Below are positions 1 through 50,543 of a stretch of 50,543 nt of DNA, piece by piece. Below the pieces are notes generated by a model that did not search any database, had not been told where the DNA came from, and saw nothing but the letters and a program-made list of their open reading frames with translations. The stretch lies in contig CAIXRH010000360.1 in the NCBI GenBank assembly GCA_903921785.1, forward strand, positions 1 to 50,543. The letters run 5' to 3'. Position 1 is the stretch's first letter. Each line of letters opens with the position of its first letter. Source of the stretch: an uncultured Pseudomonadota bacterium (GTDB lineage Bacteria; Myxococcota_A; UBA796; SXON01). The position numbers were made by a program, and so were the translations under genes.

Positions 1-166
1 CGAGCCGGCGGAGGACTTCGGGGAGCGCTGAGCGAGAACGTGCACATTCCACGAGCGCTTCGTTGAGCTCGGGGCGGGTGATGAGGCCAAGGTCGACGTA
101 GAGGCGGCCGATCGAACGCTGGCGGAGCGCGCGTGCGGAGCCGGGGCTGGAGCAGGGTTGATTCAT
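1..166 (-). CDS. Partial CDS, GspE/MshE N-terminal-like domain
   Basis: The reading frame opens at an ATG and runs off the left edge of the window after about 55 residues, so only the N-terminus is visible. After a short polar start it reads IGRLYVDLGLITRPELNEAL, which resembles the helical N-terminal domain of type II secretion and type IV pilus ATPases (GspE/PilB/MshE N). That domain also occurs on signalling proteins of Myxococcota-like bacteria, and some of these bind c-di-GMP. No ATPase part can be seen, so the full function is unknown. No clear Shine-Dalgarno sequence precedes the ATG. It follows phoU on the same strand after a 138-bp gap. Confidence 0.55.
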   Translation of the reverse strand, partial: MNQPCSSPGSARALRQRSIGRLYVDLGLITRPELNEALVECARSRSALPEVLRRL

Positions 167-304
167 GGTGGGCTCGCGGTCGCCCCAGGTGATCGGAAGG
201 TCGGCCCCCGAACCCAATAGGGAACGATCCGTGTTCTGCGAAATCGTGCGGTCGTGACGGACAGGCCGCCGTGGCCCCCCGCCGCCCCGCCGCCGCAGCC
301 GCCC

Positions 305-979
305 CTACTTGGGCCCGCCGTGGCGCAGGATCCGCCCCTCGGCCAGGAAAACCACCATCTCGGCGATGTTGCAGGCGTGGTCGGCGATGCGCTCGAAGTG
401 CCGGGAGACGCTGGACCACGCGAGCACCCGCTCAAGCTGGTCCGGGTGATCCTTGGCGATCTGGATGAGCCGGCGGAGGTGGTTGCCGTGGAGCCGATCA
501 AGCTCACGATCGGCGGCGAGCACCTCCAGCGCCTCCGACGCGTCCTTGCTCCCCAACGCCCGCATCGCCCGCGACACGTTCGAGAGCGCCCCATGCGCCA
601 GCTCCACCACCTCGGGCAGCGGCTCGATCCCGGTCGTGCTCGCCAGCTCGATCGCCCGCTCGGCGATGTGCCCGGCGAGATCGCCGATGCGCTCCATGTC
701 CACGTCGGCCTTCAGCGCCGTGGTGACCAGACGCAGGTCCTCCCCCACGGGCGAACGCCGCGCGAGGAGGATGATGCACTCCTGGTCGAGCTCGACCTCC
801 AGCCGGTTGAGCTCACGATCCGTGGCGACGACCTGCCGGGCGAGCCCGGGGTCCCGCTCCAGCAGCGCCTTCACCGCATCCCGCACCATGAGCTCGCAAC
901 GGGCTCCGGTCCGCGCGAGGCGAGTGCGGATGGACTGGAGCTCCTGCTCATACTGGGCGTCGAGGTGCGGGGTCTGCAT
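305..979 (-). CDS. phoU: Phosphate signalling/transport regulator PhoU
   Basis: A 224-residue protein of the usual PhoU length (about 220-240). It shows the two similar three-helix PhoU repeats with their metal-binding-type acidic stretches, for example ALKADVDMERIGDLAGHIAE in repeat 1 and SVSRHFERIADHACNIAEMV in repeat 2. PhoU is a cytoplasmic protein that links the PstSCAB transporter to the PhoR/PhoB two-component system and holds Pho signalling off when phosphate is plentiful. It is the last gene of the minus-strand pst cluster, ten bases after the pstC stop, with an AGGA-type ribosome site eight bases before the ATG. No PhoR or PhoB gene lies in the window. The assignment is firm. Confidence 0.95.
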   Translation of the reverse strand: MQTPHLDAQYEQELQSIRTRLARTGARCELMVRDAVKALLERDPGLARQVVATDRELNRLEVELDQECIILLARRSPVGEDLRLVTTALKADVDMERIGDLAGHIAERAIELASTTGIEPLPEVVELAHGALSNVSRAMRALGSKDASEALEVLAADRELDRLHGNHLRRLIQIAKDHPDQLERVLAWSSVSRHFERIADHACNIAEMVVFLAEGRILRHGGPK

Positions 980-988
980 GTGACAATC

Positions 989-1888
989 CTATTGCAGTTT
1001 CCGCTCCCGCACGACGGTGTCGGCGGCGAGGTTCACCAGGAAGGTTACGAAAAACAGGAGGATCCCCAGCGCGAAGAGCGCCTGGTAGTGCTCCCCGCCG
1101 CGCACCGCTTCGCCGAGCTCGGCCGCGATCGTGGCCGTGAGCGTACGCACCGGAGAGTACAAGCCATCGGGAATTCGTACGGAGTGCCCGGTCACCATGA
1201 GCACCGCCATGGTCTCGCCCACGCAGCGCCCCACCCCGAGGAGCACCGCCACCAGCAGCCCCCGACGGGCCGCGGGCAGGAGCACCCGCCACACCATCTC
1301 CCATTTTGTCGCGCCCATCGCGATCGCGGCCTGCCGGTAGCTCTCCGGCACGGCCCGCAGGGAATCTTCCCCGAGGGAGACGAGCAGCGGCAGCGTCATC
1401 AGCGCGAGCACGATCGCGCCGTTGAGCCCGTTGAGCCCCACCGGCGCGCCCATCCACTGCAAGAGCGGGTTGAGGATCATCACCCCGATGAACCCCCACA
1501 CCACGCTGGGGATGGCGGCGAGGAGCTCCACCACGATCTTCAGGAACTCGCGGCGGCCTTCCGGAGCGAACTCCGCCAGGTACACCGCCGCGGCGAGCCC
1601 CATCGGCACCGACAAGATCAGCGAGAGCCCCACGCACCAGAGCGTGCCGGCGACGAGGGCGAGGATCCCGTACATCGCCGGCTCGTTGGTGGGCCCCCAG
1701 TCCGTGGAGGTGAGCATCCCCCCCACGTGCTCGGCGAGGAAGACGAGGCCTTCCTTGCCGATGAACACGAAGATCGCCAGGATGAACACGATCGCCGAGA
1801 CGCCGCAGAGGCGCACCAGCCCCTCAATCGCCCACTCCACGTACTTCACGTGGGCGGGCGGGCGGCGTCGGGCGATCGTGTCCGCCAT
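989..1888 (-). CDS. pstC: Phosphate ABC transporter permease PstC
   Basis: A 299-residue inner-membrane protein with six predicted membrane helices and the BPD_transp_1 fold. PstC rather than PstA is indicated by GETMAVLMVTGH near the C-terminal third and by the TTDWGPTNEP-like periplasmic segment (here STDWGPTNEPAMYGI) after helix 1. It pairs with PstA to form the phosphate channel. The ATG lies three bases after the pstS stop, so it is probably translationally coupled to pstS. The gene is separated from pstA by pstB1, pstB2 and pstS, which differs from the common pstS-C-A-B order. Confidence 0.93.
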   Translation of the reverse strand: MADTIARRRPPAHVKYVEWAIEGLVRLCGVSAIVFILAIFVFIGKEGLVFLAEHVGGMLTSTDWGPTNEPAMYGILALVAGTLWCVGLSLILSVPMGLAAAVYLAEFAPEGRREFLKIVVELLAAIPSVVWGFIGVMILNPLLQWMGAPVGLNGLNGAIVLALMTLPLLVSLGEDSLRAVPESYRQAAIAMGATKWEMVWRVLLPAARRGLLVAVLLGVGRCVGETMAVLMVTGHSVRIPDGLYSPVRTLTATIAAELGEAVRGGEHYQALFALGILLFFVTFLVNLAADTVVRERKLQ

Positions 1889-1891
1889 CGC

Positions 1892-2881
1892 TCAGCCTGC
1901 CGGAGCCGGCGCGGGCGCGGCGGGAGCGGCCTCGGCCGGAGCCGCGGTGGCGCCGGTCGGCGCGTCCACCGCCGGAGCGGCCCCGCCGTTGGCCTCAGGC
2001 GTGGGCACGAAGCCGGACTCCACCACGAAGGTCTTGGCGGCGGGGCTCTTCGCCCAGTCGATGAAGTCCTTGGCGGCGCCGGTCGGCGCGCCATTGGTGT
2101 ACATGTACAGCGGGCGGCTGAAGGGGTAGCTGCCGTTGAGCACGTTGGCCTCGCTCGGCTCCACGCACGCGTCGTCCTTGGTCTTGCTCAGGCAGACGTG
2201 CCGGGAGGTGTCGGAGCTGTAGCCCATGCCGCCGTACCCGATGGCGCACTTGGTGGTGCTCACCACGTCGACCACCTGCTGGGTGCCGGACTGGTCCATC
2301 GTGTTGGTGAACTTGCCTTCCTTCCCGATCACGTGCTCCTTGAAGTAGTCGTACGTGCCGGAGTTGTTCTGCCGGCCGACCTTCACGATCGTGTCGTCGC
2401 CCTTGCCGTCGCAATCGAGGGTGATCCCCACGTCCTTCCAGTGGGCGCAGGTCCCTTCCGCCGAGTAGATACACTTGAGCGCGTCGAAGTCGATGTGCTC
2501 GATCGGGTTGTCCTTGTTCACGTAGATCGAGAGGCCGTCGTAGGCCACGATGGTCTGCACCGGGTCCACGCCGTTGGTCTTCGCCAGGGCGATCTCATCG
2601 TCCTTCATGGCGCGGCTGGCGTCGGCGATGTCGGTGGTCTTGTCGGTGAGCGCCTTGATGCCGGTGCCAGAGCCGCCGCCGGTGACGGCGACCATGACCT
2701 TCGAGTTGACCTTGGTGTACTCCTCGGAGAGGCGCTGGACGAGGTTCACCATGGTGTCGCTGCCCTTGGCCTGGACGACCGTGGGCTTGGCGGCGGTGGC
2801 GTCGCCTTCGGCGGCCTTCTCCGGGCGGCTGCAGCCAACGAGCAGGGTGGGGACGAGCGTGACGATCAGGAAGCGAGACAT
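1892..2881 (-). CDS. pstS: Phosphate-binding lipoprotein PstS
   Basis: A 329-residue periplasmic binding protein. It starts with a signal peptide ending in the lipobox LLVGC, so it should be lipid-anchored. After a linker it shows KGSDTM near residue 40 and GGGSGTGIKAL near residue 69, the phosphate-binding signatures of PstS. ADASRAMKDDE and RQNNSGTYDYFKEHV supply further binding loops. The last 40 or so residues are a low-complexity Ala/Pro tail. A GGAG ribosome site lies eight bases before the ATG. A Pho box lies about 60 bp upstream, directly after the pstB2 stop, so pstS-pstC-phoU probably has its own phosphate-starvation promoter. Confidence 0.93.
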   Translation of the reverse strand: MSRFLIVTLVPTLLVGCSRPEKAAEGDATAAKPTVVQAKGSDTMVNLVQRLSEEYTKVNSKVMVAVTGGGSGTGIKALTDKTTDIADASRAMKDDEIALAKTNGVDPVQTIVAYDGLSIYVNKDNPIEHIDFDALKCIYSAEGTCAHWKDVGITLDCDGKGDDTIVKVGRQNNSGTYDYFKEHVIGKEGKFTNTMDQSGTQQVVDVVSTTKCAIGYGGMGYSSDTSRHVCLSKTKDDACVEPSEANVLNGSYPFSRPLYMYTNGAPTGAAKDFIDWAKSPAAKTFVVESGFVPTPEANGGAAPAVDAPTGATAAPAEAAPAAPAPAPAG

Positions 2882-2942
2882 GAGGGCTCCGTGGGTTCCC
2901 CGCCCAGGTATGGCGAGTGAGTGGCGCGTCGGGAAAGGAAGC

Positions 2943-2960
2943 GTGACGTTTGGGTGACGG
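2943..2960 (-). promoter_or_regulatory. Pho box upstream of pstS
   Basis: On the minus strand the sequence reads CCGTCAC-CCAA-ACGTCAC: two 7-bp units separated by 4 bp. This is the spacing of the PhoB site (consensus CTGTCAT-N4-CTGTCAT). It sits immediately after the stop codon of pstB2 and about 60 bp before the pstS ATG. No convincing -10 hexamer is seen at the usual distance of 10-11 bp, so the exact promoter remains open. Confidence 0.7.
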
Positions 2961-3746
2961 TCATCCGTACCGGCCCTCGATGTACTTCGCGGTGCGCTCG
3001 TCCTTCGGGTGGGTGAACAGCTCCGCGGTCGGGGCCACCTCTACCAGCTCGCCCATGAGCATGAACACACACCGGTCAGAGACGCGCCGGGCCTGCTGCA
3101 TGTTGTGGGTGACGACGACCTGCGTGAACGTGCCGCGCATCTCGTCCATGAGCTCCTCCACCGCGGCGGTGCCGTCGGGATCGAGGGCCGAGCACGGCTC
3201 GTCGAACAGCAGCACCTTGGGCTTGAGCGGGAGGAGCCGCGCGATGCACAACTTCTGCCGGGCTTCGAGCGAGAGGGACTCGGCGTCGCGGTCGAGCTTG
3301 TCCTTCACCAGCTCCCACAAGGCGACCTGCTGGAGCGCGGACTCCATCATCCCCTCCGCGACCGACCGGGGCGTCTTCGGGGCGTGCAGCCGCAGCCCGA
3401 ACAGCACGTTCTCCCGGATCGAGATCGGCAGCGGGTTGGGGCGCTGGAACACCATGCCCACGTCGCGGCGGAGCGCGAGCGAGTCGGTGCTCCGCGACAT
3501 CACGTCGTACCCGGCGACCTCGAGGTCGCCCTCCATGCGCACGTAGGACTGCTCGTTCATCCGGTTGAAGCAGCGGAGCAGCGTGCTCTTGCCGCAGCCG
3601 GACGGGCCGATCATCGACAAGATCTCGCCGGGGGCCACGTCGAGCGTGACCCGATCGAGCGCCCGGAAGGTGCCGTACCAGAGGGAGAGGCCGCGCACCC
3701 GTGCAGGCGCGGCGCCGGACGGCGCGGCGACGAGATCCTGGCTCAT
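2961..3746 (-). CDS. Phosphate ABC transporter ATPase, signature-degenerate PstB2
   Basis: A 261-residue ABC ATPase of the PstB family. Walker A GPSGCGKST (residues 47-55), Q-loop MVFQRPNP (Q101), Walker B VLLFDEP (E183), D-loop SALD and switch VTHNMQQA (H214) are all canonical. The ABC signature is not: where PstB normally has LSGGQQQRLCIAR this protein has LSLEARQKLCIAR (158-170), so the GGQ core is lost while its flanks are kept. The ATG overlaps the pstB1 stop (ATGA), so the two should be made together in similar amounts. PstB1 has the opposite pattern, with an intact signature but altered Q- and H-loops. The inference is that the two form a heterodimer in which this subunit supplies the catalytic half of the single canonical ATP site. 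Confidence 0.9.
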   Translation of the reverse strand: MSQDLVAAPSGAAPARVRGLSLWYGTFRALDRVTLDVAPGEILSMIGPSGCGKSTLLRCFNRMNEQSYVRMEGDLEVAGYDVMSRSTDSLALRRDVGMVFQRPNPLPISIRENVLFGLRLHAPKTPRSVAEGMMESALQQVALWELVKDKLDRDAESLSLEARQKLCIARLLPLKPKVLLFDEPCSALDPDGTAAVEELMDEMRGTFTQVVVTHNMQQARRVSDRCVFMLMGELVEVAPTAELFTHPKDERTAKYIEGRYG

Positions 3747-4489
3747 CCGAACTTCCCGGCGAGGTAGTCGCTGGTGCGGCGGTCCCGGGCGAACACGAAG
3801 AGCTGGCCCGTGGGGCCGGCCTCCACGAGCTCGCCGTTGAGCATGAAGGCGGTGACGTCCGCGATCCGCCGCGCCTGGGCGAGGAGGTTGGTCACCATCA
3901 CGATGGTCATCCGGGCCTTGAGCTCGCAGAGCACCGCCTCGATGCGCATGGTGGTGACCGGGTCGATCGCGATGCTGAACTCGTCGAGGCAGAGCACCTC
4001 GGGATCGGTAGAGAGCGCCCGAGCCAGGGTGAGCCGCTGCTGTTGCCCACCGCTCAGGCGCGTCCCGAGCATGTCGAGCCGGTCCTTCACCTCATCCCAC
4101 AACGCCGCCTGGGTGAGGCAACGCTCCACGATCTCGTCAAGCTCGATGCGCCGCACGCCTGCCAGGCGTGGCGCCAGCGCCACGTTGTCGTACACCGACA
4201 TCGGCAGCCCGACCGGCAGCGGCAGCACCATCGCCACCCGCCGGCGAAGCTCCGCGGTGTCGATCGCCTCCACGTTCTCCCCACTGAGCTTCACGGTGCC
4301 CGTGGCCGACGCGCCGGCCTGGAGCTCGAGCGTGCGGTTGAGGCAGGTGAGCAGCGAGCTCTTCCCCGATCCCGCCGGGCCGACGATGCCGAGGATCTGA
4401 TTGCGGGGGGCGGCGAGCGTGAGGTCCCGCACCACGGCGCGTTCGCCGTAGCGGATCGTCAGCTTCTCGATGGAGAGGTGGGCGTCCAT
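3743..4489 (-). CDS. Phosphate ABC transporter ATPase, Q/H-degenerate PstB1
   Basis: A 248-residue ABC ATPase of the PstB family. Walker A GPAGSGKSS (37-45), the signature LSGGQQQRLTLARAL (145-159) and the Walker B Asp169/Glu170 are present. The Q-loop is replaced: PstB MVFQRPNP becomes MVLPLPVG, putting Pro90 at the Gln position. The switch histidine is also replaced (VTHNMQQA becomes VTNLLAQA, Asn201), and the usual DEPTSALD is DEFSIAID. By family rules this nucleotide site should be catalytically weak or inactive, although its signature can complete the site of a partner. The ATG overlaps the pstA stop (TGATG) and the stop overlaps the start of pstB2. Apart from these motifs the length and the C-terminal end (DYLAGKFG) fit PstB well. 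Confidence 0.88.
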   Translation of the reverse strand: MDAHLSIEKLTIRYGERAVVRDLTLAAPRNQILGIVGPAGSGKSSLLTCLNRTLELQAGASATGTVKLSGENVEAIDTAELRRRVAMVLPLPVGLPMSVYDNVALAPRLAGVRRIELDEIVERCLTQAALWDEVKDRLDMLGTRLSGGQQQRLTLARALSTDPEVLCLDEFSIAIDPVTTMRIEAVLCELKARMTIVMVTNLLAQARRIADVTAFMLNGELVEAGPTGQLFVFARDRRTSDYLAGKFG

Positions 4490-5370
4490 CACCACTTCCG
4501 GCGCCGGCGCAGGTAGAAGCGCAGCGCGATGGCGAAGCTGTTGAAGCAGAGCACCACCCCGAGGAGCACGAGCGCGGTGCCGTACTTCATGTTCTCGGGC
4601 ACGTTCGGCACCTGGGTGACCAGCGCGAAGACGTGCATGGACAACGTCATCGTCTGGTCCCAGACCGTCGTTGGGAACATCGGCAGGTAGAACGCGGCGC
4701 CCGTGAAGAGCACCGGCGCGGTTTCCCCGGCCGCACGGCTCACCTGCAGGATCACCCCGGTGAGGATGCCCGGCAGCGCGTTGGGCAGCACCACATGCCA
4801 GATGGTCTGCCACCGGGTGATCCCGAGGTTCCAGCACGCGACGCGGAACGGGTGCGGCACGGATTGCAGCGCCGCTTTCGTGGACGTGATGATCACGGGC
4901 AGCGTCATCACGCCCAGCGTGAGCCCCGCGGAGAGGATGGACGTGCCGAAGTCGAGGAAGAGCACGAACGCCCCGAGGCCGAAGAGCGCGTGCACGATGG
5001 ACGGCACCCCGGCCAGGTTGACGATCGCGAGGTCCACCACTCGGGCGAACCGGCTGTTGCCCGCGTACTCCGAGAGGTAGATCCCCGCGAGGATCCCCAC
5101 GGGCACGGAGAAGAGCAGGGACACGCCCACCATCCACAGCGTGCCCACGATGGCCGGAGCGATGCCGCCCTTGGTCATCCCCGAGACCGGCATCTCGGTG
5201 AAGAACGCCCAGGAGAGCGCGGGGGCGCCCTTCCAGATGATGAAGCCCACGATCGCCAGCGCAGGGAGCGCCGCCATCGCCGTCGCCGTCGCAAGCGCGA
5301 GCTCCGCCAACCGCTGATCGCGGTGGCGCGTGGCGAGCGGGGTGTGGGCGAGCGGCGCGGGGGCGTCCAT
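4489..5370 (-). CDS. pstA: Phosphate ABC transporter permease PstA
   Basis: An inner-membrane permease of 293 residues from the chosen start, with about six membrane helices. PstA features are GIAPAIVGTLWMVG after the first periplasmic segment, NLAGVPSIVHALFGLGAFV and RAAGETAPVLFTGAAF near the C-terminal third. An in-frame ATG at 5418 is rejected because it lies inside the Pho-box array. The ATG at 5370 is downstream of both the boxes and a TACGGA -10-like element, and it begins a normal cytoplasmic leader. This is the first gene of the cluster, and its stop overlaps the pstB1 start by one base. Confidence 0.92.
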   Translation of the reverse strand: MDAPAPLAHTPLATRHRDQRLAELALATATAMAALPALAIVGFIIWKGAPALSWAFFTEMPVSGMTKGGIAPAIVGTLWMVGVSLLFSVPVGILAGIYLSEYAGNSRFARVVDLAIVNLAGVPSIVHALFGLGAFVLFLDFGTSILSAGLTLGVMTLPVIITSTKAALQSVPHPFRVACWNLGITRWQTIWHVVLPNALPGILTGVILQVSRAAGETAPVLFTGAAFYLPMFPTTVWDQTMTLSMHVFALVTQVPNVPENMKYGTALVLLGVVLCFNSFAIALRFYLRRRRKW

Positions 5371-5397
5371 CGGGGGCCGATCCGTAGCTCCTGCCGT

Positions 5398-5437
5398 GTG
5401 ACGGTTCGGTGACGGCATTCCGAGAGTTGTGTGACGG
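5398..5437 (-). promoter_or_regulatory. Pho box array and promoter of the pst cluster
   Basis: Reading the minus strand, 7-bp units begin every 11 bp: CCGTCAC (5437-5431), CTCTCGG (5426-5420, degenerate), CCGTCAC (5415-5409) and CCGTCAC (5404-5398). This is the geometry of two adjacent PhoB dimer sites. TACGGA (5386-5381) begins 11 bases after the last unit, where a PhoB-dependent -10 is expected. Transcription would then begin only a few bases before the pstA ATG at 5370. The divergent DUF455 gene starts at 5510 and could also be affected. Confidence 0.8.
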
Positions 5438-5509
5438 CCCGCCTCGGAGCGACACCGCTCTCCCGACGCCTCGCCTCGGGGGGAGCGCGCCGTGGGTTAG
5501 CCCGCGGCG

Positions 5510-7465
5510 ATGGAGCTACGAGAGTTCGCCGAGCGCGTGCTTCACGGCACGAGCCTCGCCCTCAAGCTCCTCCCGGCCGGTGAGCTGACCGACGTCGATC
5601 CGGGCGGTCCGCGCCCCGTGGAGCGGCCGACCCGTCCGCCGGCGCTCGCCTTCTCCGCCCACCGCCTCAAGGACGAGCTGCCCACCGACCTCGACGACGC
5701 CCGCGAGCGCGGCCGCCTCCTCCACCGCTTCGCCAACCACGAGCTCCTCGCGCTCGAGATCATGGCGTCCACCCTGCTCCGGTTCCCCGACGCCCCCCGT
5801 TCGTTCCGCCTCGGCCTCGCCCGGACCATGGCCGAGGAGCAGACCCACCTCCGCCTGTACCTCGAGCGCATGGCGGCGCTCGGGGTGGAGCCCGGGGAGG
5901 TCCCGGTCAACGACGCCTTCTGGCGCTGTACCGAGAGCATCGCCAGCCCCTACGACTACGTTCTCCGCATGGCGCTCACCTTCGAGCAGGCCAACCTCGA
6001 CTTCACGCGCACCTGGCGCGAGCGGTTCGCCGCCCTCGGCGACCACGACACGGTCGCGGCGCTCGACGTGGTGTACCGGGATGAGATCGGCCACGTCCGG
6101 AGTGGCCTCCAGCTGTTCCGCCAGTGGAAGGACCCGTCGATCGGCGAGTGGGAGGCGTTCGAGACCGGCCTGGCCATGCCGCTGTCTCCGGCGCGGGCGC
6201 GCGGCCCCGAGGTGGACCGCGCCGGCCGCCTCGCCGCGGGCTTCACCCCCGAGTGGATCGACCGGATCGAGCTCTACAGCCGCTCCCGCGGGCGTCCACC
6301 GGCGGTCTGGACCTTCAACCCGAGCTGCGAAGACGAGGTCGCCCGCGGACGACCGGGGTTCCAGCCGGACACCGCCGCGCGGCAGCTCGCGGAGGACCTC
6401 GCGCCGCTCTTGAGCTTCACCGCCGCGCGGGAGGACGTGGTGGTGACCCCCCGGCGCCCCTCCCCCGAGTGGCAGCGCGCGATGACCGCCGCCGGCTTCC
6501 CTCTCCCCGAGTTCGTGGAGACGATCGGTGAGCTCCGCGGCCGGAAGCTCGGGGCGCTCCGCCCGTGGGGCGCCAGCCCCGACGTCGCCGCGGCCCTCGC
6601 GCCCCTCGGCGGCCCGGCCTGGCCGCCGAGCCTCCGGGCGGCCTCGGACAAGGCGGAGGCGCTGACCTGGCGCCGTGAATTCCTGGAAGCCCTGGGCGAG
6701 CCCTGGCTCGCGGCGCCCGAGGGCGAGGTGTGCACGACGCTCGCCGACGCCGAGGCCCTCGCCGCGCGAGGCTGGATCCTCAAGGCGCCCTTCTCCACGG
6801 CCGGTCGCGCCCGTCGGCGCGGCCCCCTCGACGACAACGGCCGCGCCTGGGCCGCCCGCGTCCTCGCAGAGGCGGGCCGGCTCCGCGCCGAACCCTGGCG
6901 GGACCGCGTAGCCGACCTCTCGTTCCACCTCGACATCGGCGAAGCGAGCCGCTTCGTCGGCGCCGTCCGCTTCGACACCACGCCGGCCGGCCAGTTCATC
7001 GGCACGCGCCCCGGCCGCTGGCTCGCGCGGGAGCCCGCGGAGGTGCAGCGCCTCCTCACCGGCGAAGGCCGCGAACCCCGCCGCCTCCGCCGCCTCGGCG
7101 ACGCCCTCGCCCGCCACCTCGGCCCTCGCCTCACCGCGCTCGGCGTCACCGGCCCCGTCGGGGTGGATGCCTTCCTCTACCGAGACGCCGACGGCCTGCG
7201 CCTGGACCCCCTGGTGGAAGTGAACGCCCGGCTCACCATGGGCCGGCTCTCCCTGGCGTTGGAACCACGGATCCACCCCATGGCGAACGCGCGGTGGCGG
7301 TTCCTCCCGGTGCGCTCCCTCGCCGAGGGCGCGGCGGCCTGGTTCGCGGCAGCGCTGGCGGAGGCGCCGCTGGAGCTGGATCGGGGACTCCTGCGCCGGG
7401 GGCGCTTCGCCACGTCGGACCCGGCGACGGCGCGGGCGGTGCTCACGGTGCTTGAGCTAGGGTGA
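5510..7465 (+). CDS. Ferritin-like DUF455 domain fused to an ATP-grasp-like domain
   Basis: A 651-residue two-part protein. Residues 60-215 match the DUF455 ferritin-like family and carry a full set of candidate diiron ligands: Glu83 (HELLALE), Glu110/His113 (EEQTH), Glu159 (FEQ) and Glu192/His195 (DEIGH). Residues 250-640 look like an ATP-grasp ligase: KAPFSTAGR (425-433) fits the ATP-binding loop, and LVEVNARLTMGRL (568-580, with Glu570 and Asn572) fits the metal-binding E-x-N segment. DUF455 proteins are usually about 270 residues and free-standing. The substrate is unknown, and modification of a peptide or small molecule by oxidation plus ligation is only a guess. TAGCCC lies exactly six bases before the ATG and there is no Shine-Dalgarno sequence. 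The gene is divergent from pstA. Confidence 0.75.
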   Translation: MELREFAERVLHGTSLALKLLPAGELTDVDPGGPRPVERPTRPPALAFSAHRLKDELPTDLDDARERGRLLHRFANHELLALEIMASTLLRFPDAPRSFRLGLARTMAEEQTHLRLYLERMAALGVEPGEVPVNDAFWRCTESIASPYDYVLRMALTFEQANLDFTRTWRERFAALGDHDTVAALDVVYRDEIGHVRSGLQLFRQWKDPSIGEWEAFETGLAMPLSPARARGPEVDRAGRLAAGFTPEWIDRIELYSRSRGRPPAVWTFNPSCEDEVARGRPGFQPDTAARQLAEDLAPLLSFTAAREDVVVTPRRPSPEWQRAMTAAGFPLPEFVETIGELRGRKLGALRPWGASPDVAAALAPLGGPAWPPSLRAASDKAEALTWRREFLEALGEPWLAAPEGEVCTTLADAEALAARGWILKAPFSTAGRARRRGPLDDNGRAWAARVLAEAGRLRAEPWRDRVADLSFHLDIGEASRFVGAVRFDTTPAGQFIGTRPGRWLAREPAEVQRLLTGEGREPRRLRRLGDALARHLGPRLTALGVTGPVGVDAFLYRDADGLRLDPLVEVNARLTMGRLSLALEPRIHPMANARWRFLPVRSLAEGAAAWFAAALAEAPLELDRGLLRRGRFATSDPATARAVLTVLELG

Positions 7466-7471
7466 ACGTGG

Positions 7472-7627
7472 CTAGATCGCGACGCTCACCGCGTCCGTGA
7501 GCCGGTAGAGCACCTCGACCATCCCGCCGAGCTGGCTGAACACCGCGACCAGCGTGACCCCGATGAGGGTGGCGATGAGCGCGTACTCGATGGCCGTGGT
7601 TCCCCGACGGGAGCGAAAGATGCGCAT
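7472..7627 (-). CDS. Flp/Fap-type IVb pilin, 51 aa
   Basis: A 51-residue protein, MRIFRSRRGTTAIEYALIAT then a hydrophobic helix and a short C-terminal tail. A positively charged start, a prepilin-like GTTAIEYAL site and a single helix are the hallmarks of Flp pilins (the family reads RGxTAIEYALIAA). These are assembled by Tad machineries, but no tad or cpa gene is in the window, so it is an orphan here. TAAACT lies six bases before the ATG, which suggests a leaderless mRNA. A TTGCCG hexamer lies 16 bases further upstream. The gene converges on the DUF455 fusion gene with only six bases between their stops. Confidence 0.8.
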   Translation of the reverse strand: MRIFRSRRGTTAIEYALIATLIGVTLVAVFSQLGGMVEVLYRLTDAVSVAI

Positions 7628-7691
7628 CTCGTCAGTTTACTCCAAAACCTGACATCGGCAATCGCAGAATCGACTGAAGGCCGCCTTGCCC

Positions 7692-8135
7692 TCAGCGGAT
7701 CCGGATCATGCACTCCGCGGGGAGCAGGTGCTCCCCTTCGGCGGGGCGCGCCAACCAGTACGCATGGTCGACCACCACCTCGACCCCCAGCTCGGCCAGC
7801 CGCGCGCGGAGCTTCGGCAGCGCCTCGCCCGGAAGCGCCCAGAACGCGGAGAACAGCGCGACCTTCTTCTCGTCGAGCCCCGAGGCCTGCCCGATCCACT
7901 CCAGCACCGCGGCGCTGGGGCCGTTGCCTCGGAGCGAAACCGGCGTTCCAAGGATGATCCCCGTGAAGGGCTCCAGGTCTGCGGGGGCCTCGGCAAGCGG
8001 GGCCACGGTGACCTCAAACGCCCGATCTTCGAGCATCTGCCGCATGCGCGCCACCACAGCGGCACAGCGGCCGCCGGCGGGGTCGTAGGTCAGGAGGATT
8101 CGGCGGGGGTGGAAGGGCACGTGTGGACCGGCCAC
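7692..8135 (-). CDS. Flavodoxin-like domain protein
   Basis: About 147 residues from the GTG at 8135; a second in-frame GTG at 8120 is equally possible. It begins PRRILLTYDPAGG, a beta strand followed by a loop in the place where flavodoxins bind FMN phosphate. GIILGTPVSLRGNGPSAAVL and KKVALFSAFWALPG follow in the order strand-loop-helix of the flavodoxin fold. The phosphate loop is not the classic T/S-x-T-G-x-T, so FMN binding is uncertain. Upstream extensions of the frame are rejected because they run into the divergent gene at 8224. Two TTGACC hexamers 11 bp apart (8151-8156 and 8162-8167, read on the minus strand) and a CATAGC box precede it. Confidence 0.55.
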   Translation of the reverse strand: MAGPHVPFHPRRILLTYDPAGGRCAAVVARMRQMLEDRAFEVTVAPLAEAPADLEPFTGIILGTPVSLRGNGPSAAVLEWIGQASGLDEKKVALFSAFWALPGEALPKLRARLAELGVEVVVDHAYWLARPAEGEHLLPAECMIRIR

Positions 8136-8172
8136 GGAAGCTATGCCGCGGGTCAATCGTCGGTCAACCAGC

Positions 8173-8202
8173 TTGACCCGAGGCTGACGCAAGCGGTAGA
8201 CA
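8173..8202 (+). promoter_or_regulatory. Putative promoter of the GYF/SH3 gene
   Basis: TTGACC (8173-8178) and TAGACA (8197-8202) are separated by 18 bases and lie about 20 bases before the ATG at 8224. The -35 matches the consensus at five of six positions. The same 90-bp gap holds the divergent flavodoxin-like promoter. Confidence 0.5.
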
Positions 8203-8223
8203 CCCCCTGGATTCGAGGGTGCT

Positions 8224-9264
8224 ATGTCTCGCTGGATGGTCAACGTGCGCGGCCAGTCGTTCTCCGCCGGGAACATGGATGAGCTCAAGCAGCTCGCGAA
8301 GAAGGGCGACATCGGCGGGGGAGACATCCTTCAGCCCCCCGGCGCCTCCGAGTGGCTCTACGCCATCGAGATCCCCGAGCTGAAAGCTTCGCTCCGGCCC
8401 GACGGCCTCGGCGAGATGGACCTCAACGCCGCCCCCACCGGCCTCTCGCCCGTGGTCAAGGGCGTGCTCGCCGCCGCGCTCGCGCTCGCGGCGGCCGGCA
8501 TCTGGGGCTACGCGCTCTCGCTGAAGGCGGCGCTCCCCAAGCAGGGCGATCCCCTCACCCTCCTCGACGAGAGCGGTCAGCGCGGCCTCTCGTACCAGGA
8601 GGTGCTCATCACCTCCCCGATGGCCACGCTCAAGGCCGAGCCGAACGCCTCCTCGCCCGACCTCGTGGCGATGAAGAAGGACGACAAGGCCACCCTGCTC
8701 TCCAAGCGCGGCACCTGGTACAAGCTCCGCTATCAGGACAAAGAAGGGTGGGCGCCCGTCGATCAGGTCGTCGCCGCCTACTTCTTCGCCCCCGACGACG
8801 AGACCAAGCTCAACTACGACCCGCTCTACAACCCCGACAAGTACGTCTACGTGGCCAACGCGAGCTGGACGCAGCCGGTCGACAAGCAGAAGACTGGCCT
8901 CTCCGACATGTCGGCGATGCTCCAGAACGACTCCAAGTTCCCGATGACCGACATCAAGATCGCGGCCACCCTCAAGGACTCCACCGGCGCGGTGGTGACC
9001 CAGAAGGAGATTACGGTCGAGGGCATCATCGCCCCCAACCACAGCGACATGATCGGCACCCTCGCCCCCGCGAAGGGCGACAAGACCACCCCGCCCCGGA
9101 TCCTCTTCACCAGCGCCTTCGAGAAGATGGTGGCCGAGGACCCCAAGGTCGCCGAGCGGTGGACGGACGGCGTGGAGGTCGAGGTCGGCAACGACCAGAC
9201 CAACGAAGCGAGCGTGGCCATCGTCGAGGTCCGCGCCATTCCCCCCGAAGAAGCGCCGAAGTAG
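8224..9264 (+). CDS. GYF-like/SH3-like membrane protein
   Basis: A 346-residue protein. Residues 1-60 (WMVNVRGQSFSAGNMDELKQ, then an acidic W-containing strand) resemble the GYF_2-type domain that precedes membrane helices in Myxococcota proteins. Residues 77-100 form one hydrophobic helix. Residues 125-180 (LITSPMATLKAEPNASSPDL, then GTWYKLRYQDKEGWAP) look like a bacterial SH3 domain. The rest is a predicted beta-rich domain with repeated Asp/Lys-rich strands and no family I recognise. The topology would place GYF in the cytoplasm and SH3 outside, a possible link between a cytoplasmic peptide ligand and the cell wall (inference). A promoter and a 9276-9299 hairpin frame it as a single unit. 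Confidence 0.7.
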   Translation: MSRWMVNVRGQSFSAGNMDELKQLAKKGDIGGGDILQPPGASEWLYAIEIPELKASLRPDGLGEMDLNAAPTGLSPVVKGVLAAALALAAAGIWGYALSLKAALPKQGDPLTLLDESGQRGLSYQEVLITSPMATLKAEPNASSPDLVAMKKDDKATLLSKRGTWYKLRYQDKEGWAPVDQVVAAYFFAPDDETKLNYDPLYNPDKYVYVANASWTQPVDKQKTGLSDMSAMLQNDSKFPMTDIKIAATLKDSTGAVVTQKEITVEGIIAPNHSDMIGTLAPAKGDKTTPPRILFTSAFEKMVAEDPKVAERWTDGVEVEVGNDQTNEASVAIVEVRAIPPEEAPK

Positions 9265-9275
9265 CGTTCTTTGGC

Positions 9276-9299
9276 GGCGCGGCCCTAAGCCGCCGCGCC
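9276..9299 (+). terminator. Hairpin after the GYF/SH3 gene
   Basis: GGCGCGG (9276-9282) pairs with CCGCGCC (9293-9299) over a 10-base loop, starting 12 bases after the stop. There is no T-tract, as is common in very GC-rich genomes. Confidence 0.5.
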
Positions 9300-9321
9300 C
9301 GGCGAGCCGATCGGGGGGCCG

Positions 9322-9750
9322 ATGGACGCTTCCCTGCTCGACGCTCTTGAGCCCTTTGCCACCGAAGTCCGGCTCGCGCCGGGGGAGGTGGTCGTCCGCC
9401 AGGGTGGGCGCCAGGACGCGCTCTACGTGGTCTTGTATGGCCGCCTCGCGGTCTCGCAGGCGGTCCGTGGCGACTGTGAGTCGGTGCTCGCCGAGCTCGG
9501 GCCGGGTGCGTCGTTCGGCGAGCTCTCGGTCCTTGACCCGGGGCCGGCCGCGGCCACGGTGACCGCGCAGGAGCGGGTCGTCCTGTGGCGGGTGGACCGG
9601 CGGAGCGTCGACACCCTGGTCGGCGACCCCGAGGTCGCCTGGTCGCTCCTCCGTTCCCTCGCGGGCAAGGTTCGTATGGCCGACGCCCGGCTGGTCGAGG
9701 CGGTGCGGTGGTCGATCGAGGCCGCCGCCGCCCATCCCGGGGAGTCGTGA
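9322..9750 (+). CDS. Cyclic nucleotide-binding domain protein 1
   Basis: A 142-residue single-domain protein of the CNB (cNMP-binding) fold. The beta-roll reads RLAPGEVVVRQGGRQDALYV, and the phosphate-binding cassette is GASFGELSVLDPGPAAATVT. The cassette has the conserved FGE, but Ala/Thr follow where an Arg usually contacts the cyclic phosphate, so nucleotide binding is uncertain. There is no helix-turn-helix, so it is not a CRP-type regulator by itself. The stop overlaps the next ATG (TGATG), coupling it to a second CNB protein. Confidence 0.85.
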   Translation: MDASLLDALEPFATEVRLAPGEVVVRQGGRQDALYVVLYGRLAVSQAVRGDCESVLAELGPGASFGELSVLDPGPAAATVTAQERVVLWRVDRRSVDTLVGDPEVAWSLLRSLAGKVRMADARLVEAVRWSIEAAAAHPGES

Positions 9751-10226
9751 TGTCGCTCCAGGCCGCCCTCTCGGGCAGCAGCCTGTTCGGCCAGCTCCCC
9801 GACGAGCTGCTCGTCCGCCTCGCGCCCTGGTGCGAACAACGCCTGGTCCGCGCGGGCGACGTGCTGCTCACCGAGGGCGAGAGCGCCTCTCGGCTCTACG
9901 TGCTGGTGTCGGGGCAGGCGGTGATCTGCAAGAACGTCGGCGAAGCGGACGCGCTGGTCGCGCGCCTTGGCCCGGGCGCCCACCTCGGCGAGATCGACCT
10001 GCTCGACGCCGAGACCGCCACCGCCACCGCGATCATGGAGACCGACGGCGAGGTGGTGCAGCTCGACGCCGCTCGCTTCCGCCAGATGCTCGTCCGCGAT
10101 CGCCAGCTCTTCTCCCACGTGGCCCGCGTGCTCTTCGCCGATCTCGCGGAGCGCGTCCGCCGTACGAACGAGCGGGTCCGCGCGACGATCGCGTGGGGCC
10201 TGGACGCGGCGGGGGACGCGGCGTGA
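9750..10226 (+). CDS. Cyclic nucleotide-binding domain protein 2
   Basis: A 158-residue CNB-fold protein with a paralogous layout: an N-terminal helix (LFGQLPDELLVRLAPW), a beta-roll (VRAGDVLLTEGESASRLYVL) and the cassette GAHLGEIDLLDAETATATAI. The Glu of the FGE motif is kept as LGE, while the phosphate-binding Arg is not evident. A C-terminal helix follows and no effector domain is fused. The start is set by the TGATG overlap with the preceding CNB gene rather than by a longer in-frame extension. Both proteins may work as subunits that regulate a partner encoded elsewhere (inference). Confidence 0.85.
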   Translation: MSLQAALSGSSLFGQLPDELLVRLAPWCEQRLVRAGDVLLTEGESASRLYVLVSGQAVICKNVGEADALVARLGPGAHLGEIDLLDAETATATAIMETDGEVVQLDAARFRQMLVRDRQLFSHVARVLFADLAERVRRTNERVRATIAWGLDAAGDAA

Positions 10227-10281
10227 GGCCGGGCCTCATGTCCGACCGCCCCCGTGCCGATCGGATGCGCAAGAGGCTCCC

Positions 10282-11025
10282 ATGCTCTTGTTCTTCCTCG
10301 GCGGCTGTGCCGACTTCTTTGCGCTCCGCGACGCGTTCGAGGAGCTGACCAACCCGCTCGTGGTGCAGTCCTGGTACGTGGGCGTGGAGCCCCTGCCCGA
10401 GGGCGTGGACCTCGGGGAGAGCACGTGGGCCAGCGGCAGCACCGCCCGCGTGCTCATGGCCGACGCCGAGAACCTGTCCGACCTCGCCAGCGCGCCGGTG
10501 GAAGACGCCACGGTCGCCCTCGTGGGCCCCGACGGCGCGGTGCCGCTCCGCGATGCGGGAGCCGGAACCTGGGCCGCGGACGGAACCGACGGCCTCGGCT
10601 GGGTCCCCGGCGACGACGCCGCGCTCGACATCCAGCGGGACGGCGCCCACACCCTCTCGCTCACCACGCCCGACGCGCCCGAGGTGCAGCTCCCCGAGCT
10701 GTTCTTCGCCGCCCAGCCCCTGTCCGTGGACCTCACCGGCCAGGGCTACGACAACGTGCTGGTCACGGTCATACGCCTGGAGGACGGCGTGACCGTCTAC
10801 GACTCCACGCCCACCGACATCCAGGCGTTGTACCGGCTCACCCACAGCGCCGGCTCGCTCCGCGCGACCGTGCCCCCGGCGGCATTCTCGCGGCCGGGCC
10901 TGTACGCGGTGGGCGTCGCGGGCCTCACCAACGCCGATCCGGACGAATTCGAGGGGGTCAACCTCGCGCTCTCGGCGCTCACCGCGGGCGCGCTCCAGTT
11001 CGAGCTGCTCACCGTCTCGCCGTAA
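10282..11025 (+). CDS. Putative lipoprotein, unknown function
   Basis: A 247-residue protein with a very short signal ending in a lipobox-like FFLGGC at residues 5-10, so it is probably a lipid-anchored surface or periplasmic protein. An AAGAGG ribosome site lies before the ATG. The mature part is acidic and rich in beta-strand patterns such as DATVALVGPDGAVPL and GLYAVGVAGLTNAD, suggestive of Ig-like or carboxypeptidase-regulatory-like sandwiches. I recognise no family. It follows the two CNB genes after 55 bases and may be co-transcribed with them. Confidence 0.65.
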   Translation: MLLFFLGGCADFFALRDAFEELTNPLVVQSWYVGVEPLPEGVDLGESTWASGSTARVLMADAENLSDLASAPVEDATVALVGPDGAVPLRDAGAGTWAADGTDGLGWVPGDDAALDIQRDGAHTLSLTTPDAPEVQLPELFFAAQPLSVDLTGQGYDNVLVTVIRLEDGVTVYDSTPTDIQALYRLTHSAGSLRATVPPAAFSRPGLYAVGVAGLTNADPDEFEGVNLALSALTAGALQFELLTVSP

Positions 11026-11157
11026 GCGGAGGGGCGCTCACCGGCCGGCCTCCTGCCCAGGGGACGGTCGGTAGGGGCGCCAACCACCGTCGGCGCCGGC
11101 CCGACCCGCGTCAGGCGCAACGACCGTCAGCGCTCCACTTCCATCGCCGAGCCTCGG

Positions 11158-13011
11158 CTACGCTCGTCGTCGAGCCGCGCGGAGCTCCACCCAACTGCGC
11201 AGCCCCTCCGGCCCCCACCGGGCGAGCGCCACGCACGCCAGAACGACGTTGCTCGCCGAGAGGATCTCCCAGCGCAAAGCTGGCACCGTCGCCGCCGTGA
11301 GGAACGCACCGAGGTAGGCCACCCCGGGCACGAGCATCCACGGCTCCACCGTGGCGGCGAGTGCGATGCACAGCGCCCCTCCCACGAGGTTGACGAAGAT
11401 CACCACCGTTTCCGGCCCCAGCCCGAGCCGATCGGCGCCGAGAAGGAGCACGATCTCGACGAGCGGCGCGGCGGCGGTGGTGCGGATGACCGCGCGGTTG
11501 AGCAAGGACCGCCCGAGCGAGTCCCGGGCCCAGACGCCGAGGCCGAGCACAAAACACAGCAGCCCCGAAAACGCCCCGAGCAGCTCCGCCATGCTCGCGT
11601 CGCGGTGGGCAACCGCGGCGTAGAGCGGCGCCAGGGTGAACGTCCCACCGACGATCAAGCTCACGAAGGAGCGCGTGCGGATGCCCGCACCCGCGTCGTG
11701 GTCCGCGAGCAGGCGGCTCGACGCCGCCGAGCGCCGCGCTTCGTCGGCCACCGCGCGTTGCACCGCCCGGGCGAGCGCTTCGGGCGGGTCGGAGACCTCC
11801 GCCAACGCCCGGGAGGCCGCGTCAGCTGCGCCGCGCGCGAGCTCCCGCTCTACGATGAGGAGCCGGGCGGCGCGGAGCGCGGCGGTGGCCTCGGGGTGGC
11901 CAGGCAGCCGCACCAGCGCCTGCTCGAACGCGAGGCGCGCGGCGGAGAAGGCGCCGTAGACCGCGGCGTCCGGGGCGTTGGGCTCACCGGGGATCGCGCA
12001 GGCGGCGCGGAGGTCTGCGAGGGCGCCGTGCCCGGCCTCCACGAGCGCGTCGGCGTCCCGCTCTTCGAGGTAGCCCTGGATCGTGCGGCGGAAGTGCTCG
12101 GCCGTGGGCGGGCGCTCGGCGGGGTCGGCACGCAGGGCCTCGGTGGCGAGGGCCGCGAGCCGCGGCGGGCCCTCCGGCGGCGCGGGGGTCACCTCAGCGG
12201 CGGCGCGCACCACGGTCTCCAGCTCCTCCCCCGGGTGGGGGACGCGGTGGGTGAGCACCGCGTAGAGCAGGCCGCCGAGGAGGTACACGTCGGTGGGGAC
12301 GCCGAGCGAAGCCCCGTCTCCCCGCGCCATCTCCGGCGCCATGTAGTGCGGGGTGCCCGCGAGGGCGCTCTGCTCCGAGGCGCGAGGGAGCCGGTGGGCG
12401 GCGCGCTCGTCGAGCGCCACGGCGATGCCCCAGTCGAGCACGTAGGGCTCGCCGCCTGGGCCGATCATCACGTTGTCGGGCTTCAGGTCGCGGTGGAGCA
12501 CACCGAGGCCGTGGGCGTGGTGAACGGTCGCCGCGACGGCCATCAGGACCCGCAAGTGCCAGCCGAGCAGGTCCCTCGCGCCGAATTCCCGCTCGATCCG
12601 CGCCGGGTCATTGAGCAGCTCGGTCCACGTCCACCCGGCGATGCGCCGCATCACGATGTGCGGGCAACCGTCGTCGTCCACCACCACGTCGTGCACCGGG
12701 ACCACCCCCGGGTGTTCCAGCGCCCCGGTGACCCACGCCTCCTGGAGCACCCGGGCGACCGTGGCCGGGGAGCTCGCGCCCCGCAGCGGCGTCTTGACCG
12801 CCACCTCCCGGTCGAGCACCGCCTGATGTGCCCGGCGCACGACGGCGGAGCCGCCGACGCCCAGGGTGTCGAAACAGGTGTAGGCGCCGCCGAGGCGCGC
12901 CGTGGGCGTGGGGTACGCGCGCGCCTCGTCGGGTCCACGCAGCGTCTCTCCGGCGCCGGTGGTGATCGTCGCCGACGAGCTCCTCGGGGCGATCGGCCGA
13001 TCCGGATGCAC
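11158..13011 (-). CDS. Ser/Thr protein kinase with C-terminal membrane helices
   Basis: A 617-residue protein of the Hanks-type kinase family. The Gly-rich loop is LGVGGSAVVRRA, the catalytic loop HRDLKPDN, and the metal-binding DFG is DWG. GTPHYMAPE is the activation-segment end and DVYLLGGLLYAVLT the helix F region. After the kinase core come a helical segment and several membrane helices in the last 180 residues. The first ATG in frame (13047) overlaps the divergent carF start completely. The GTG at 13011 has a GGAG site five bases upstream and is preferred. The window shows no substrate. Confidence 0.85.
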   Translation of the reverse strand: MHPDRPIAPRSSSATITTGAGETLRGPDEARAYPTPTARLGGAYTCFDTLGVGGSAVVRRAHQAVLDREVAVKTPLRGASSPATVARVLQEAWVTGALEHPGVVPVHDVVVDDDGCPHIVMRRIAGWTWTELLNDPARIEREFGARDLLGWHLRVLMAVAATVHHAHGLGVLHRDLKPDNVMIGPGGEPYVLDWGIAVALDERAAHRLPRASEQSALAGTPHYMAPEMARGDGASLGVPTDVYLLGGLLYAVLTHRVPHPGEELETVVRAAAEVTPAPPEGPPRLAALATEALRADPAERPPTAEHFRRTIQGYLEERDADALVEAGHGALADLRAACAIPGEPNAPDAAVYGAFSAARLAFEQALVRLPGHPEATAALRAARLLIVERELARGAADAASRALAEVSDPPEALARAVQRAVADEARRSAASSRLLADHDAGAGIRTRSFVSLIVGGTFTLAPLYAAVAHRDASMAELLGAFSGLLCFVLGLGVWARDSLGRSLLNRAVIRTTAAAPLVEIVLLLGADRLGLGPETVVIFVNLVGGALCIALAATVEPWMLVPGVAYLGAFLTAATVPALRWEILSASNVVLACVALARWGPEGLRSWVELRAARRRA

Positions 13012-13045
13012 AGATGCTCCGTATCGTATGGGAGAATCCGCGCCC

Positions 13046-13753
13046 ATGTCGACGCCCTCCCGCGAGTCCCTCAGCCACTACACCCCCGGCGCCCGCCTGG
13101 TCGACAGCCTCGGCATCGTCGGGTTCTTCGCCGCCGCTGCGCTCAACGGGGCCCGCGTGCTGGCGCTGGGCGCCGAGGCCGCCGACAGCGTCACCGCCGC
13201 CGCGCTGTTCGCCGGCTACCTCGGCGCCGATGTCGCCTCCGGCACCGTCCACTGGTTCTTCGACACCTGGCTCAGCGCGCAGACGCCGGTGCTCGGCTCG
13301 ATGTTCGTCCGGCCGTTCCGCGAACACCACGTGGACCCGCTGGCCATCACCCGCCACGACTTCGTGGAGACCAACGGGAGCAACTGCCTCGCCACGGTGC
13401 CGATCCTCCTGGCAGCGCTCGCCTTCGATCCGGCAGCCGGGGCCTTGCCGCGCGCCGGGGTCGTCTTCGCCGTCTCCCTGTGCCTGGGCGTCTTCGCCAC
13501 CAACCAGCTCCACAAGTGGGCGCACCTCCCCGAGCGTCCGCCGTGGCTACGCGCGCTCCACGCCACCCGGCTGGTGCTCCGCCCCGACCATCACGCCGTC
13601 CACCACCGCGCGCCGTACGCGCGCCACTACTGCATCACCACCGGCTGGATGAACCCGCTGCTGGACCGCATCGGGTTCTACCGGAGGTTGGAGCTCGGCA
13701 TCTCGGCGCTCACCGGCGCAACCGCGCGCGCCGAAGACGCCCAGCTCGGCTGA
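13046..13753 (+). CDS. carF: CarF/PEDS1-family plasmanylethanolamine desaturase
   Basis: A 235-residue membrane protein of the CarF/TMEM189 (PEDS1) family, which introduces the vinyl-ether bond of plasmalogens. The characteristic histidine set is visible: VHWFFDTW, PFREHHVDP, TRHDFVETNGSN, HKWAH and PDHHAVHHRAP followed by HYCITTGWMN. Four or so membrane helices surround these. In Myxococcus xanthus CarF is needed for light-induced carotenogenesis through plasmalogens and singlet oxygen; that link is family knowledge and is not shown here. An in-frame ATG at 13028 is an alternative start. The gene is divergent from the kinase and ends just before a strong hairpin. Confidence 0.88.
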   Translation: MSTPSRESLSHYTPGARLVDSLGIVGFFAAAALNGARVLALGAEAADSVTAAALFAGYLGADVASGTVHWFFDTWLSAQTPVLGSMFVRPFREHHVDPLAITRHDFVETNGSNCLATVPILLAALAFDPAAGALPRAGVVFAVSLCLGVFATNQLHKWAHLPERPPWLRALHATRLVLRPDHHAVHHRAPYARHYCITTGWMNPLLDRIGFYRRLELGISALTGATARAEDAQLG

Positions 13754-13756
13754 CGC

Positions 13757-13771
13757 CGAGGCGGCGCCTCG
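13757..13771 (+). terminator. Palindromic hairpin after carF
   Basis: CGAGGCG-G-CGCCTCG is a perfect 15-bp palindrome three bases after the carF stop, between convergent genes. It lacks a T-tract, so termination is inferred only. Confidence 0.4.
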
Positions 13772-13836
13772 AAGGGGACGAGGACGGTCGTTGCGACTGG
13801 GATGGGTCCGGGCCGGATGGCGGCTGTATGTCGCCC

Positions 13837-14688
13837 CTACCCCCAGCGGTAGAAGCCCTGGCCCGACTTCTGGCCGAGGTGCCCCTCGGCGACCATCTTG
13901 CGCATCAGGGCGGGCGGCTCGAAGGCGGAGTTCCCAAGCTCGCGGGCGAGGTACTCGCCGATTGCGAGCCGGACATCGAGGCCCACCATGTCGGTGAGCT
14001 TCAGCGGGCCCACCGGGTGACGGTACCCGAGCACCAGCGCCTTGTCGATGTCCTCGGCGCTCGCCACGCCCTGCTCCACCATGCGGATGGCCTCCATGCC
14101 GAGGCACACCCCGAGGCGCGACGTCGCGAATCCCGGGAAATCCCGTACCGTGATGCACTCCTTGCCGATCGCGGCGCCCCAGGCCTGCGTGCGCGCCAGC
14201 ACCTCGTCCCGGGTGCCCTCGTGCACCACGATCTCCAAGAGCGCCATGATGTGCACGGGGTTGAAGAAGTGGGTGCCGAGGACCCGCCCGGGATCGGCGA
14301 GGACCGAAGCGATCTTCGCCACGGAGATCGAGGAGGTGTTGGTGGCCAGGACCGCCGTCGGGGCGACGATCGCCTCCAGCGCGGTGAACAGCTCCTGCTT
14401 CATCGAGAGCTTCTCGGGGATCGCCTCCACCACCACGTCGCAGCCGGCCAGGTCGCGCAAGCTGGAGGTCGTGACGATACGCGCAAGGGCGGCGTCGCGA
14501 TCTTCGGCGGTGAGCTTGGCCTTCTCCACGCTCTTGGCGAGGTTGGCGGTGATCTTGCGGAGGCCGGCGCCGGTGCGGGCATCGTCGACGTCGTAGAGAA
14601 CGACCGTCTGGCCGGCGACGGCGCTCACATGCGCGATGCCGTGGCCCATCGTTCCGGCGCCCACGACGCCGACGGTGGTGAAGGACAT
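13837..14688 (-). CDS. 3-hydroxybutyryl-CoA dehydrogenase
   Basis: A 283-residue NAD-dependent dehydrogenase of the short 3-hydroxyacyl-CoA family (usual length about 282). The Rossmann start VGVVGAGTMGHGIAHV binds NAD. The catalytic histidine is in LGTHFFNPVHIM, and ATNTSSISVAKI contributes to the active site. It oxidises (S)-3-hydroxybutyryl-CoA to acetoacetyl-CoA or the reverse, in butanoate, PHB or fatty-acid metabolism. The start is the ATG at 14688 with a GGAG site six bases upstream; a longer in-frame extension to 14805 runs into the GGDEF gene and is rejected. GGTTAGT lies 21 bases before the ATG. Confidence 0.92.
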   Translation of the reverse strand: MSFTTVGVVGAGTMGHGIAHVSAVAGQTVVLYDVDDARTGAGLRKITANLAKSVEKAKLTAEDRDAALARIVTTSSLRDLAGCDVVVEAIPEKLSMKQELFTALEAIVAPTAVLATNTSSISVAKIASVLADPGRVLGTHFFNPVHIMALLEIVVHEGTRDEVLARTQAWGAAIGKECITVRDFPGFATSRLGVCLGMEAIRMVEQGVASAEDIDKALVLGYRHPVGPLKLTDMVGLDVRLAIGEYLARELGNSAFEPPALMRKMVAEGHLGQKSGQGFYRWG

Positions 14689-14719
14689 GGGTGCTCCAGT
14701 TGGGCCCCGACTAACCCGC

Positions 14720-16045
14720 CTACGAGGCGCAGACGACCCGGTTGCGCCCGTCGCGCTTCGCCACGTACAACGCATCATCTGCGCGACCCACGAGCGCGGC
14801 ACCATCGACCTCGCCGGGGTCGGCCGCCGCGACGCCGATCGAGATCGTCATGCTCAATTCGGCGCCCTCGAAGCTGCCCCGCCAGGCCGCGACCACGCGC
14901 CGCAGCCGCTCGGCCACCAGGGCCCCGGCCGCTTCATCCGTACGGGGAAGGATGATGACAAACTCCTCGCCCCCGAGCCGGGCCGGGACGTCCGTCGTGC
15001 GGCAGGTGGCGCGGATGAGGTCGGCCAGCGCGATCAGCACCAGATCGCCCGCGGCGTGTCCGAGGGTGTCGTTCACTCGTTTGAAGTGGTCTACGTCGAG
15101 CACGAGGACCGTGGTGGCGCTGGGGTAACGACCGGCGAGCCCGAGCGTCTCGCCCAGCCGCCGCAGCCCCATGGTCCGGGTGTAGAGCCCGGTGAGGCCG
15201 TCGAACGTGGAGCGCTGGTAGAGCACCGCGTTTCCGAGGGCTTGACCGAGGAGCCCGCCGAAGATGGCGACGAGGTCGTCGAGCGCGCCCGGCACCTCCA
15301 CGCCCTCGGCCATCACCGCTCCCCGCACATCTCCCGCGCCGTGAATGCCGAGAAACACCCTTCGCTGTTCTTCGCCGCGAGCGGTGCGCCCGGCCCGCCC
15401 GAACACGCCGACCAGGCCCTGGTCGACCGCCTCGGACAGGTCGAGCTCCCCCTCGATCCCGGAATAATGCCCGGCGCCGAAGTACCGGACCGGCGCCCCG
15501 GTGCCGAACTGCACCGCGAACACCCCCGACGCCTGCACGCCCCCCAGGCCGGGGGGCGCCGAGTCGGCCAGGGCGCCCACGAACCCGTCGAGCGCCAGGG
15601 AGGCCACCTCCTCCGGGGAGCCCAGGCGCGCGATGCCGGTGGCGAGGCCGAGCATCCGCCGGAGCAGGTCCTGGTGGTGGGACAGCTCCGCGTGTTCGGA
15701 CGCCCGCCGCAGCGCCGACTCGATCGCCACCACCACCATCCCGATCGGGCTCGCTTCGCCCAGCACTCCGTGCAGGCCCAGCGCCTCGGCGGCGTCCGCG
15801 TCCACCGCCGCGTCGGTGACGAGCACGATGGTCGCCTCCGGCGCGGCCCGGCGCACGCGGCCGGTGAAGCCGGGGGCTGGGTGTACCAGCACCACCACCT
15901 GCGGCGCCCACTCGTTCACCAAGGACAAGAACCCGTCCGGCGTGCCGAGGGCCCGGACCTCGTGCCCCCGGGCCGTGAGCTCCGCCACAAGCACCGCCGC
16001 CCCTGCGTCCGCCGACAACGCGATCCGCCCGTTCACCGGGCGCAC
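14720..16045 (-). CDS. Diguanylate cyclase (REC-like, GGDEF)
   Basis: A 441-residue protein. Residues 1-120 resemble a receiver fold (VAELTARGHEVRAL, VVVLVHPAPGF) but the phospho-acceptor Asp is replaced by His in VLVHP, so it is probably not phosphorylated. The middle part is GAF-like. Residues 275-441 form a GGDEF domain: GLYTRTMG, DVDHFKRVNDTLGH, then RTTD-VPARL-GGEEF. This has an intact GG(E)EF catalytic loop and an RxxD inhibitory I-site five residues before it, so the protein should make c-di-GMP with feedback control. A GTG at 16045 with GGAGG five bases upstream is preferred to the TTG at 16057. Confidence 0.85.
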   Translation of the reverse strand: MRPVNGRIALSADAGAAVLVAELTARGHEVRALGTPDGFLSLVNEWAPQVVVLVHPAPGFTGRVRRAAPEATIVLVTDAAVDADAAEALGLHGVLGEASPIGMVVVAIESALRRASEHAELSHHQDLLRRMLGLATGIARLGSPEEVASLALDGFVGALADSAPPGLGGVQASGVFAVQFGTGAPVRYFGAGHYSGIEGELDLSEAVDQGLVGVFGRAGRTARGEEQRRVFLGIHGAGDVRGAVMAEGVEVPGALDDLVAIFGGLLGQALGNAVLYQRSTFDGLTGLYTRTMGLRRLGETLGLAGRYPSATTVLVLDVDHFKRVNDTLGHAAGDLVLIALADLIRATCRTTDVPARLGGEEFVIILPRTDEAAGALVAERLRRVVAAWRGSFEGAELSMTISIGVAAADPGEVDGAALVGRADDALYVAKRDGRNRVVCAS

Positions 16046-16159
16046 GAGCACCTCCAACGCGGGGCCCAGCGGACCCGGACGGGGCGGACGATCACGTAGA
16101 AACGATCGATGGCGGCCTCTGGTTCGACATCAGCTCGCGCGCGCCGGAGCTGAAGGCCC

Positions 16160-18079
16160 TTAACTCTTGTCCGTGGATCTCCGAAACAGGCCGCTGAGGC
16201 CCCCCGTCGACGCCGCGGGCGCGGACGCCCCGTCTGGACGCGCACCTTCGGCCCGGGACTGGTGCAGCCTCAGCTCACGCTGCGCGTCACGATTCTCAGG
16301 ATCAGCCTCGATCGCCGCTGAATACCTTCGCACGGCCTCCGCCGCGCGCCCCTCCAGCTTGAGGATGTTCCCGATCGCCACCTGGACCTCCGCACGCCGA
16401 GGCATGTCGGGACACTGCAGGGCGTCGAGCTGGGTCACGGCCTGCTCGGCCGTGAGCCGCCGGGAGAGGGCGCCGGCGCGGATCGCGTGAAAAGCGTGGG
16501 GCCAGGTGGTCGCGTCCAGCTTTACGGCCTCCTGGAACAGGGCATCCGCGCCCTTCCAGTCGCGATTGCGGAACAGCACCTCGGCGCGCCGGTAGGCCAC
16601 GCGCGCCGACTGGTGGTCCCGCTCGGTCACAAAACCGCGCCCCGACGCCCGCGCGCTGAGCAGCCGCTGCGCTTCGGCGAGCCCTCCCGGCGCACGCAGC
16701 GACTCATAGGCCCCGTTGATCTTGGAGAAGCACGCCTCCGCCATGGCCTTCACCAAGGGCGGGGCCGAGAAGTACGTGTCGGGGTGGTAACGCCGGCTGA
16801 TGTCCCGGTACGCCTGCTGCACCTCCGCCTCGGAGAGCACCTTGCGATCGGAGAGCTCCAGCACGTCGAGTGGGTGGGCGCCCTCCATCGCCGCCAGCGC
16901 GGTCCGCATCCGCGCCACGCGAGGGTCCTCCTCGGTGCGCCCCACCGGCGGGATCGACGCGCGGGTCGACGCGGGCTCGGCCTCCAGCGGACCGCCGTCG
17001 ATCACCAACATTCCCAGGAAGTACAGGAGGTCCAAGGCGCGGAGAATCTCGGGTCGCCGCTGTGGGTCAGCGCCCGTGGCCTCCCGCACGAGGTGATTGA
17101 CGTCCACCGTGGACTGGGAGAGCCGAAGCACGCGCAGCGCGGTCGGATCCAACCCCCAACGGCTCTCCGGCGCGTCGTCGGGGAGCCGCGCCGTGGCACG
17201 AGCGGAGCCCTGCGCGCTCCAGTCCCGGTCCACCTGGCCGATCGCCCGCCCCGAACGCAGCCCATTGGCGACGATGCGAGGCAAGGGCTGAGGGAGCGGA
17301 AACGCGCCCGGCGGCGGGATGGCGTGCACATCGAACCGGACCGCTCCGCCGCGCAGGCGGGCTGTGCGGGCGAGCCACTCGCCGAGGCCGACGCAGGCGG
17401 CGTCCATCACCGCGTCCACCCCGTGGCCAGCCGCCACCGCCGTGGCCATCGCCGCGGGCAGCGAGGGCGCGTCGGGCAATCGAGGGTCAAGGGAGCGGAG
17501 CAACCCGGCGAACCCCTCGACCTGCACCACCCGGCCCGCCTTGAGGACGACGCGGACGAGCTCGCCGGCCCGCTCCACCACCAGCATGCCGGTGGCGTCC
17601 ACCCGATGGGCGAGGAACAACAGCCGGATCGGCGGAACCTGCTCGGTGGGTCCGCTCGCCCGCTCCAGGTAGCCGGCGCCCGACCACTCCGGGCCGTCCT
17701 CCACCACGGTCACCCGGCTTGGGGTGCCGGCCGAGAGCAGCTGAGCGAGCCGCTTTCCGTCGATCGGCTTCGGAAGGTAGCCGCGAACCAGCACCCCGCG
17801 CGCGCGGGCCTCCGCCGCCGCGTCTCCCGAATAGCCTCCGCTCATGAGCACGATCGCCGGTGGCACCGCGAGGCGGGAGACCCGCTCGGCCAGCGCGAGC
17901 CCGTCCATCCCCGGCATGAGCACATCGGTGATCATCACCGAGTAGGGGTCCCGTTCCAGCGCGGCCAACGCCTGCTCGGCGCCGCCGACCACCAGCGCGT
18001 CGTGGCCGAGGCCACGGAGCAGGTCGCCGACCATGGCACGAGTGAGCGGGTCGTCGTCGACGACGAGGATGCGAGCCAA
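16160..18079 (-). CDS. REC-PATAN-like-DnaJ-TPR response regulator
   Basis: A 639-residue protein with an unusual domain order. Residues 1-120 are an intact receiver (VVDDD, phospho-acceptor Asp52 in TDVLMPGMDG, Lys104 in LPKPID). Residues 150-360 resemble the PATAN/DUF4388 domain of Myxococcota regulators. Residues 400-465 form a J-domain with YRDISRRYHPDTY, giving HPD at 432-434. TPR-like repeats fill 485-610 (SARVAYRRAEVLFRNRDWKG, then AVRRYSAAIEADPE). J-domains stimulate DnaK (Hsp70) ATPase, so phosphorylation could recruit or release Hsp70. No DnaK gene is in the window. The start is a TTG with a GGAG site five bases upstream. Confidence 0.8.
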   Translation of the reverse strand: MARILVVDDDPLTRAMVGDLLRGLGHDALVVGGAEQALAALERDPYSVMITDVLMPGMDGLALAERVSRLAVPPAIVLMSGGYSGDAAAEARARGVLVRGYLPKPIDGKRLAQLLSAGTPSRVTVVEDGPEWSGAGYLERASGPTEQVPPIRLLFLAHRVDATGMLVVERAGELVRVVLKAGRVVQVEGFAGLLRSLDPRLPDAPSLPAAMATAVAAGHGVDAVMDAACVGLGEWLARTARLRGGAVRFDVHAIPPPGAFPLPQPLPRIVANGLRSGRAIGQVDRDWSAQGSARATARLPDDAPESRWGLDPTALRVLRLSQSTVDVNHLVREATGADPQRRPEILRALDLLYFLGMLVIDGGPLEAEPASTRASIPPVGRTEEDPRVARMRTALAAMEGAHPLDVLELSDRKVLSEAEVQQAYRDISRRYHPDTYFSAPPLVKAMAEACFSKINGAYESLRAPGGLAEAQRLLSARASGRGFVTERDHQSARVAYRRAEVLFRNRDWKGADALFQEAVKLDATTWPHAFHAIRAGALSRRLTAEQAVTQLDALQCPDMPRRAEVQVAIGNILKLEGRAAEAVRRYSAAIEADPENRDAQRELRLHQSRAEGARPDGASAPAASTGGLSGLFRRSTDKS

Positions 18080-18171
18080 CCGGTCTCCGGGCGAGAGGGC
18101 ACCAGATGGTACACCACCGCACCCCCCATCCGCCGCGCGCGTGGTTAGCTTGGTGCGCCCCTGGAGAGAAC

Positions 18172-18498
18172 ATGGCCGGCGCCCCCTACATCACCGACAA
18201 GGAATTTGAATCGAAGGTCCTCCAGAGCGAGGTCCCCGTGGTGCTCGACTTCACGGCCGCCTGGTGCGGGCCCTGCAAGGCGATCGCCCCGCTGCTCGAC
18301 CAGGTCGCCAACCAGCACGAAGGCGCGCTGAAGGTCTACAAGCTCGACATCGACGAGAACGCCGAGACCCCGAACCAGTTCGGCGTACAGACCATCCCCA
18401 CCCTCCTGCTCTTCAAGGGCGGCAAGCTGATCAACCGCAACGTCGGCTCGATCAACAAGGTCGGGATCGAGAAGTTCGTCAAGCCCGCCTTCGACTGA
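18172..18498 (+). CDS. trxA: Thioredoxin
   Basis: A 108-residue protein with the thioredoxin fold and active site WCGPCK, preceded by VVLDFTAAWC and followed by cis-Pro in TIPTLLLFK. It reduces protein disulfides in the cytoplasm, using thioredoxin reductase. A GGAGAG ribosome site lies five bases before the ATG. GGTTAGC lies 22 bases before the ATG and may be the -10 region. The gene stands alone between two minus-strand runs. Confidence 0.95.
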   Translation: MAGAPYITDKEFESKVLQSEVPVVLDFTAAWCGPCKAIAPLLDQVANQHEGALKVYKLDIDENAETPNQFGVQTIPTLLLFKGGKLINRNVGSINKVGIEKFVKPAFD

Positions 18499-18561
18499 GC
18501 ACCGGCGCGCACGGCCCGCCGGTCGCCGTGGGGATTCCCCGCGCCGGCTGGGCCGCGAAGC

Positions 18562-18580
18562 CCGGGCCGCGAAGGCCCGG
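18562..18580 (+). terminator. Bidirectional hairpin between trxA and the prfB-lipoprotein unit
   Basis: CCGGGCC-GCGAA-GGCCCGG is a perfect 7-bp stem with a 5-base loop in the convergent gap, suitable for both strands. There is no T-tract. Confidence 0.55.
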
Positions 18581-18590
18581 ATGCGCCACT

Positions 18591-19259
18591 CTACCCGGGG
18601 AACAGGCTCGATGACGCGAGATCGGCGCACCACGCCGCGCTCCCAGACCCGGACACCGAGCCGGTGATCGGCGCGTAGTCTTCGAGCGTGCCGTAGGGTT
18701 TGCCCTTCAGCGTGGGCAACTCCACGGCCCAGGTGGCGTCCGCGCCTTCCTCTCCTGAAACATCCAGGTCGAAAGAGGTGGGCTGGGCGTTCCACTTCAG
18801 CTCCTCCGGCGCGTAGCCCCATCCGTCGGCGCCCTCGGCCCAATCGCCGCCGTCGAGGAAACAGTCCAGCGAAACCGTGGCTTCGGTGGTCTTGTCGCCC
18901 TCGGCGAGCGTGGCCTTGAGCTCCCCGTCCCACTGGGGATCGGTGACGGTCAGGGTGCAGGTGCCGGGGATGTTCGCCGGGCGAGGGTCGTAGTCACCGA
19001 GCTCACCGGTGCCGCTGTAGGGAAACGCCGCCGCCACCTCGGCGCACGAGAGGTCCTCCGCGGCGCTGAATAGCAGCGCCATCGTCGCGTCTCCGCTGCC
19101 GTTCTGCTCGAAGTAGAAGTAGGTGGAGCTGTCCCACACCTCGGCCGTCCCGTCCGCCGTCTCCACCGAGCCGATCTGCTGACGGGAGGGCCCGGTGTCC
19201 CCGGAATCGCAGCCGGAGAGGAGCGCAGCGAGGGCCAGGGAGGGGAGGGCGCGGTTCAT
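18591..19259 (-). CDS. Putative lipoprotein translationally coupled to prfB
   Basis: A 222-residue protein with a signal peptide ending in the lipobox LLSGC (residues 13-17), then CDSGDTGPS and a mature part rich in Trp, Asp and Gly. No family is recognised. A hydrophobic predicted strand pattern and a paired cysteine arrangement (CAEVA, GTCTL, DCFLD, WCADL) suggest disulfides. The ATG overlaps the prfB stop (ATGA), so it is translated after prfB although it has no evident link to translation. Similar coupling of lipoprotein genes to housekeeping genes is seen elsewhere in this window. Confidence 0.65.
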   Translation of the reverse strand: MNRALPSLALAALLSGCDSGDTGPSRQQIGSVETADGTAEVWDSSTYFYFEQNGSGDATMALLFSAAEDLSCAEVAAAFPYSGTGELGDYDPRPANIPGTCTLTVTDPQWDGELKATLAEGDKTTEATVSLDCFLDGGDWAEGADGWGYAPEELKWNAQPTSFDLDVSGEEGADATWAVELPTLKGKPYGTLEDYAPITGSVSGSGSAAWCADLASSSLFPG

Positions 19260-20384
19260 TCGGACTCCGTAGCATCGCTGAGGGTGCCGTTGGCGCGGGC
19301 GGCGAGCCAGGCTTCCATGAACGGCTGGATGTCGCCGTCGAGGAAGCGGTCGGTGTCGCCCGTCTGCATGAGGGTGCGTACGTCCTTGACCATGCGGTAG
19401 GGCTGGAGCACGTAGCTACGAATCTGGCTGCCCCACTCGATCTTCTTCTTCTGGGAGTTCGCTGCATCGACCAAGGCCTGACGACGCTCGATCTCCTGCT
19501 GATAGAGCCGGGCCCGCAGCATCTTCATCGCCGTGGCCTTGTTCTTGAGCTGGCTGCGCTCCTGCTGGCACTTCACCACGATCCCCGACGGGTGGTGGAT
19601 GATGCGCACCGCGGAGTCGGTCATGTTGACGTGCTGGCCGCCCGCGCCGCCGGACCGCATCGTCTGGATCTCGAGGTCCTTGTCGTCGATCTTGACCTCG
19701 ATGTCGTCATCGATGTCGGGGTAGGCGCCGACGGACGCGAAGGCAGTCTGCCGGCGGGCGTTCGCGTCGAACGGGCTGATGCGCACCAGGCGGTGCACCC
19801 CGATCTCCGACTTGAGGTAGCCGTACGCGTAGTCGCCCTCGATCTCGATGGTGCAGGACTTGATGCCCGCGTCCTCGTTGGGCTGCTCATCGACGATGTG
19901 AGCCTTGAAGCCCATCCGATCGCACCAACGCAGGTACATCCGCTTGAGCATGTCGGCCCAATCGGCAGCGTCGGTGCCGCCGGCGCCGGAGTTGATCTCC
20001 AGCACCGCGCCGGCCTCATCGGCCTCGTCCGACAGCAGGCGCTGCACCTCGAGCCCCCGCACGGTCGGCTCGAGGCCCACGAGCATCGCCCCCGCCTCCC
20101 GCTCGGAGTCGGGATCGCCGAGCTCCTCGGCGAGCTGCAGCAGCGTCTCCGCATCGGAGAGCTGCCGATTGAGCGCCAGGAAGCGGCTCACGTTCTTCTC
20201 CAGGGTGTTCTTCTCCCGGAGGACCTCCCGGGCGCGCGGCGCGTCCGTCCAGAACTCGGCGAAGCCGGCCTGGTGGTCTAGGTCCGCGATGCGAGCCTGC
20301 TTGGACTCGACGTCAAAGATGCCCCCGGAGCGCATCTACCCGCGCTCGAAGCGCCTGCGCCCGTTCAGTGAGGTCCGAAGCCAT
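19256..20384 (-). CDS. prfB: Peptide chain release factor 2 (programmed +1 frameshift)
   Basis: Release factor 2, which terminates translation at UGA and UAA. RF2-specific SPF is in RISPFDANAR, and the catalytic GGQ is in RSGGAGGQHVN. The frame holding most of the protein has no proper start. A second frame begins at the ATG at 20384 (MASDLTERAQALRARVDALR) and ends at an in-frame TGA after Leu23. The two join by a +1 shift at CTT TGA C, so the coding region spans 20384-20313 and then the +1 frame from 20312. TAGCCG lies exactly six bases before the ATG with no Shine-Dalgarno sequence, which suggests a leaderless start. Confidence 0.95.
20312..20326 (-). promoter_or_regulatory. prfB programmed +1 frameshift site
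   Basis: On the minus strand the site reads GGGGG-CAT-CTT-TGA-C: an internal Shine-Dalgarno-like GGGGG three bases before the slippery CTT, then the in-frame UGA stop followed by C. This matches the Escherichia coli arrangement (AGGGGG-TAT-CTT-TGA-C). Low RF2 slows termination at UGA and lets the ribosome shift, so RF2 regulates its own synthesis. Confidence 0.93.
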
Positions 20385-20432
20385 GCCGCGCGGCTAACGC
20401 GCGACTCCCTGGGGCGCCGCTGCGGTAGCACC

Positions 20433-20900
20433 TCAGAAGATGGTTTCGTCGCCGGGGTCCCAGTCGCAAGGTAGGGACTCGGTGCACCAGTACAGGGCGG
20501 CCTCGCTGTCGCCATCGACGTTGATGAGGCCCTGGACCTCGAACGAGTCCACATCCCCATCCGGGATGGAGTAGCCGCCGCGCACCGCGCCAAACGGCGC
20601 CCAGCCGATGGTGGTGAAGCCACCCGCGGCGTCGGTCGCGGGCCAGTCCTTGGGGGCACGATCCGCATCGCTGAGCACGATCGTCGCCGGGTACCAGGCG
20701 GTCTCCTGCACGTAGGTGTCCCACGCCGCGTAGTAGGCCTGCTCGGCGACCCGGATCGCCTCCACGTTCCCGGGGAGCTCCGCCCGCTTGGTGCGCAGCT
20801 GCGATTCCCGCCACGCCGGGACCCCGATGGCCGCGAGGACGCCGATGATCGCGACGGTCATCATCAGCTCGACCAGCGAGAAGCCGCGACGGGTGGGCAT
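20433..20900 (-). CDS. Type IV pilin-like protein
   Basis: A 155-residue prepilin. The leader MPTRRG ends at the peptidase site G|F, followed by FSLVELMMTVAIIGVLAA with the conserved Glu5. The mature globular part is about 130 residues and ends with two cysteines (WCTES, PCDWD), which could form the pilin disulfide loop. Minor pilin or pseudopilin is also possible, because the sequence past the helix is not a major PilA. The window also has pilT, but far away and on the other strand. Confidence 0.85.
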   Translation of the reverse strand: MPTRRGFSLVELMMTVAIIGVLAAIGVPAWRESQLRTKRAELPGNVEAIRVAEQAYYAAWDTYVQETAWYPATIVLSDADRAPKDWPATDAAGGFTTIGWAPFGAVRGGYSIPDGDVDSFEVQGLINVDGDSEAALYWCTESLPCDWDPGDETIF

Positions 20901-20941
20901 GGCGGGATGGTACCTCGGACCCGCGCGGAGCACAACCGGGC

Positions 20942-21382
20942 TCACCCGCTCGCCCGCGCCACCAGCCCCACCGGCGTCACGCCCAGCTCGCCGAGGAGGC
21001 GGTTCTCCTCCGCCGCCATCGTGACGTCCTGGCCCGGGAGCTCGTGATCGTGGCCGAGGAGGTGGAGCAGGCCGTGAACGAGCAGGACATCCAGCTCGGT
21101 CGCGAGGTCGTGCCCGCGCTCGGCGGCCTGACGAGCGGCGGTGTCCAGCGAGATCACCACGTCGCCGAGCAGGGTGTCGTCCCCCATGGGGAAGCTCAGC
21201 ACGTCGGTCGGCACGTCCTTCTGCCGCCATTGCAGGTTCAGGCCCTGGATGAACCCGTCGTCGCACAAGAGCACGCTGAGCTCCGCCCTCGGCTTGCCCA
21301 GCGCGGCGAGCAGCCGCACGGCCCGCGCCTTGAGGAGCTTGCAGGGGTAACGAACCTCCTGCGCCCGCACGGAGACCGCCAT
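20942..21382 (-). CDS. ybeY: Endoribonuclease YbeY
   Basis: A 146-residue protein of the YbeY family, which acts in 16S rRNA maturation and 70S quality control. The metal-binding motif HGLLHLLGHDH is intact (H-x3-H-x5-H), and DVLSFPMGDD is the second family signature. The ATG directly follows the stop of the 7TM-HD gene, in the common order phoH-pgpH-ybeY. Confidence 0.95.
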   Translation of the reverse strand: MAVSVRAQEVRYPCKLLKARAVRLLAALGKPRAELSVLLCDDGFIQGLNLQWRQKDVPTDVLSFPMGDDTLLGDVVISLDTAARQAAERGHDLATELDVLLVHGLLHLLGHDHELPGQDVTMAAEENRLLGELGVTPVGLVARASG

Positions 21383-23827
21383 CTACGCATCCTCCGCGTC
21401 GCGCCGAGGGACAACCGGCGGCTCCGGCACCTCCACGGCCTCGTAGTCCTCGGACGGCTCCGCCTCCACCGGGAAGCCCGGGGGCGGCACCTTGAGCGGG
21501 TTCACCATCTCCAGGGTGATGGTGCCCTGCTTCGCGACGGGCGCCACGCGGGTCCCCGAGGAGATGGCACGGGTGGCCGGGTACTCGATGCGGTGATGGT
21601 AGATGCCGAGGAGCACCGCCACGAATGCGTCGGAGATCTGGTACAGCTCCCGGACCGTGATCGGGCACTCTTCGAGCTGCCCGTCGGCCATCACCTGATT
21701 GACGATCACCTGGATCATCGCGCGCATCCGCTCCTCGGACGGCTCCTTGATCGTGCGGCAGGCCGCCTCGACCTTGTCCGCCAGCATGATGATGCCGGCT
21801 TCGCGCGTGTCGGGCTTCGGGCCGGGGTACCGGAACAGCGCCTCTTCCACCGGCTGCGCGCCCGCCGCCTCCCGGGCCCGGTTGTAGAAGTAGGGGATGA
21901 GCCCCGTGCCGTGGTGCATGAAAATGTTGTCGTAGATCGGCTTCGGAAGCCGATGCTGACGGGCGAGCACCGCCCCCTCACGCACGTGGTTGATGATCAC
22001 CTGGGCCGACTGTTCGGGGGAGAGGCGGTCGTGACGGTTGGCACCGTCGCGCTGGTTCTCCACGAAGTACTGTGGTTTTACGCCCTTGCCGATGTCGTGG
22101 AAGTAGCAGGCTACACGGGCGAGCAGCGCGTTGGCGCCGATCGCCTCGCAGGCCGCCTCGCTGAGCGAGCCGACGATGACGCTGTGATGGTAGGTGCCGG
22201 GCGCCTGGAGCATCAACCGACGCAAAAGCGGGTGATTGAGGTTGGCCAACTCGAAGAGCTTGTAGTCGGTGAGGAAGCCAAAGAGCTCCATCACCGGCAC
22301 CAGCCCGAGCGTGAGCATCGCGCCGAGCAGGCCCGCCGCGAACGCGGCCATCACCTGCCCGGCCGCCGTGGCCCCGTCGAGGGCGCCAGAGATCTCCGCC
22401 GGCCCCTGGAGCCGAACCAGCGTGAGGATGAGGACGAGCCCCGCGCCGACCACCCCGGACAGCGCACCCGCACGCAGCACGTTGAGCCGCTCCCGGGCCT
22501 GCCCGACCGTCGCTGCGGCCACCAGGGAGGTCACCAGGTACCAGGCCGCATACAGCGCCGACTGGTCCATCTGGGCGCCGGAGAGCAAGGACGCCACCAC
22601 CGCGAAGACCAGCGCGCTCTCGCTGTTGACGAGGATGCGGACCAACATCGCGCCGCCGGCCACCGGAATCAGCAACCCCAAGGCGCTCGCGTCGTCGTGG
22701 CCGGGGAGCGACACGAGGTGCGCCGAGCTCACCGCGACGCGACCGACCGCGAGCACGAACAAGAGCACCAGGCCCATCACCTCGAGCTCCGCCTGCTTCC
22801 TCGCGAACTTCCGGATGGTGGCGCGAGCGAACGCCACCGGCGCCATGGCGACGGCCGCCACGAACGCCAGCCACAACCCGAACCGCCAACTGGCGCTCGC
22901 GTGACTGCCCGCCTCGCGCAGCGTTCGCAGCATGCCCGCCTGGCGGTGATCGATCACATCCCCCGCCCGGACGATTCGAGCGCCGCGCCGCACCTCCACC
23001 CGCACCGGCTCCACCGCCTTCGCTGCGGCTTTCCGGCGTTCGTCGGTCAGCAGCGCGTTCCCGGAGAGGTTCGGCCGCACCAGCGCACGCGCGACCGAAG
23101 CGGCGGCCTGCACGACCGCCGGATTGTCCTCCGCTGCGTAGTGCTCCACGACGTGCAGCGAGATGGCCTGCCGCGCCTCTTCGGGCGACCGCACCTCATC
23201 GAGATCGGTGAGCGTGGACTCTTCGCGATGCCCCTCCGCGCCCGTCACCACCGTGATGCTGCCGGAGCCGCCCGGAAGCTCCGCGAGGTCGCGGAGCACG
23301 AAGTGACGGAAGCCCACCGCCACCAGCTCGTCCACCAGGCCCTCGGCGCGGGAGGAGAAGCCGTCCGCCTGGAGGACCGCGAGCACCACCGGCGGGAGGG
23401 TCACGTCGAGCGAGGTGGCGAAGTCCCGGCGAATCTCCTCGGCGATGGCTGGGGGGATTTCGTGGTGGGTACCGGGCCGGGCCGTGGCGTTTGCCGCCTC
23501 GACCCGGCTCCGCGCCATGTCGAAGGCCTGGGCCGTGCGACTCTGGAGGCGCTTCGCGAGGTCCGGGTCGCCGTCGAAGACCAGCGCGACGCTCGCGGAG
23601 GCCACGGCCTGGCGCTCGGCCGTGGCCGACTCGTCGACGAACGGGAAGGCGAACGGGGCGAGCAGATCGTCGGGGGCGACCTCGCCTTCCGCGAGGCCGC
23701 CGCCTACGTCCGCCCGGTAGTCGGTGAGCAGGGCGGCGGCGGCGAGACAGAACACCACCACCGCGAGCCCGCGGCGGAACGGGTGTTCGGCCGCGAACCA
23801 ACCGCCGATGCGCTCACGCGCGGTCAT
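21383..23827 (-). CDS. 7TM-HD domain phosphodiesterase, PgpH family
   Basis: A protein of about 814 residues. After an N-terminal membrane helix there is a large extracytoplasmic 7TMR-HD domain (about residues 45-300). A block of seven helices follows, and then a cytoplasmic HD domain with LLARVACYFHDIGKGVKPQY (HD) and HHSVIVG. In the PgpH family this domain degrades c-di-AMP to pApA. The ATG at 23827 (GGGAG site just upstream) overlaps the phoH end by 14 bases; an upstream GTG at 23839 has poor spacing. phoH-pgpH-ybeY is a widely conserved cluster. Confidence 0.9.
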   Translation of the reverse strand: MTARERIGGWFAAEHPFRRGLAVVVFCLAAAALLTDYRADVGGGLAEGEVAPDDLLAPFAFPFVDESATAERQAVASASVALVFDGDPDLAKRLQSRTAQAFDMARSRVEAANATARPGTHHEIPPAIAEEIRRDFATSLDVTLPPVVLAVLQADGFSSRAEGLVDELVAVGFRHFVLRDLAELPGGSGSITVVTGAEGHREESTLTDLDEVRSPEEARQAISLHVVEHYAAEDNPAVVQAAASVARALVRPNLSGNALLTDERRKAAAKAVEPVRVEVRRGARIVRAGDVIDHRQAGMLRTLREAGSHASASWRFGLWLAFVAAVAMAPVAFARATIRKFARKQAELEVMGLVLLFVLAVGRVAVSSAHLVSLPGHDDASALGLLIPVAGGAMLVRILVNSESALVFAVVASLLSGAQMDQSALYAAWYLVTSLVAAATVGQARERLNVLRAGALSGVVGAGLVLILTLVRLQGPAEISGALDGATAAGQVMAAFAAGLLGAMLTLGLVPVMELFGFLTDYKLFELANLNHPLLRRLMLQAPGTYHHSVIVGSLSEAACEAIGANALLARVACYFHDIGKGVKPQYFVENQRDGANRHDRLSPEQSAQVIINHVREGAVLARQHRLPKPIYDNIFMHHGTGLIPYFYNRAREAAGAQPVEEALFRYPGPKPDTREAGIIMLADKVEAACRTIKEPSEERMRAMIQVIVNQVMADGQLEECPITVRELYQISDAFVAVLLGIYHHRIEYPATRAISSGTRVAPVAKQGTITLEMVNPLKVPPPGFPVEAEPSEDYEAVEVPEPPVVPRRDAEDA

Positions 23828-24833
23828 CCGCTCCCTCACGCTCCCGACGCGCCGAGGCGCGCGCGGCGCCGTCGCGATCGTAGGCCCGCACGATGTCGCC
23901 CACGAGCGGGTGACGGACGATGTCGGCGTCGGTGAACCGGACCATACCGATACCGTCGATCCCCTCGAGGATGCGGACGGCCTGGGCGAGGCCGGGGCGG
24001 GTGCCCCGAGGCAGGTCGATCTGCGTGAGGTCGCCGGTCACGGCGGCGCGGGACTCGTTGCCCAGCCGGGTGAGGAACATCTTCATCTGCTCCTCCGTGG
24101 CGTTCTGCGCTTCGTCGAGGATGATGAAGGCGTCGTTGAGGGTGCGTCCGCGCATGAACGCGAGCGGCGCGACCTCCACGATCCCCCGCTCGATGAGGCG
24201 CTGCGCCCGCTCTTCATCGACCATGTCGTACAGCGCGTCGTAGAGCGGGCGAAGGTAGGGGTTGACCTTCTCCGCGAGGTCCCCCGGGAGGAAGCCGAGC
24301 TTCTCGCCGGCCTCCACCGCGGGCCGGCACAGGATGATCCGGCGGACCCGCTCCTTGAGCAGCATCGACACCGCCACCGCCATCGCAAGGTAGGTCTTCC
24401 CCGTGCCCGCCGGCCCCAGGCCGAAGACGATGTCGTTCTGGGCGAAGGACCGGATGTACGAACGCTGGATCGGCGTGCGAGGGTAGATCGCCTTCTTCCG
24501 GGTGCCGGTGAGCACCACCTCACTGTGGTAGTCGAGCAGGCGCGCCTCGGGCTCCTGGCGGAGCAGCCGGCACGCTTGATCCACGTCCACCGCCGTGACC
24601 CGGCCGCCCGACGCCGCCACCGAGTACAGCTCGGTGGCCACGCGCGTAGCGAGCTGGACCTGCTCGGGCGTGCCCACGATTCGGAGCACGCTGCCCCGTT
24701 GGGTGATGCGCGCACCCGTGCCCTTCGCGAGGATCACGAGGTGCCGACCCAGCTCTCCGATGAGCTCCCGCGCCGCCTCGGCCTCGGGGAGCTCCACCTG
24801 CCGGACGGTCTCCGGCGTGTCCACAGCTTCCAA
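23814..24833 (-). CDS. ybeZ: PhoH/YbeZ family ATPase
   Basis: A 339-residue RNA-associated NTPase. Residues 20-90 resemble the KH-like region, and the ATPase has Walker A GPAGTGKTYLAM and Walker B FIILDEAQN. LCRPAVEAGEKLGFLPGD and VTGDLTQIDLPRG are family signatures. YbeZ works with YbeY in ribosome metabolism. The name PhoH records its Pho-regulated E. coli homologue; no Pho box is seen here. It starts at a TTG with a GGAG site five bases upstream. Confidence 0.93.
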   Translation of the reverse strand: MEAVDTPETVRQVELPEAEAARELIGELGRHLVILAKGTGARITQRGSVLRIVGTPEQVQLATRVATELYSVAASGGRVTAVDVDQACRLLRQEPEARLLDYHSEVVLTGTRKKAIYPRTPIQRSYIRSFAQNDIVFGLGPAGTGKTYLAMAVAVSMLLKERVRRIILCRPAVEAGEKLGFLPGDLAEKVNPYLRPLYDALYDMVDEERAQRLIERGIVEVAPLAFMRGRTLNDAFIILDEAQNATEEQMKMFLTRLGNESRAAVTGDLTQIDLPRGTRPGLAQAVRILEGIDGIGMVRFTDADIVRHPLVGDIVRAYDRDGAARASARREREGADDRA

Positions 24834-24853
24834 TCCGTCTCCGCCCAGGTACG

Positions 24854-25789
24854 CTACCTCGCGGCGGCGGCGTCGGCGAGCGAACGTTCGAGCACCAGCC
24901 GCGAGGACGGCACGAACCCGAAGGTGTAGAGGAACTTCAGGAGCGCGAGATCGTCGTAGGCGACCTCGGTTTCGAGCGTCTCCACGTCGATCGCCGCGAG
25001 GTTGTCGACGAGCTGGGTGAGCATGGCGCGGGCAAAACCGCGGCCCTGGAAGCGAGGGTCCATGCCGATCGTGTCCATCGTGGCGGAGGCCACGACCTTG
25101 CCGTACCCACCGAAGTCCACCCGAGCGGTGACGAAGCCGACGAGCGCCCCGTCGTCCTCCACGCCGAGGGACACGGTGATCGCCGACTCGCCGAGCGCCT
25201 CATCCAGCTTGCGGGCGAGGTAATCGCCGCGGTCGCTGCCGGTGATGCGCTGATCGATCTTGCGGATGGCCGGGAGGTCCGCGACGGTGAGGTGGCGGAC
25301 GACCGGGGGGAACGCCTCGACCTCCTCGTCGGTCTCCGGCAGGGACATCCGGGCAACCGGCCGGCCGGCGACGACCGTACGGGACATCGCGAAGCCGGCG
25401 TGATCGAGGAAGCTGGTCATCCGATGGTCGCGCCAGTCGACCTGGGTGACGATCGCCCTATGCCCCCGGGCGCGGCCGAGCTCCGCGAGCTCGGCCATCA
25501 TCCGCTGGCCGAGGCCGGAGTGGCGCGCCGCCGCGCTCACGCCGATGGTCTCGAGCACCAGCAGGTCTCCGGGGCGGCCGTACTCGCCGCTCACCACCCG
25601 AGCGAGGACGAAGCCGGCGAGCCCGCCTTCCCCATCCGCCGCCAGCTGGAGGTGACGACGAGGCTGCCGCAGCGCCGCGTTGAGGCGCTGGGTGAACCAC
25701 GCCCGCCGCTCCTTGCCGGTGAGCCCGCGGTCGAGGGCGACGACGGCGTCGAAGTCGGCGCGGGTGAGGGGGCGGAGAAGGGGGACCAT
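24854..25789 (-). CDS. Tandem GNAT acetyltransferase-like protein
   Basis: A 311-residue protein made of two GNAT (N-acetyltransferase) modules. Module 1 (1-140) has IGVSAAARHSGLGQRMM, a Q/R-x-x-G-x-G/A-like acetyl-CoA loop. Module 2 (165-305) has IGMDPRFQGRGFARAML with a standard RGxGxA-like loop. Tandem GNAT proteins include mycothiol synthase, but these bacteria do not usually make mycothiol, so the substrate is unknown. A GGAG site lies five bases before the ATG. CGTTAGG lies 23 bases upstream. Confidence 0.8.
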   Translation of the reverse strand: MVPLLRPLTRADFDAVVALDRGLTGKERRAWFTQRLNAALRQPRRHLQLAADGEGGLAGFVLARVVSGEYGRPGDLLVLETIGVSAAARHSGLGQRMMAELAELGRARGHRAIVTQVDWRDHRMTSFLDHAGFAMSRTVVAGRPVARMSLPETDEEVEAFPPVVRHLTVADLPAIRKIDQRITGSDRGDYLARKLDEALGESAITVSLGVEDDGALVGFVTARVDFGGYGKVVASATMDTIGMDPRFQGRGFARAMLTQLVDNLAAIDVETLETEVAYDDLALLKFLYTFGFVPSSRLVLERSLADAAAAR

Positions 25790-25881
25790 GGCGGCTCCAG
25801 GAGGCGCCGCAACCTAACGCGACGCCCACCGGCGGCGGAGGCGCAGACCGATCCGATCGTCACGACTCCGTCGACGCGCGT

Positions 25882-26871
25882 CTACAGCACGAAGCGTACG
25901 CCCACATGTCCGCCGACGCTCTCGTCGAGGGTGACGTTGAGCTGGCCGTACACCTTGACGAAGAAGATGTCGGCCTGGGCGCCCACGAAGGCGCGGGGCG
26001 TCCACGGCGACACCTGCCCCGACTCGGTGAGCGAGAGGCTCGCCGAGCCCACATCCTGCGCCTGACCGCCGTACGCCAGGGTGATCGGCCCCGACATCCC
26101 GATGGTGCTCGTCGCGCTCCCGGAGAGGTTGTAGTCCACACCGGCGCCCAAAAACGCGGTGACCACGAAGACATGTAGGTTGGTCGAGAGCTCCAGCGGG
26201 ATGCTCTGCGCTTCGGCGGAGATGGTGTAGTCCCCGGTGGCGTCCCAGCTCAGCTCGTTGGTGGCGACGGGGAGCGACTGCTCGAGCTTCAGGGTGTAGC
26301 TGGAGTATTCGTAGCCACCGGTGACGTCGAGGCCTCCCCAGCGGACCCCGTCCGTCTTGTCGCCCCCCTTGACCACCTTCACCTGGACGTGCCCGCCGTA
26401 GTTGAGGAAGGTCGCGGAGAACGGGGCGCGATCGGTCTTGGCGCTCATCCCGTTGACGTAGAGCTTGAAGCGCCGGAGGGCGCTGTCCTTCTCGGAGAAC
26501 GCGCCGAGGTTGAGCCCGGCCATCGCGCCGACCTGGAGCGCGAAGCCGGTCTCGGGCAGGCCCTCGGCGGTACCGCCGTCGAGCGCGGCGCCCGCGCCGT
26601 TGACCGCCGTCCCGAACGCGCCGCCAAAGGCGAAGCGCTGCATGTCGCTGCCATAGTCCACGCCCATGCCCTTGCTGGAGAGCACGTTGGCGTCGGCCAT
26701 CTGGGCCATGTACCCGGAGAGGTCCACCGTATGGAGCTGATCGCCGATGGCCTTGGACATTCCTGCTTCGAGCTCGGTCTCGTCGAAGCCGGCCTGCTGG
26801 GCCTCCTTCGGTAGGGTGATGTCCACGGAGGCGTCGACAGCGTAGGCGGTGCCCAAGAGCGCGAAGATCAT
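25882..26871 (-). CDS. Secreted outer-membrane beta-barrel-like protein
   Basis: A 329-residue protein with a short signal peptide (cleavage near TAYA-VDAS). The C-terminal half has alternating hydrophobic/polar strands, for example YSSYTLKLEQSLPVATN and HVFVVTAFLGAGVDYNLS, and the protein ends GHVGVRFVL, an aromatic/hydrophobic end like outer-membrane barrels. About 12 strands look possible, but this is a reading by eye. TATCGT lies exactly six bases before the ATG with no Shine-Dalgarno sequence. It is divergent from the FG-GAP operon, with 66 bases between them, so the two may share regulation. Confidence 0.6.
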   Translation of the reverse strand: MIFALLGTAYAVDASVDITLPKEAQQAGFDETELEAGMSKAIGDQLHTVDLSGYMAQMADANVLSSKGMGVDYGSDMQRFAFGGAFGTAVNGAGAALDGGTAEGLPETGFALQVGAMAGLNLGAFSEKDSALRRFKLYVNGMSAKTDRAPFSATFLNYGGHVQVKVVKGGDKTDGVRWGGLDVTGGYEYSSYTLKLEQSLPVATNELSWDATGDYTISAEAQSIPLELSTNLHVFVVTAFLGAGVDYNLSGSATSTIGMSGPITLAYGGQAQDVGSASLSLTESGQVSPWTPRAFVGAQADIFFVKVYGQLNVTLDESVGGHVGVRFVL

Positions 26872-26937
26872 GCGCCCACGATAGCCCGAGACCCCGCCCG
26901 ATGGACACCCCGACGTTTCCGGGACAAGGTAGCGTCG

Positions 26938-28362
26938 ATGTTCGTGCTCGTGCTCCTGACCGCCTGCGGCTCCGACACGGGCGGCGACACGGTCGACACG
27001 GCCTGCGGCGGCGCGGGCTGTGACAGCGGCGTTGTCCGCCGGGAAGGCGAGCTCGACGCTGCCGACGCCGACGTGCTCGTCGGCGGCGCCATGGCCAACG
27101 ACGAGCTCGGCGCCGCCGTGGCGATCGGCGATGCCACGGGCGACGGCCGCCCGGATCTGCTCGTGGGCGCCCGCGGCGAAGCCAGCGGGAAGGGCGGCGC
27201 CTGGCTCTTCGCCGGCCCCCTCACCCCCGGCTCCGTCGACGTGGCCGACGCCACCGCCCACCTGACCTCCGCCGACACCGTCCAGCTCGGCACGGAGGGC
27301 TGCCTCGGCAGGGACCTCACCGGCGACGGCGTGGGCGACCTCGTCGTCGGCAGCCGCTCGTGGATGCGGTCCCCCGTGGGCGGCGCCGCCTTCGTGATCC
27401 CCGGGCCCGTCACCGGCGAGCTCGACGCCGCCGAGGCCGGCACGACGCTCCTCAGCGGCGAGGAGGACGATCTGTTCGGCATCGCCGTCTCCTGCGGCGG
27501 CGACGCGACCGGCGACGGCGCGTCCGACCTGCTCGTCGGCGCCCGCTCGCGAGACGGCCGCGCGCCTGACGCCGGCGCCGCCTTCCTGTTCGCCTCCCCC
27601 ATCGCCGCCACCGGCCCCGCCGACGCGGTGCTCACCGTACGCGGAGAGGGCGGGGACGACGCCGCCGGTCGGGCCGTGGACCTTCGCTCCGACCTCGACG
27701 GCGACGGCCTCGCCGACGTGGTGGTGGGGGCGTACCGCCAGTCCGCCGAGGTGGGCTTCGGGGGCGCCGTGTACGTGGTCGCCGGGGGAACGACGGGAGT
27801 GGTGGACCTCGGCGACGCGGACGTGGTGCTCCGCGCGACCGAGGACGGGGCCTCGGCCGGGCGGGCGCTGACCTCCGCCGGCGACCTCGACGGCGACGGC
27901 CGGGCCGACCTCGTGGTCGGGCTTTCCGGCGTCAACGGGCTCGCCGGCGCGGTTGCCGTGCTCACGAGCCCGCTCCCCGCCACCGGCTCGTTCTCCGCTT
28001 CCAGCGCCCGCTTCTCCGCAAGCACGGCGGACGCCAACGCCGGCTTCGCCGTGCTCGCGGACGCCGACCTCGACGGCGACGGCGTCGACGAGCTCGGGGT
28101 CGGCGCGCCGGGCCAGCACGGCGACGGCCGGGGTACGCTCCCCGGCGAAGCGTGGTTCTTCTACGGGCCGGTCGCCGGCGCGTTGACGGCGGAGGACGCG
28201 GCGATCCACGTGACGACGACGGAGGGCGGGGCCGGCCTCGGCTACGCCCTCGCCGGGGGCGACCTCGACGGCGACGGCCGCGACGATGTGGCGATCGGGG
28301 CGAACTTCTTCTCCCCGGATGCCTCGGGCGGCGTGGCCGTGCTCTTCGGGGCCGCACCATGA
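26938..28362 (+). CDS. FG-GAP propeller lipoprotein 1
   Basis: A 474-residue lipoprotein (lipobox LLTAC, residues 6-10). The mature part holds seven FG-GAP repeats, recognisable by calcium loops such as DATGDGRPDLLVG, DLTGDGVGDLVVG, DATGDGASDLLVG and DLDGDGLADVVVG, spaced about 60 residues. Seven repeats fit a closed seven-bladed beta-propeller like that of integrin alpha subunits. A role in adhesion or calcium-dependent assembly at the surface is inferred. The stop overlaps the next start (ATGA). It is the first gene of a three-gene overlapping operon. Confidence 0.85.
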   Translation: MFVLVLLTACGSDTGGDTVDTACGGAGCDSGVVRREGELDAADADVLVGGAMANDELGAAVAIGDATGDGRPDLLVGARGEASGKGGAWLFAGPLTPGSVDVADATAHLTSADTVQLGTEGCLGRDLTGDGVGDLVVGSRSWMRSPVGGAAFVIPGPVTGELDAAEAGTTLLSGEEDDLFGIAVSCGGDATGDGASDLLVGARSRDGRAPDAGAAFLFASPIAATGPADAVLTVRGEGGDDAAGRAVDLRSDLDGDGLADVVVGAYRQSAEVGFGGAVYVVAGGTTGVVDLGDADVVLRATEDGASAGRALTSAGDLDGDGRADLVVGLSGVNGLAGAVAVLTSPLPATGSFSASSARFSASTADANAGFAVLADADLDGDGVDELGVGAPGQHGDGRGTLPGEAWFFYGPVAGALTAEDAAIHVTTTEGGAGLGYALAGGDLDGDGRDDVAIGANFFSPDASGGVAVLFGAAP

Positions 28363-29750
28363 CGCTCTTCCTCTTCGCCCTCGCCTGCGAGAGCGACGAC
28401 AGCTCGGACAGCGGCTACCCCCCCGACACCTCCCGCCCGGACGCTCCGAAGCGGCAGCTCGGCACGCTCGCCCTCCACGACGGAATCACCCTGAGTGGCG
28501 CAGCGGCAGGCGACCGCTTCGGCGCCGCGGTGGCGGGCGGCGACCTCGACGGGGACGGGATCGCCGAGCTGGTGGTCGGCGCACCCGACGCCGCCGGCGC
28601 GCTCGGCACGGCCTACGTGTTCTCCGGGCCGGTCTCCGGCGGCCTCACGGCCGCCTCGGCGACCACCACCGTCGCGGGCACCGGCGCGCTCGGCTGGGGC
28701 GTCGCCGTGGTCGGCGACCTCGACGGCGACGGGCGGAACGACCTCGCGGTCGGGGCGCCGCACGCCGACGGGGACGCGCCCGGCAGCGGTGCGGCCTACG
28801 TGTGGACGAACCCGAACGACGCGATCGGCGCCGCCGACGCCTGGCTCACGATCCGCGGGACGGCCCCGGGAGACGCGCTCGGCGCGCGGGTGGGCGGCGC
28901 GAAGGATGACGCCGGCCGCCCGGTCTTCCTCGTCGGCGCCTGGCTGGCGGACGACGCCGGAGTGGACGCCGGCGGCCTCGGCCTCTTCACCGCCGCCGCA
29001 GGCACCTTCGGCGCGGACGACGCCGCGATCTGGCTCACCGGCGCCGATCCGGGCGACTGGGCCGGCTACGGCGCGGCTGGCGGCCACGACGGCGATCACG
29101 ACGGGGTGGACGACCTCCTCGTCGGCGCCGACGGCCTCGACGCGTCGGGGAAGAACGGCGGCGGCGCCTACTTCGTGAGCGGGGCCGGCCTCACCTCCGG
29201 CCCGCTCGCCGACCGCGGCGTGCGCTACGACGCGGAGGGCCCGGGTGACAACGCAGGCCACGCGGTCGCGTGGGCGCCGGACACCAACGGCGACGGGGTG
29301 GACGAGCTGCTCGTGGGCGCGCTCGGCAACGCCGCGGCCGGGCCGCGTGCCGGCGCCGCCTACCTCTTCTCCCCGGGGCCGGCCGGGAAGCTCGGCGTTC
29401 AAGGGTCGGCGATGCGCGGAGCCCCCGGCGACCTCCTCGGCTACAGCGTGGCCGGCCTCGGCGACGCCGACGGCGATGAGCGCGGCGAGATCCTCCTCGG
29501 CGGCCGCTTCGACGCCACGGGCGGCGCCGACGCCGGCGGCGCCTGGCTGCTCTACGGGCCGGTGGACGCCGCCATGGACCTCACCACCTCCGCCCTGCAT
29601 GTGACCGCAGGCGCGGGCGAAGAAGCCGGCTTCGTGGTGGGCGCGGGCGGGGACCTCGACGGGGACGGGCTCGGCGAAGGCCTGGTCGGCGCGCCGGAGG
29701 CGGACGGGGGCGCGGGGCGGGTGTACGTTGTCCGCGGAGTCACCCCGTGA
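28359..29750 (+). CDS. FG-GAP propeller lipoprotein 2
   Basis: A 463-residue lipoprotein (lipobox FALAC). It again shows seven blades, with loops DLDGDGIAELVVG, DLDGDGRNDLAVG, DHDGVDDLLVG, DTNGDGVDELLVG, DADGDERGEILLG and DLDGDGLGEGLVG. The third blade is degenerate (DDAGRPVFLVG) and lacks the full calcium loop. It is paralogous to the upstream gene. The start overlaps that gene's stop by ATGA and its own stop overlaps the next GTG, so all three are translationally coupled. Confidence 0.85.
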   Translation: MTLFLFALACESDDSSDSGYPPDTSRPDAPKRQLGTLALHDGITLSGAAAGDRFGAAVAGGDLDGDGIAELVVGAPDAAGALGTAYVFSGPVSGGLTAASATTTVAGTGALGWGVAVVGDLDGDGRNDLAVGAPHADGDAPGSGAAYVWTNPNDAIGAADAWLTIRGTAPGDALGARVGGAKDDAGRPVFLVGAWLADDAGVDAGGLGLFTAAAGTFGADDAAIWLTGADPGDWAGYGAAGGHDGDHDGVDDLLVGADGLDASGKNGGGAYFVSGAGLTSGPLADRGVRYDAEGPGDNAGHAVAWAPDTNGDGVDELLVGALGNAAAGPRAGAAYLFSPGPAGKLGVQGSAMRGAPGDLLGYSVAGLGDADGDERGEILLGGRFDATGGADAGGAWLLYGPVDAAMDLTTSALHVTAGAGEEAGFVVGAGGDLDGDGLGEGLVGAPEADGGAGRVYVVRGVTP

Positions 29751-31897
29751 CCCTCCTCTGGCTCAGCGTCGCCCTCGCCGCGGACCCCGCCGCGGACCGC
29801 GTCTTCTTCCTGGTCATCGACGGGATGCGCGACGAGGAAGGGGTGCTCGGCACCGACACCAACCTCCCCCACCTCTGGGACGAGCTCCGGCCCACCGGCG
29901 CCTACGCGTTCCCACTCCAGAACCGCGACGCCACGCTCACCGACGCCGCGCACCGCTCGATCATGGCCGGGCGTCGGGGGCCGATGCCGGGGCTGCCCTG
30001 GTACCCCGGGCGCGACCTGCAGCGGGTGTGGTCGCCGACGCTCGCCGAGGTGGTGGGTAACGCCCGTGGCGGCGGCGGCTACGTGATCGGCAACACCGTC
30101 TTCCTGGACAGTCAGGGCCGGAGCCTCGCGCCCGGGTACCGTGGCGGCACGATCCGGGAAGCCTCGACCGAGGCCAATTCCACCGCCTCCGACGACGACA
30201 TCTACGCCCAGCTCCTCGCCGAGCTCGGCGCGGACGATCGGGTGGTGCTCTACAACATCCACGAGGCCGACAAGTCCGGCCACGCCGACAAGTGGGACGG
30301 CTACATCGCCGGCCTCCAACGCGCGGATTCCATCGTGGACGACCTCGTCCACCGGGTGGGCACCGCCCGGGACACGTTCTTCGTCTTCTCCGACCACGGC
30401 CGCCACCGCGACGAGACCTGGATGGGCCACGGCGACGACTGCACCGGGTGCCGCCAGTCGTGGCTCCTGGCGTTCGGCGCGGGGATCCGTGCGGGCGTCG
30501 AGGTCTCTACGGCGCCGGAGATCATCGACCTCGCGCCCACCGCCGCGTGGCTCACCGGCGCGCCGATGCCGTCGACGCGCGGGCGGGTGCTCGCCGAGAT
30601 CCTCGTCGATCCCCCCGCCGAACCCGCCGACGCGGACGCCCTGGTGGAGCCGGCGTTGGCCGTGGATGGTGCCGGGACCACCTTCGAGGTCGCGCGGCGG
30701 CTCCCCCACGCCGCCGACGACGGGGCGCTGGTGATGCGCAGCCGCCCGGCCGGCGGGGGCTGGACGGCGTGGACGACCTTCGCGGAGGAGGCGGACTCGC
30801 CCGAGATGCCGTCGATCGCCGCCGGCGGCGGGGTGCTCTGGCGCGCGTGGCGCACCTGGCAGATCGACACCGGCAACTGGGGGATCGTCGGCGAAGCGAG
30901 CGCCGATGGTGGCACGACCTGGGCCAGCCCGGTGCGACTTGCCCGCGCGGTGCAATACTACGAAGCCCCGAGGCTGGTCGGGGCCGATGCGGGCTTCGCC
31001 GCGACCTGGTGGGCCGACGCGCGCGCGAGCGCCGACGCCCCCGCCACGCTCCACACCTACGCCGGCACGGCGACCGCGTGGATCGAGAGCGAGGTCGATC
31101 CTGGGGATGTGTTCCACGCCCCGACCGAGCCGACGAGCGTCTACTCGACGAGCGCCGGTCCCCTCACCCTCTTCGCGGCGATCCCGTCCGAACACTACGA
31201 TCCGCCGCAGGACGGCGACACCACCAACCCTGGCGACCAGGACCGCGACCTGTGGCTGCTCCGCGGCGTCGGAACGGGGAGCCCCGGCGTGGTGCGGGTG
31301 ACCCAGACCGACGACGTGGAGTACTGGCCCGCCCTCACCGAATCCCCGGAGGGTCAGCTGGTGGCCGCGTGGGCGCACCGGGCCGGCCCGAAGCTCGCGG
31401 ACGGCGCCTGGGACCTCCGGCTGGCCACGAGCGCCGACCACGGCGTCACCTGGAGCGACACCGTCGCCGTGGAGAGCCCGGCGGAGGCGTGGAAGCCCGT
31501 GCTGGTCTCCGGCCCGGAGGGGACCTGGATGGTCGCTGTTGAGGTCGAAGGTGCCACCCAGACGCTGGCCGCCTACGCGGTGGTGGACGGGAAGGCCGAG
31601 CGCCGCGCCACGCTCGCAACGTCCACCGGGTGGATCGACGAGCTCTCGGCGGTCGCGGTCGCGGATGGCCTCCAGGTGGCGTGGACGGACGGGGTGGACA
31701 CCAACGTGCACCACATCGGGGACGTGCTCGCGCCCTGGGCGTCGCTGGCGGCGAAGGAGGACACCGGGAAGACCCCGGCGCCGCCGGATGATCCGTGCGG
31801 TTGTTCCCACGGTTCGGGGCTCCTGGGGCTGGGGCTCCCGCTCCTCTGGGTGCGGCGGCGGCGGGCGCCGACGCTGGTCGTGGCTCGCGACGGTTGA
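29747..31897 (+). CDS. Secreted alkaline-phosphatase-superfamily protein with C-terminal anchor tail
   Basis: A 716-residue protein with a signal peptide (GTG start, cleavage near SVALA-ADPA). Residues 15-290 look like the alkaline phosphatase/phosphodiesterase superfamily: FFLVIDGMRD (metal Asp), TDAAHRSIMAGR (candidate Thr nucleophile near here), HEADKSGH (Asp/His) and FVFSDHGRH (Asp/His). The rest has beta-propeller-like repeats resembling BNR/sialidase blades. The C-terminus DPCGCSHGSG-hydrophobic-RRRR resembles MYXO-CTERM sorting tails (Cys, helix, Arg cluster). The end of the coding sequence lies inside a 68-bp dispersed repeat, which supplies the last residues (TLVVARDG). The substrate is unknown. 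Confidence 0.75.
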   Translation: MTLLWLSVALAADPAADRVFFLVIDGMRDEEGVLGTDTNLPHLWDELRPTGAYAFPLQNRDATLTDAAHRSIMAGRRGPMPGLPWYPGRDLQRVWSPTLAEVVGNARGGGGYVIGNTVFLDSQGRSLAPGYRGGTIREASTEANSTASDDDIYAQLLAELGADDRVVLYNIHEADKSGHADKWDGYIAGLQRADSIVDDLVHRVGTARDTFFVFSDHGRHRDETWMGHGDDCTGCRQSWLLAFGAGIRAGVEVSTAPEIIDLAPTAAWLTGAPMPSTRGRVLAEILVDPPAEPADADALVEPALAVDGAGTTFEVARRLPHAADDGALVMRSRPAGGGWTAWTTFAEEADSPEMPSIAAGGGVLWRAWRTWQIDTGNWGIVGEASADGGTTWASPVRLARAVQYYEAPRLVGADAGFAATWWADARASADAPATLHTYAGTATAWIESEVDPGDVFHAPTEPTSVYSTSAGPLTLFAAIPSEHYDPPQDGDTTNPGDQDRDLWLLRGVGTGSPGVVRVTQTDDVEYWPALTESPEGQLVAAWAHRAGPKLADGAWDLRLATSADHGVTWSDTVAVESPAEAWKPVLVSGPEGTWMVAVEVEGATQTLAAYAVVDGKAERRATLATSTGWIDELSAVAVADGLQVAWTDGVDTNVHHIGDVLAPWASLAAKEDTGKTPAPPDDPCGCSHGSGLLGLGLPLLWVRRRRAPTLVVARDG

Positions 31898-31930
31898 GAG
31901 GGGCCGGGAGGGGGGACAACCCTCGTTGTC
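31863..31930 (+). repeat. 3'-end dispersed repeat, copy A
   Basis: A 68-bp sequence, 61 of 68 identical to copy B at 34810-34877 without gaps. Its left half encodes the last residues and the stop of the phosphatase gene. Its right end can fold as GACAAC-CCTC-GTTGTC (31915-31930). The central GGCTCGCGACGGT and GGGCCGGGAGGGGG are shared by all three copies. Confidence 0.75.
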
Positions 31931-32023
31931 TCCGACGTCGGTGCAGATGTGGTGCATCCGCGCCGCGTGGGGCCCGTCGTGACGACGCCGCGATAGAGCG
32001 CCTCGTTGCCCCTTGGAGGCCGG

Positions 32024-34777
32024 ATGTACACGCTGTTCATCCTCAAGCTCGTCGGCGGCGCCACCGGCGACGAATTCGGCGCGTCCTTGCTCTCGCTCCA
32101 CGACCTCAACGGCGACGGGATCGATGACCTCGTCGTCGGCGCGCCCGGGGAAGACTCGGCCGGCACCGGCGCCGGCGCGGTCTACGTATATACCGGGGTT
32201 AGCTCTGGCTACCTCGACACCGAGAACCCCAGCGTGATCTTCGGGGCCGCCGCGGGAGACGGCTTCGGGCGCCACCTCGCGATCGGCGACGTGGACGGCG
32301 ACGGCGCCGAGGACCTCGCCGTGTACGGCGACGGCTGCGAGTGTGTCTCGATCGTCTCGACGCTGGACGCGTTTGCCAGCCGCGCGATCCTCACCGGCAC
32401 CACCGGCACCCAGTTCGGCGCGTCCCTCGACCTCGGGGACGTTAACGGTGACGGCTACAGCGACCTCGTCGTCGGCGCGTCGGGCGACGACACCAACGGG
32501 GTCGACGCGGGAGCGGCCTACGTCTATTCCGGTAGTGCTTCCGGGCTCTCGGCGAGCCCCGACACGATCCTCCTCGGCGAGGGCGCGGGGGACGGCTTCG
32601 GCACCGCGGTGCTCGACAGCCTCGACGCCGACGGCGACGGCGACGACGAGGTCGTCGTCGGTGCGCCAGCGGGCGGAGCCAACGATTGGGGCGCCGCCTA
32701 CGCCTGGTACGGCGATCCCGCCGGGATCGGCGCGGCGTACGACTGGAGCGACGAGAGCGCGAGCCAGTGGGACTACGGAGCGCAGCTCGCCCCCGGCGAC
32801 TTCAACGGCGACGGCTACGGGGACGTGCTGATCGTGGGCTTCGATCTGAACGGAGGCACCGAGAAGGCGAGCGGCTCCGCGAGCGGGTTTGGCAGCATCA
32901 CCTCGGGCCTTCGGGTGCTCGGCTACCTCGACTCCGTCGTGACCGGTCCCGGGGCGGACGGGGATGGGGACGGGGCGGACGACCTGCCCTACCAGGTCAC
33001 CCAGTCGGACGATTCCGATTGGGACTGCTACGACGTTCCCCGCGTCGGGTCCGGGTTCGCGGACGCGTTGGATCTGCCCGATGCCGTTTCGATCGCCGGT
33101 GCGGGCGACCAGGTCGCGGGCGCGACGGACGAGCTCTGGGTGGCGACGGCCGGCGGTGCGGGCACGGTGTACCTCGCGGTGTCGGCCGAGGACGCCGACG
33201 GCGACGGCTACCTCTCGGGCGTCCTCGACACCCTCGCGGACTGCGACGACGGCGACCGGGCCGTACACCCGAACGCCCTGGAGACCGACGGCGACGGGCT
33301 CGACAGCGACTGCGACGGCGCGGACGACGCGGCGATCTCGACCTCGCCGCCGACATGTCGGAGCGCCGCGAGCCTCCCCGAGGCGCTCGCGCTCCTCGAC
33401 GCCGACCAGCGGGTGTCGACCGACGTCCCGGGGTGGGTGGCGGAGGCGGAGGGCGCCCTCAGTGGCCGGTACATCGTCGCGGGGAGCGATGGGGACCACG
33501 TTTGGAGTCGCGCCTGGTTGCCCTCGACCGACACGCTCTCCGGGAACCTCCTCCAGGGCTGGGACGACCGCGCCTCCGTCTACGAGCTCTGGCCGGAAGA
33601 GTGTGTGTACTCGAGCTCGTCCACGTCGATCCTGGCCTTCGATCTGCAGTGGGCCACGCCCACCTCGACCGGCCTGGCGCCCATGCGCGCCGCCCACTCA
33701 TCCCACGACGACAGCGACACCTACGCGGGCCACGGGACCTGGTCCGACGGGACCGAGCGGGCGTTCTACACGACGGTCCGCTCCGGGCACTCCGAGTATG
33801 AGTCCTACACCTCGTTCTGGAACTACGACTTCGAGGGACTCACCGAGACCAGCGACGGGTGCGCCTTCTCCTACGACTACATCGACGGGGACTACGACAG
33901 CGGCATGTTCGAGGGGACGTTGTGGTCGTTCGACGACGGCGTCCACACGGCGGAGGTTTCGGTTCGGTTCACCGACGCGGGATGCGATCAATCCCATTGG
34001 ACCGTGGGCCGGCTGGACGGCGGCCCGTGGCGCCCGATCGACCCGACCACGTGGACCGACCTCGGCACGACCGACGCCGACGGGGACGGCTGGCCGGCCG
34101 ACGCCGGCGACTGCGACGACGCCGACGCCACTGTGAACCCCTGCGCCGTCGAGACGGAGGCGTGCGTCGACCAGAACTGCGATGGGTACGTCGAGGATCG
34201 GGACCGCGACGGGGTGCTCGACTGCGACGACTGCGATTCGCGGGACGAGACGGTGGGCGTGGGCGTTGAGTGGTTCGGCGAAGACGACGACGGGGACGGA
34301 TACGGGGACGTCTCGCTCGGTCCCGCGTGCGAAGCGCCGGGCGACGGCAGCTCCACCGTGCCGGACTGCGATGACTCCGACGCGCGCATCTCGCCCGAGG
34401 GCGAGGAGGACTGCAACGGCGTGGACGACGACTGCGACGGCGCCGTCGATGAGCGCGCCACGGTCGCCCACTTCCTCGATCTCGACGGCGACGGCTACGG
34501 CTCCGAGGCGGTCCCGGCCCCCGACGATCGCGCGTGCGAAGGCACGACCGTCGGGGGCGACTGCGACGACCTCGACCCGGCGACCTTTCCCGGCGCCCCC
34601 GAGGTCCCGGATGACGGCTTCGACCAGGACTGCGACGGGGAGGACTTCTCGCCCGGCTCGGGCAAGGGGGAAGCGCCGGCGGAGCCGGGCTGCTTCGGCG
34701 GCTCCGCGCTGCTCTTCGGCGCGTTGGGCCTCGCGGGCGGGGTGCGGCGGCGGCGGGCGAGGGTCCCGGCGGCCTGA
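32024..34777 (+). CDS. FG-GAP and DCDD-repeat surface protein with sorting tail
   Basis: About 917 residues from the ATG at 32024, which has a perfect GGAGG site four bases upstream. Residues 8-380 hold FG-GAP-like repeats (DLNGDGIDDLVVG, DVNGDGYSDLVVG, DADGDGDDEVVVG). DCDD/MopE-type metal-binding motifs follow at about 410-440 and 690-885 (for example GDCDDADATVNPC and EEDCNGVDDDCDG). The C-terminus PGCFGGSALLFGALGLAGG-VRRRR resembles a MYXO-CTERM anchor. The start is odd: only MYTLFILKLVGGA precedes the first blade, a poor signal peptide. Either export relies on this short segment or the gene has lost its 5' end. Confidence 0.8.
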   Translation: MYTLFILKLVGGATGDEFGASLLSLHDLNGDGIDDLVVGAPGEDSAGTGAGAVYVYTGVSSGYLDTENPSVIFGAAAGDGFGRHLAIGDVDGDGAEDLAVYGDGCECVSIVSTLDAFASRAILTGTTGTQFGASLDLGDVNGDGYSDLVVGASGDDTNGVDAGAAYVYSGSASGLSASPDTILLGEGAGDGFGTAVLDSLDADGDGDDEVVVGAPAGGANDWGAAYAWYGDPAGIGAAYDWSDESASQWDYGAQLAPGDFNGDGYGDVLIVGFDLNGGTEKASGSASGFGSITSGLRVLGYLDSVVTGPGADGDGDGADDLPYQVTQSDDSDWDCYDVPRVGSGFADALDLPDAVSIAGAGDQVAGATDELWVATAGGAGTVYLAVSAEDADGDGYLSGVLDTLADCDDGDRAVHPNALETDGDGLDSDCDGADDAAISTSPPTCRSAASLPEALALLDADQRVSTDVPGWVAEAEGALSGRYIVAGSDGDHVWSRAWLPSTDTLSGNLLQGWDDRASVYELWPEECVYSSSSTSILAFDLQWATPTSTGLAPMRAAHSSHDDSDTYAGHGTWSDGTERAFYTTVRSGHSEYESYTSFWNYDFEGLTETSDGCAFSYDYIDGDYDSGMFEGTLWSFDDGVHTAEVSVRFTDAGCDQSHWTVGRLDGGPWRPIDPTTWTDLGTTDADGDGWPADAGDCDDADATVNPCAVETEACVDQNCDGYVEDRDRDGVLDCDDCDSRDETVGVGVEWFGEDDDGDGYGDVSLGPACEAPGDGSSTVPDCDDSDARISPEGEEDCNGVDDDCDGAVDERATVAHFLDLDGDGYGSEAVPAPDDRACEGTTVGGDCDDLDPATFPGAPEVPDDGFDQDCDGEDFSPGSGKGEAPAEPGCFGGSALLFGALGLAGGVRRRRARVPAA

Positions 34778-34809
34778 CCGAGGACTCCCCGCCCGGGTGC
34801 CGCCGTGCC

Positions 34810-34877
34810 GGGCGCCGACGCCTGTCCTGGCTCGCGACGGTGGAGAGGGGCCGGGAGGGGGAACAATCCTCGTCGTC
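34810..34877 (+). repeat. 3'-end dispersed repeat, copy B
   Basis: This 68-bp copy begins 32 bases after the stop of the preceding FG-GAP/DCDD gene and lies in that gene's orientation. It is 61/68 identical to copy A and shares a 51-bp core with copy C. Confidence 0.75.
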
Positions 34878-34884
34878 GGTCCGG

Positions 34885-34897
34885 TACCCCCGGGGTA
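34885..34897. promoter_or_regulatory. Palindrome TACCCC-C-GGGGTA
   Basis: A perfect 13-bp palindrome in the gap between two secreted-protein genes, about 80 bases before the ATG at 34976. It could be an operator for the downstream lipoprotein gene. No factor is known. Confidence 0.3.
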
Positions 34898-34975
34898 TGG
34901 CGCCCTGGCTGGGGGTTGAGTGGGGGTGTGGCCAGACGGCCCCGAAAGTAAGGTGCTGGCCTTCCTCGAAGGCCC

Positions 34976-36535
34976 ATGACCCGTCTCCTCTTCGCTCCGT
35001 TCGTCCTCCTCATCGCCTGTGGCACCTCCCCCGCCGACGACACCCAGCCTGGCGACGAAACGGCCGCGGTAGACGCCGACTCCGACGGGTTCACCGCCGC
35101 CGAAGACTGCGATGACGACGACGCCGCGGTGAACCCCGACGCCGCCGAGCTCTGCAACGGCGTGGACGACGACTGCGACGGCAGCCCCGACGTCGGCGCC
35201 ACCGACGCCCTTCAGGGCTACACCGACGCCGACGGCGACGGCTACGGCGACCCGGCCACCGCGACCGCCACCTGCGACCTCGGCGGGCTCGTCGACAACG
35301 GCGACGACTGCGACGACACCTCCGCGGCCATCTCCCCCGACGCCGTCGAGCTCTGCAACGAGGTGGACGACGACTGCGACGGCGCCACCGATGAGGACGC
35401 TGCGGACGCGACGACCTGGCACCCGGACACGGATGGCGACGGCTACGGCGACGCCGCCACCAGCGTGACCCAGTGCGCCCCCCCGGAGGAGATCTCCACC
35501 CCCGACGGCTCCGACTGCGACGACGCGGACGCCACCGTCATGCCCGGCGCCGAGGAGCACTGCGACGGCCTCGACAACGACTGCGATCCCGCCACGGCGG
35601 ACGCCGGCGTGTGGATCGAGCAAGGCGGCATCTGGACGGACTGGACGGCCACCCTCGCCGCCGGGACGGTCGACGGCCCCGTGAGCGGGGGGATCACCAC
35701 CGGTACCCTGCACGTCTGCGACGGCACCTGGTACCTCCAGCTCTCGATCACCGGCGACGCCGAGGTGGTCGGCCACACCGCCAGCTCCCCGGCCACGGTG
35801 TCCGCGGGCAGCTATGGCACGACGTTCTACGCGCGCGGCACCGCCGGGTCGATCAACGTCTCGATCCGCGATCTCACGATCCTGGGCGGCACGGGCGCCT
35901 ACTCGTCGAGCGCCGGGTTCTCCGGAGGGGGCGGCGTGCTCTGCGACGGGATGGGTAGCGACACCCTTGCGCTCGACGGCGTCACGATCACGGGCGGCCA
36001 AACCTACACCGGCGGCGCGGTCCTCGCGGTCGACTGCGACGTGAGCCTCACCAACTCCACCCTCTCCGGGAACCAGTCGGACTACGGCGGAGGATTCCTC
36101 GGGTACTCCACCTGGAGCGACGCCTCGCTGACGATGACGGACAGCGTGATCGAGGGCAACGTGGCGGGGACCGGCGGGGGGATCTACGTGCAGGCTCCGA
36201 GCGCAAGCACGCTGACGATGACCAACTCCCTCGTCCGCGACAACAGCGCCGAGTACGGGGGAGGCGGACTGGCGACGTTCTACGCGGTGGGCAGCACCTG
36301 CAACGCCGACGCGGGGACGTACTCCGGGGTCGTCGGCAATTCTTCGCCTGACGGGGCCGTTTTGCTCTACGACTACAGCTACGGCGGCTCCTTCACTTCC
36401 GCCGGCTGCAACTTCGGCGCGACGGAGACGACGGACGACAACCTTCCCAACGACATCTACGTAGGCGATCTCGCGACCGGCTACGCCTACGGCGACGACG
36501 CCACGTTCACCTGCGACGGCGCCGGCTGCCGCTGA
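34976..36535 (+). CDS. DCDD-repeat lipoprotein with beta-helix-like domain
   Basis: A 519-residue lipoprotein (lipobox LLIAC). Residues 30-200 carry several MopE-like putative metal-binding units, for example AEDCDDDDAAVNPDAAELC, NGVDDDCDGSPD and DGSDCDDADATVMPGAEEHC. Residues 220-500 are rich in short repeats such as SLTNSTLSGNQSDYGGGF and TMTNSLVRDNSAEYGGGG, a right-handed parallel beta-helix pattern (polymorphic outer-membrane/pectate-lyase-like). No catalytic residues are recognised. An AAGG-like ribosome site precedes the ATG, with TAAGGT further upstream. A strong hairpin follows the stop. Confidence 0.75.
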   Translation: MTRLLFAPFVLLIACGTSPADDTQPGDETAAVDADSDGFTAAEDCDDDDAAVNPDAAELCNGVDDDCDGSPDVGATDALQGYTDADGDGYGDPATATATCDLGGLVDNGDDCDDTSAAISPDAVELCNEVDDDCDGATDEDAADATTWHPDTDGDGYGDAATSVTQCAPPEEISTPDGSDCDDADATVMPGAEEHCDGLDNDCDPATADAGVWIEQGGIWTDWTATLAAGTVDGPVSGGITTGTLHVCDGTWYLQLSITGDAEVVGHTASSPATVSAGSYGTTFYARGTAGSINVSIRDLTILGGTGAYSSSAGFSGGGGVLCDGMGSDTLALDGVTITGGQTYTGGAVLAVDCDVSLTNSTLSGNQSDYGGGFLGYSTWSDASLTMTDSVIEGNVAGTGGGIYVQAPSASTLTMTNSLVRDNSAEYGGGGLATFYAVGSTCNADAGTYSGVVGNSSPDGAVLLYDYSYGGSFTSAGCNFGATETTDDNLPNDIYVGDLATGYAYGDDATFTCDGAGCR

Positions 36536-36559
36536 GCGAGGCACGTCCGCTTACGGGGA

Positions 36560-36588
36560 GGCGGCGCATCCGGACTCGATGCGCCGCC
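36560..36588 (+). terminator. Strong hairpin after the beta-helix lipoprotein gene
   Basis: GGCGGCGCATC-CGGACTC-GATGCGCCGCC is a perfect 11-bp stem with a 7-base loop, 24 bases after the stop codon. It is the most stable hairpin noticed in the window. Confidence 0.6.
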
Positions 36589-36654
36589 CACGAACGCACA
36601 GAACGGTGATCCCGGTCGCACGCGAGCGCGCGCGGCATCGGGGTACATGGCCGC

Positions 36655-37119
36655 ATGTCCGTCGCCCCCGCAGACTTCAAGCAGGCCCTCGGCCGGTTCC
36701 TCTCCGGCGTCACCGTCGTCGCCACGGAGGTGGACGGCGTGGTCCACGGGATGACCGCGAGCGCGTTCCTCTCCGTCTCCCTCGATCCGCCCCTGGTGCT
36801 CGTCTCCGTGGCGAAGAAGGCGAAGATGCACGAACATCTATCCGGCGCCCGCCACTGGAGCGCTACCATCCTCGCTGGCGATCAGTCCGCTTTGTCCAAC
36901 CACTTCGCCGGCTACGGCGACGCCGACGTTCGCTGGGAGACGGAGGCCGGTCAGGCCCCGGTGCTGGCCGGCGGGCTCGCCTGGGTCCGCTGCGAGGCCT
37001 TCGCCGCCCACGACGCCGGCGACCACACCCTCTACGTCGGGCGGGTGGTGGCCTGTGGCTACGAAGAGCGGGAGCCCCTCTCCTATTTCCGCGGGAAGTA
37101 CCGGACGCTCGCGCCCTGA
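36655..37119 (+). CDS. Flavin reductase-like FMN-binding protein
   Basis: A 154-residue protein of the flavin reductase-like family (HpaC/NADH:FMN oxidoreductase fold). MTASAFLSVSLDPPLVLVSV is the FMN-binding signature, and HTLYVGRVVAC and PLSYFRGKYRTL complete the fold. These enzymes supply reduced flavin to monooxygenases. No partner oxygenase gene is adjacent. TACATG lies five bases before the ATG and there is no Shine-Dalgarno sequence. Confidence 0.88.
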   Translation: MSVAPADFKQALGRFLSGVTVVATEVDGVVHGMTASAFLSVSLDPPLVLVSVAKKAKMHEHLSGARHWSATILAGDQSALSNHFAGYGDADVRWETEAGQAPVLAGGLAWVRCEAFAAHDAGDHTLYVGRVVACGYEEREPLSYFRGKYRTLAP

Positions 37120-37141
37120 GGGGCGGTTACTAATCTTTTCG

Positions 37142-37170
37142 TTGACGGTCTACGAATGCCTTAGTAGATT
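37142..37170 (+). promoter_or_regulatory. blaI-like gene promoter with palindromic operator
   Basis: TTGACG (37142-37147) and TAGATT (37165-37170) are separated by 17 bases. A near-perfect palindrome, TCTACGAA-TGCC-TTAGTAGA (37149-37168, one mismatch per arm), fills the spacer and overlaps the -10. The -10 ends six bases before the ATG at 37177, so transcription should begin at or next to the start codon. A BlaI-type repressor bound here would block RNA polymerase and give self-regulation. Confidence 0.7.
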
Positions 37171-37176
37171 GTCGAC

Positions 37177-37554
37177 ATGCCCGATCCGCGCCTGTTGACC
37201 GCCGCCGAGCTCGAGCTCATGCACGTGCTCTGGGAGCGCGGCCCGAGCACGGTGGCCGAGGTGATCGAGGGGCTCCAGGGCCCCGCCCGCGCCTACACCA
37301 CTGTCGCCACGCTGCTCAAGATCCTCGACGACAAGGGCTTCGCCCGCACGGAGCGCGAGGGGCGGCGGCTGGTGTACGCCCCTGTCGTCATCCGCGGCGA
37401 ATACGAAGCCACCGCCGTGCGCGATGTCGTGCAGCGGGTGTTCTCCGGGGACGCCGCCGCGCTCGTCCGCGCCCTGGTGGACACCGAGCCGCTCGACGAC
37501 GCCACCCGCGCCGAGCTGGCGTTGCTCCTCATCCGCGCGGAGTCGGGGCGATGA
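37177..37554 (+). CDS. BlaI/MecI-family transcriptional repressor
   Basis: A 125-residue winged-helix protein of the penicillinase repressor family. LTAAELELMHVLWERGPSTV begins the DNA-binding domain, and TTVATLLKILDDKGFARTE is the recognition helix and wing region. The C-terminal part is the dimerisation segment. In the bla/mec systems the repressor is cleaved after an M56 membrane protease senses beta-lactam. The stop overlaps the M56 start (ATGA). The family cleavage site (Asn-Phe) is not obvious here. There is no Shine-Dalgarno sequence; the mRNA may be leaderless. Confidence 0.88.
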   Translation: MPDPRLLTAAELELMHVLWERGPSTVAEVIEGLQGPARAYTTVATLLKILDDKGFARTEREGRRLVYAPVVIRGEYEATAVRDVVQRVFSGDAAALVRALVDTEPLDDATRAELALLLIRAESGR

Positions 37555-39050
37555 TCGGCGCGTGGATCCCCCTGCAGGTGGCGGTCCTGGCGATCGGCGG
37601 CGCGGCCCGCTTGCTCGTGCGCTTCGTGCCGAGTGAAGCCCAGACGCTCCAACGTGCGCTGCTCCTGGCCGCCCCGCTCGCATTGGCGGCCGGCTGGATG
37701 CCGGGAGAACGACCGTTCCTGCCGTCGGCGCAGGTGTGGGCGCCCGCCTCCGGCGAGGTCGCCCCGCGGGTTTCCCTTGGCGCCTCGCCGGCGCTCCCGG
37801 TCCCGCCCGCCGCCGAAGCGCCCGTCGCGCTCGCCCTGATGCTGGCCGGGACGGTGCCGGGCCTGCGCGCGCTCCTCGCGCTTCGCCGCCAGCTCTCGGG
37901 CGCTCACCGCCTCCGTCGGGTGCGCGGGGTGGAGGTGTGGCTCGGGCCGAACGTGGCCACGCCGTTCGCGGTCTGGCTGGGGCGCCCCGTCGTCGTCCTC
38001 GACCCCGACACGGCCTTCGATCCTGAGCTCTCCCGGCTGGCGATCCGCCACGAGCTGCAGCACCACCGCCACCACGATGCGCTCCTGGCCTGGGGCCTCG
38101 TCCTCCTCGGCGTCGCCTCCCCCTTCGCCGCCTGGCTCCGCGCGCCGTTCTCCGAGGCCGAGGAGCTCGCGGTGGACCGGGCGTTGGTCGCCCGCGGCGT
38201 CCCCGCCCGGCCGTACGCCGCCGCGCTCGCCCGGATCGCCCTGCGCGCCGCCCCCTCTCCGTCGCTGCTCACCGCGGGCCTGCCCGCCTTCCTCCCCCGG
38301 AGACTCCGGATGTTGCTCGCGCCCCCCGCGGCCCGCCGCCCCGTCACCCTCGCCGCCCGCGCCACCGTCGCGCTCGTGCTCCTCGGCGCGGCCCCGCTCG
38401 GCTGGGCCACCGACGGCCTCGCCCAGGATCATCGCGTCGATCCTGCGCGCTTCACCTCCGCCGCCGAGCGCCTCGACGACGCGGGCGTGTTCCTCGGCGC
38501 CAACGACCCCGCGGTCGCCGCCGCGCTCGACCAGCTCGTCGCCACGCCCCGCGGACGCGCCTGGGCGGAGCAGTCGCTGGCCCGCGCCGAGGCGATCCGT
38601 CCGGCGATCGAGGCCGCCCTGGCCGACGCCGGGCTGCCGCCGGAGCTCAGCGCGGTCCCGTTCGTGGAGAGCGGCTACCGCAACCGCGCGGAGTCGGAGC
38701 TGCCCGCGAGCGTGCCCGTGGCCAGCCGCGGCGCCGGCTACTGGATGTTCATTCAGCCGACCGCGCGGGCGTACGGCCTCAGCGTGGACGCTTCCGTGGA
38801 CGAACGAACCGACCTTGGGAAGGAGACCGCGGCGGCCGTCGCGCTCTTCCGCGCCGACCACGACCGCTACGGCGACTGGGCGCTCACCCTCGCCGCCTAC
38901 AACCAGGGAGAACGAGCGGTCGATCGCGCCATCGAGGCCGGCCACAGCCGCGACGTGTTCACGCTCCAGGAGGCCGGCCTGCTCAACGACTACGTGGCGC
39001 AGGTATACGCCGCCGCGATCGTGATCGCCGACGCGTCGCTCCTGCGCTGA
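37551..39050 (+). CDS. M56 membrane protease fused to a lytic transglycosylase
   Basis: A 499-residue protein. Residues 1-290 form a BlaR1/MecR1-type M56 protease: membrane segments, HELQHH (HExxH, 167-171) and a downstream acidic EAEELAVDRAL (200-212). A membrane helix at about 268-288 precedes the extracytoplasmic part. Residues 350-470 match an SLT/MltD lytic transglycosylase: candidate catalytic Glu373 in FVESGY, GAGYWMFIQPTARAYGL and AYNQG. BlaR1 normally has a penicillin-binding domain here. The inference is that this protein senses or cuts peptidoglycan and signals to the upstream BlaI-type repressor. The start is set by the ATGA overlap. Confidence 0.82.
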   Translation: MIGAWIPLQVAVLAIGGAARLLVRFVPSEAQTLQRALLLAAPLALAAGWMPGERPFLPSAQVWAPASGEVAPRVSLGASPALPVPPAAEAPVALALMLAGTVPGLRALLALRRQLSGAHRLRRVRGVEVWLGPNVATPFAVWLGRPVVVLDPDTAFDPELSRLAIRHELQHHRHHDALLAWGLVLLGVASPFAAWLRAPFSEAEELAVDRALVARGVPARPYAAALARIALRAAPSPSLLTAGLPAFLPRRLRMLLAPPAARRPVTLAARATVALVLLGAAPLGWATDGLAQDHRVDPARFTSAAERLDDAGVFLGANDPAVAAALDQLVATPRGRAWAEQSLARAEAIRPAIEAALADAGLPPELSAVPFVESGYRNRAESELPASVPVASRGAGYWMFIQPTARAYGLSVDASVDERTDLGKETAAAVALFRADHDRYGDWALTLAAYNQGERAVDRAIEAGHSRDVFTLQEAGLLNDYVAQVYAAAIVIADASLLR

Positions 39051-40262
39051 CTACCGCTGCGACCAGTGCAGGAGCAGGCTCCCGATCGCGGGGCCCACGT
39101 TCTCTTCGGGCCCGGGCCGCTTGCCGTCCCACTTCCGTACGTACCGGCGCTGCTGCACCCACACGGCGCTGCCCTCCACGGCGAAGAGGTGGCCTTCCTC
39201 CGGCCACGGCTCGCCCGTGCGCGCTTCGGCGACCTCGTTGAGGTCGGCCTCGGTGGTGGGGAGGAGGCTGTCGTCCGCCTCGCAGCAGAGCCCGACCCGC
39301 GCGGGCCAGCGGTGCAGGGCGACGACCTCCGAGACCGGGAGCGCCTCCCGGACCGCGAGCACCTTGGAGTTGGGCCGGAGCAGGTCGGGGTAGCCGAAGA
39401 CAAGCCAGCTCCGCCCGTCCGCCGCGACGAGGCGCATGCGGGCGTTGGCAGAGCCCAGGACGTCCATCGCGGCGGGGATGGCGGCGATCGCGTCGGGGAT
39501 CGGGGTGGCGCCCGCGGGGAGGAGCTTGCCGCCGAGCGCGGCGACAGCCGCCTGCCAGCCGGAGGCGCCGGGCGTGGCCTCGGGCGCTTCTGCGACGATC
39601 GGCACCACGTCGATCCCCTTGCGCGGCGGCTCCTGGGGTGCGGCGGCGGGGAGCGTCTCCTGCGTGGGAGCGCGTACGGGGGCGGCCGAGGCGGCCGTCA
39701 CCGACGTGGAGGGCCGGGGCCGGATCACCGGCCGAACCAGCTCGGTCGTACGGGCAGCCAGCGGCGCCTCCTTGTGCAGCTCGCCCGTGAGGTGGGCGAG
39801 CTGGGGGAGGATGAGCTTCTCCATCGCGGTGCGGCAGGCGTTGGGCGAGCCGGGGAGCGCGAAGATCACCCGCCCCTTGGCGAAGCCTGCCGTGGCGGAC
39901 GACAGCATCGCGGCAGCGCCGATCTCCCCGAAGGAGATCCACCGGAAGAGCTCGCCGAAGCCGGGGAGCGGGCGCTCGAACCGCCCGGTGAGCACCGCGG
40001 GCGTGCAGTCGCGGGCGGAGACGCCGGTTCCGCCCGTGAAGAGCACCACAGCCACGCCAGCGGTTTCGAGCGCACGGTCGAGCTCGGCGGCGATCTCGGC
40101 CGGATCGTCGGGCACGATCGCGGTGCCGAGGATCGTGTGCCCTGCCGCGGTGCTCAGCTCGCAGAGCACCGGTCCTGAGCGGTCCTCCGCCGGACCGCGC
40201 GAGGTGGACACGGTGACGACGTAGACGCCCAGCGGGGTGGGGAGCTCGTGGGGGTGCGGCAT
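39051..40262 (-). CDS. MoaB/MogA-like protein with long C-terminal extension
   Basis: A 403-residue protein. Residues 1-160 match the MoaB/MogA (molybdopterin adenylyltransferase-like) fold: VVTVSTSRGPAEDRSG, FTGGTGVSARDCTPAVL (GGTG) and KGRVIFALPGSPNACRTAM, in which GSPNA is a molybdopterin-binding signature. A Pro/Ala-rich linker (about 165-225) leads to a 170-residue C-terminal domain I do not recognise (SWLVFGYPDLLRP, then ALHRWPARVGLCC). MoaB is normally about 170 residues. TAGAGG lies six bases before the ATG, but a GGGAG sequence is also close, so the mode of initiation is unclear. Confidence 0.75.
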   Translation of the reverse strand: MPHPHELPTPLGVYVVTVSTSRGPAEDRSGPVLCELSTAAGHTILGTAIVPDDPAEIAAELDRALETAGVAVVLFTGGTGVSARDCTPAVLTGRFERPLPGFGELFRWISFGEIGAAAMLSSATAGFAKGRVIFALPGSPNACRTAMEKLILPQLAHLTGELHKEAPLAARTTELVRPVIRPRPSTSVTAASAAPVRAPTQETLPAAAPQEPPRKGIDVVPIVAEAPEATPGASGWQAAVAALGGKLLPAGATPIPDAIAAIPAAMDVLGSANARMRLVAADGRSWLVFGYPDLLRPNSKVLAVREALPVSEVVALHRWPARVGLCCEADDSLLPTTEADLNEVAEARTGEPWPEEGHLFAVEGSAVWVQQRRYVRKWDGKRPGPEENVGPAIGSLLLHWSQR

Positions 40263-40278
40263 ACGCTCCCTCTAACGC

Positions 40279-40683
40279 TCAACCGCCGGCGCCGGACGCC
40301 AACCACTGCTCCAGGATCAACACCGCCGCCTGCGCATCCACGGTGTCCCGCCGGAGGCCGGCGTCCGCGATGCGGGTGCGCGCCTCCGCGGAGGTGTAGC
40401 CCTCGTCGACGTAGTGGGGCGGGAGCGCGAGCACCGCCCCGAGCGCATCGCCCACCTGCCGGGCGAGCCGCTCCATGCGCCCGCCGGTGTCGGGCAGCCC
40501 GACCACCAACGCGGTGACGCCGCGGGCGCGGGCGAGCTGGGCGAGCGCCGCCGCGTCCGCCGCGACCGACTTCCGCGCCACCGTGCTCACCGGGAACGCC
40601 ATCTTGCGCCCCGCGTCGGTGACCGCCACGCCGATCTTGGCGGTGCCGACGTCGAGGGCGAGGGCGGGTCCGGGAAGCGCCAT
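40279..40683 (-). CDS. ruvX: YqgF/RuvX Holliday-junction-resolvase-like protein
   Basis: A 134-residue protein of the YqgF family. Catalytic-site motifs are present: [15 protein letters not shown] (Asp-Gly), [24 protein letters not shown] and [13 protein letters not shown]. The family is linked to pre-16S rRNA processing and proposed as a junction resolvase. It starts at the ATG at 40683; the longer frame extending beyond this is a shadow of cinA. TACACG lies six bases before the ATG. The gene is divergent from cinA with 67 bases between them. Confidence 0.88.
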
Positions 40684-40701
40684 GCGGCGCGTGTAGCACG
40701 G

Positions 40702-40720
40702 CCGACCGTTCGGCGGTCGG
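40702..40720. promoter_or_regulatory. Inverted repeat between ruvX and cinA
   Basis: CCGACCG-TTCGG-CGGTCGG is a perfect 7-bp inverted repeat in the divergent gap. It may be a shared operator or a transcript hairpin. Confidence 0.35.
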
Positions 40721-40750
40721 AGCGGCGGCGACGCCGCGATAGGCTCCGCC

Positions 40751-41977
40751 ATGCCCGTCCGATTCGACCTCATCAGCCAGGGCGAGGAGCTCCTCGCCGG
40801 CCAGGCGGTGGACACCAACGCCCCCTGGATCGCCGCGAAGCTCCAAGGCGTCGGCCTCCGCCCCGGCCGCGTGACGGTGGTGGGCGACGAGCTCGACGCG
40901 ATCCGCGAGGTCATCGCGGAGAGCGCGGCCCGCGCCTCCCTCGTGGTGTGTACCGGGGGCCTCGGCCCCACCAGCGACGACCTCACCCGCGAGGCCGCGG
41001 CGCTCGCGTTCGGCGTCCCGCTCGTGGAGAACGAAGCCGCGCTCGCGCAGATCGCCGAGCGGTACCGCAGCCGGAACCGGGAGATGCCGGTCAAGAACCG
41101 CGTCCAGGCGTTGCTGCCAGAAGGCGCGGAGCTCCTGGAGAACGTCAACGGCACCGCGCCCGGCTTCGCCGTCGACACCGGCCGCTGCCTCCTCTTCTTC
41201 TTCCCAGGCGTGCCCTTCGAGATGAAGCCGATGGTGGAGCGCTTCGTGCTCGAGCGCGCCCGCGCCCGGTTCGGCCTGCACCCGCGCACGAACGTGATCC
41301 TCCGCTGCGTGGGCCTCGCCGAGAGCGTGGCCGCCGAGCGCATGGACGGCTTCGAGCGCCCCGGCGTGGTCGTCGGCTACCGCGCTTCGTTCCCGGAGGT
41401 GCAGGTGAAGCTGCACGTCGACCACGGGATCGATCCCGCGTCGCTCACCGCGGAGGCCGTGCGAAGGCTCGGCGCCGATCACGTCTTTGGCGTGGACAGC
41501 GGGTCGCTCGCGGAGGTGGTCGGCGGACTGCTGCGCGCGCGGGGCGAGAGTGTGTCGACAGCAGAGAGCTGCACGGCGGGGCGCATCGCGGCGGAGCTCA
41601 CGGTGAGCGCCGGATCGAGCGACTACTTCCTCGGCGGCGCCGTGGTCTACGCCAACGCGGAGAAGGTGCGGCAGTGCGGCGTGGACCCGGCGGTGCTCGC
41701 CGCATACGGGGCGGTGAGCGAGCCGGTGGCCCGCGCGCTCGCCGAAGGCATCCGGGCGCGCACCGGCAGCACGTGGAGCCTCGCGGTCACCGGCGTCGCG
41801 GGGCCCGGCGGAGGTTCAGCGGAGAAGCCGGTGGGAACGGTACACTTCGCGTGCGCAGGCCCCCACGGCACCGTGCACCGCGTCATGCGGTTCCCCTACG
41901 ACCGCACCCGCAACCTCAGCGCCACGGTGGCCACGGCGCTCGACCTGCTCCGCGCCCAGCTCCTCACGAGCACCTGA
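40751..41977 (+). CDS. cinA: CinA family competence/damage-inducible protein
   Basis: A 408-residue protein with both CinA domains. Residues 1-170 are the molybdopterin-binding-like part: [20 protein letters not shown] and [19 protein letters not shown]. Residues 250-400 are the C-terminal NMN amidase-like (PncC) domain with [15 protein letters not shown] and [19 protein letters not shown]. The protein converts nicotinamide mononucleotide to nicotinate mononucleotide and has ADP-ribose hydrolase activity in characterised members. TAGGCT lies five bases before the ATG with no Shine-Dalgarno sequence. It is followed by recA, a common pairing. Confidence 0.93.
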
Positions 41978-41994
41978 ACGTAAAATTTCAATCA

Positions 41995-42018
41995 CGCCAT
42001 TTTTTGGCGCCCGGGCGC
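41995..42018 (+). terminator. cinA-recA gap: T-loop hairpin and 12-bp palindrome
   Basis: CGCCA-TTTTT-TGGCG (41995-42009) forms a short hairpin, followed directly by the perfect palindrome GCGCCCGGGCGC (42007-42018). The surrounding sequence (TAAAATTTCAATCA) is the most AT-rich run noticed in the window. It could end cinA or mark a recA control region. Confidence 0.4.
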
Positions 42019-42046
42019 TTGCGTCCGTACAGGTACAGGGTAGACT
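42019..42046 (+). promoter_or_regulatory. Putative recA promoter with direct repeats
   Basis: TTGCGT (42019-42024) and TAGACT (42041-42046) are separated by 16 bases. The spacer holds GTACAGGTACAG, a tandem GTACAG repeat that also reads as GTAC-AG-GTAC. A LexA-type operator would be expected in this place, but no known LexA consensus matches with confidence. The recA ATG follows 23 bases later with a GGAGA ribosome site. Confidence 0.4.
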
Positions 42047-42069
42047 GCGTTCGTTCACTGGAGAACCCC

Positions 42070-43098
<1,029 letters not shown>

Positions 43099-43119
43099 TA
43101 GACTCGCGGCGGGAGCGCC

Positions 43120-44202
43120 ATGGACCTCGCCGCGATCTGCAAGGTGGCCGTCACGGCCGGTGCGAGCGACATCCACCTGAAGGTGGGTCTGCCGCCGCTG
43201 ATGCGTCTGCACGGGGACATCAAGCCGATCCCTTCGGGCGGGCCGGCCGTGAACCTGGAGGAGCTCGGCCGCGCCCTCTGGGACGTGATGAACCCCGGCC
43301 AACGGGAGCGGTTCAAGACCACCAACGAGTGTGACCTCGCGGTCACCTTCGAGGGGGTGGCGCGCTTCCGCGTGAACGCGTTCCGGCAGCAGGGGAAGAT
43401 CGGCGCGGTGCTCCGCTCGATCCCCACCCAGGTGCGCACGGTGGACGAGCTGCAGCTCCCCCCGGTGCTCAAGAAGCTCGCGGCGGAGGAGCGGGGGATG
43501 GTGCTGGTGACCGGCGCCACCGGCTCCGGCAAGAGCACCACCCTGGCCGCGATGATCGAGGAGATCAACCGCACCCAGCCGTGCCACATCCTCACCATCG
43601 AAGACCCGGTGGAGTTCCTCTTCCAGGACAAGCGGAGCCTGGTGAACCAGCGGGAAGTCGGGATCGACGCCGTAAACTTCCACAACGCGCTGCGCTCCGC
43701 CCTGCGGCAGGACCCCGACGTGATCCTCATCGGCGAGCTCCGCGACAAGGAGACGGTGGAGATCGCGCTCTCGGCGGCGGAGACGGGCCACCTCGTGCTT
43801 GGCACGCTCCACACGGTGGACGCCCACGAGACCGTCAACCGTCTGGTTGGCTTCTACGAACCCCACCACCAGCAGCAGATCCGGCTCATGCTCGGGGCGG
43901 TGCTCCGGGGGGTGGTCTCCCAGCGGCTGGTGCCGTCGGTGGGTGGGGGGCGAGCGGCGGCGCTCGAGGTGATGATCAACACCGGCACGATCTACGAGTG
44001 CATCGTGGACGCGAAGCGTACCCGGGAGATCCGCGACTACATGCGCAAGGGCCGGGCGACCTACCAGACCCAGACCTTCGACCAGCACCTGTACCAGATG
44101 CTCCAGGATGGCCGGATCACCCAAGACGATGCGCTGCGCTTCGCGAACAACCCCGACGAGCTCGCGCTGCGGCTCAGCGGGCTGGGCACGGACGACGAGT
44201 AA
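43120..44202 (+). CDS. pilT: Twitching motility ATPase PilT
   Basis: A 360-residue hexameric ATPase that retracts type IV pili. Walker A is GATGSGKSTTLAAMI, Walker B IGELRDKETVEIALSAAET, and the Asp and His boxes include ILTIEDPVEFLF and LGTLHTVDAHETVNR. ASDIHLKVGLPPLMRLHG begins the N-terminal PAS-like domain. A GGGAG site precedes the ATG. TAGACT lies upstream, overlapping the recA end. The pilin-like protein at 20433 is a possible substrate, but no pilB or pilC is in the window. Confidence 0.95.
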   Translation: MDLAAICKVAVTAGASDIHLKVGLPPLMRLHGDIKPIPSGGPAVNLEELGRALWDVMNPGQRERFKTTNECDLAVTFEGVARFRVNAFRQQGKIGAVLRSIPTQVRTVDELQLPPVLKKLAAEERGMVLVTGATGSGKSTTLAAMIEEINRTQPCHILTIEDPVEFLFQDKRSLVNQREVGIDAVNFHNALRSALRQDPDVILIGELRDKETVEIALSAAETGHLVLGTLHTVDAHETVNRLVGFYEPHHQQQIRLMLGAVLRGVVSQRLVPSVGGGRAAALEVMINTGTIYECIVDAKRTREIRDYMRKGRATYQTQTFDQHLYQMLQDGRITQDDALRFANNPDELALRLSGLGTDDE

Positions 44203-44215
44203 CGCGGCCCCGGCT

Positions 44216-44233
44216 GGGCGCCGACGAACGCCC
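44216..44233 (+). terminator. Weak hairpin after pilT
   Basis: GGGCG-CCGACGAA-CGCCC lies 14 bases after the pilT stop, with CCCC/GGGG flanks that could extend it. There is no T-tract. Confidence 0.3.
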
Positions 44234-44257
44234 GGGGACGGGGCGCGGCCGGTGAAT

Positions 44258-44274
44258 CCCGGTTAGCGACCGGG
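44258..44274 (+). promoter_or_regulatory. Inverted repeat over the alaS promoter region
   Basis: CCCGGT-TAGCG-ACCGGG is a perfect 6-bp inverted repeat whose loop contains the TAG core of GGTTAGC, four bases before the alaS ATG. It overlaps the presumed -10 and the mRNA start. Confidence 0.4.
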
Positions 44275-44278
44275 CGCC

Positions 44279-46894
44279 ATGGAATCTGCCGAAGTCCGCC
44301 GTCGTTTCCTCGCCTACTTCGCCCGTCACGGTCACGAAGTGGTGCGCTCCTCCCCCGTCATCCCCCAGAACGACCCCACGTTGTACTTCACCAACGCCGG
44401 GATGGTTCAGTTCAAGGATGTTTTCCTCGGGGCGGATCCGCGCCCGTACACCCGCGCCACCACGGCCCAGAAGTGCCTCCGGGTGAGCGGCAAGCACAAC
44501 GACCTCGACAACGTGGGGCACACCGCGCGCCACCACACGCTGTTCGAGATGCTCGGGAACTTCTCCTTCGGCGACTACTTCAAGCGCGACGCGATCCGCT
44601 ACGCCTGGGACCTGCTCACCAACGACCTGGGGATCGACCCGAAGCGGCTGTGGGTCACGGTCTACGAGCAGGACGATGAAGCGCTCGATCTGTGGCGCGA
44701 CGATGTGGGCGTGCCCGCCGAGCGCATCCAGAAGCTGGGCGCGAAGGACAACTTCTGGCAGATGGGCGACACCGGCCCCTGCGGCCCGTGCACCGAGATC
44801 CACTACGATCACGGCCCCAAGGTCAGCGACGACACCCGCGGCCCCGCCGGCGGCGACGATCGGTACGTCGAGATCTGGAACCTCGTGTTCATGCAGTACG
44901 ACCGGGACAAGGAAGGCCGCCTCACCCCGCTCCCGAAGCCGAGCATCGACACGGGCTCCGGCCTGGAGCGGGTCGCCGCGGTGATGCAGGGCGTCTTCCA
45001 GAACTATGACACCGACGCCTTCACCCCGCTCATCGACCACGCCGCCCGCCTCGCCAACGTGCGCTACGGCGATCACGACGACGTGGACGTCGCGCTGAAG
45101 GTCATCGCCGACCACAGCCGCGCCGCCGCCTTCCTGGTGGCGGACGGGGTGATGCCCAGCAACGAACACCGCGGCTACGTGCTCCGCCGCATCATGCGCC
45201 GCGGCATCCGCTACGGCGTGAAGATCGGCCTCAAGGGGGCCTTCCTCCACGAGACGGTGCAGACCGTCATCGACCGCTTCGGGGACGCCTACCCGGAGCT
45301 CCGCGAGCGCGCGACCTTCATCCGCGACGTGGTGAAGGTGGAGGAGGAGCGCTTCTCCTCCACGCTCGACCGCGGCCTCGCCCTCCTCGAGCGCGAGATC
45401 GAGAAGAAGCCGAGCATCATCAGCGGGCAGACCGCGTTCACCCTCTCCGACACCTTCGGCTTCCCGGTCGACCTCACCACGATCATCGCCGGTGAGCGGG
45501 GCCTCGGCGTGGACGAAGAGGGCTTCAAGGCGCTCCTCGCCGAGCAGAAGGCCGCCGGCCGCGCCGCGTGGAAGGGCTCCGGCGAAGAGTCCGTCTCCGC
45601 CATCTGGCACGACCTCGCGCGCAACCGCCCCGGCAAGTTCTCCGGCTACGAGCTCGACAGCGAAGCGAGCGTGGTGACCGGCCTGGTGAGCGAGGGCGCA
45701 GAGGTGACCATGCTGCCCGAAGGCAGCGAGGGCCTCCTCGTGGCCGCGTCCACCCCGTTTTACGCGGAGAGCGGCGGCCAGGCCGGCGACACCGGCGTGA
45801 TCCGCTGGGATGGCGGCGAGGCCGAGGTCACCGAGACCTCCAAGCCCACCGGCGACCTCCACGTGCACCACGTGAAAGTGACGAAGGGCACGCTGCGGGT
45901 GGACCAGGCGATCGAGCTCCATGTGGACGCGGCGCGGCGCAACCGCTCCCGCCTCAACCACACCGCCACCCACCTCCTTCACGCCGCGCTCAAGCACGTG
46001 CTCGGCGGGCACGTCGCCCAGAAGGGCTCGCTCGTCGGCCCCGAGCGGCTCCGCTTCGACTTCAGCCACCACAAGCCGATGACGGCCGAGGAGCTGCGCC
46101 GGGTGGAAGACCTCGTTCAGCGGGAGATCTTCGCCAACCACCCGGTGAACACCGCGGTGGAGGACGTAGAGTCTGCGAAGGCCGGCGGCGCCATGGCGCT
46201 GTTCGGCGAGAAGTACGGGGACAAGGTGCGCGTGGTGAGCGTGGCCGGGTTCAGCAAGGAGCTCTGCGGCGGCACCCACGCCAGTCGCAGCGGCGACATC
46301 GGCTTCTTCAAGATCGTGAGCGAAGCGGGCGTCGCGGCCGGCGTCCGGCGCATCGAGGCCCAGACGGGGCCCGGCGTGCAGCGTTGGGTGCGCGAGCTCG
46401 AAGGCACGGTCAAGGAGGCCGCGGCCACCCTGAAGACCTCCCCGGACAAGCTGGTCGACGCGGTGACCCGCCTGCTCGCCGAGCGCGCCACGCTCCAGAA
46501 GGAGCTCGACGCGGCGAAGCGCGCCGCGGCCCGTGCCGCCAGCGGCGACCTGAGCACCCGCGCGGTGGACCTCGGCGGCGGCGCGAAGCTCGTCGCGGCC
46601 GAGTTCACCGGGGACGCGGCGGCGATGCGCGAAGAGGCCGACCGCCTCCGCGACACCCTCGGCAGCGCCGTGGTGGTGCTCGCCGCGGCCGACGCGGGCG
46701 CCGTGCGCCTGCTCGTCGCCGTGAGCAAGGACCTCGCGGGGACCCGCTACAACGCCGGCAAGATCGTGGGCGCGCTCGCGGCCATGGTCGGTGGGCGCGG
46801 CGGCGGTCGTCCGGACCTCGCGCAGGCGGGCGGCACCGAGCCGGCGAAGGTCGGCGAGATGCTCGCGGCGGTGCCGGGGCTCCTCGGGGCCTGA
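44279..46894 (+). CDS. alaS: Alanyl-tRNA synthetase
   Basis: An 871-residue class II synthetase, normal length. Class II motifs lie in the first 240 residues (NDPTLYFTNAGMVQFKDVF, HHTLFEMLGNFSFGDYF). The editing domain has HTATHLLHAALKHVLGGHV and the CGGTHASRSGDIG zinc/editing motif, and a C-Ala domain is at the end (GGGRPDLAQAGG). It charges tRNA-Ala and hydrolyses mischarged Ser/Gly. The ATG lacks a Shine-Dalgarno sequence; GGTTAGC lies 11 bases upstream within an inverted repeat. E. coli AlaRS is known to repress its own gene by binding a palindrome near the promoter. Confidence 0.97.
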   Translation: MESAEVRRRFLAYFARHGHEVVRSSPVIPQNDPTLYFTNAGMVQFKDVFLGADPRPYTRATTAQKCLRVSGKHNDLDNVGHTARHHTLFEMLGNFSFGDYFKRDAIRYAWDLLTNDLGIDPKRLWVTVYEQDDEALDLWRDDVGVPAERIQKLGAKDNFWQMGDTGPCGPCTEIHYDHGPKVSDDTRGPAGGDDRYVEIWNLVFMQYDRDKEGRLTPLPKPSIDTGSGLERVAAVMQGVFQNYDTDAFTPLIDHAARLANVRYGDHDDVDVALKVIADHSRAAAFLVADGVMPSNEHRGYVLRRIMRRGIRYGVKIGLKGAFLHETVQTVIDRFGDAYPELRERATFIRDVVKVEEERFSSTLDRGLALLEREIEKKPSIISGQTAFTLSDTFGFPVDLTTIIAGERGLGVDEEGFKALLAEQKAAGRAAWKGSGEESVSAIWHDLARNRPGKFSGYELDSEASVVTGLVSEGAEVTMLPEGSEGLLVAASTPFYAESGGQAGDTGVIRWDGGEAEVTETSKPTGDLHVHHVKVTKGTLRVDQAIELHVDAARRNRSRLNHTATHLLHAALKHVLGGHVAQKGSLVGPERLRFDFSHHKPMTAEELRRVEDLVQREIFANHPVNTAVEDVESAKAGGAMALFGEKYGDKVRVVSVAGFSKELCGGTHASRSGDIGFFKIVSEAGVAAGVRRIEAQTGPGVQRWVRELEGTVKEAAATLKTSPDKLVDAVTRLLAERATLQKELDAAKRAAARAASGDLSTRAVDLGGGAKLVAAEFTGDAAAMREEADRLRDTLGSAVVVLAAADAGAVRLLVAVSKDLAGTRYNAGKIVGALAAMVGGRGGGRPDLAQAGGTEPAKVGEMLAAVPGLLGA

Positions 46895-46923
46895 TCGGGC
46901 GCGGCGCGCTACGTGGGAGGGCC

Positions 46924-48303
46924 GTGCGCGCCCTCCTCTTCGTCGTCCTCGCTGGCTGTTCGACCGCCCCCACCGAGAGCACCGACTCCGGTGCGCCCTG
47001 GGTGGCGCCCGGATGCGGGGACGGCGTGCTCGATGCCGGCGAAGAGTGCGACGCCGGCGCCGACAACAGCGACACGACGGCCGACGCCTGCCGCACCACC
47101 TGCTTCCTCCCCACCTGCGGCGACGCCGTGGTGGATGCCGGCGAAGCCTGCGACGACGGCGGGAAAACCGGCGGCGACGGCTGCTCGCCCACCTGCGCCG
47201 CCGAGGCCGGCACCGCCGAAGTGGAGCCCAACGACAGTTGGGACGCCGCGAACCCCGGTGGCGCAGAGGTGGACGGGAGCCTGGACGCCGAGGACGAAGA
47301 CTGCTTCACGGTGGACGTTCCCGCGTGCGGCGCCGTGGCCGTCACCGAGCTCGCGCCGTGCGGGCCGTCCCTGGTGCTGAACCTGCACGGCCCCGACGGG
47401 CGGCTGGTCGCGGCGAGCAAAACCACCGCCGAGGGATGCGCAGCGATCGACCCGCTCACCGCGCCCGGCGCCCGGTGGATGGAGGAGGGCACCTGGTCGG
47501 TGTGCGTCATCGCCGAGAACGACGCCGTCGTGCCCGGGTACGCCCTCGCGATCTCCACGCCCGACCCGGTCGCGATCGGCGCGCCCTCCACCGGCGACGA
47601 CACCGACGCCGACACGATCCCCGACACCTGCGACGTGGACCTCGACGGCGACGGCCTCGCCAACGAAGACGACAACTGCCCCGACGTCTCCAACGGCCCC
47701 GACACCCCAGGCCCTTCGCTCAGCAGCGACGGGTATGTGCGCACCTGGCTCAGCGCCGGCCCGTTCACCGGCGGGGTCACCACCGGGGAGTGCCGGCCTT
47801 CCGAAGAAGCGTTCGTCGGGGAGGACGGCGCCATCGCCCCCGAGGTCGGAGATCCCGCCGGGTCCCTGATGTGGACCTACGCGCTTTTGACCTCCAACAC
47901 CTACGACATGAACGGCCCTTACGGCTGGGCCACCCCCTCGCGCGAGGCGTACACCCTCGTGTACCTGGAGAGCGCCACCGCCCGCACGCTCACCCTCTCC
48001 CTCGGCGCGGACGACGGGGTCTTCGCGTGGTGGAACGGCGCCCAGGTGATCGACGTGGGGTCCTGCCAGGGGGTCAACGCCGACCAGTTCCAGGCTTCCG
48101 TCGAGGTGAACGCGGGCTGGAACACGCTCCTGGTGAAGGTGCGGGACTGGGGTGGCGGCTGGGGCCTCGCGGCGCGGCTGCTCGACAACGGCGCCCCCGT
48201 CACCGACCTCGTGCCCTCGCTCACGCCCGGCGCGGAGTGGGCGCTCGACCAGGCGGATCACGACGGCGACGGCACGGGCGACGCGTGCGACGAGACGCCC
48301 TGA
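46924..48303 (+). CDS. DUF4215/PPC-type lipoprotein
   Basis: A 459-residue lipoprotein (GTG start after GGGAGG; lipobox VVLAGC). Residues 30-95 are the Cys-rich DUF4215-like repeat typical of Myxococcota: CGDGVLDAGEECDAG and CGDAVVDAGEACDDG with GGDGCSPTC. Residues 100-215 resemble a pre-peptidase C-terminal (PPC) domain (VEPNDSWDAANPGG). A thrombospondin type 3-like calcium segment (DTDADTIPDTCDVDLDGDG) and a beta-sandwich domain (VRTWLSAGPFTGGVT, GADDGVFAWWNGAQV) follow, the latter resembling a PA14-type fold. No catalytic motif is seen. The TTG-rich frame upstream belongs to alaS. Confidence 0.8.
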   Translation: MRALLFVVLAGCSTAPTESTDSGAPWVAPGCGDGVLDAGEECDAGADNSDTTADACRTTCFLPTCGDAVVDAGEACDDGGKTGGDGCSPTCAAEAGTAEVEPNDSWDAANPGGAEVDGSLDAEDEDCFTVDVPACGAVAVTELAPCGPSLVLNLHGPDGRLVAASKTTAEGCAAIDPLTAPGARWMEEGTWSVCVIAENDAVVPGYALAISTPDPVAIGAPSTGDDTDADTIPDTCDVDLDGDGLANEDDNCPDVSNGPDTPGPSLSSDGYVRTWLSAGPFTGGVTTGECRPSEEAFVGEDGAIAPEVGDPAGSLMWTYALLTSNTYDMNGPYGWATPSREAYTLVYLESATARTLTLSLGADDGVFAWWNGAQVIDVGSCQGVNADQFQASVEVNAGWNTLLVKVRDWGGGWGLAARLLDNGAPVTDLVPSLTPGAEWALDQADHDGDGTGDACDETP

Positions 48304-48319
48304 GCCCAGCGCGCGCACG

Positions 48320-49036
48320 GTGATCCACGTCCCCGCGATCCCGATGCTCCACCCCGTCTTCGAGGCCCTGGCCTACACGGCCGGGTACGCCGTCCACCGG
48401 CGTCTGGCGGCGGACGCCGCGCGGCCGATCGAGGAGACCTCACGTTGGCTGGTGATCGCGGGGGCGGGTGTCGGCGCGCTGATCGGCGCGCGGGCGCTCG
48501 GCTTGCTCGCGCAGGGTCCCGCGGTGTTCGCGCTCGGCTGGAAGGCGCTGCTGGTGCCTGGCGGCAAGACCGTGGTCGGCGGGCTCCTCGGGGGGTGGCT
48601 CGGCGTGGAGCTCGCGCGGCGGGTCGCCGGCGTGCGCGAACGAAGCGGCAACCTCTTCGCCCTGCCCTTGGTCGTCGGCATCGTCGTGGGGCGCATCGGC
48701 TGTCTCTTCGCGGGCCTCGCCGACGACACCGTCGGCGTGCCCACGACGCTCCCGTGGGGCTGCGACTTCGGTGACGGGGTCGCCCGCCACCCCACCTCCG
48801 CGTACGAGATCGGCGTGCTGGCGGCCCTCGGCCTCTTCCTCGTCGACCGCGCTCGCCGCCCCGTGGCGCCGGGCGCGCTCTTCCGCTACTTCCTGGCGAC
48901 CTACCTCGGGTGGCGCTTCGTGGTCGACTTCCTCAAGCCAGGCTGGGCGCCGGGCGGGCTCGGTCCGATCCAGTGGGCGTGCCTGGCGGGGCTGGGCGGG
49001 CTCGCCGCGGAGCGGGCGTTCCGGCGGGCGGCGTGA
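48320..49036 (+). CDS. Divergent Lgt-family membrane protein
   Basis: About 238 residues from the GTG at 48320; the ATG at 48344 is also possible. It has about seven membrane helices and the Lgt-like sequence VGRIGCLFAGLADD, with HPTSAYEIG later. In prolipoprotein diacylglyceryl transferase the signature is G-R-x-G-N-F-x-N-x-E-x-x-G. Here the Arg is kept, but the Asn is Cys, the Glu is Leu and the last Gly is Asp. It is therefore unlikely to be the standard Lgt and may be a paralog with another lipid-related role. It is coupled to a small membrane protein by a GTGA overlap. Confidence 0.7.
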   Translation: MIHVPAIPMLHPVFEALAYTAGYAVHRRLAADAARPIEETSRWLVIAGAGVGALIGARALGLLAQGPAVFALGWKALLVPGGKTVVGGLLGGWLGVELARRVAGVRERSGNLFALPLVVGIVVGRIGCLFAGLADDTVGVPTTLPWGCDFGDGVARHPTSAYEIGVLAALGLFLVDRARRPVAPGALFRYFLATYLGWRFVVDFLKPGWAPGGLGPIQWACLAGLGGLAAERAFRRAA

Positions 49037-49179
49037 CCGACGAGTGGTCCGGGCTGCCGGGCGAGTACGTGTCTCCACGCCCGATGCCGGTCTGGATTCC
49101 GAAGACGCTCGCCTGGTCGGCGCTGGGGATGGTCCTCTCGCTGGGCGTGATGGTGTACCTCTTCCTCGGGAGACGCTGA
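49033..49179 (+). CDS. Small single-helix membrane protein, 48 aa
   Basis: A 48-residue protein starting at a GTG that overlaps the preceding stop (GTGA). The N-terminal 20 residues are polar and Pro-rich, then a single membrane helix (LAWSALGMVLSLGVMVYLFL) and GRR. It is probably co-translated with the Lgt-like protein as a small partner subunit (inference). Confidence 0.55.
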   Translation: MTDEWSGLPGEYVSPRPMPVWIPKTLAWSALGMVLSLGVMVYLFLGRR

Positions 49180-49180
49180 A

Positions 49181-49441
49181 TTGACCCCCGCAGACCCCCC
49201 TCCCCCGCTCGTCCCCCGCTGGCTCATCGCGCTCATCGCCTTGTCGGCGTTCGCCCTCCTCCTCTCGTTGGGCTTGTGCGGCGTGAGCGTCGGCGCCTCC
49301 TGGCCGTCCTCGATGACCGACCTCCAAGGGGTGCTGGCGCTCGGGAGCATCCCCGCGATGTTCGGCAGCCTCACCTGCTTCCTGGTGAGCGTGGGGGTGG
49401 CGTTCGTCTTCCTCATCGTCCGCCTCGCGCGCCGTCGCTGA
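49181..49441 (+). CDS. Small membrane protein, two helices, 86 aa
   Basis: An 86-residue protein starting at a TTG one base after the preceding stop, with a GGGAGA site about eight bases upstream. A Pro-rich start (MTPADPPPPLVPRW) leads into two membrane helices separated by a short loop, ending RLARRR. No family is recognised. It is the third gene of a compact membrane-protein group with the Lgt-like and 48-residue proteins. Confidence 0.55.
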   Translation: MTPADPPPPLVPRWLIALIALSAFALLLSLGLCGVSVGASWPSSMTDLQGVLALGSIPAMFGSLTCFLVSVGVAFVFLIVRLARRR

Positions 49442-49502
49442 CGCGCACGATGCGGCGCCAAATCCGGGGTTCCCGGTTAGCCTCCCCGGACAAGGAGTCG
49501 TC

Positions 49503-50234
49503 ATGGCCCGGTTCGTGGTCGAGGAGGATGGTCGCCCCACCCGCAGCTACCGCTTCGTGACGGACGCGATCGTCATCGGTCGCCTGGACACGGCCGACCT
49601 CGTGCTCCCCGACACCGGGGTCAGCCGCAAACACGCGCTGGTCGAACGTTCGCTCGGCGGCTGGCTGCTCACCGACAACGGCAGCGCCAACGGGATCACC
49701 GTCAACGGCGTGGCGACGGAGACCGTCGAGCTCGCCCACGGCGACGTGGTGGGGATCGGGAAGTTCATCCTCACGTTCCACACCGACGACGAGACGGAGC
49801 ACCCGGAGTACACCGACCCGCACGCGAACGTGGGCGACGACTTCACCAGCCCCGGCGTCCCCCTCACCGACCTCGACACGCTCCGCAGCGTCCCGCCGCT
49901 CACGCCGGAAGCGCCCCCCGCAAGCCCGGCGGCGGCGAGCGTCGCCCCGAGCGCGCCCGCACCGGCTGCTGTCGTCCCCCAGCTCGTCGACGCAGACGGC
50001 ACCCCCTACGAGATCGGCCGGGGCGCCGGCTTCGGCAAGGACATCCCGGTGGCCGGGGTGCTCCCGTTCGTGAGCTCGGGCAGCATCGCGGCCGAAGAAG
50101 GCGGCGCGGTCGCCAAGCGCGGCTCGTTCCTCATCCCGATGTACGTCAACGGCGAGTCGATCATCCGCCAGCGCCTCCGCGATGGCGACGAGCTCCGGGT
50201 CGGCTCCTCGCGGTTTACCTACCGGGGGAGCTGA
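49503..50234 (+). CDS. Double-FHA domain protein
   Basis: A 243-residue protein. Residues 1-95 are a canonical FHA domain: IVIGRLDTADLVLPDTGVSR (GR and SR), KHALVE, and the NGSANGITVNG loop; it should bind phosphothreonine. A Pro/Ala-rich linker (95-165) leads to a second FHA-like fold (165-243: YEIGRGAGFGKDIPV, then YVNGESIIRQRLRDGDELRV). That copy keeps the framework Gly/Arg and NG but lacks the SxxH phospho-binding residues, so it is probably structural. It may be a reader of Ser/Thr kinase signals. A GGAG site lies before the ATG and GGTTAGC 20 bases upstream. Confidence 0.82.
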   Translation: MARFVVEEDGRPTRSYRFVTDAIVIGRLDTADLVLPDTGVSRKHALVERSLGGWLLTDNGSANGITVNGVATETVELAHGDVVGIGKFILTFHTDDETEHPEYTDPHANVGDDFTSPGVPLTDLDTLRSVPPLTPEAPPASPAAASVAPSAPAPAAVVPQLVDADGTPYEIGRGAGFGKDIPVAGVLPFVSSGSIAAEEGGAVAKRGSFLIPMYVNGESIIRQRLRDGDELRVGSSRFTYRGS

Positions 50235-50258
50235 CCCCCGATCGGGCGGGAGGTAAGG

Positions 50259-50309
50259 GTTCCCCCTCCCGGCCCTGCTCCACCGTCGCGAGCCAAGACC
50301 AACGTCGGC
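50259..50309 (-). repeat. 3'-end dispersed repeat, copy C (core)
   Basis: A 51-bp core in minus orientation, matching copies A and B (about 88-90% identity by eye). It lies about 60 bases after the stop of the minus-strand partial gene at 50372, in that gene's orientation. Its right edge differs from A and B and can form CGGGAGG/CCTCCCG. Confidence 0.65.
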
Positions 50310-50371
50310 GGGCGCGGTTGAGGGGCGTTGCGGGGGCCCGAAGTGAGCCAGGCGAGCCCCCCGCCCCATGA

Positions 50372-50543
50372 TCAAGGGGCCTCCCGAACCTCCACCGCCG
50401 CCCCGCTCTCCGGCTCCAGCCCCGCCGGCCACTGCAGCCCCGCCGCCGTGACCGCGGCGTGGAGCTCGTCGAGCACCGCCGCACACTCCGGCGACGCGCG
50501 TCCGAGGTCCGCCGCGCGCCGGATGGCCCCAGCCTCGGGCAGC
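50372..50543 (-). CDS. Partial CDS, C-terminal part, unknown
   Basis: An open frame runs in from the right edge for about 56 codons to a TGA at 50372-50374. It reads LPEAGAIRRAADLGR, then SPECAAVLDELHAAV and WPAGLEPESGAAVEV, an amphipathic helical region. The start and any domain lie outside the window. The frame is supported by high third-position GC and by a repeat copy downstream in the same orientation. Confidence 0.4.
   Translation of the reverse strand, partial: LPEAGAIRRAADLGRASPECAAVLDELHAAVTAAGLQWPAGLEPESGAAVEVREAP

Follow-up and report, generated by a model that had tools for sequence, protein, structure and literature searches.

A recurrent two-gene cassette of a BlaI-type repressor and an M56 protease fused to a lytic transglycosylase

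The locus and its two proteins

The window, which is the whole stretch of DNA analysed here (50,543 nucleotides, contig CAIXRH010000360.1 of an uncultured bacterium), carries a repressor gene of the BlaI type that overlaps a gene for a membrane protease of family M56 with a transglycosylase (SLT) domain joined to it. The features to which we refer, all on the forward strand, are the following.

37129-37142, +: putative operator dyad 1, ACTAATCTTTTCGT, fitting ACKAAN4TTMGT
37152-37165, +: putative operator dyad 2, ACGAATGCCTTAGT, fitting ACKAAN4TTMGT, 23 bp from dyad 1
37142-37170, +: sigma-70-like promoter, TTGACG-17 bp-TAGATT (9 of 12 matches; 0 in shuffles)
37177-37554, +: blaI-type repressor gene, 125 aa (Penicillinase_R, PF03965, E 1.9e-28)
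37551-37554, +: ATGA overlap of the blaI stop with the fusion start, pointing to translational coupling (blaI-fusion junctions at other loci are similarly tight)
37551-39050, +: M56-SLT fusion gene, 499 aa (open reading frame, Pfam matches and relatives)
37551-38411, +: BlaR1-like N-terminal half of the fusion (structural alignment of the model)
38049-38177, +: M56 zinc site, H167-E-x-x-H171, D176 and E205-x-x-x-D209, invariant, with Y222 and R251 downstream
38481-39047, +: extracytoplasmic MltD-like lytic transglycosylase domain, residues 311-499 (fold and profile)
38667-38672, +: catalytic Glu373-Ser374 (the ES motif)
38745-38747, +: Met399, where GxWQF/GLMQ has Gln (motif alignment)

A preliminary description, made from the sequence alone, had proposed this pairing of a blaI repressor with an M56-transglycosylase fusion and the ATGA overlap of their genes; both hold, the coordinates are right, and Pfam recognises both proteins. 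The repressor is a full-length Penicillinase_R protein, a winged helix followed by C-terminal dimerisation helices, and its profile matches MecI from end to end (1sd6, 5e-17). It does not keep the Asn-Phe step at which S. aureus BlaI is cut: the aligned residues are Arg98-Ala99, next to an invariant Leu100. The attempt to read a cleavage site across from S. aureus Asn101-Phe102 was dropped, and no conclusion is drawn from it. Just upstream of the cassette, at 32006-34777 and 34976-36535, lie genes for large Asp/Gly-rich proteins with what look by eye to be DxDxD-type repeats, one of them ending in a hydrophobic-Arg tail that resembles a MYXO-CTERM signal.

In the N-terminal half of the fusion, Peptidase_M56 matches residues 120-235 with 33.3 bits (cut-off 31). 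The structural model that had been proposed as a check was built with AlphaFold2 (mean pLDDT 86.7, pTM 0.64, the relative placement of the domains being uncertain), and its two halves match BlaR1 and MltD. Residues 1-250 align with S. aureus BlaR1 (8exs) at Z 16.6 and rmsd 3.7 over 227 residues; the model has likely transmembrane helices at 2-25, 30-48, 86-115 and 263-287, with the M56 core between the last two. A second model, of a Steroidobacter protein, reached pLDDT 84.4 and pTM 0.75, again with uncertain interdomain geometry. H167, E168, H171, D176, E205, D209, Y222 and R251 are invariant in the 22 relatives that we call type 1, and they align with BlaR1 His201, Glu202, His205, Asp210, Glu242, Asp246, Tyr261 and Arg294, respectively; the roles of most of these BlaR1 residues have been described (PMC9834060). 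The protein thus has the N-terminal membrane M56 gluzincin of BlaR1/MecR1 (HExxH and ExxxD, with the additional Asp, Tyr and Arg). It also has the repressor partner gene, as gene order and overlap establish; cotranscription of the two is predicted.

The transglycosylase half is matched by the Pfam SLT family at residues 352-464 (54.5 bits). In the model, residues 311-499 align with P. aeruginosa MltD (8rhe) at Z 19.0 and rmsd 2.0 over 176 residues, and a family profile search of PDB sequences recovered both BlaR1 and MltD, the latter at 2.6e-33, so that fold and sequence concur on the SLT/MltD-like character that the preliminary description had given to the extracytoplasmic part. Its candidate Glu373 and AYNQG are both present (the latter at residues 449-453), and the ES pair and AYN motif lie within a lysozyme-like fold, as in SLT/GH23 enzymes; Glu373 is invariant in 22/22 type-1 relatives, and ES in all fusions of type 1 and of the second type described below. 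The Gln of GLMQ/GxWQF that marks MltD-like SLT enzymes is absent from the window protein. At that position 18 of the 22 type-1 fusions have Met and four have Gln, while all 26 related domains that lack M56 have Gln, and the GLMQ motif has been described as essential for active-site architecture (PMC550655). Since the Gln is replaced in so many type-1 fusions, full catalytic activity of their transglycosylase cannot be assumed, and turnover may be weak. Pfam matches no LysM repeats in the window fusion or the 22 type-1 members, and no C-terminal penicillin-binding (transpeptidase-like, SxxK) sensor in the 22, which contain only M56 and SLT domains (one of them with M23 in addition).

Recurrence of the fusion

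Type-1 relatives were sought in 63 genomes of the window's order, in another family of its class and in named genomes. A search of the genome contigs with the single fusion protein as query gave no match; relatives were recovered with an alignment as query. Full-length type-1 fusions occur in 10/63 genomes of the order and in three genomes of the other family (in one of the 10, G058, the fusion shows as two matches inside a single open frame). The carriers among named genomes are two gammaproteobacterial isolates, Steroidobacter agaridevorans SA29-B and Peristeroidobacter agariperforans KA5-B, together with other gammaproteobacterial metagenome-assembled genomes (MAGs) and three MAGs of Bdellovibrionales. 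Most carriers are MAGs. Locus L066, which bears the label Myxococcota, and G047, from the window's order, are one contig, so that the window most likely comes from Myxococcota. L070 (CAMCWU010000008.1), deposited as a Klebsiella pneumoniae MAG, is a contig identical to that of G058 and probably mislabelled.

All 22 type-1 relatives match Peptidase_M56 and SLT individually and keep both active-site signatures. At every locus that reaches far enough, blaI lies directly upstream, usually overlapping, the exception being L079, which is 5'-truncated, lacks the start of M56 and has no blaI. The search for M56-SLT fusions beside blaI that the preliminary description had recommended has thus led to three phyla, with carriers in Myxococcota, Gammaproteobacteria and Bdellovibrionales. 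Chance as the source of the arrangement is excluded, because the domain pair, the gene order and the paired dyads recur in all three and because the paired dyad on its own finds blaI. An SLT-domain tree puts the fusions into a single supported group (98/93), which also holds three proteins without M56 (L012:1225-1953; L013:1504-2130, reverse strand; L014:1330-2058); these look like later separations from the fusion.

Operators, targets and a second type of fusion

Upstream of blaI, 18/19 loci have paired 14-bp dyads (ACKAA-N4-TTMGT), 22-23 bp apart, with no more than two mismatches summed over the pair. In the window, the -35 element of the promoter touches dyad 1, and the spacer and -10 cover dyad 2; the predicted transcript start falls at about the blaI ATG, and the mRNA may be leaderless. 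When 379 genomes of the phylum were scanned for the pair at 0-1 mismatch, blind to gene positions, 12 sites were found, all of them directly before a blaI gene, while control patterns gave no match in any genome. That a gene-blind scan lands only before blaI genes argues strongly, at the level of sequence, for the dyads being BlaI operators, and the window repressor would thereby have the dyad operator at its own promoter that is usual for Penicillinase_R proteins. The palindromic operator that the preliminary description had assigned to the repressor gene is accordingly palindromic and BlaI's own; it consists of two tandem dyads rather than one, and its motif serves blaI-M56 operons more widely in the phylum.

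M56-transglycosylase cassettes account for 11 of the 12 sites, eight of them type 1. Three of the four remaining sites precede operons for M56 proteins that also end in an SLT domain (type 2); at the fourth the contig stops soon after blaI, and no partner can be read. A profile search added further members, among them two proteins of 648 aa that combine M56, SLT and M23 domains, and it also brought up M56 proteins with different C-terminal parts. Type-2 SLT domains keep canonical ES, GLMQ and AYN motifs and have Slt70-type enzymes as nearest kin, where the type-1 domain has MltD, and in a tree of M56 domains a 100/100 branch sets type 1 apart from both type 2 and the M56 proteins that lack SLT. 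Because type 2 thus combines a separate M56 lineage with an Slt70-like, not MltD-like, domain, the simplest reading of the sequences is that fusion of a BlaI-controlled M56 protease to a lytic transglycosylase took place at least twice. Extensions by an M23 endopeptidase occur in both lineages, L079 being of type 1 and L175 and L176 of type 2.

L175:1599-3542, -: M56-SLT-M23 triple fusion, blaI upstream
L176:1222-3165, +: M56-SLT-M23 triple fusion, blaI upstream
L079:4025-5530, +: M56-SLT-M23 triple fusion, M56 start truncated

Other M56 proteins were met along the way. Two that adjoin blaI (L177:1073-3142 and L180:1131-2948, both on the reverse strand) end in a long Leu/Glu-rich repeat rather than an enzyme. 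A second M56 protein in the window's own genome (L001:3-1031, G000:C23) lies at a contig end, with the upstream gene off the contig and its C-terminal part unmatched.

Additional single dyads in the relatives had been put down to chance. That explanation was partly dropped, some of them being operators of other blaI-M56 operons: a triple dyad in genome G032 (C1:197587-197637) precedes the M56 gene of L179. Since additional dyads stand before such operons, the operator is general to blaI-M56 operons in the phylum and not private to the M56-SLT cassette. The L179 operon (L179:841-2831; G032:C1:197587-199195), the second of the blaI-M56 kind in G032, has three dyads in tandem before it, and the C-terminal part of its M56 protein has no Pfam match. 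G032 carries it together with an M56-SLT cassette, making cross-talk between the two possible.

What else might BlaI control? Three Steroidobacteraceae genomes (S. agaridevorans, 8.0 Mb; P. agariperforans, 7.7 Mb; and one more) each contain exactly two copies of the strict dyad ACTAAN4TTAGT, and these are the two members of the pair ahead of the cassette; extra sites with one mismatch number 1 to 8 per genome, far below the control-pattern count. Comparison of the two isolates, which took in one-mismatch sites with known surroundings, found a single dyad common to both (L148 and L147, each around position 1501); it is flanked on one side by a divergent RpiR-like regulator and on the other by an aldolase/PfkB-like pair. 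As it sits within a stretch that is 94% identical anyway, this is weak evidence for a second target, and the dyad may be a site of the RpiR-like regulator itself. Four other single dyads in the window's genome (96% complete) were set aside as targets: they lie inside reading frames with third-position GC of 0.84-0.92. Among 60 genomes of the order there are no further operator pairs beyond chance-level 3-mismatch matches, and in near-complete genomes promoter-placed operators stand only before the cassette itself. No third gene is conserved, the neighbours varying between loci around a constant blaI-fusion pair; neither a conserved neighbour nor a second promoter-placed operator in the loci and scanned genomes points to a beta-lactam resistance gene under BlaI control. 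Since promoter-placed operators precede only the cassette and its neighbours are not conserved, the cassette most likely regulates mainly itself and little else, within the strict and near-strict paired dyads that the scans cover; degenerate or single-dyad targets could lie beyond them. The operator scan that was to have revealed a wider regulon has therefore yielded no separate one.

A self-inducing cell-wall enzyme?

In BlaR1 the protease faces the cytoplasm and the C-terminal domain lies outside; when that domain is acylated, a loop on the outside shifts and cleavage of BlaI at Asn101-Phe102 is switched on (PMC9834060). By analogy, we infer that the transglycosylase senses peptidoglycan and that M56 cleaves the BlaI encoded beside it. 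At rest, BlaI dimers would occupy the two tandem operators over the only promoter, keeping repressor and fusion low. The fusion would be an inner-membrane protein, its zinc protease toward the cytoplasm and its transglycosylase in the periplasm, where an altered encounter with peptidoglycan strands, ends or turnover fragments would change the periplasmic side; the M56 protease would then become active, BlaI would be inactivated, and more fusion would be made. No other promoter with the operator having been found, the output of the circuit would be the fusion itself, sensor and effector in one protein, which amounts to a self-inducing switch for a cell-wall enzyme. To this reading, an autoregulated two-gene cassette of BlaR1/BlaI type whose transglycosylase is the likely signal-receiving domain and also the output of a self-inducing loop, with no separate resistance gene under its control, we give a probability of about 0.5. 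Its more specific form would have a peptidoglycan-cutting enzyme serve as receptor, with site occupancy or turnover driving a BlaR1-type protease to inactivate BlaI in a one-protein sensor-effector tuned to the wall and evolved at least twice; we advance that form tentatively, at a little short of an even chance.

The transglycosylase might instead be a regulated product only, carried on the chain of its own antirepressor, with the signal perceived by membrane loops, by BlaI binding a cytoplasmic muropeptide, or by some other protein. Self-targeting does require the enzyme to be the main output, direct binding of a peptidoglycan dipeptide to BlaI/MecI is on record for Bacillus (B. licheniformis BlaI; PMC3305447), and the added M23 domains resemble extra enzyme more than extra sensor. 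Yet the domain at the equivalent position in BlaR1, the solved relative, is the sensor (PMC9834060), and a product would need only a separate gene in the operon, whereas the fusion arose twice; on balance we consider this rather unlikely. The converse, that the transglycosylase has degenerated into a slow or non-cleaving glycan-binding sensor whose real output is another gene under weaker operators or another M56 substrate, draws on the Met that stands for the motif Gln in most type-1 members and in none of the 26 related M56-less domains. It has to contend with the invariant ES, with the four type-1 members that retain Gln, with canonical GLMQ throughout type 2, with the lack of operator pairs above chance level in those 60 genomes and with one-mismatch sites fewer than in controls, and it seems to us improbable.

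Self-cleavage by M56 in a loop at about Gly243-Leu244 could also alter or detach the transglycosylase half, with BlaI control merely topping up the pool. The autocleavage loop of BlaR1 does align with a Gly-hydrophobic step in many of the fusions, just before the invariant Arg251; the alignment there is gapped, however, and the BlaR1 loop is cytoplasmic, so that cleavage alone would not free an outer domain, and regulated release of this kind strikes us as very improbable. That two unrelated genes were joined by chance or misassembly, which the prevalence of MAGs among the carriers might suggest, has negligible probability and was rejected because the architecture recurs in three phyla and in the genomes of two isolates, with open frames throughout and conserved operators.

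If the self-inducing reading is correct, the cassette works like a BlaR1/BlaI system, yet it lacks the penicillin-binding domain that defines the family, and because of that we consider it a variant rather than a member. With BlaR1/MecR1-BlaI/MecI of S. aureus and B. licheniformis it shares the Penicillinase_R repressor, the four-helix M56 gluzincin with every catalytic residue, an extracytoplasmic domain in the sensor's place and operator dyads at the repressor's own promoter. It differs in having a lytic transglycosylase there instead of a penicillin-binding domain with SxxK, no beta-lactamase or PBP2a gene alongside, another operator sequence and, apparently, itself as sole target. BlaI_0696 and BlaI_1845 of C. 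thermocellum also have very small, self-targeting regulons, and their dyads come in pairs that can accommodate four BlaI protomers (PMC8457756), but they have GTCTAT repeats as operator, BlaR1 partners and separate effector genes. The transglycosylase half shares fold, catalytic Glu-Ser and 30% identity over the domain with the MltD family (1D; P. aeruginosa MltD, 8rhe, for example); unlike MltD, the fusion is without LysM repeats, is anchored in the membrane by M56 and has Met for Gln in the WQF motif. Peptidoglycan hydrolases joined to M56 have a precedent in the M23-M56 fusions that a review of M23 hydrolases records as a rare architecture (<1% of hits), with no repressor, operator or mechanism described (PMC9662197); here the joined part is SLT or SLT-M23. 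In the open-access literature, where absence is not proof of absence, no account of an M56-transglycosylase fusion under BlaI came up.

Little is understood of how Gram-negative bacteria directly sense damage to their wall, and BlaR1 has been known chiefly for detecting antibiotics. That a BlaR1-type chassis has acquired a wall-cutting enzyme as its outside domain at least twice, under the control of its own repressor, points to M56-BlaI circuits as a general platform for surveillance of the wall, and to hydrolases as possible receptors or self-regulated outputs. With cultivable carriers in Steroidobacter and Peristeroidobacter and a defined promoter and operator, the model is open to experiment.
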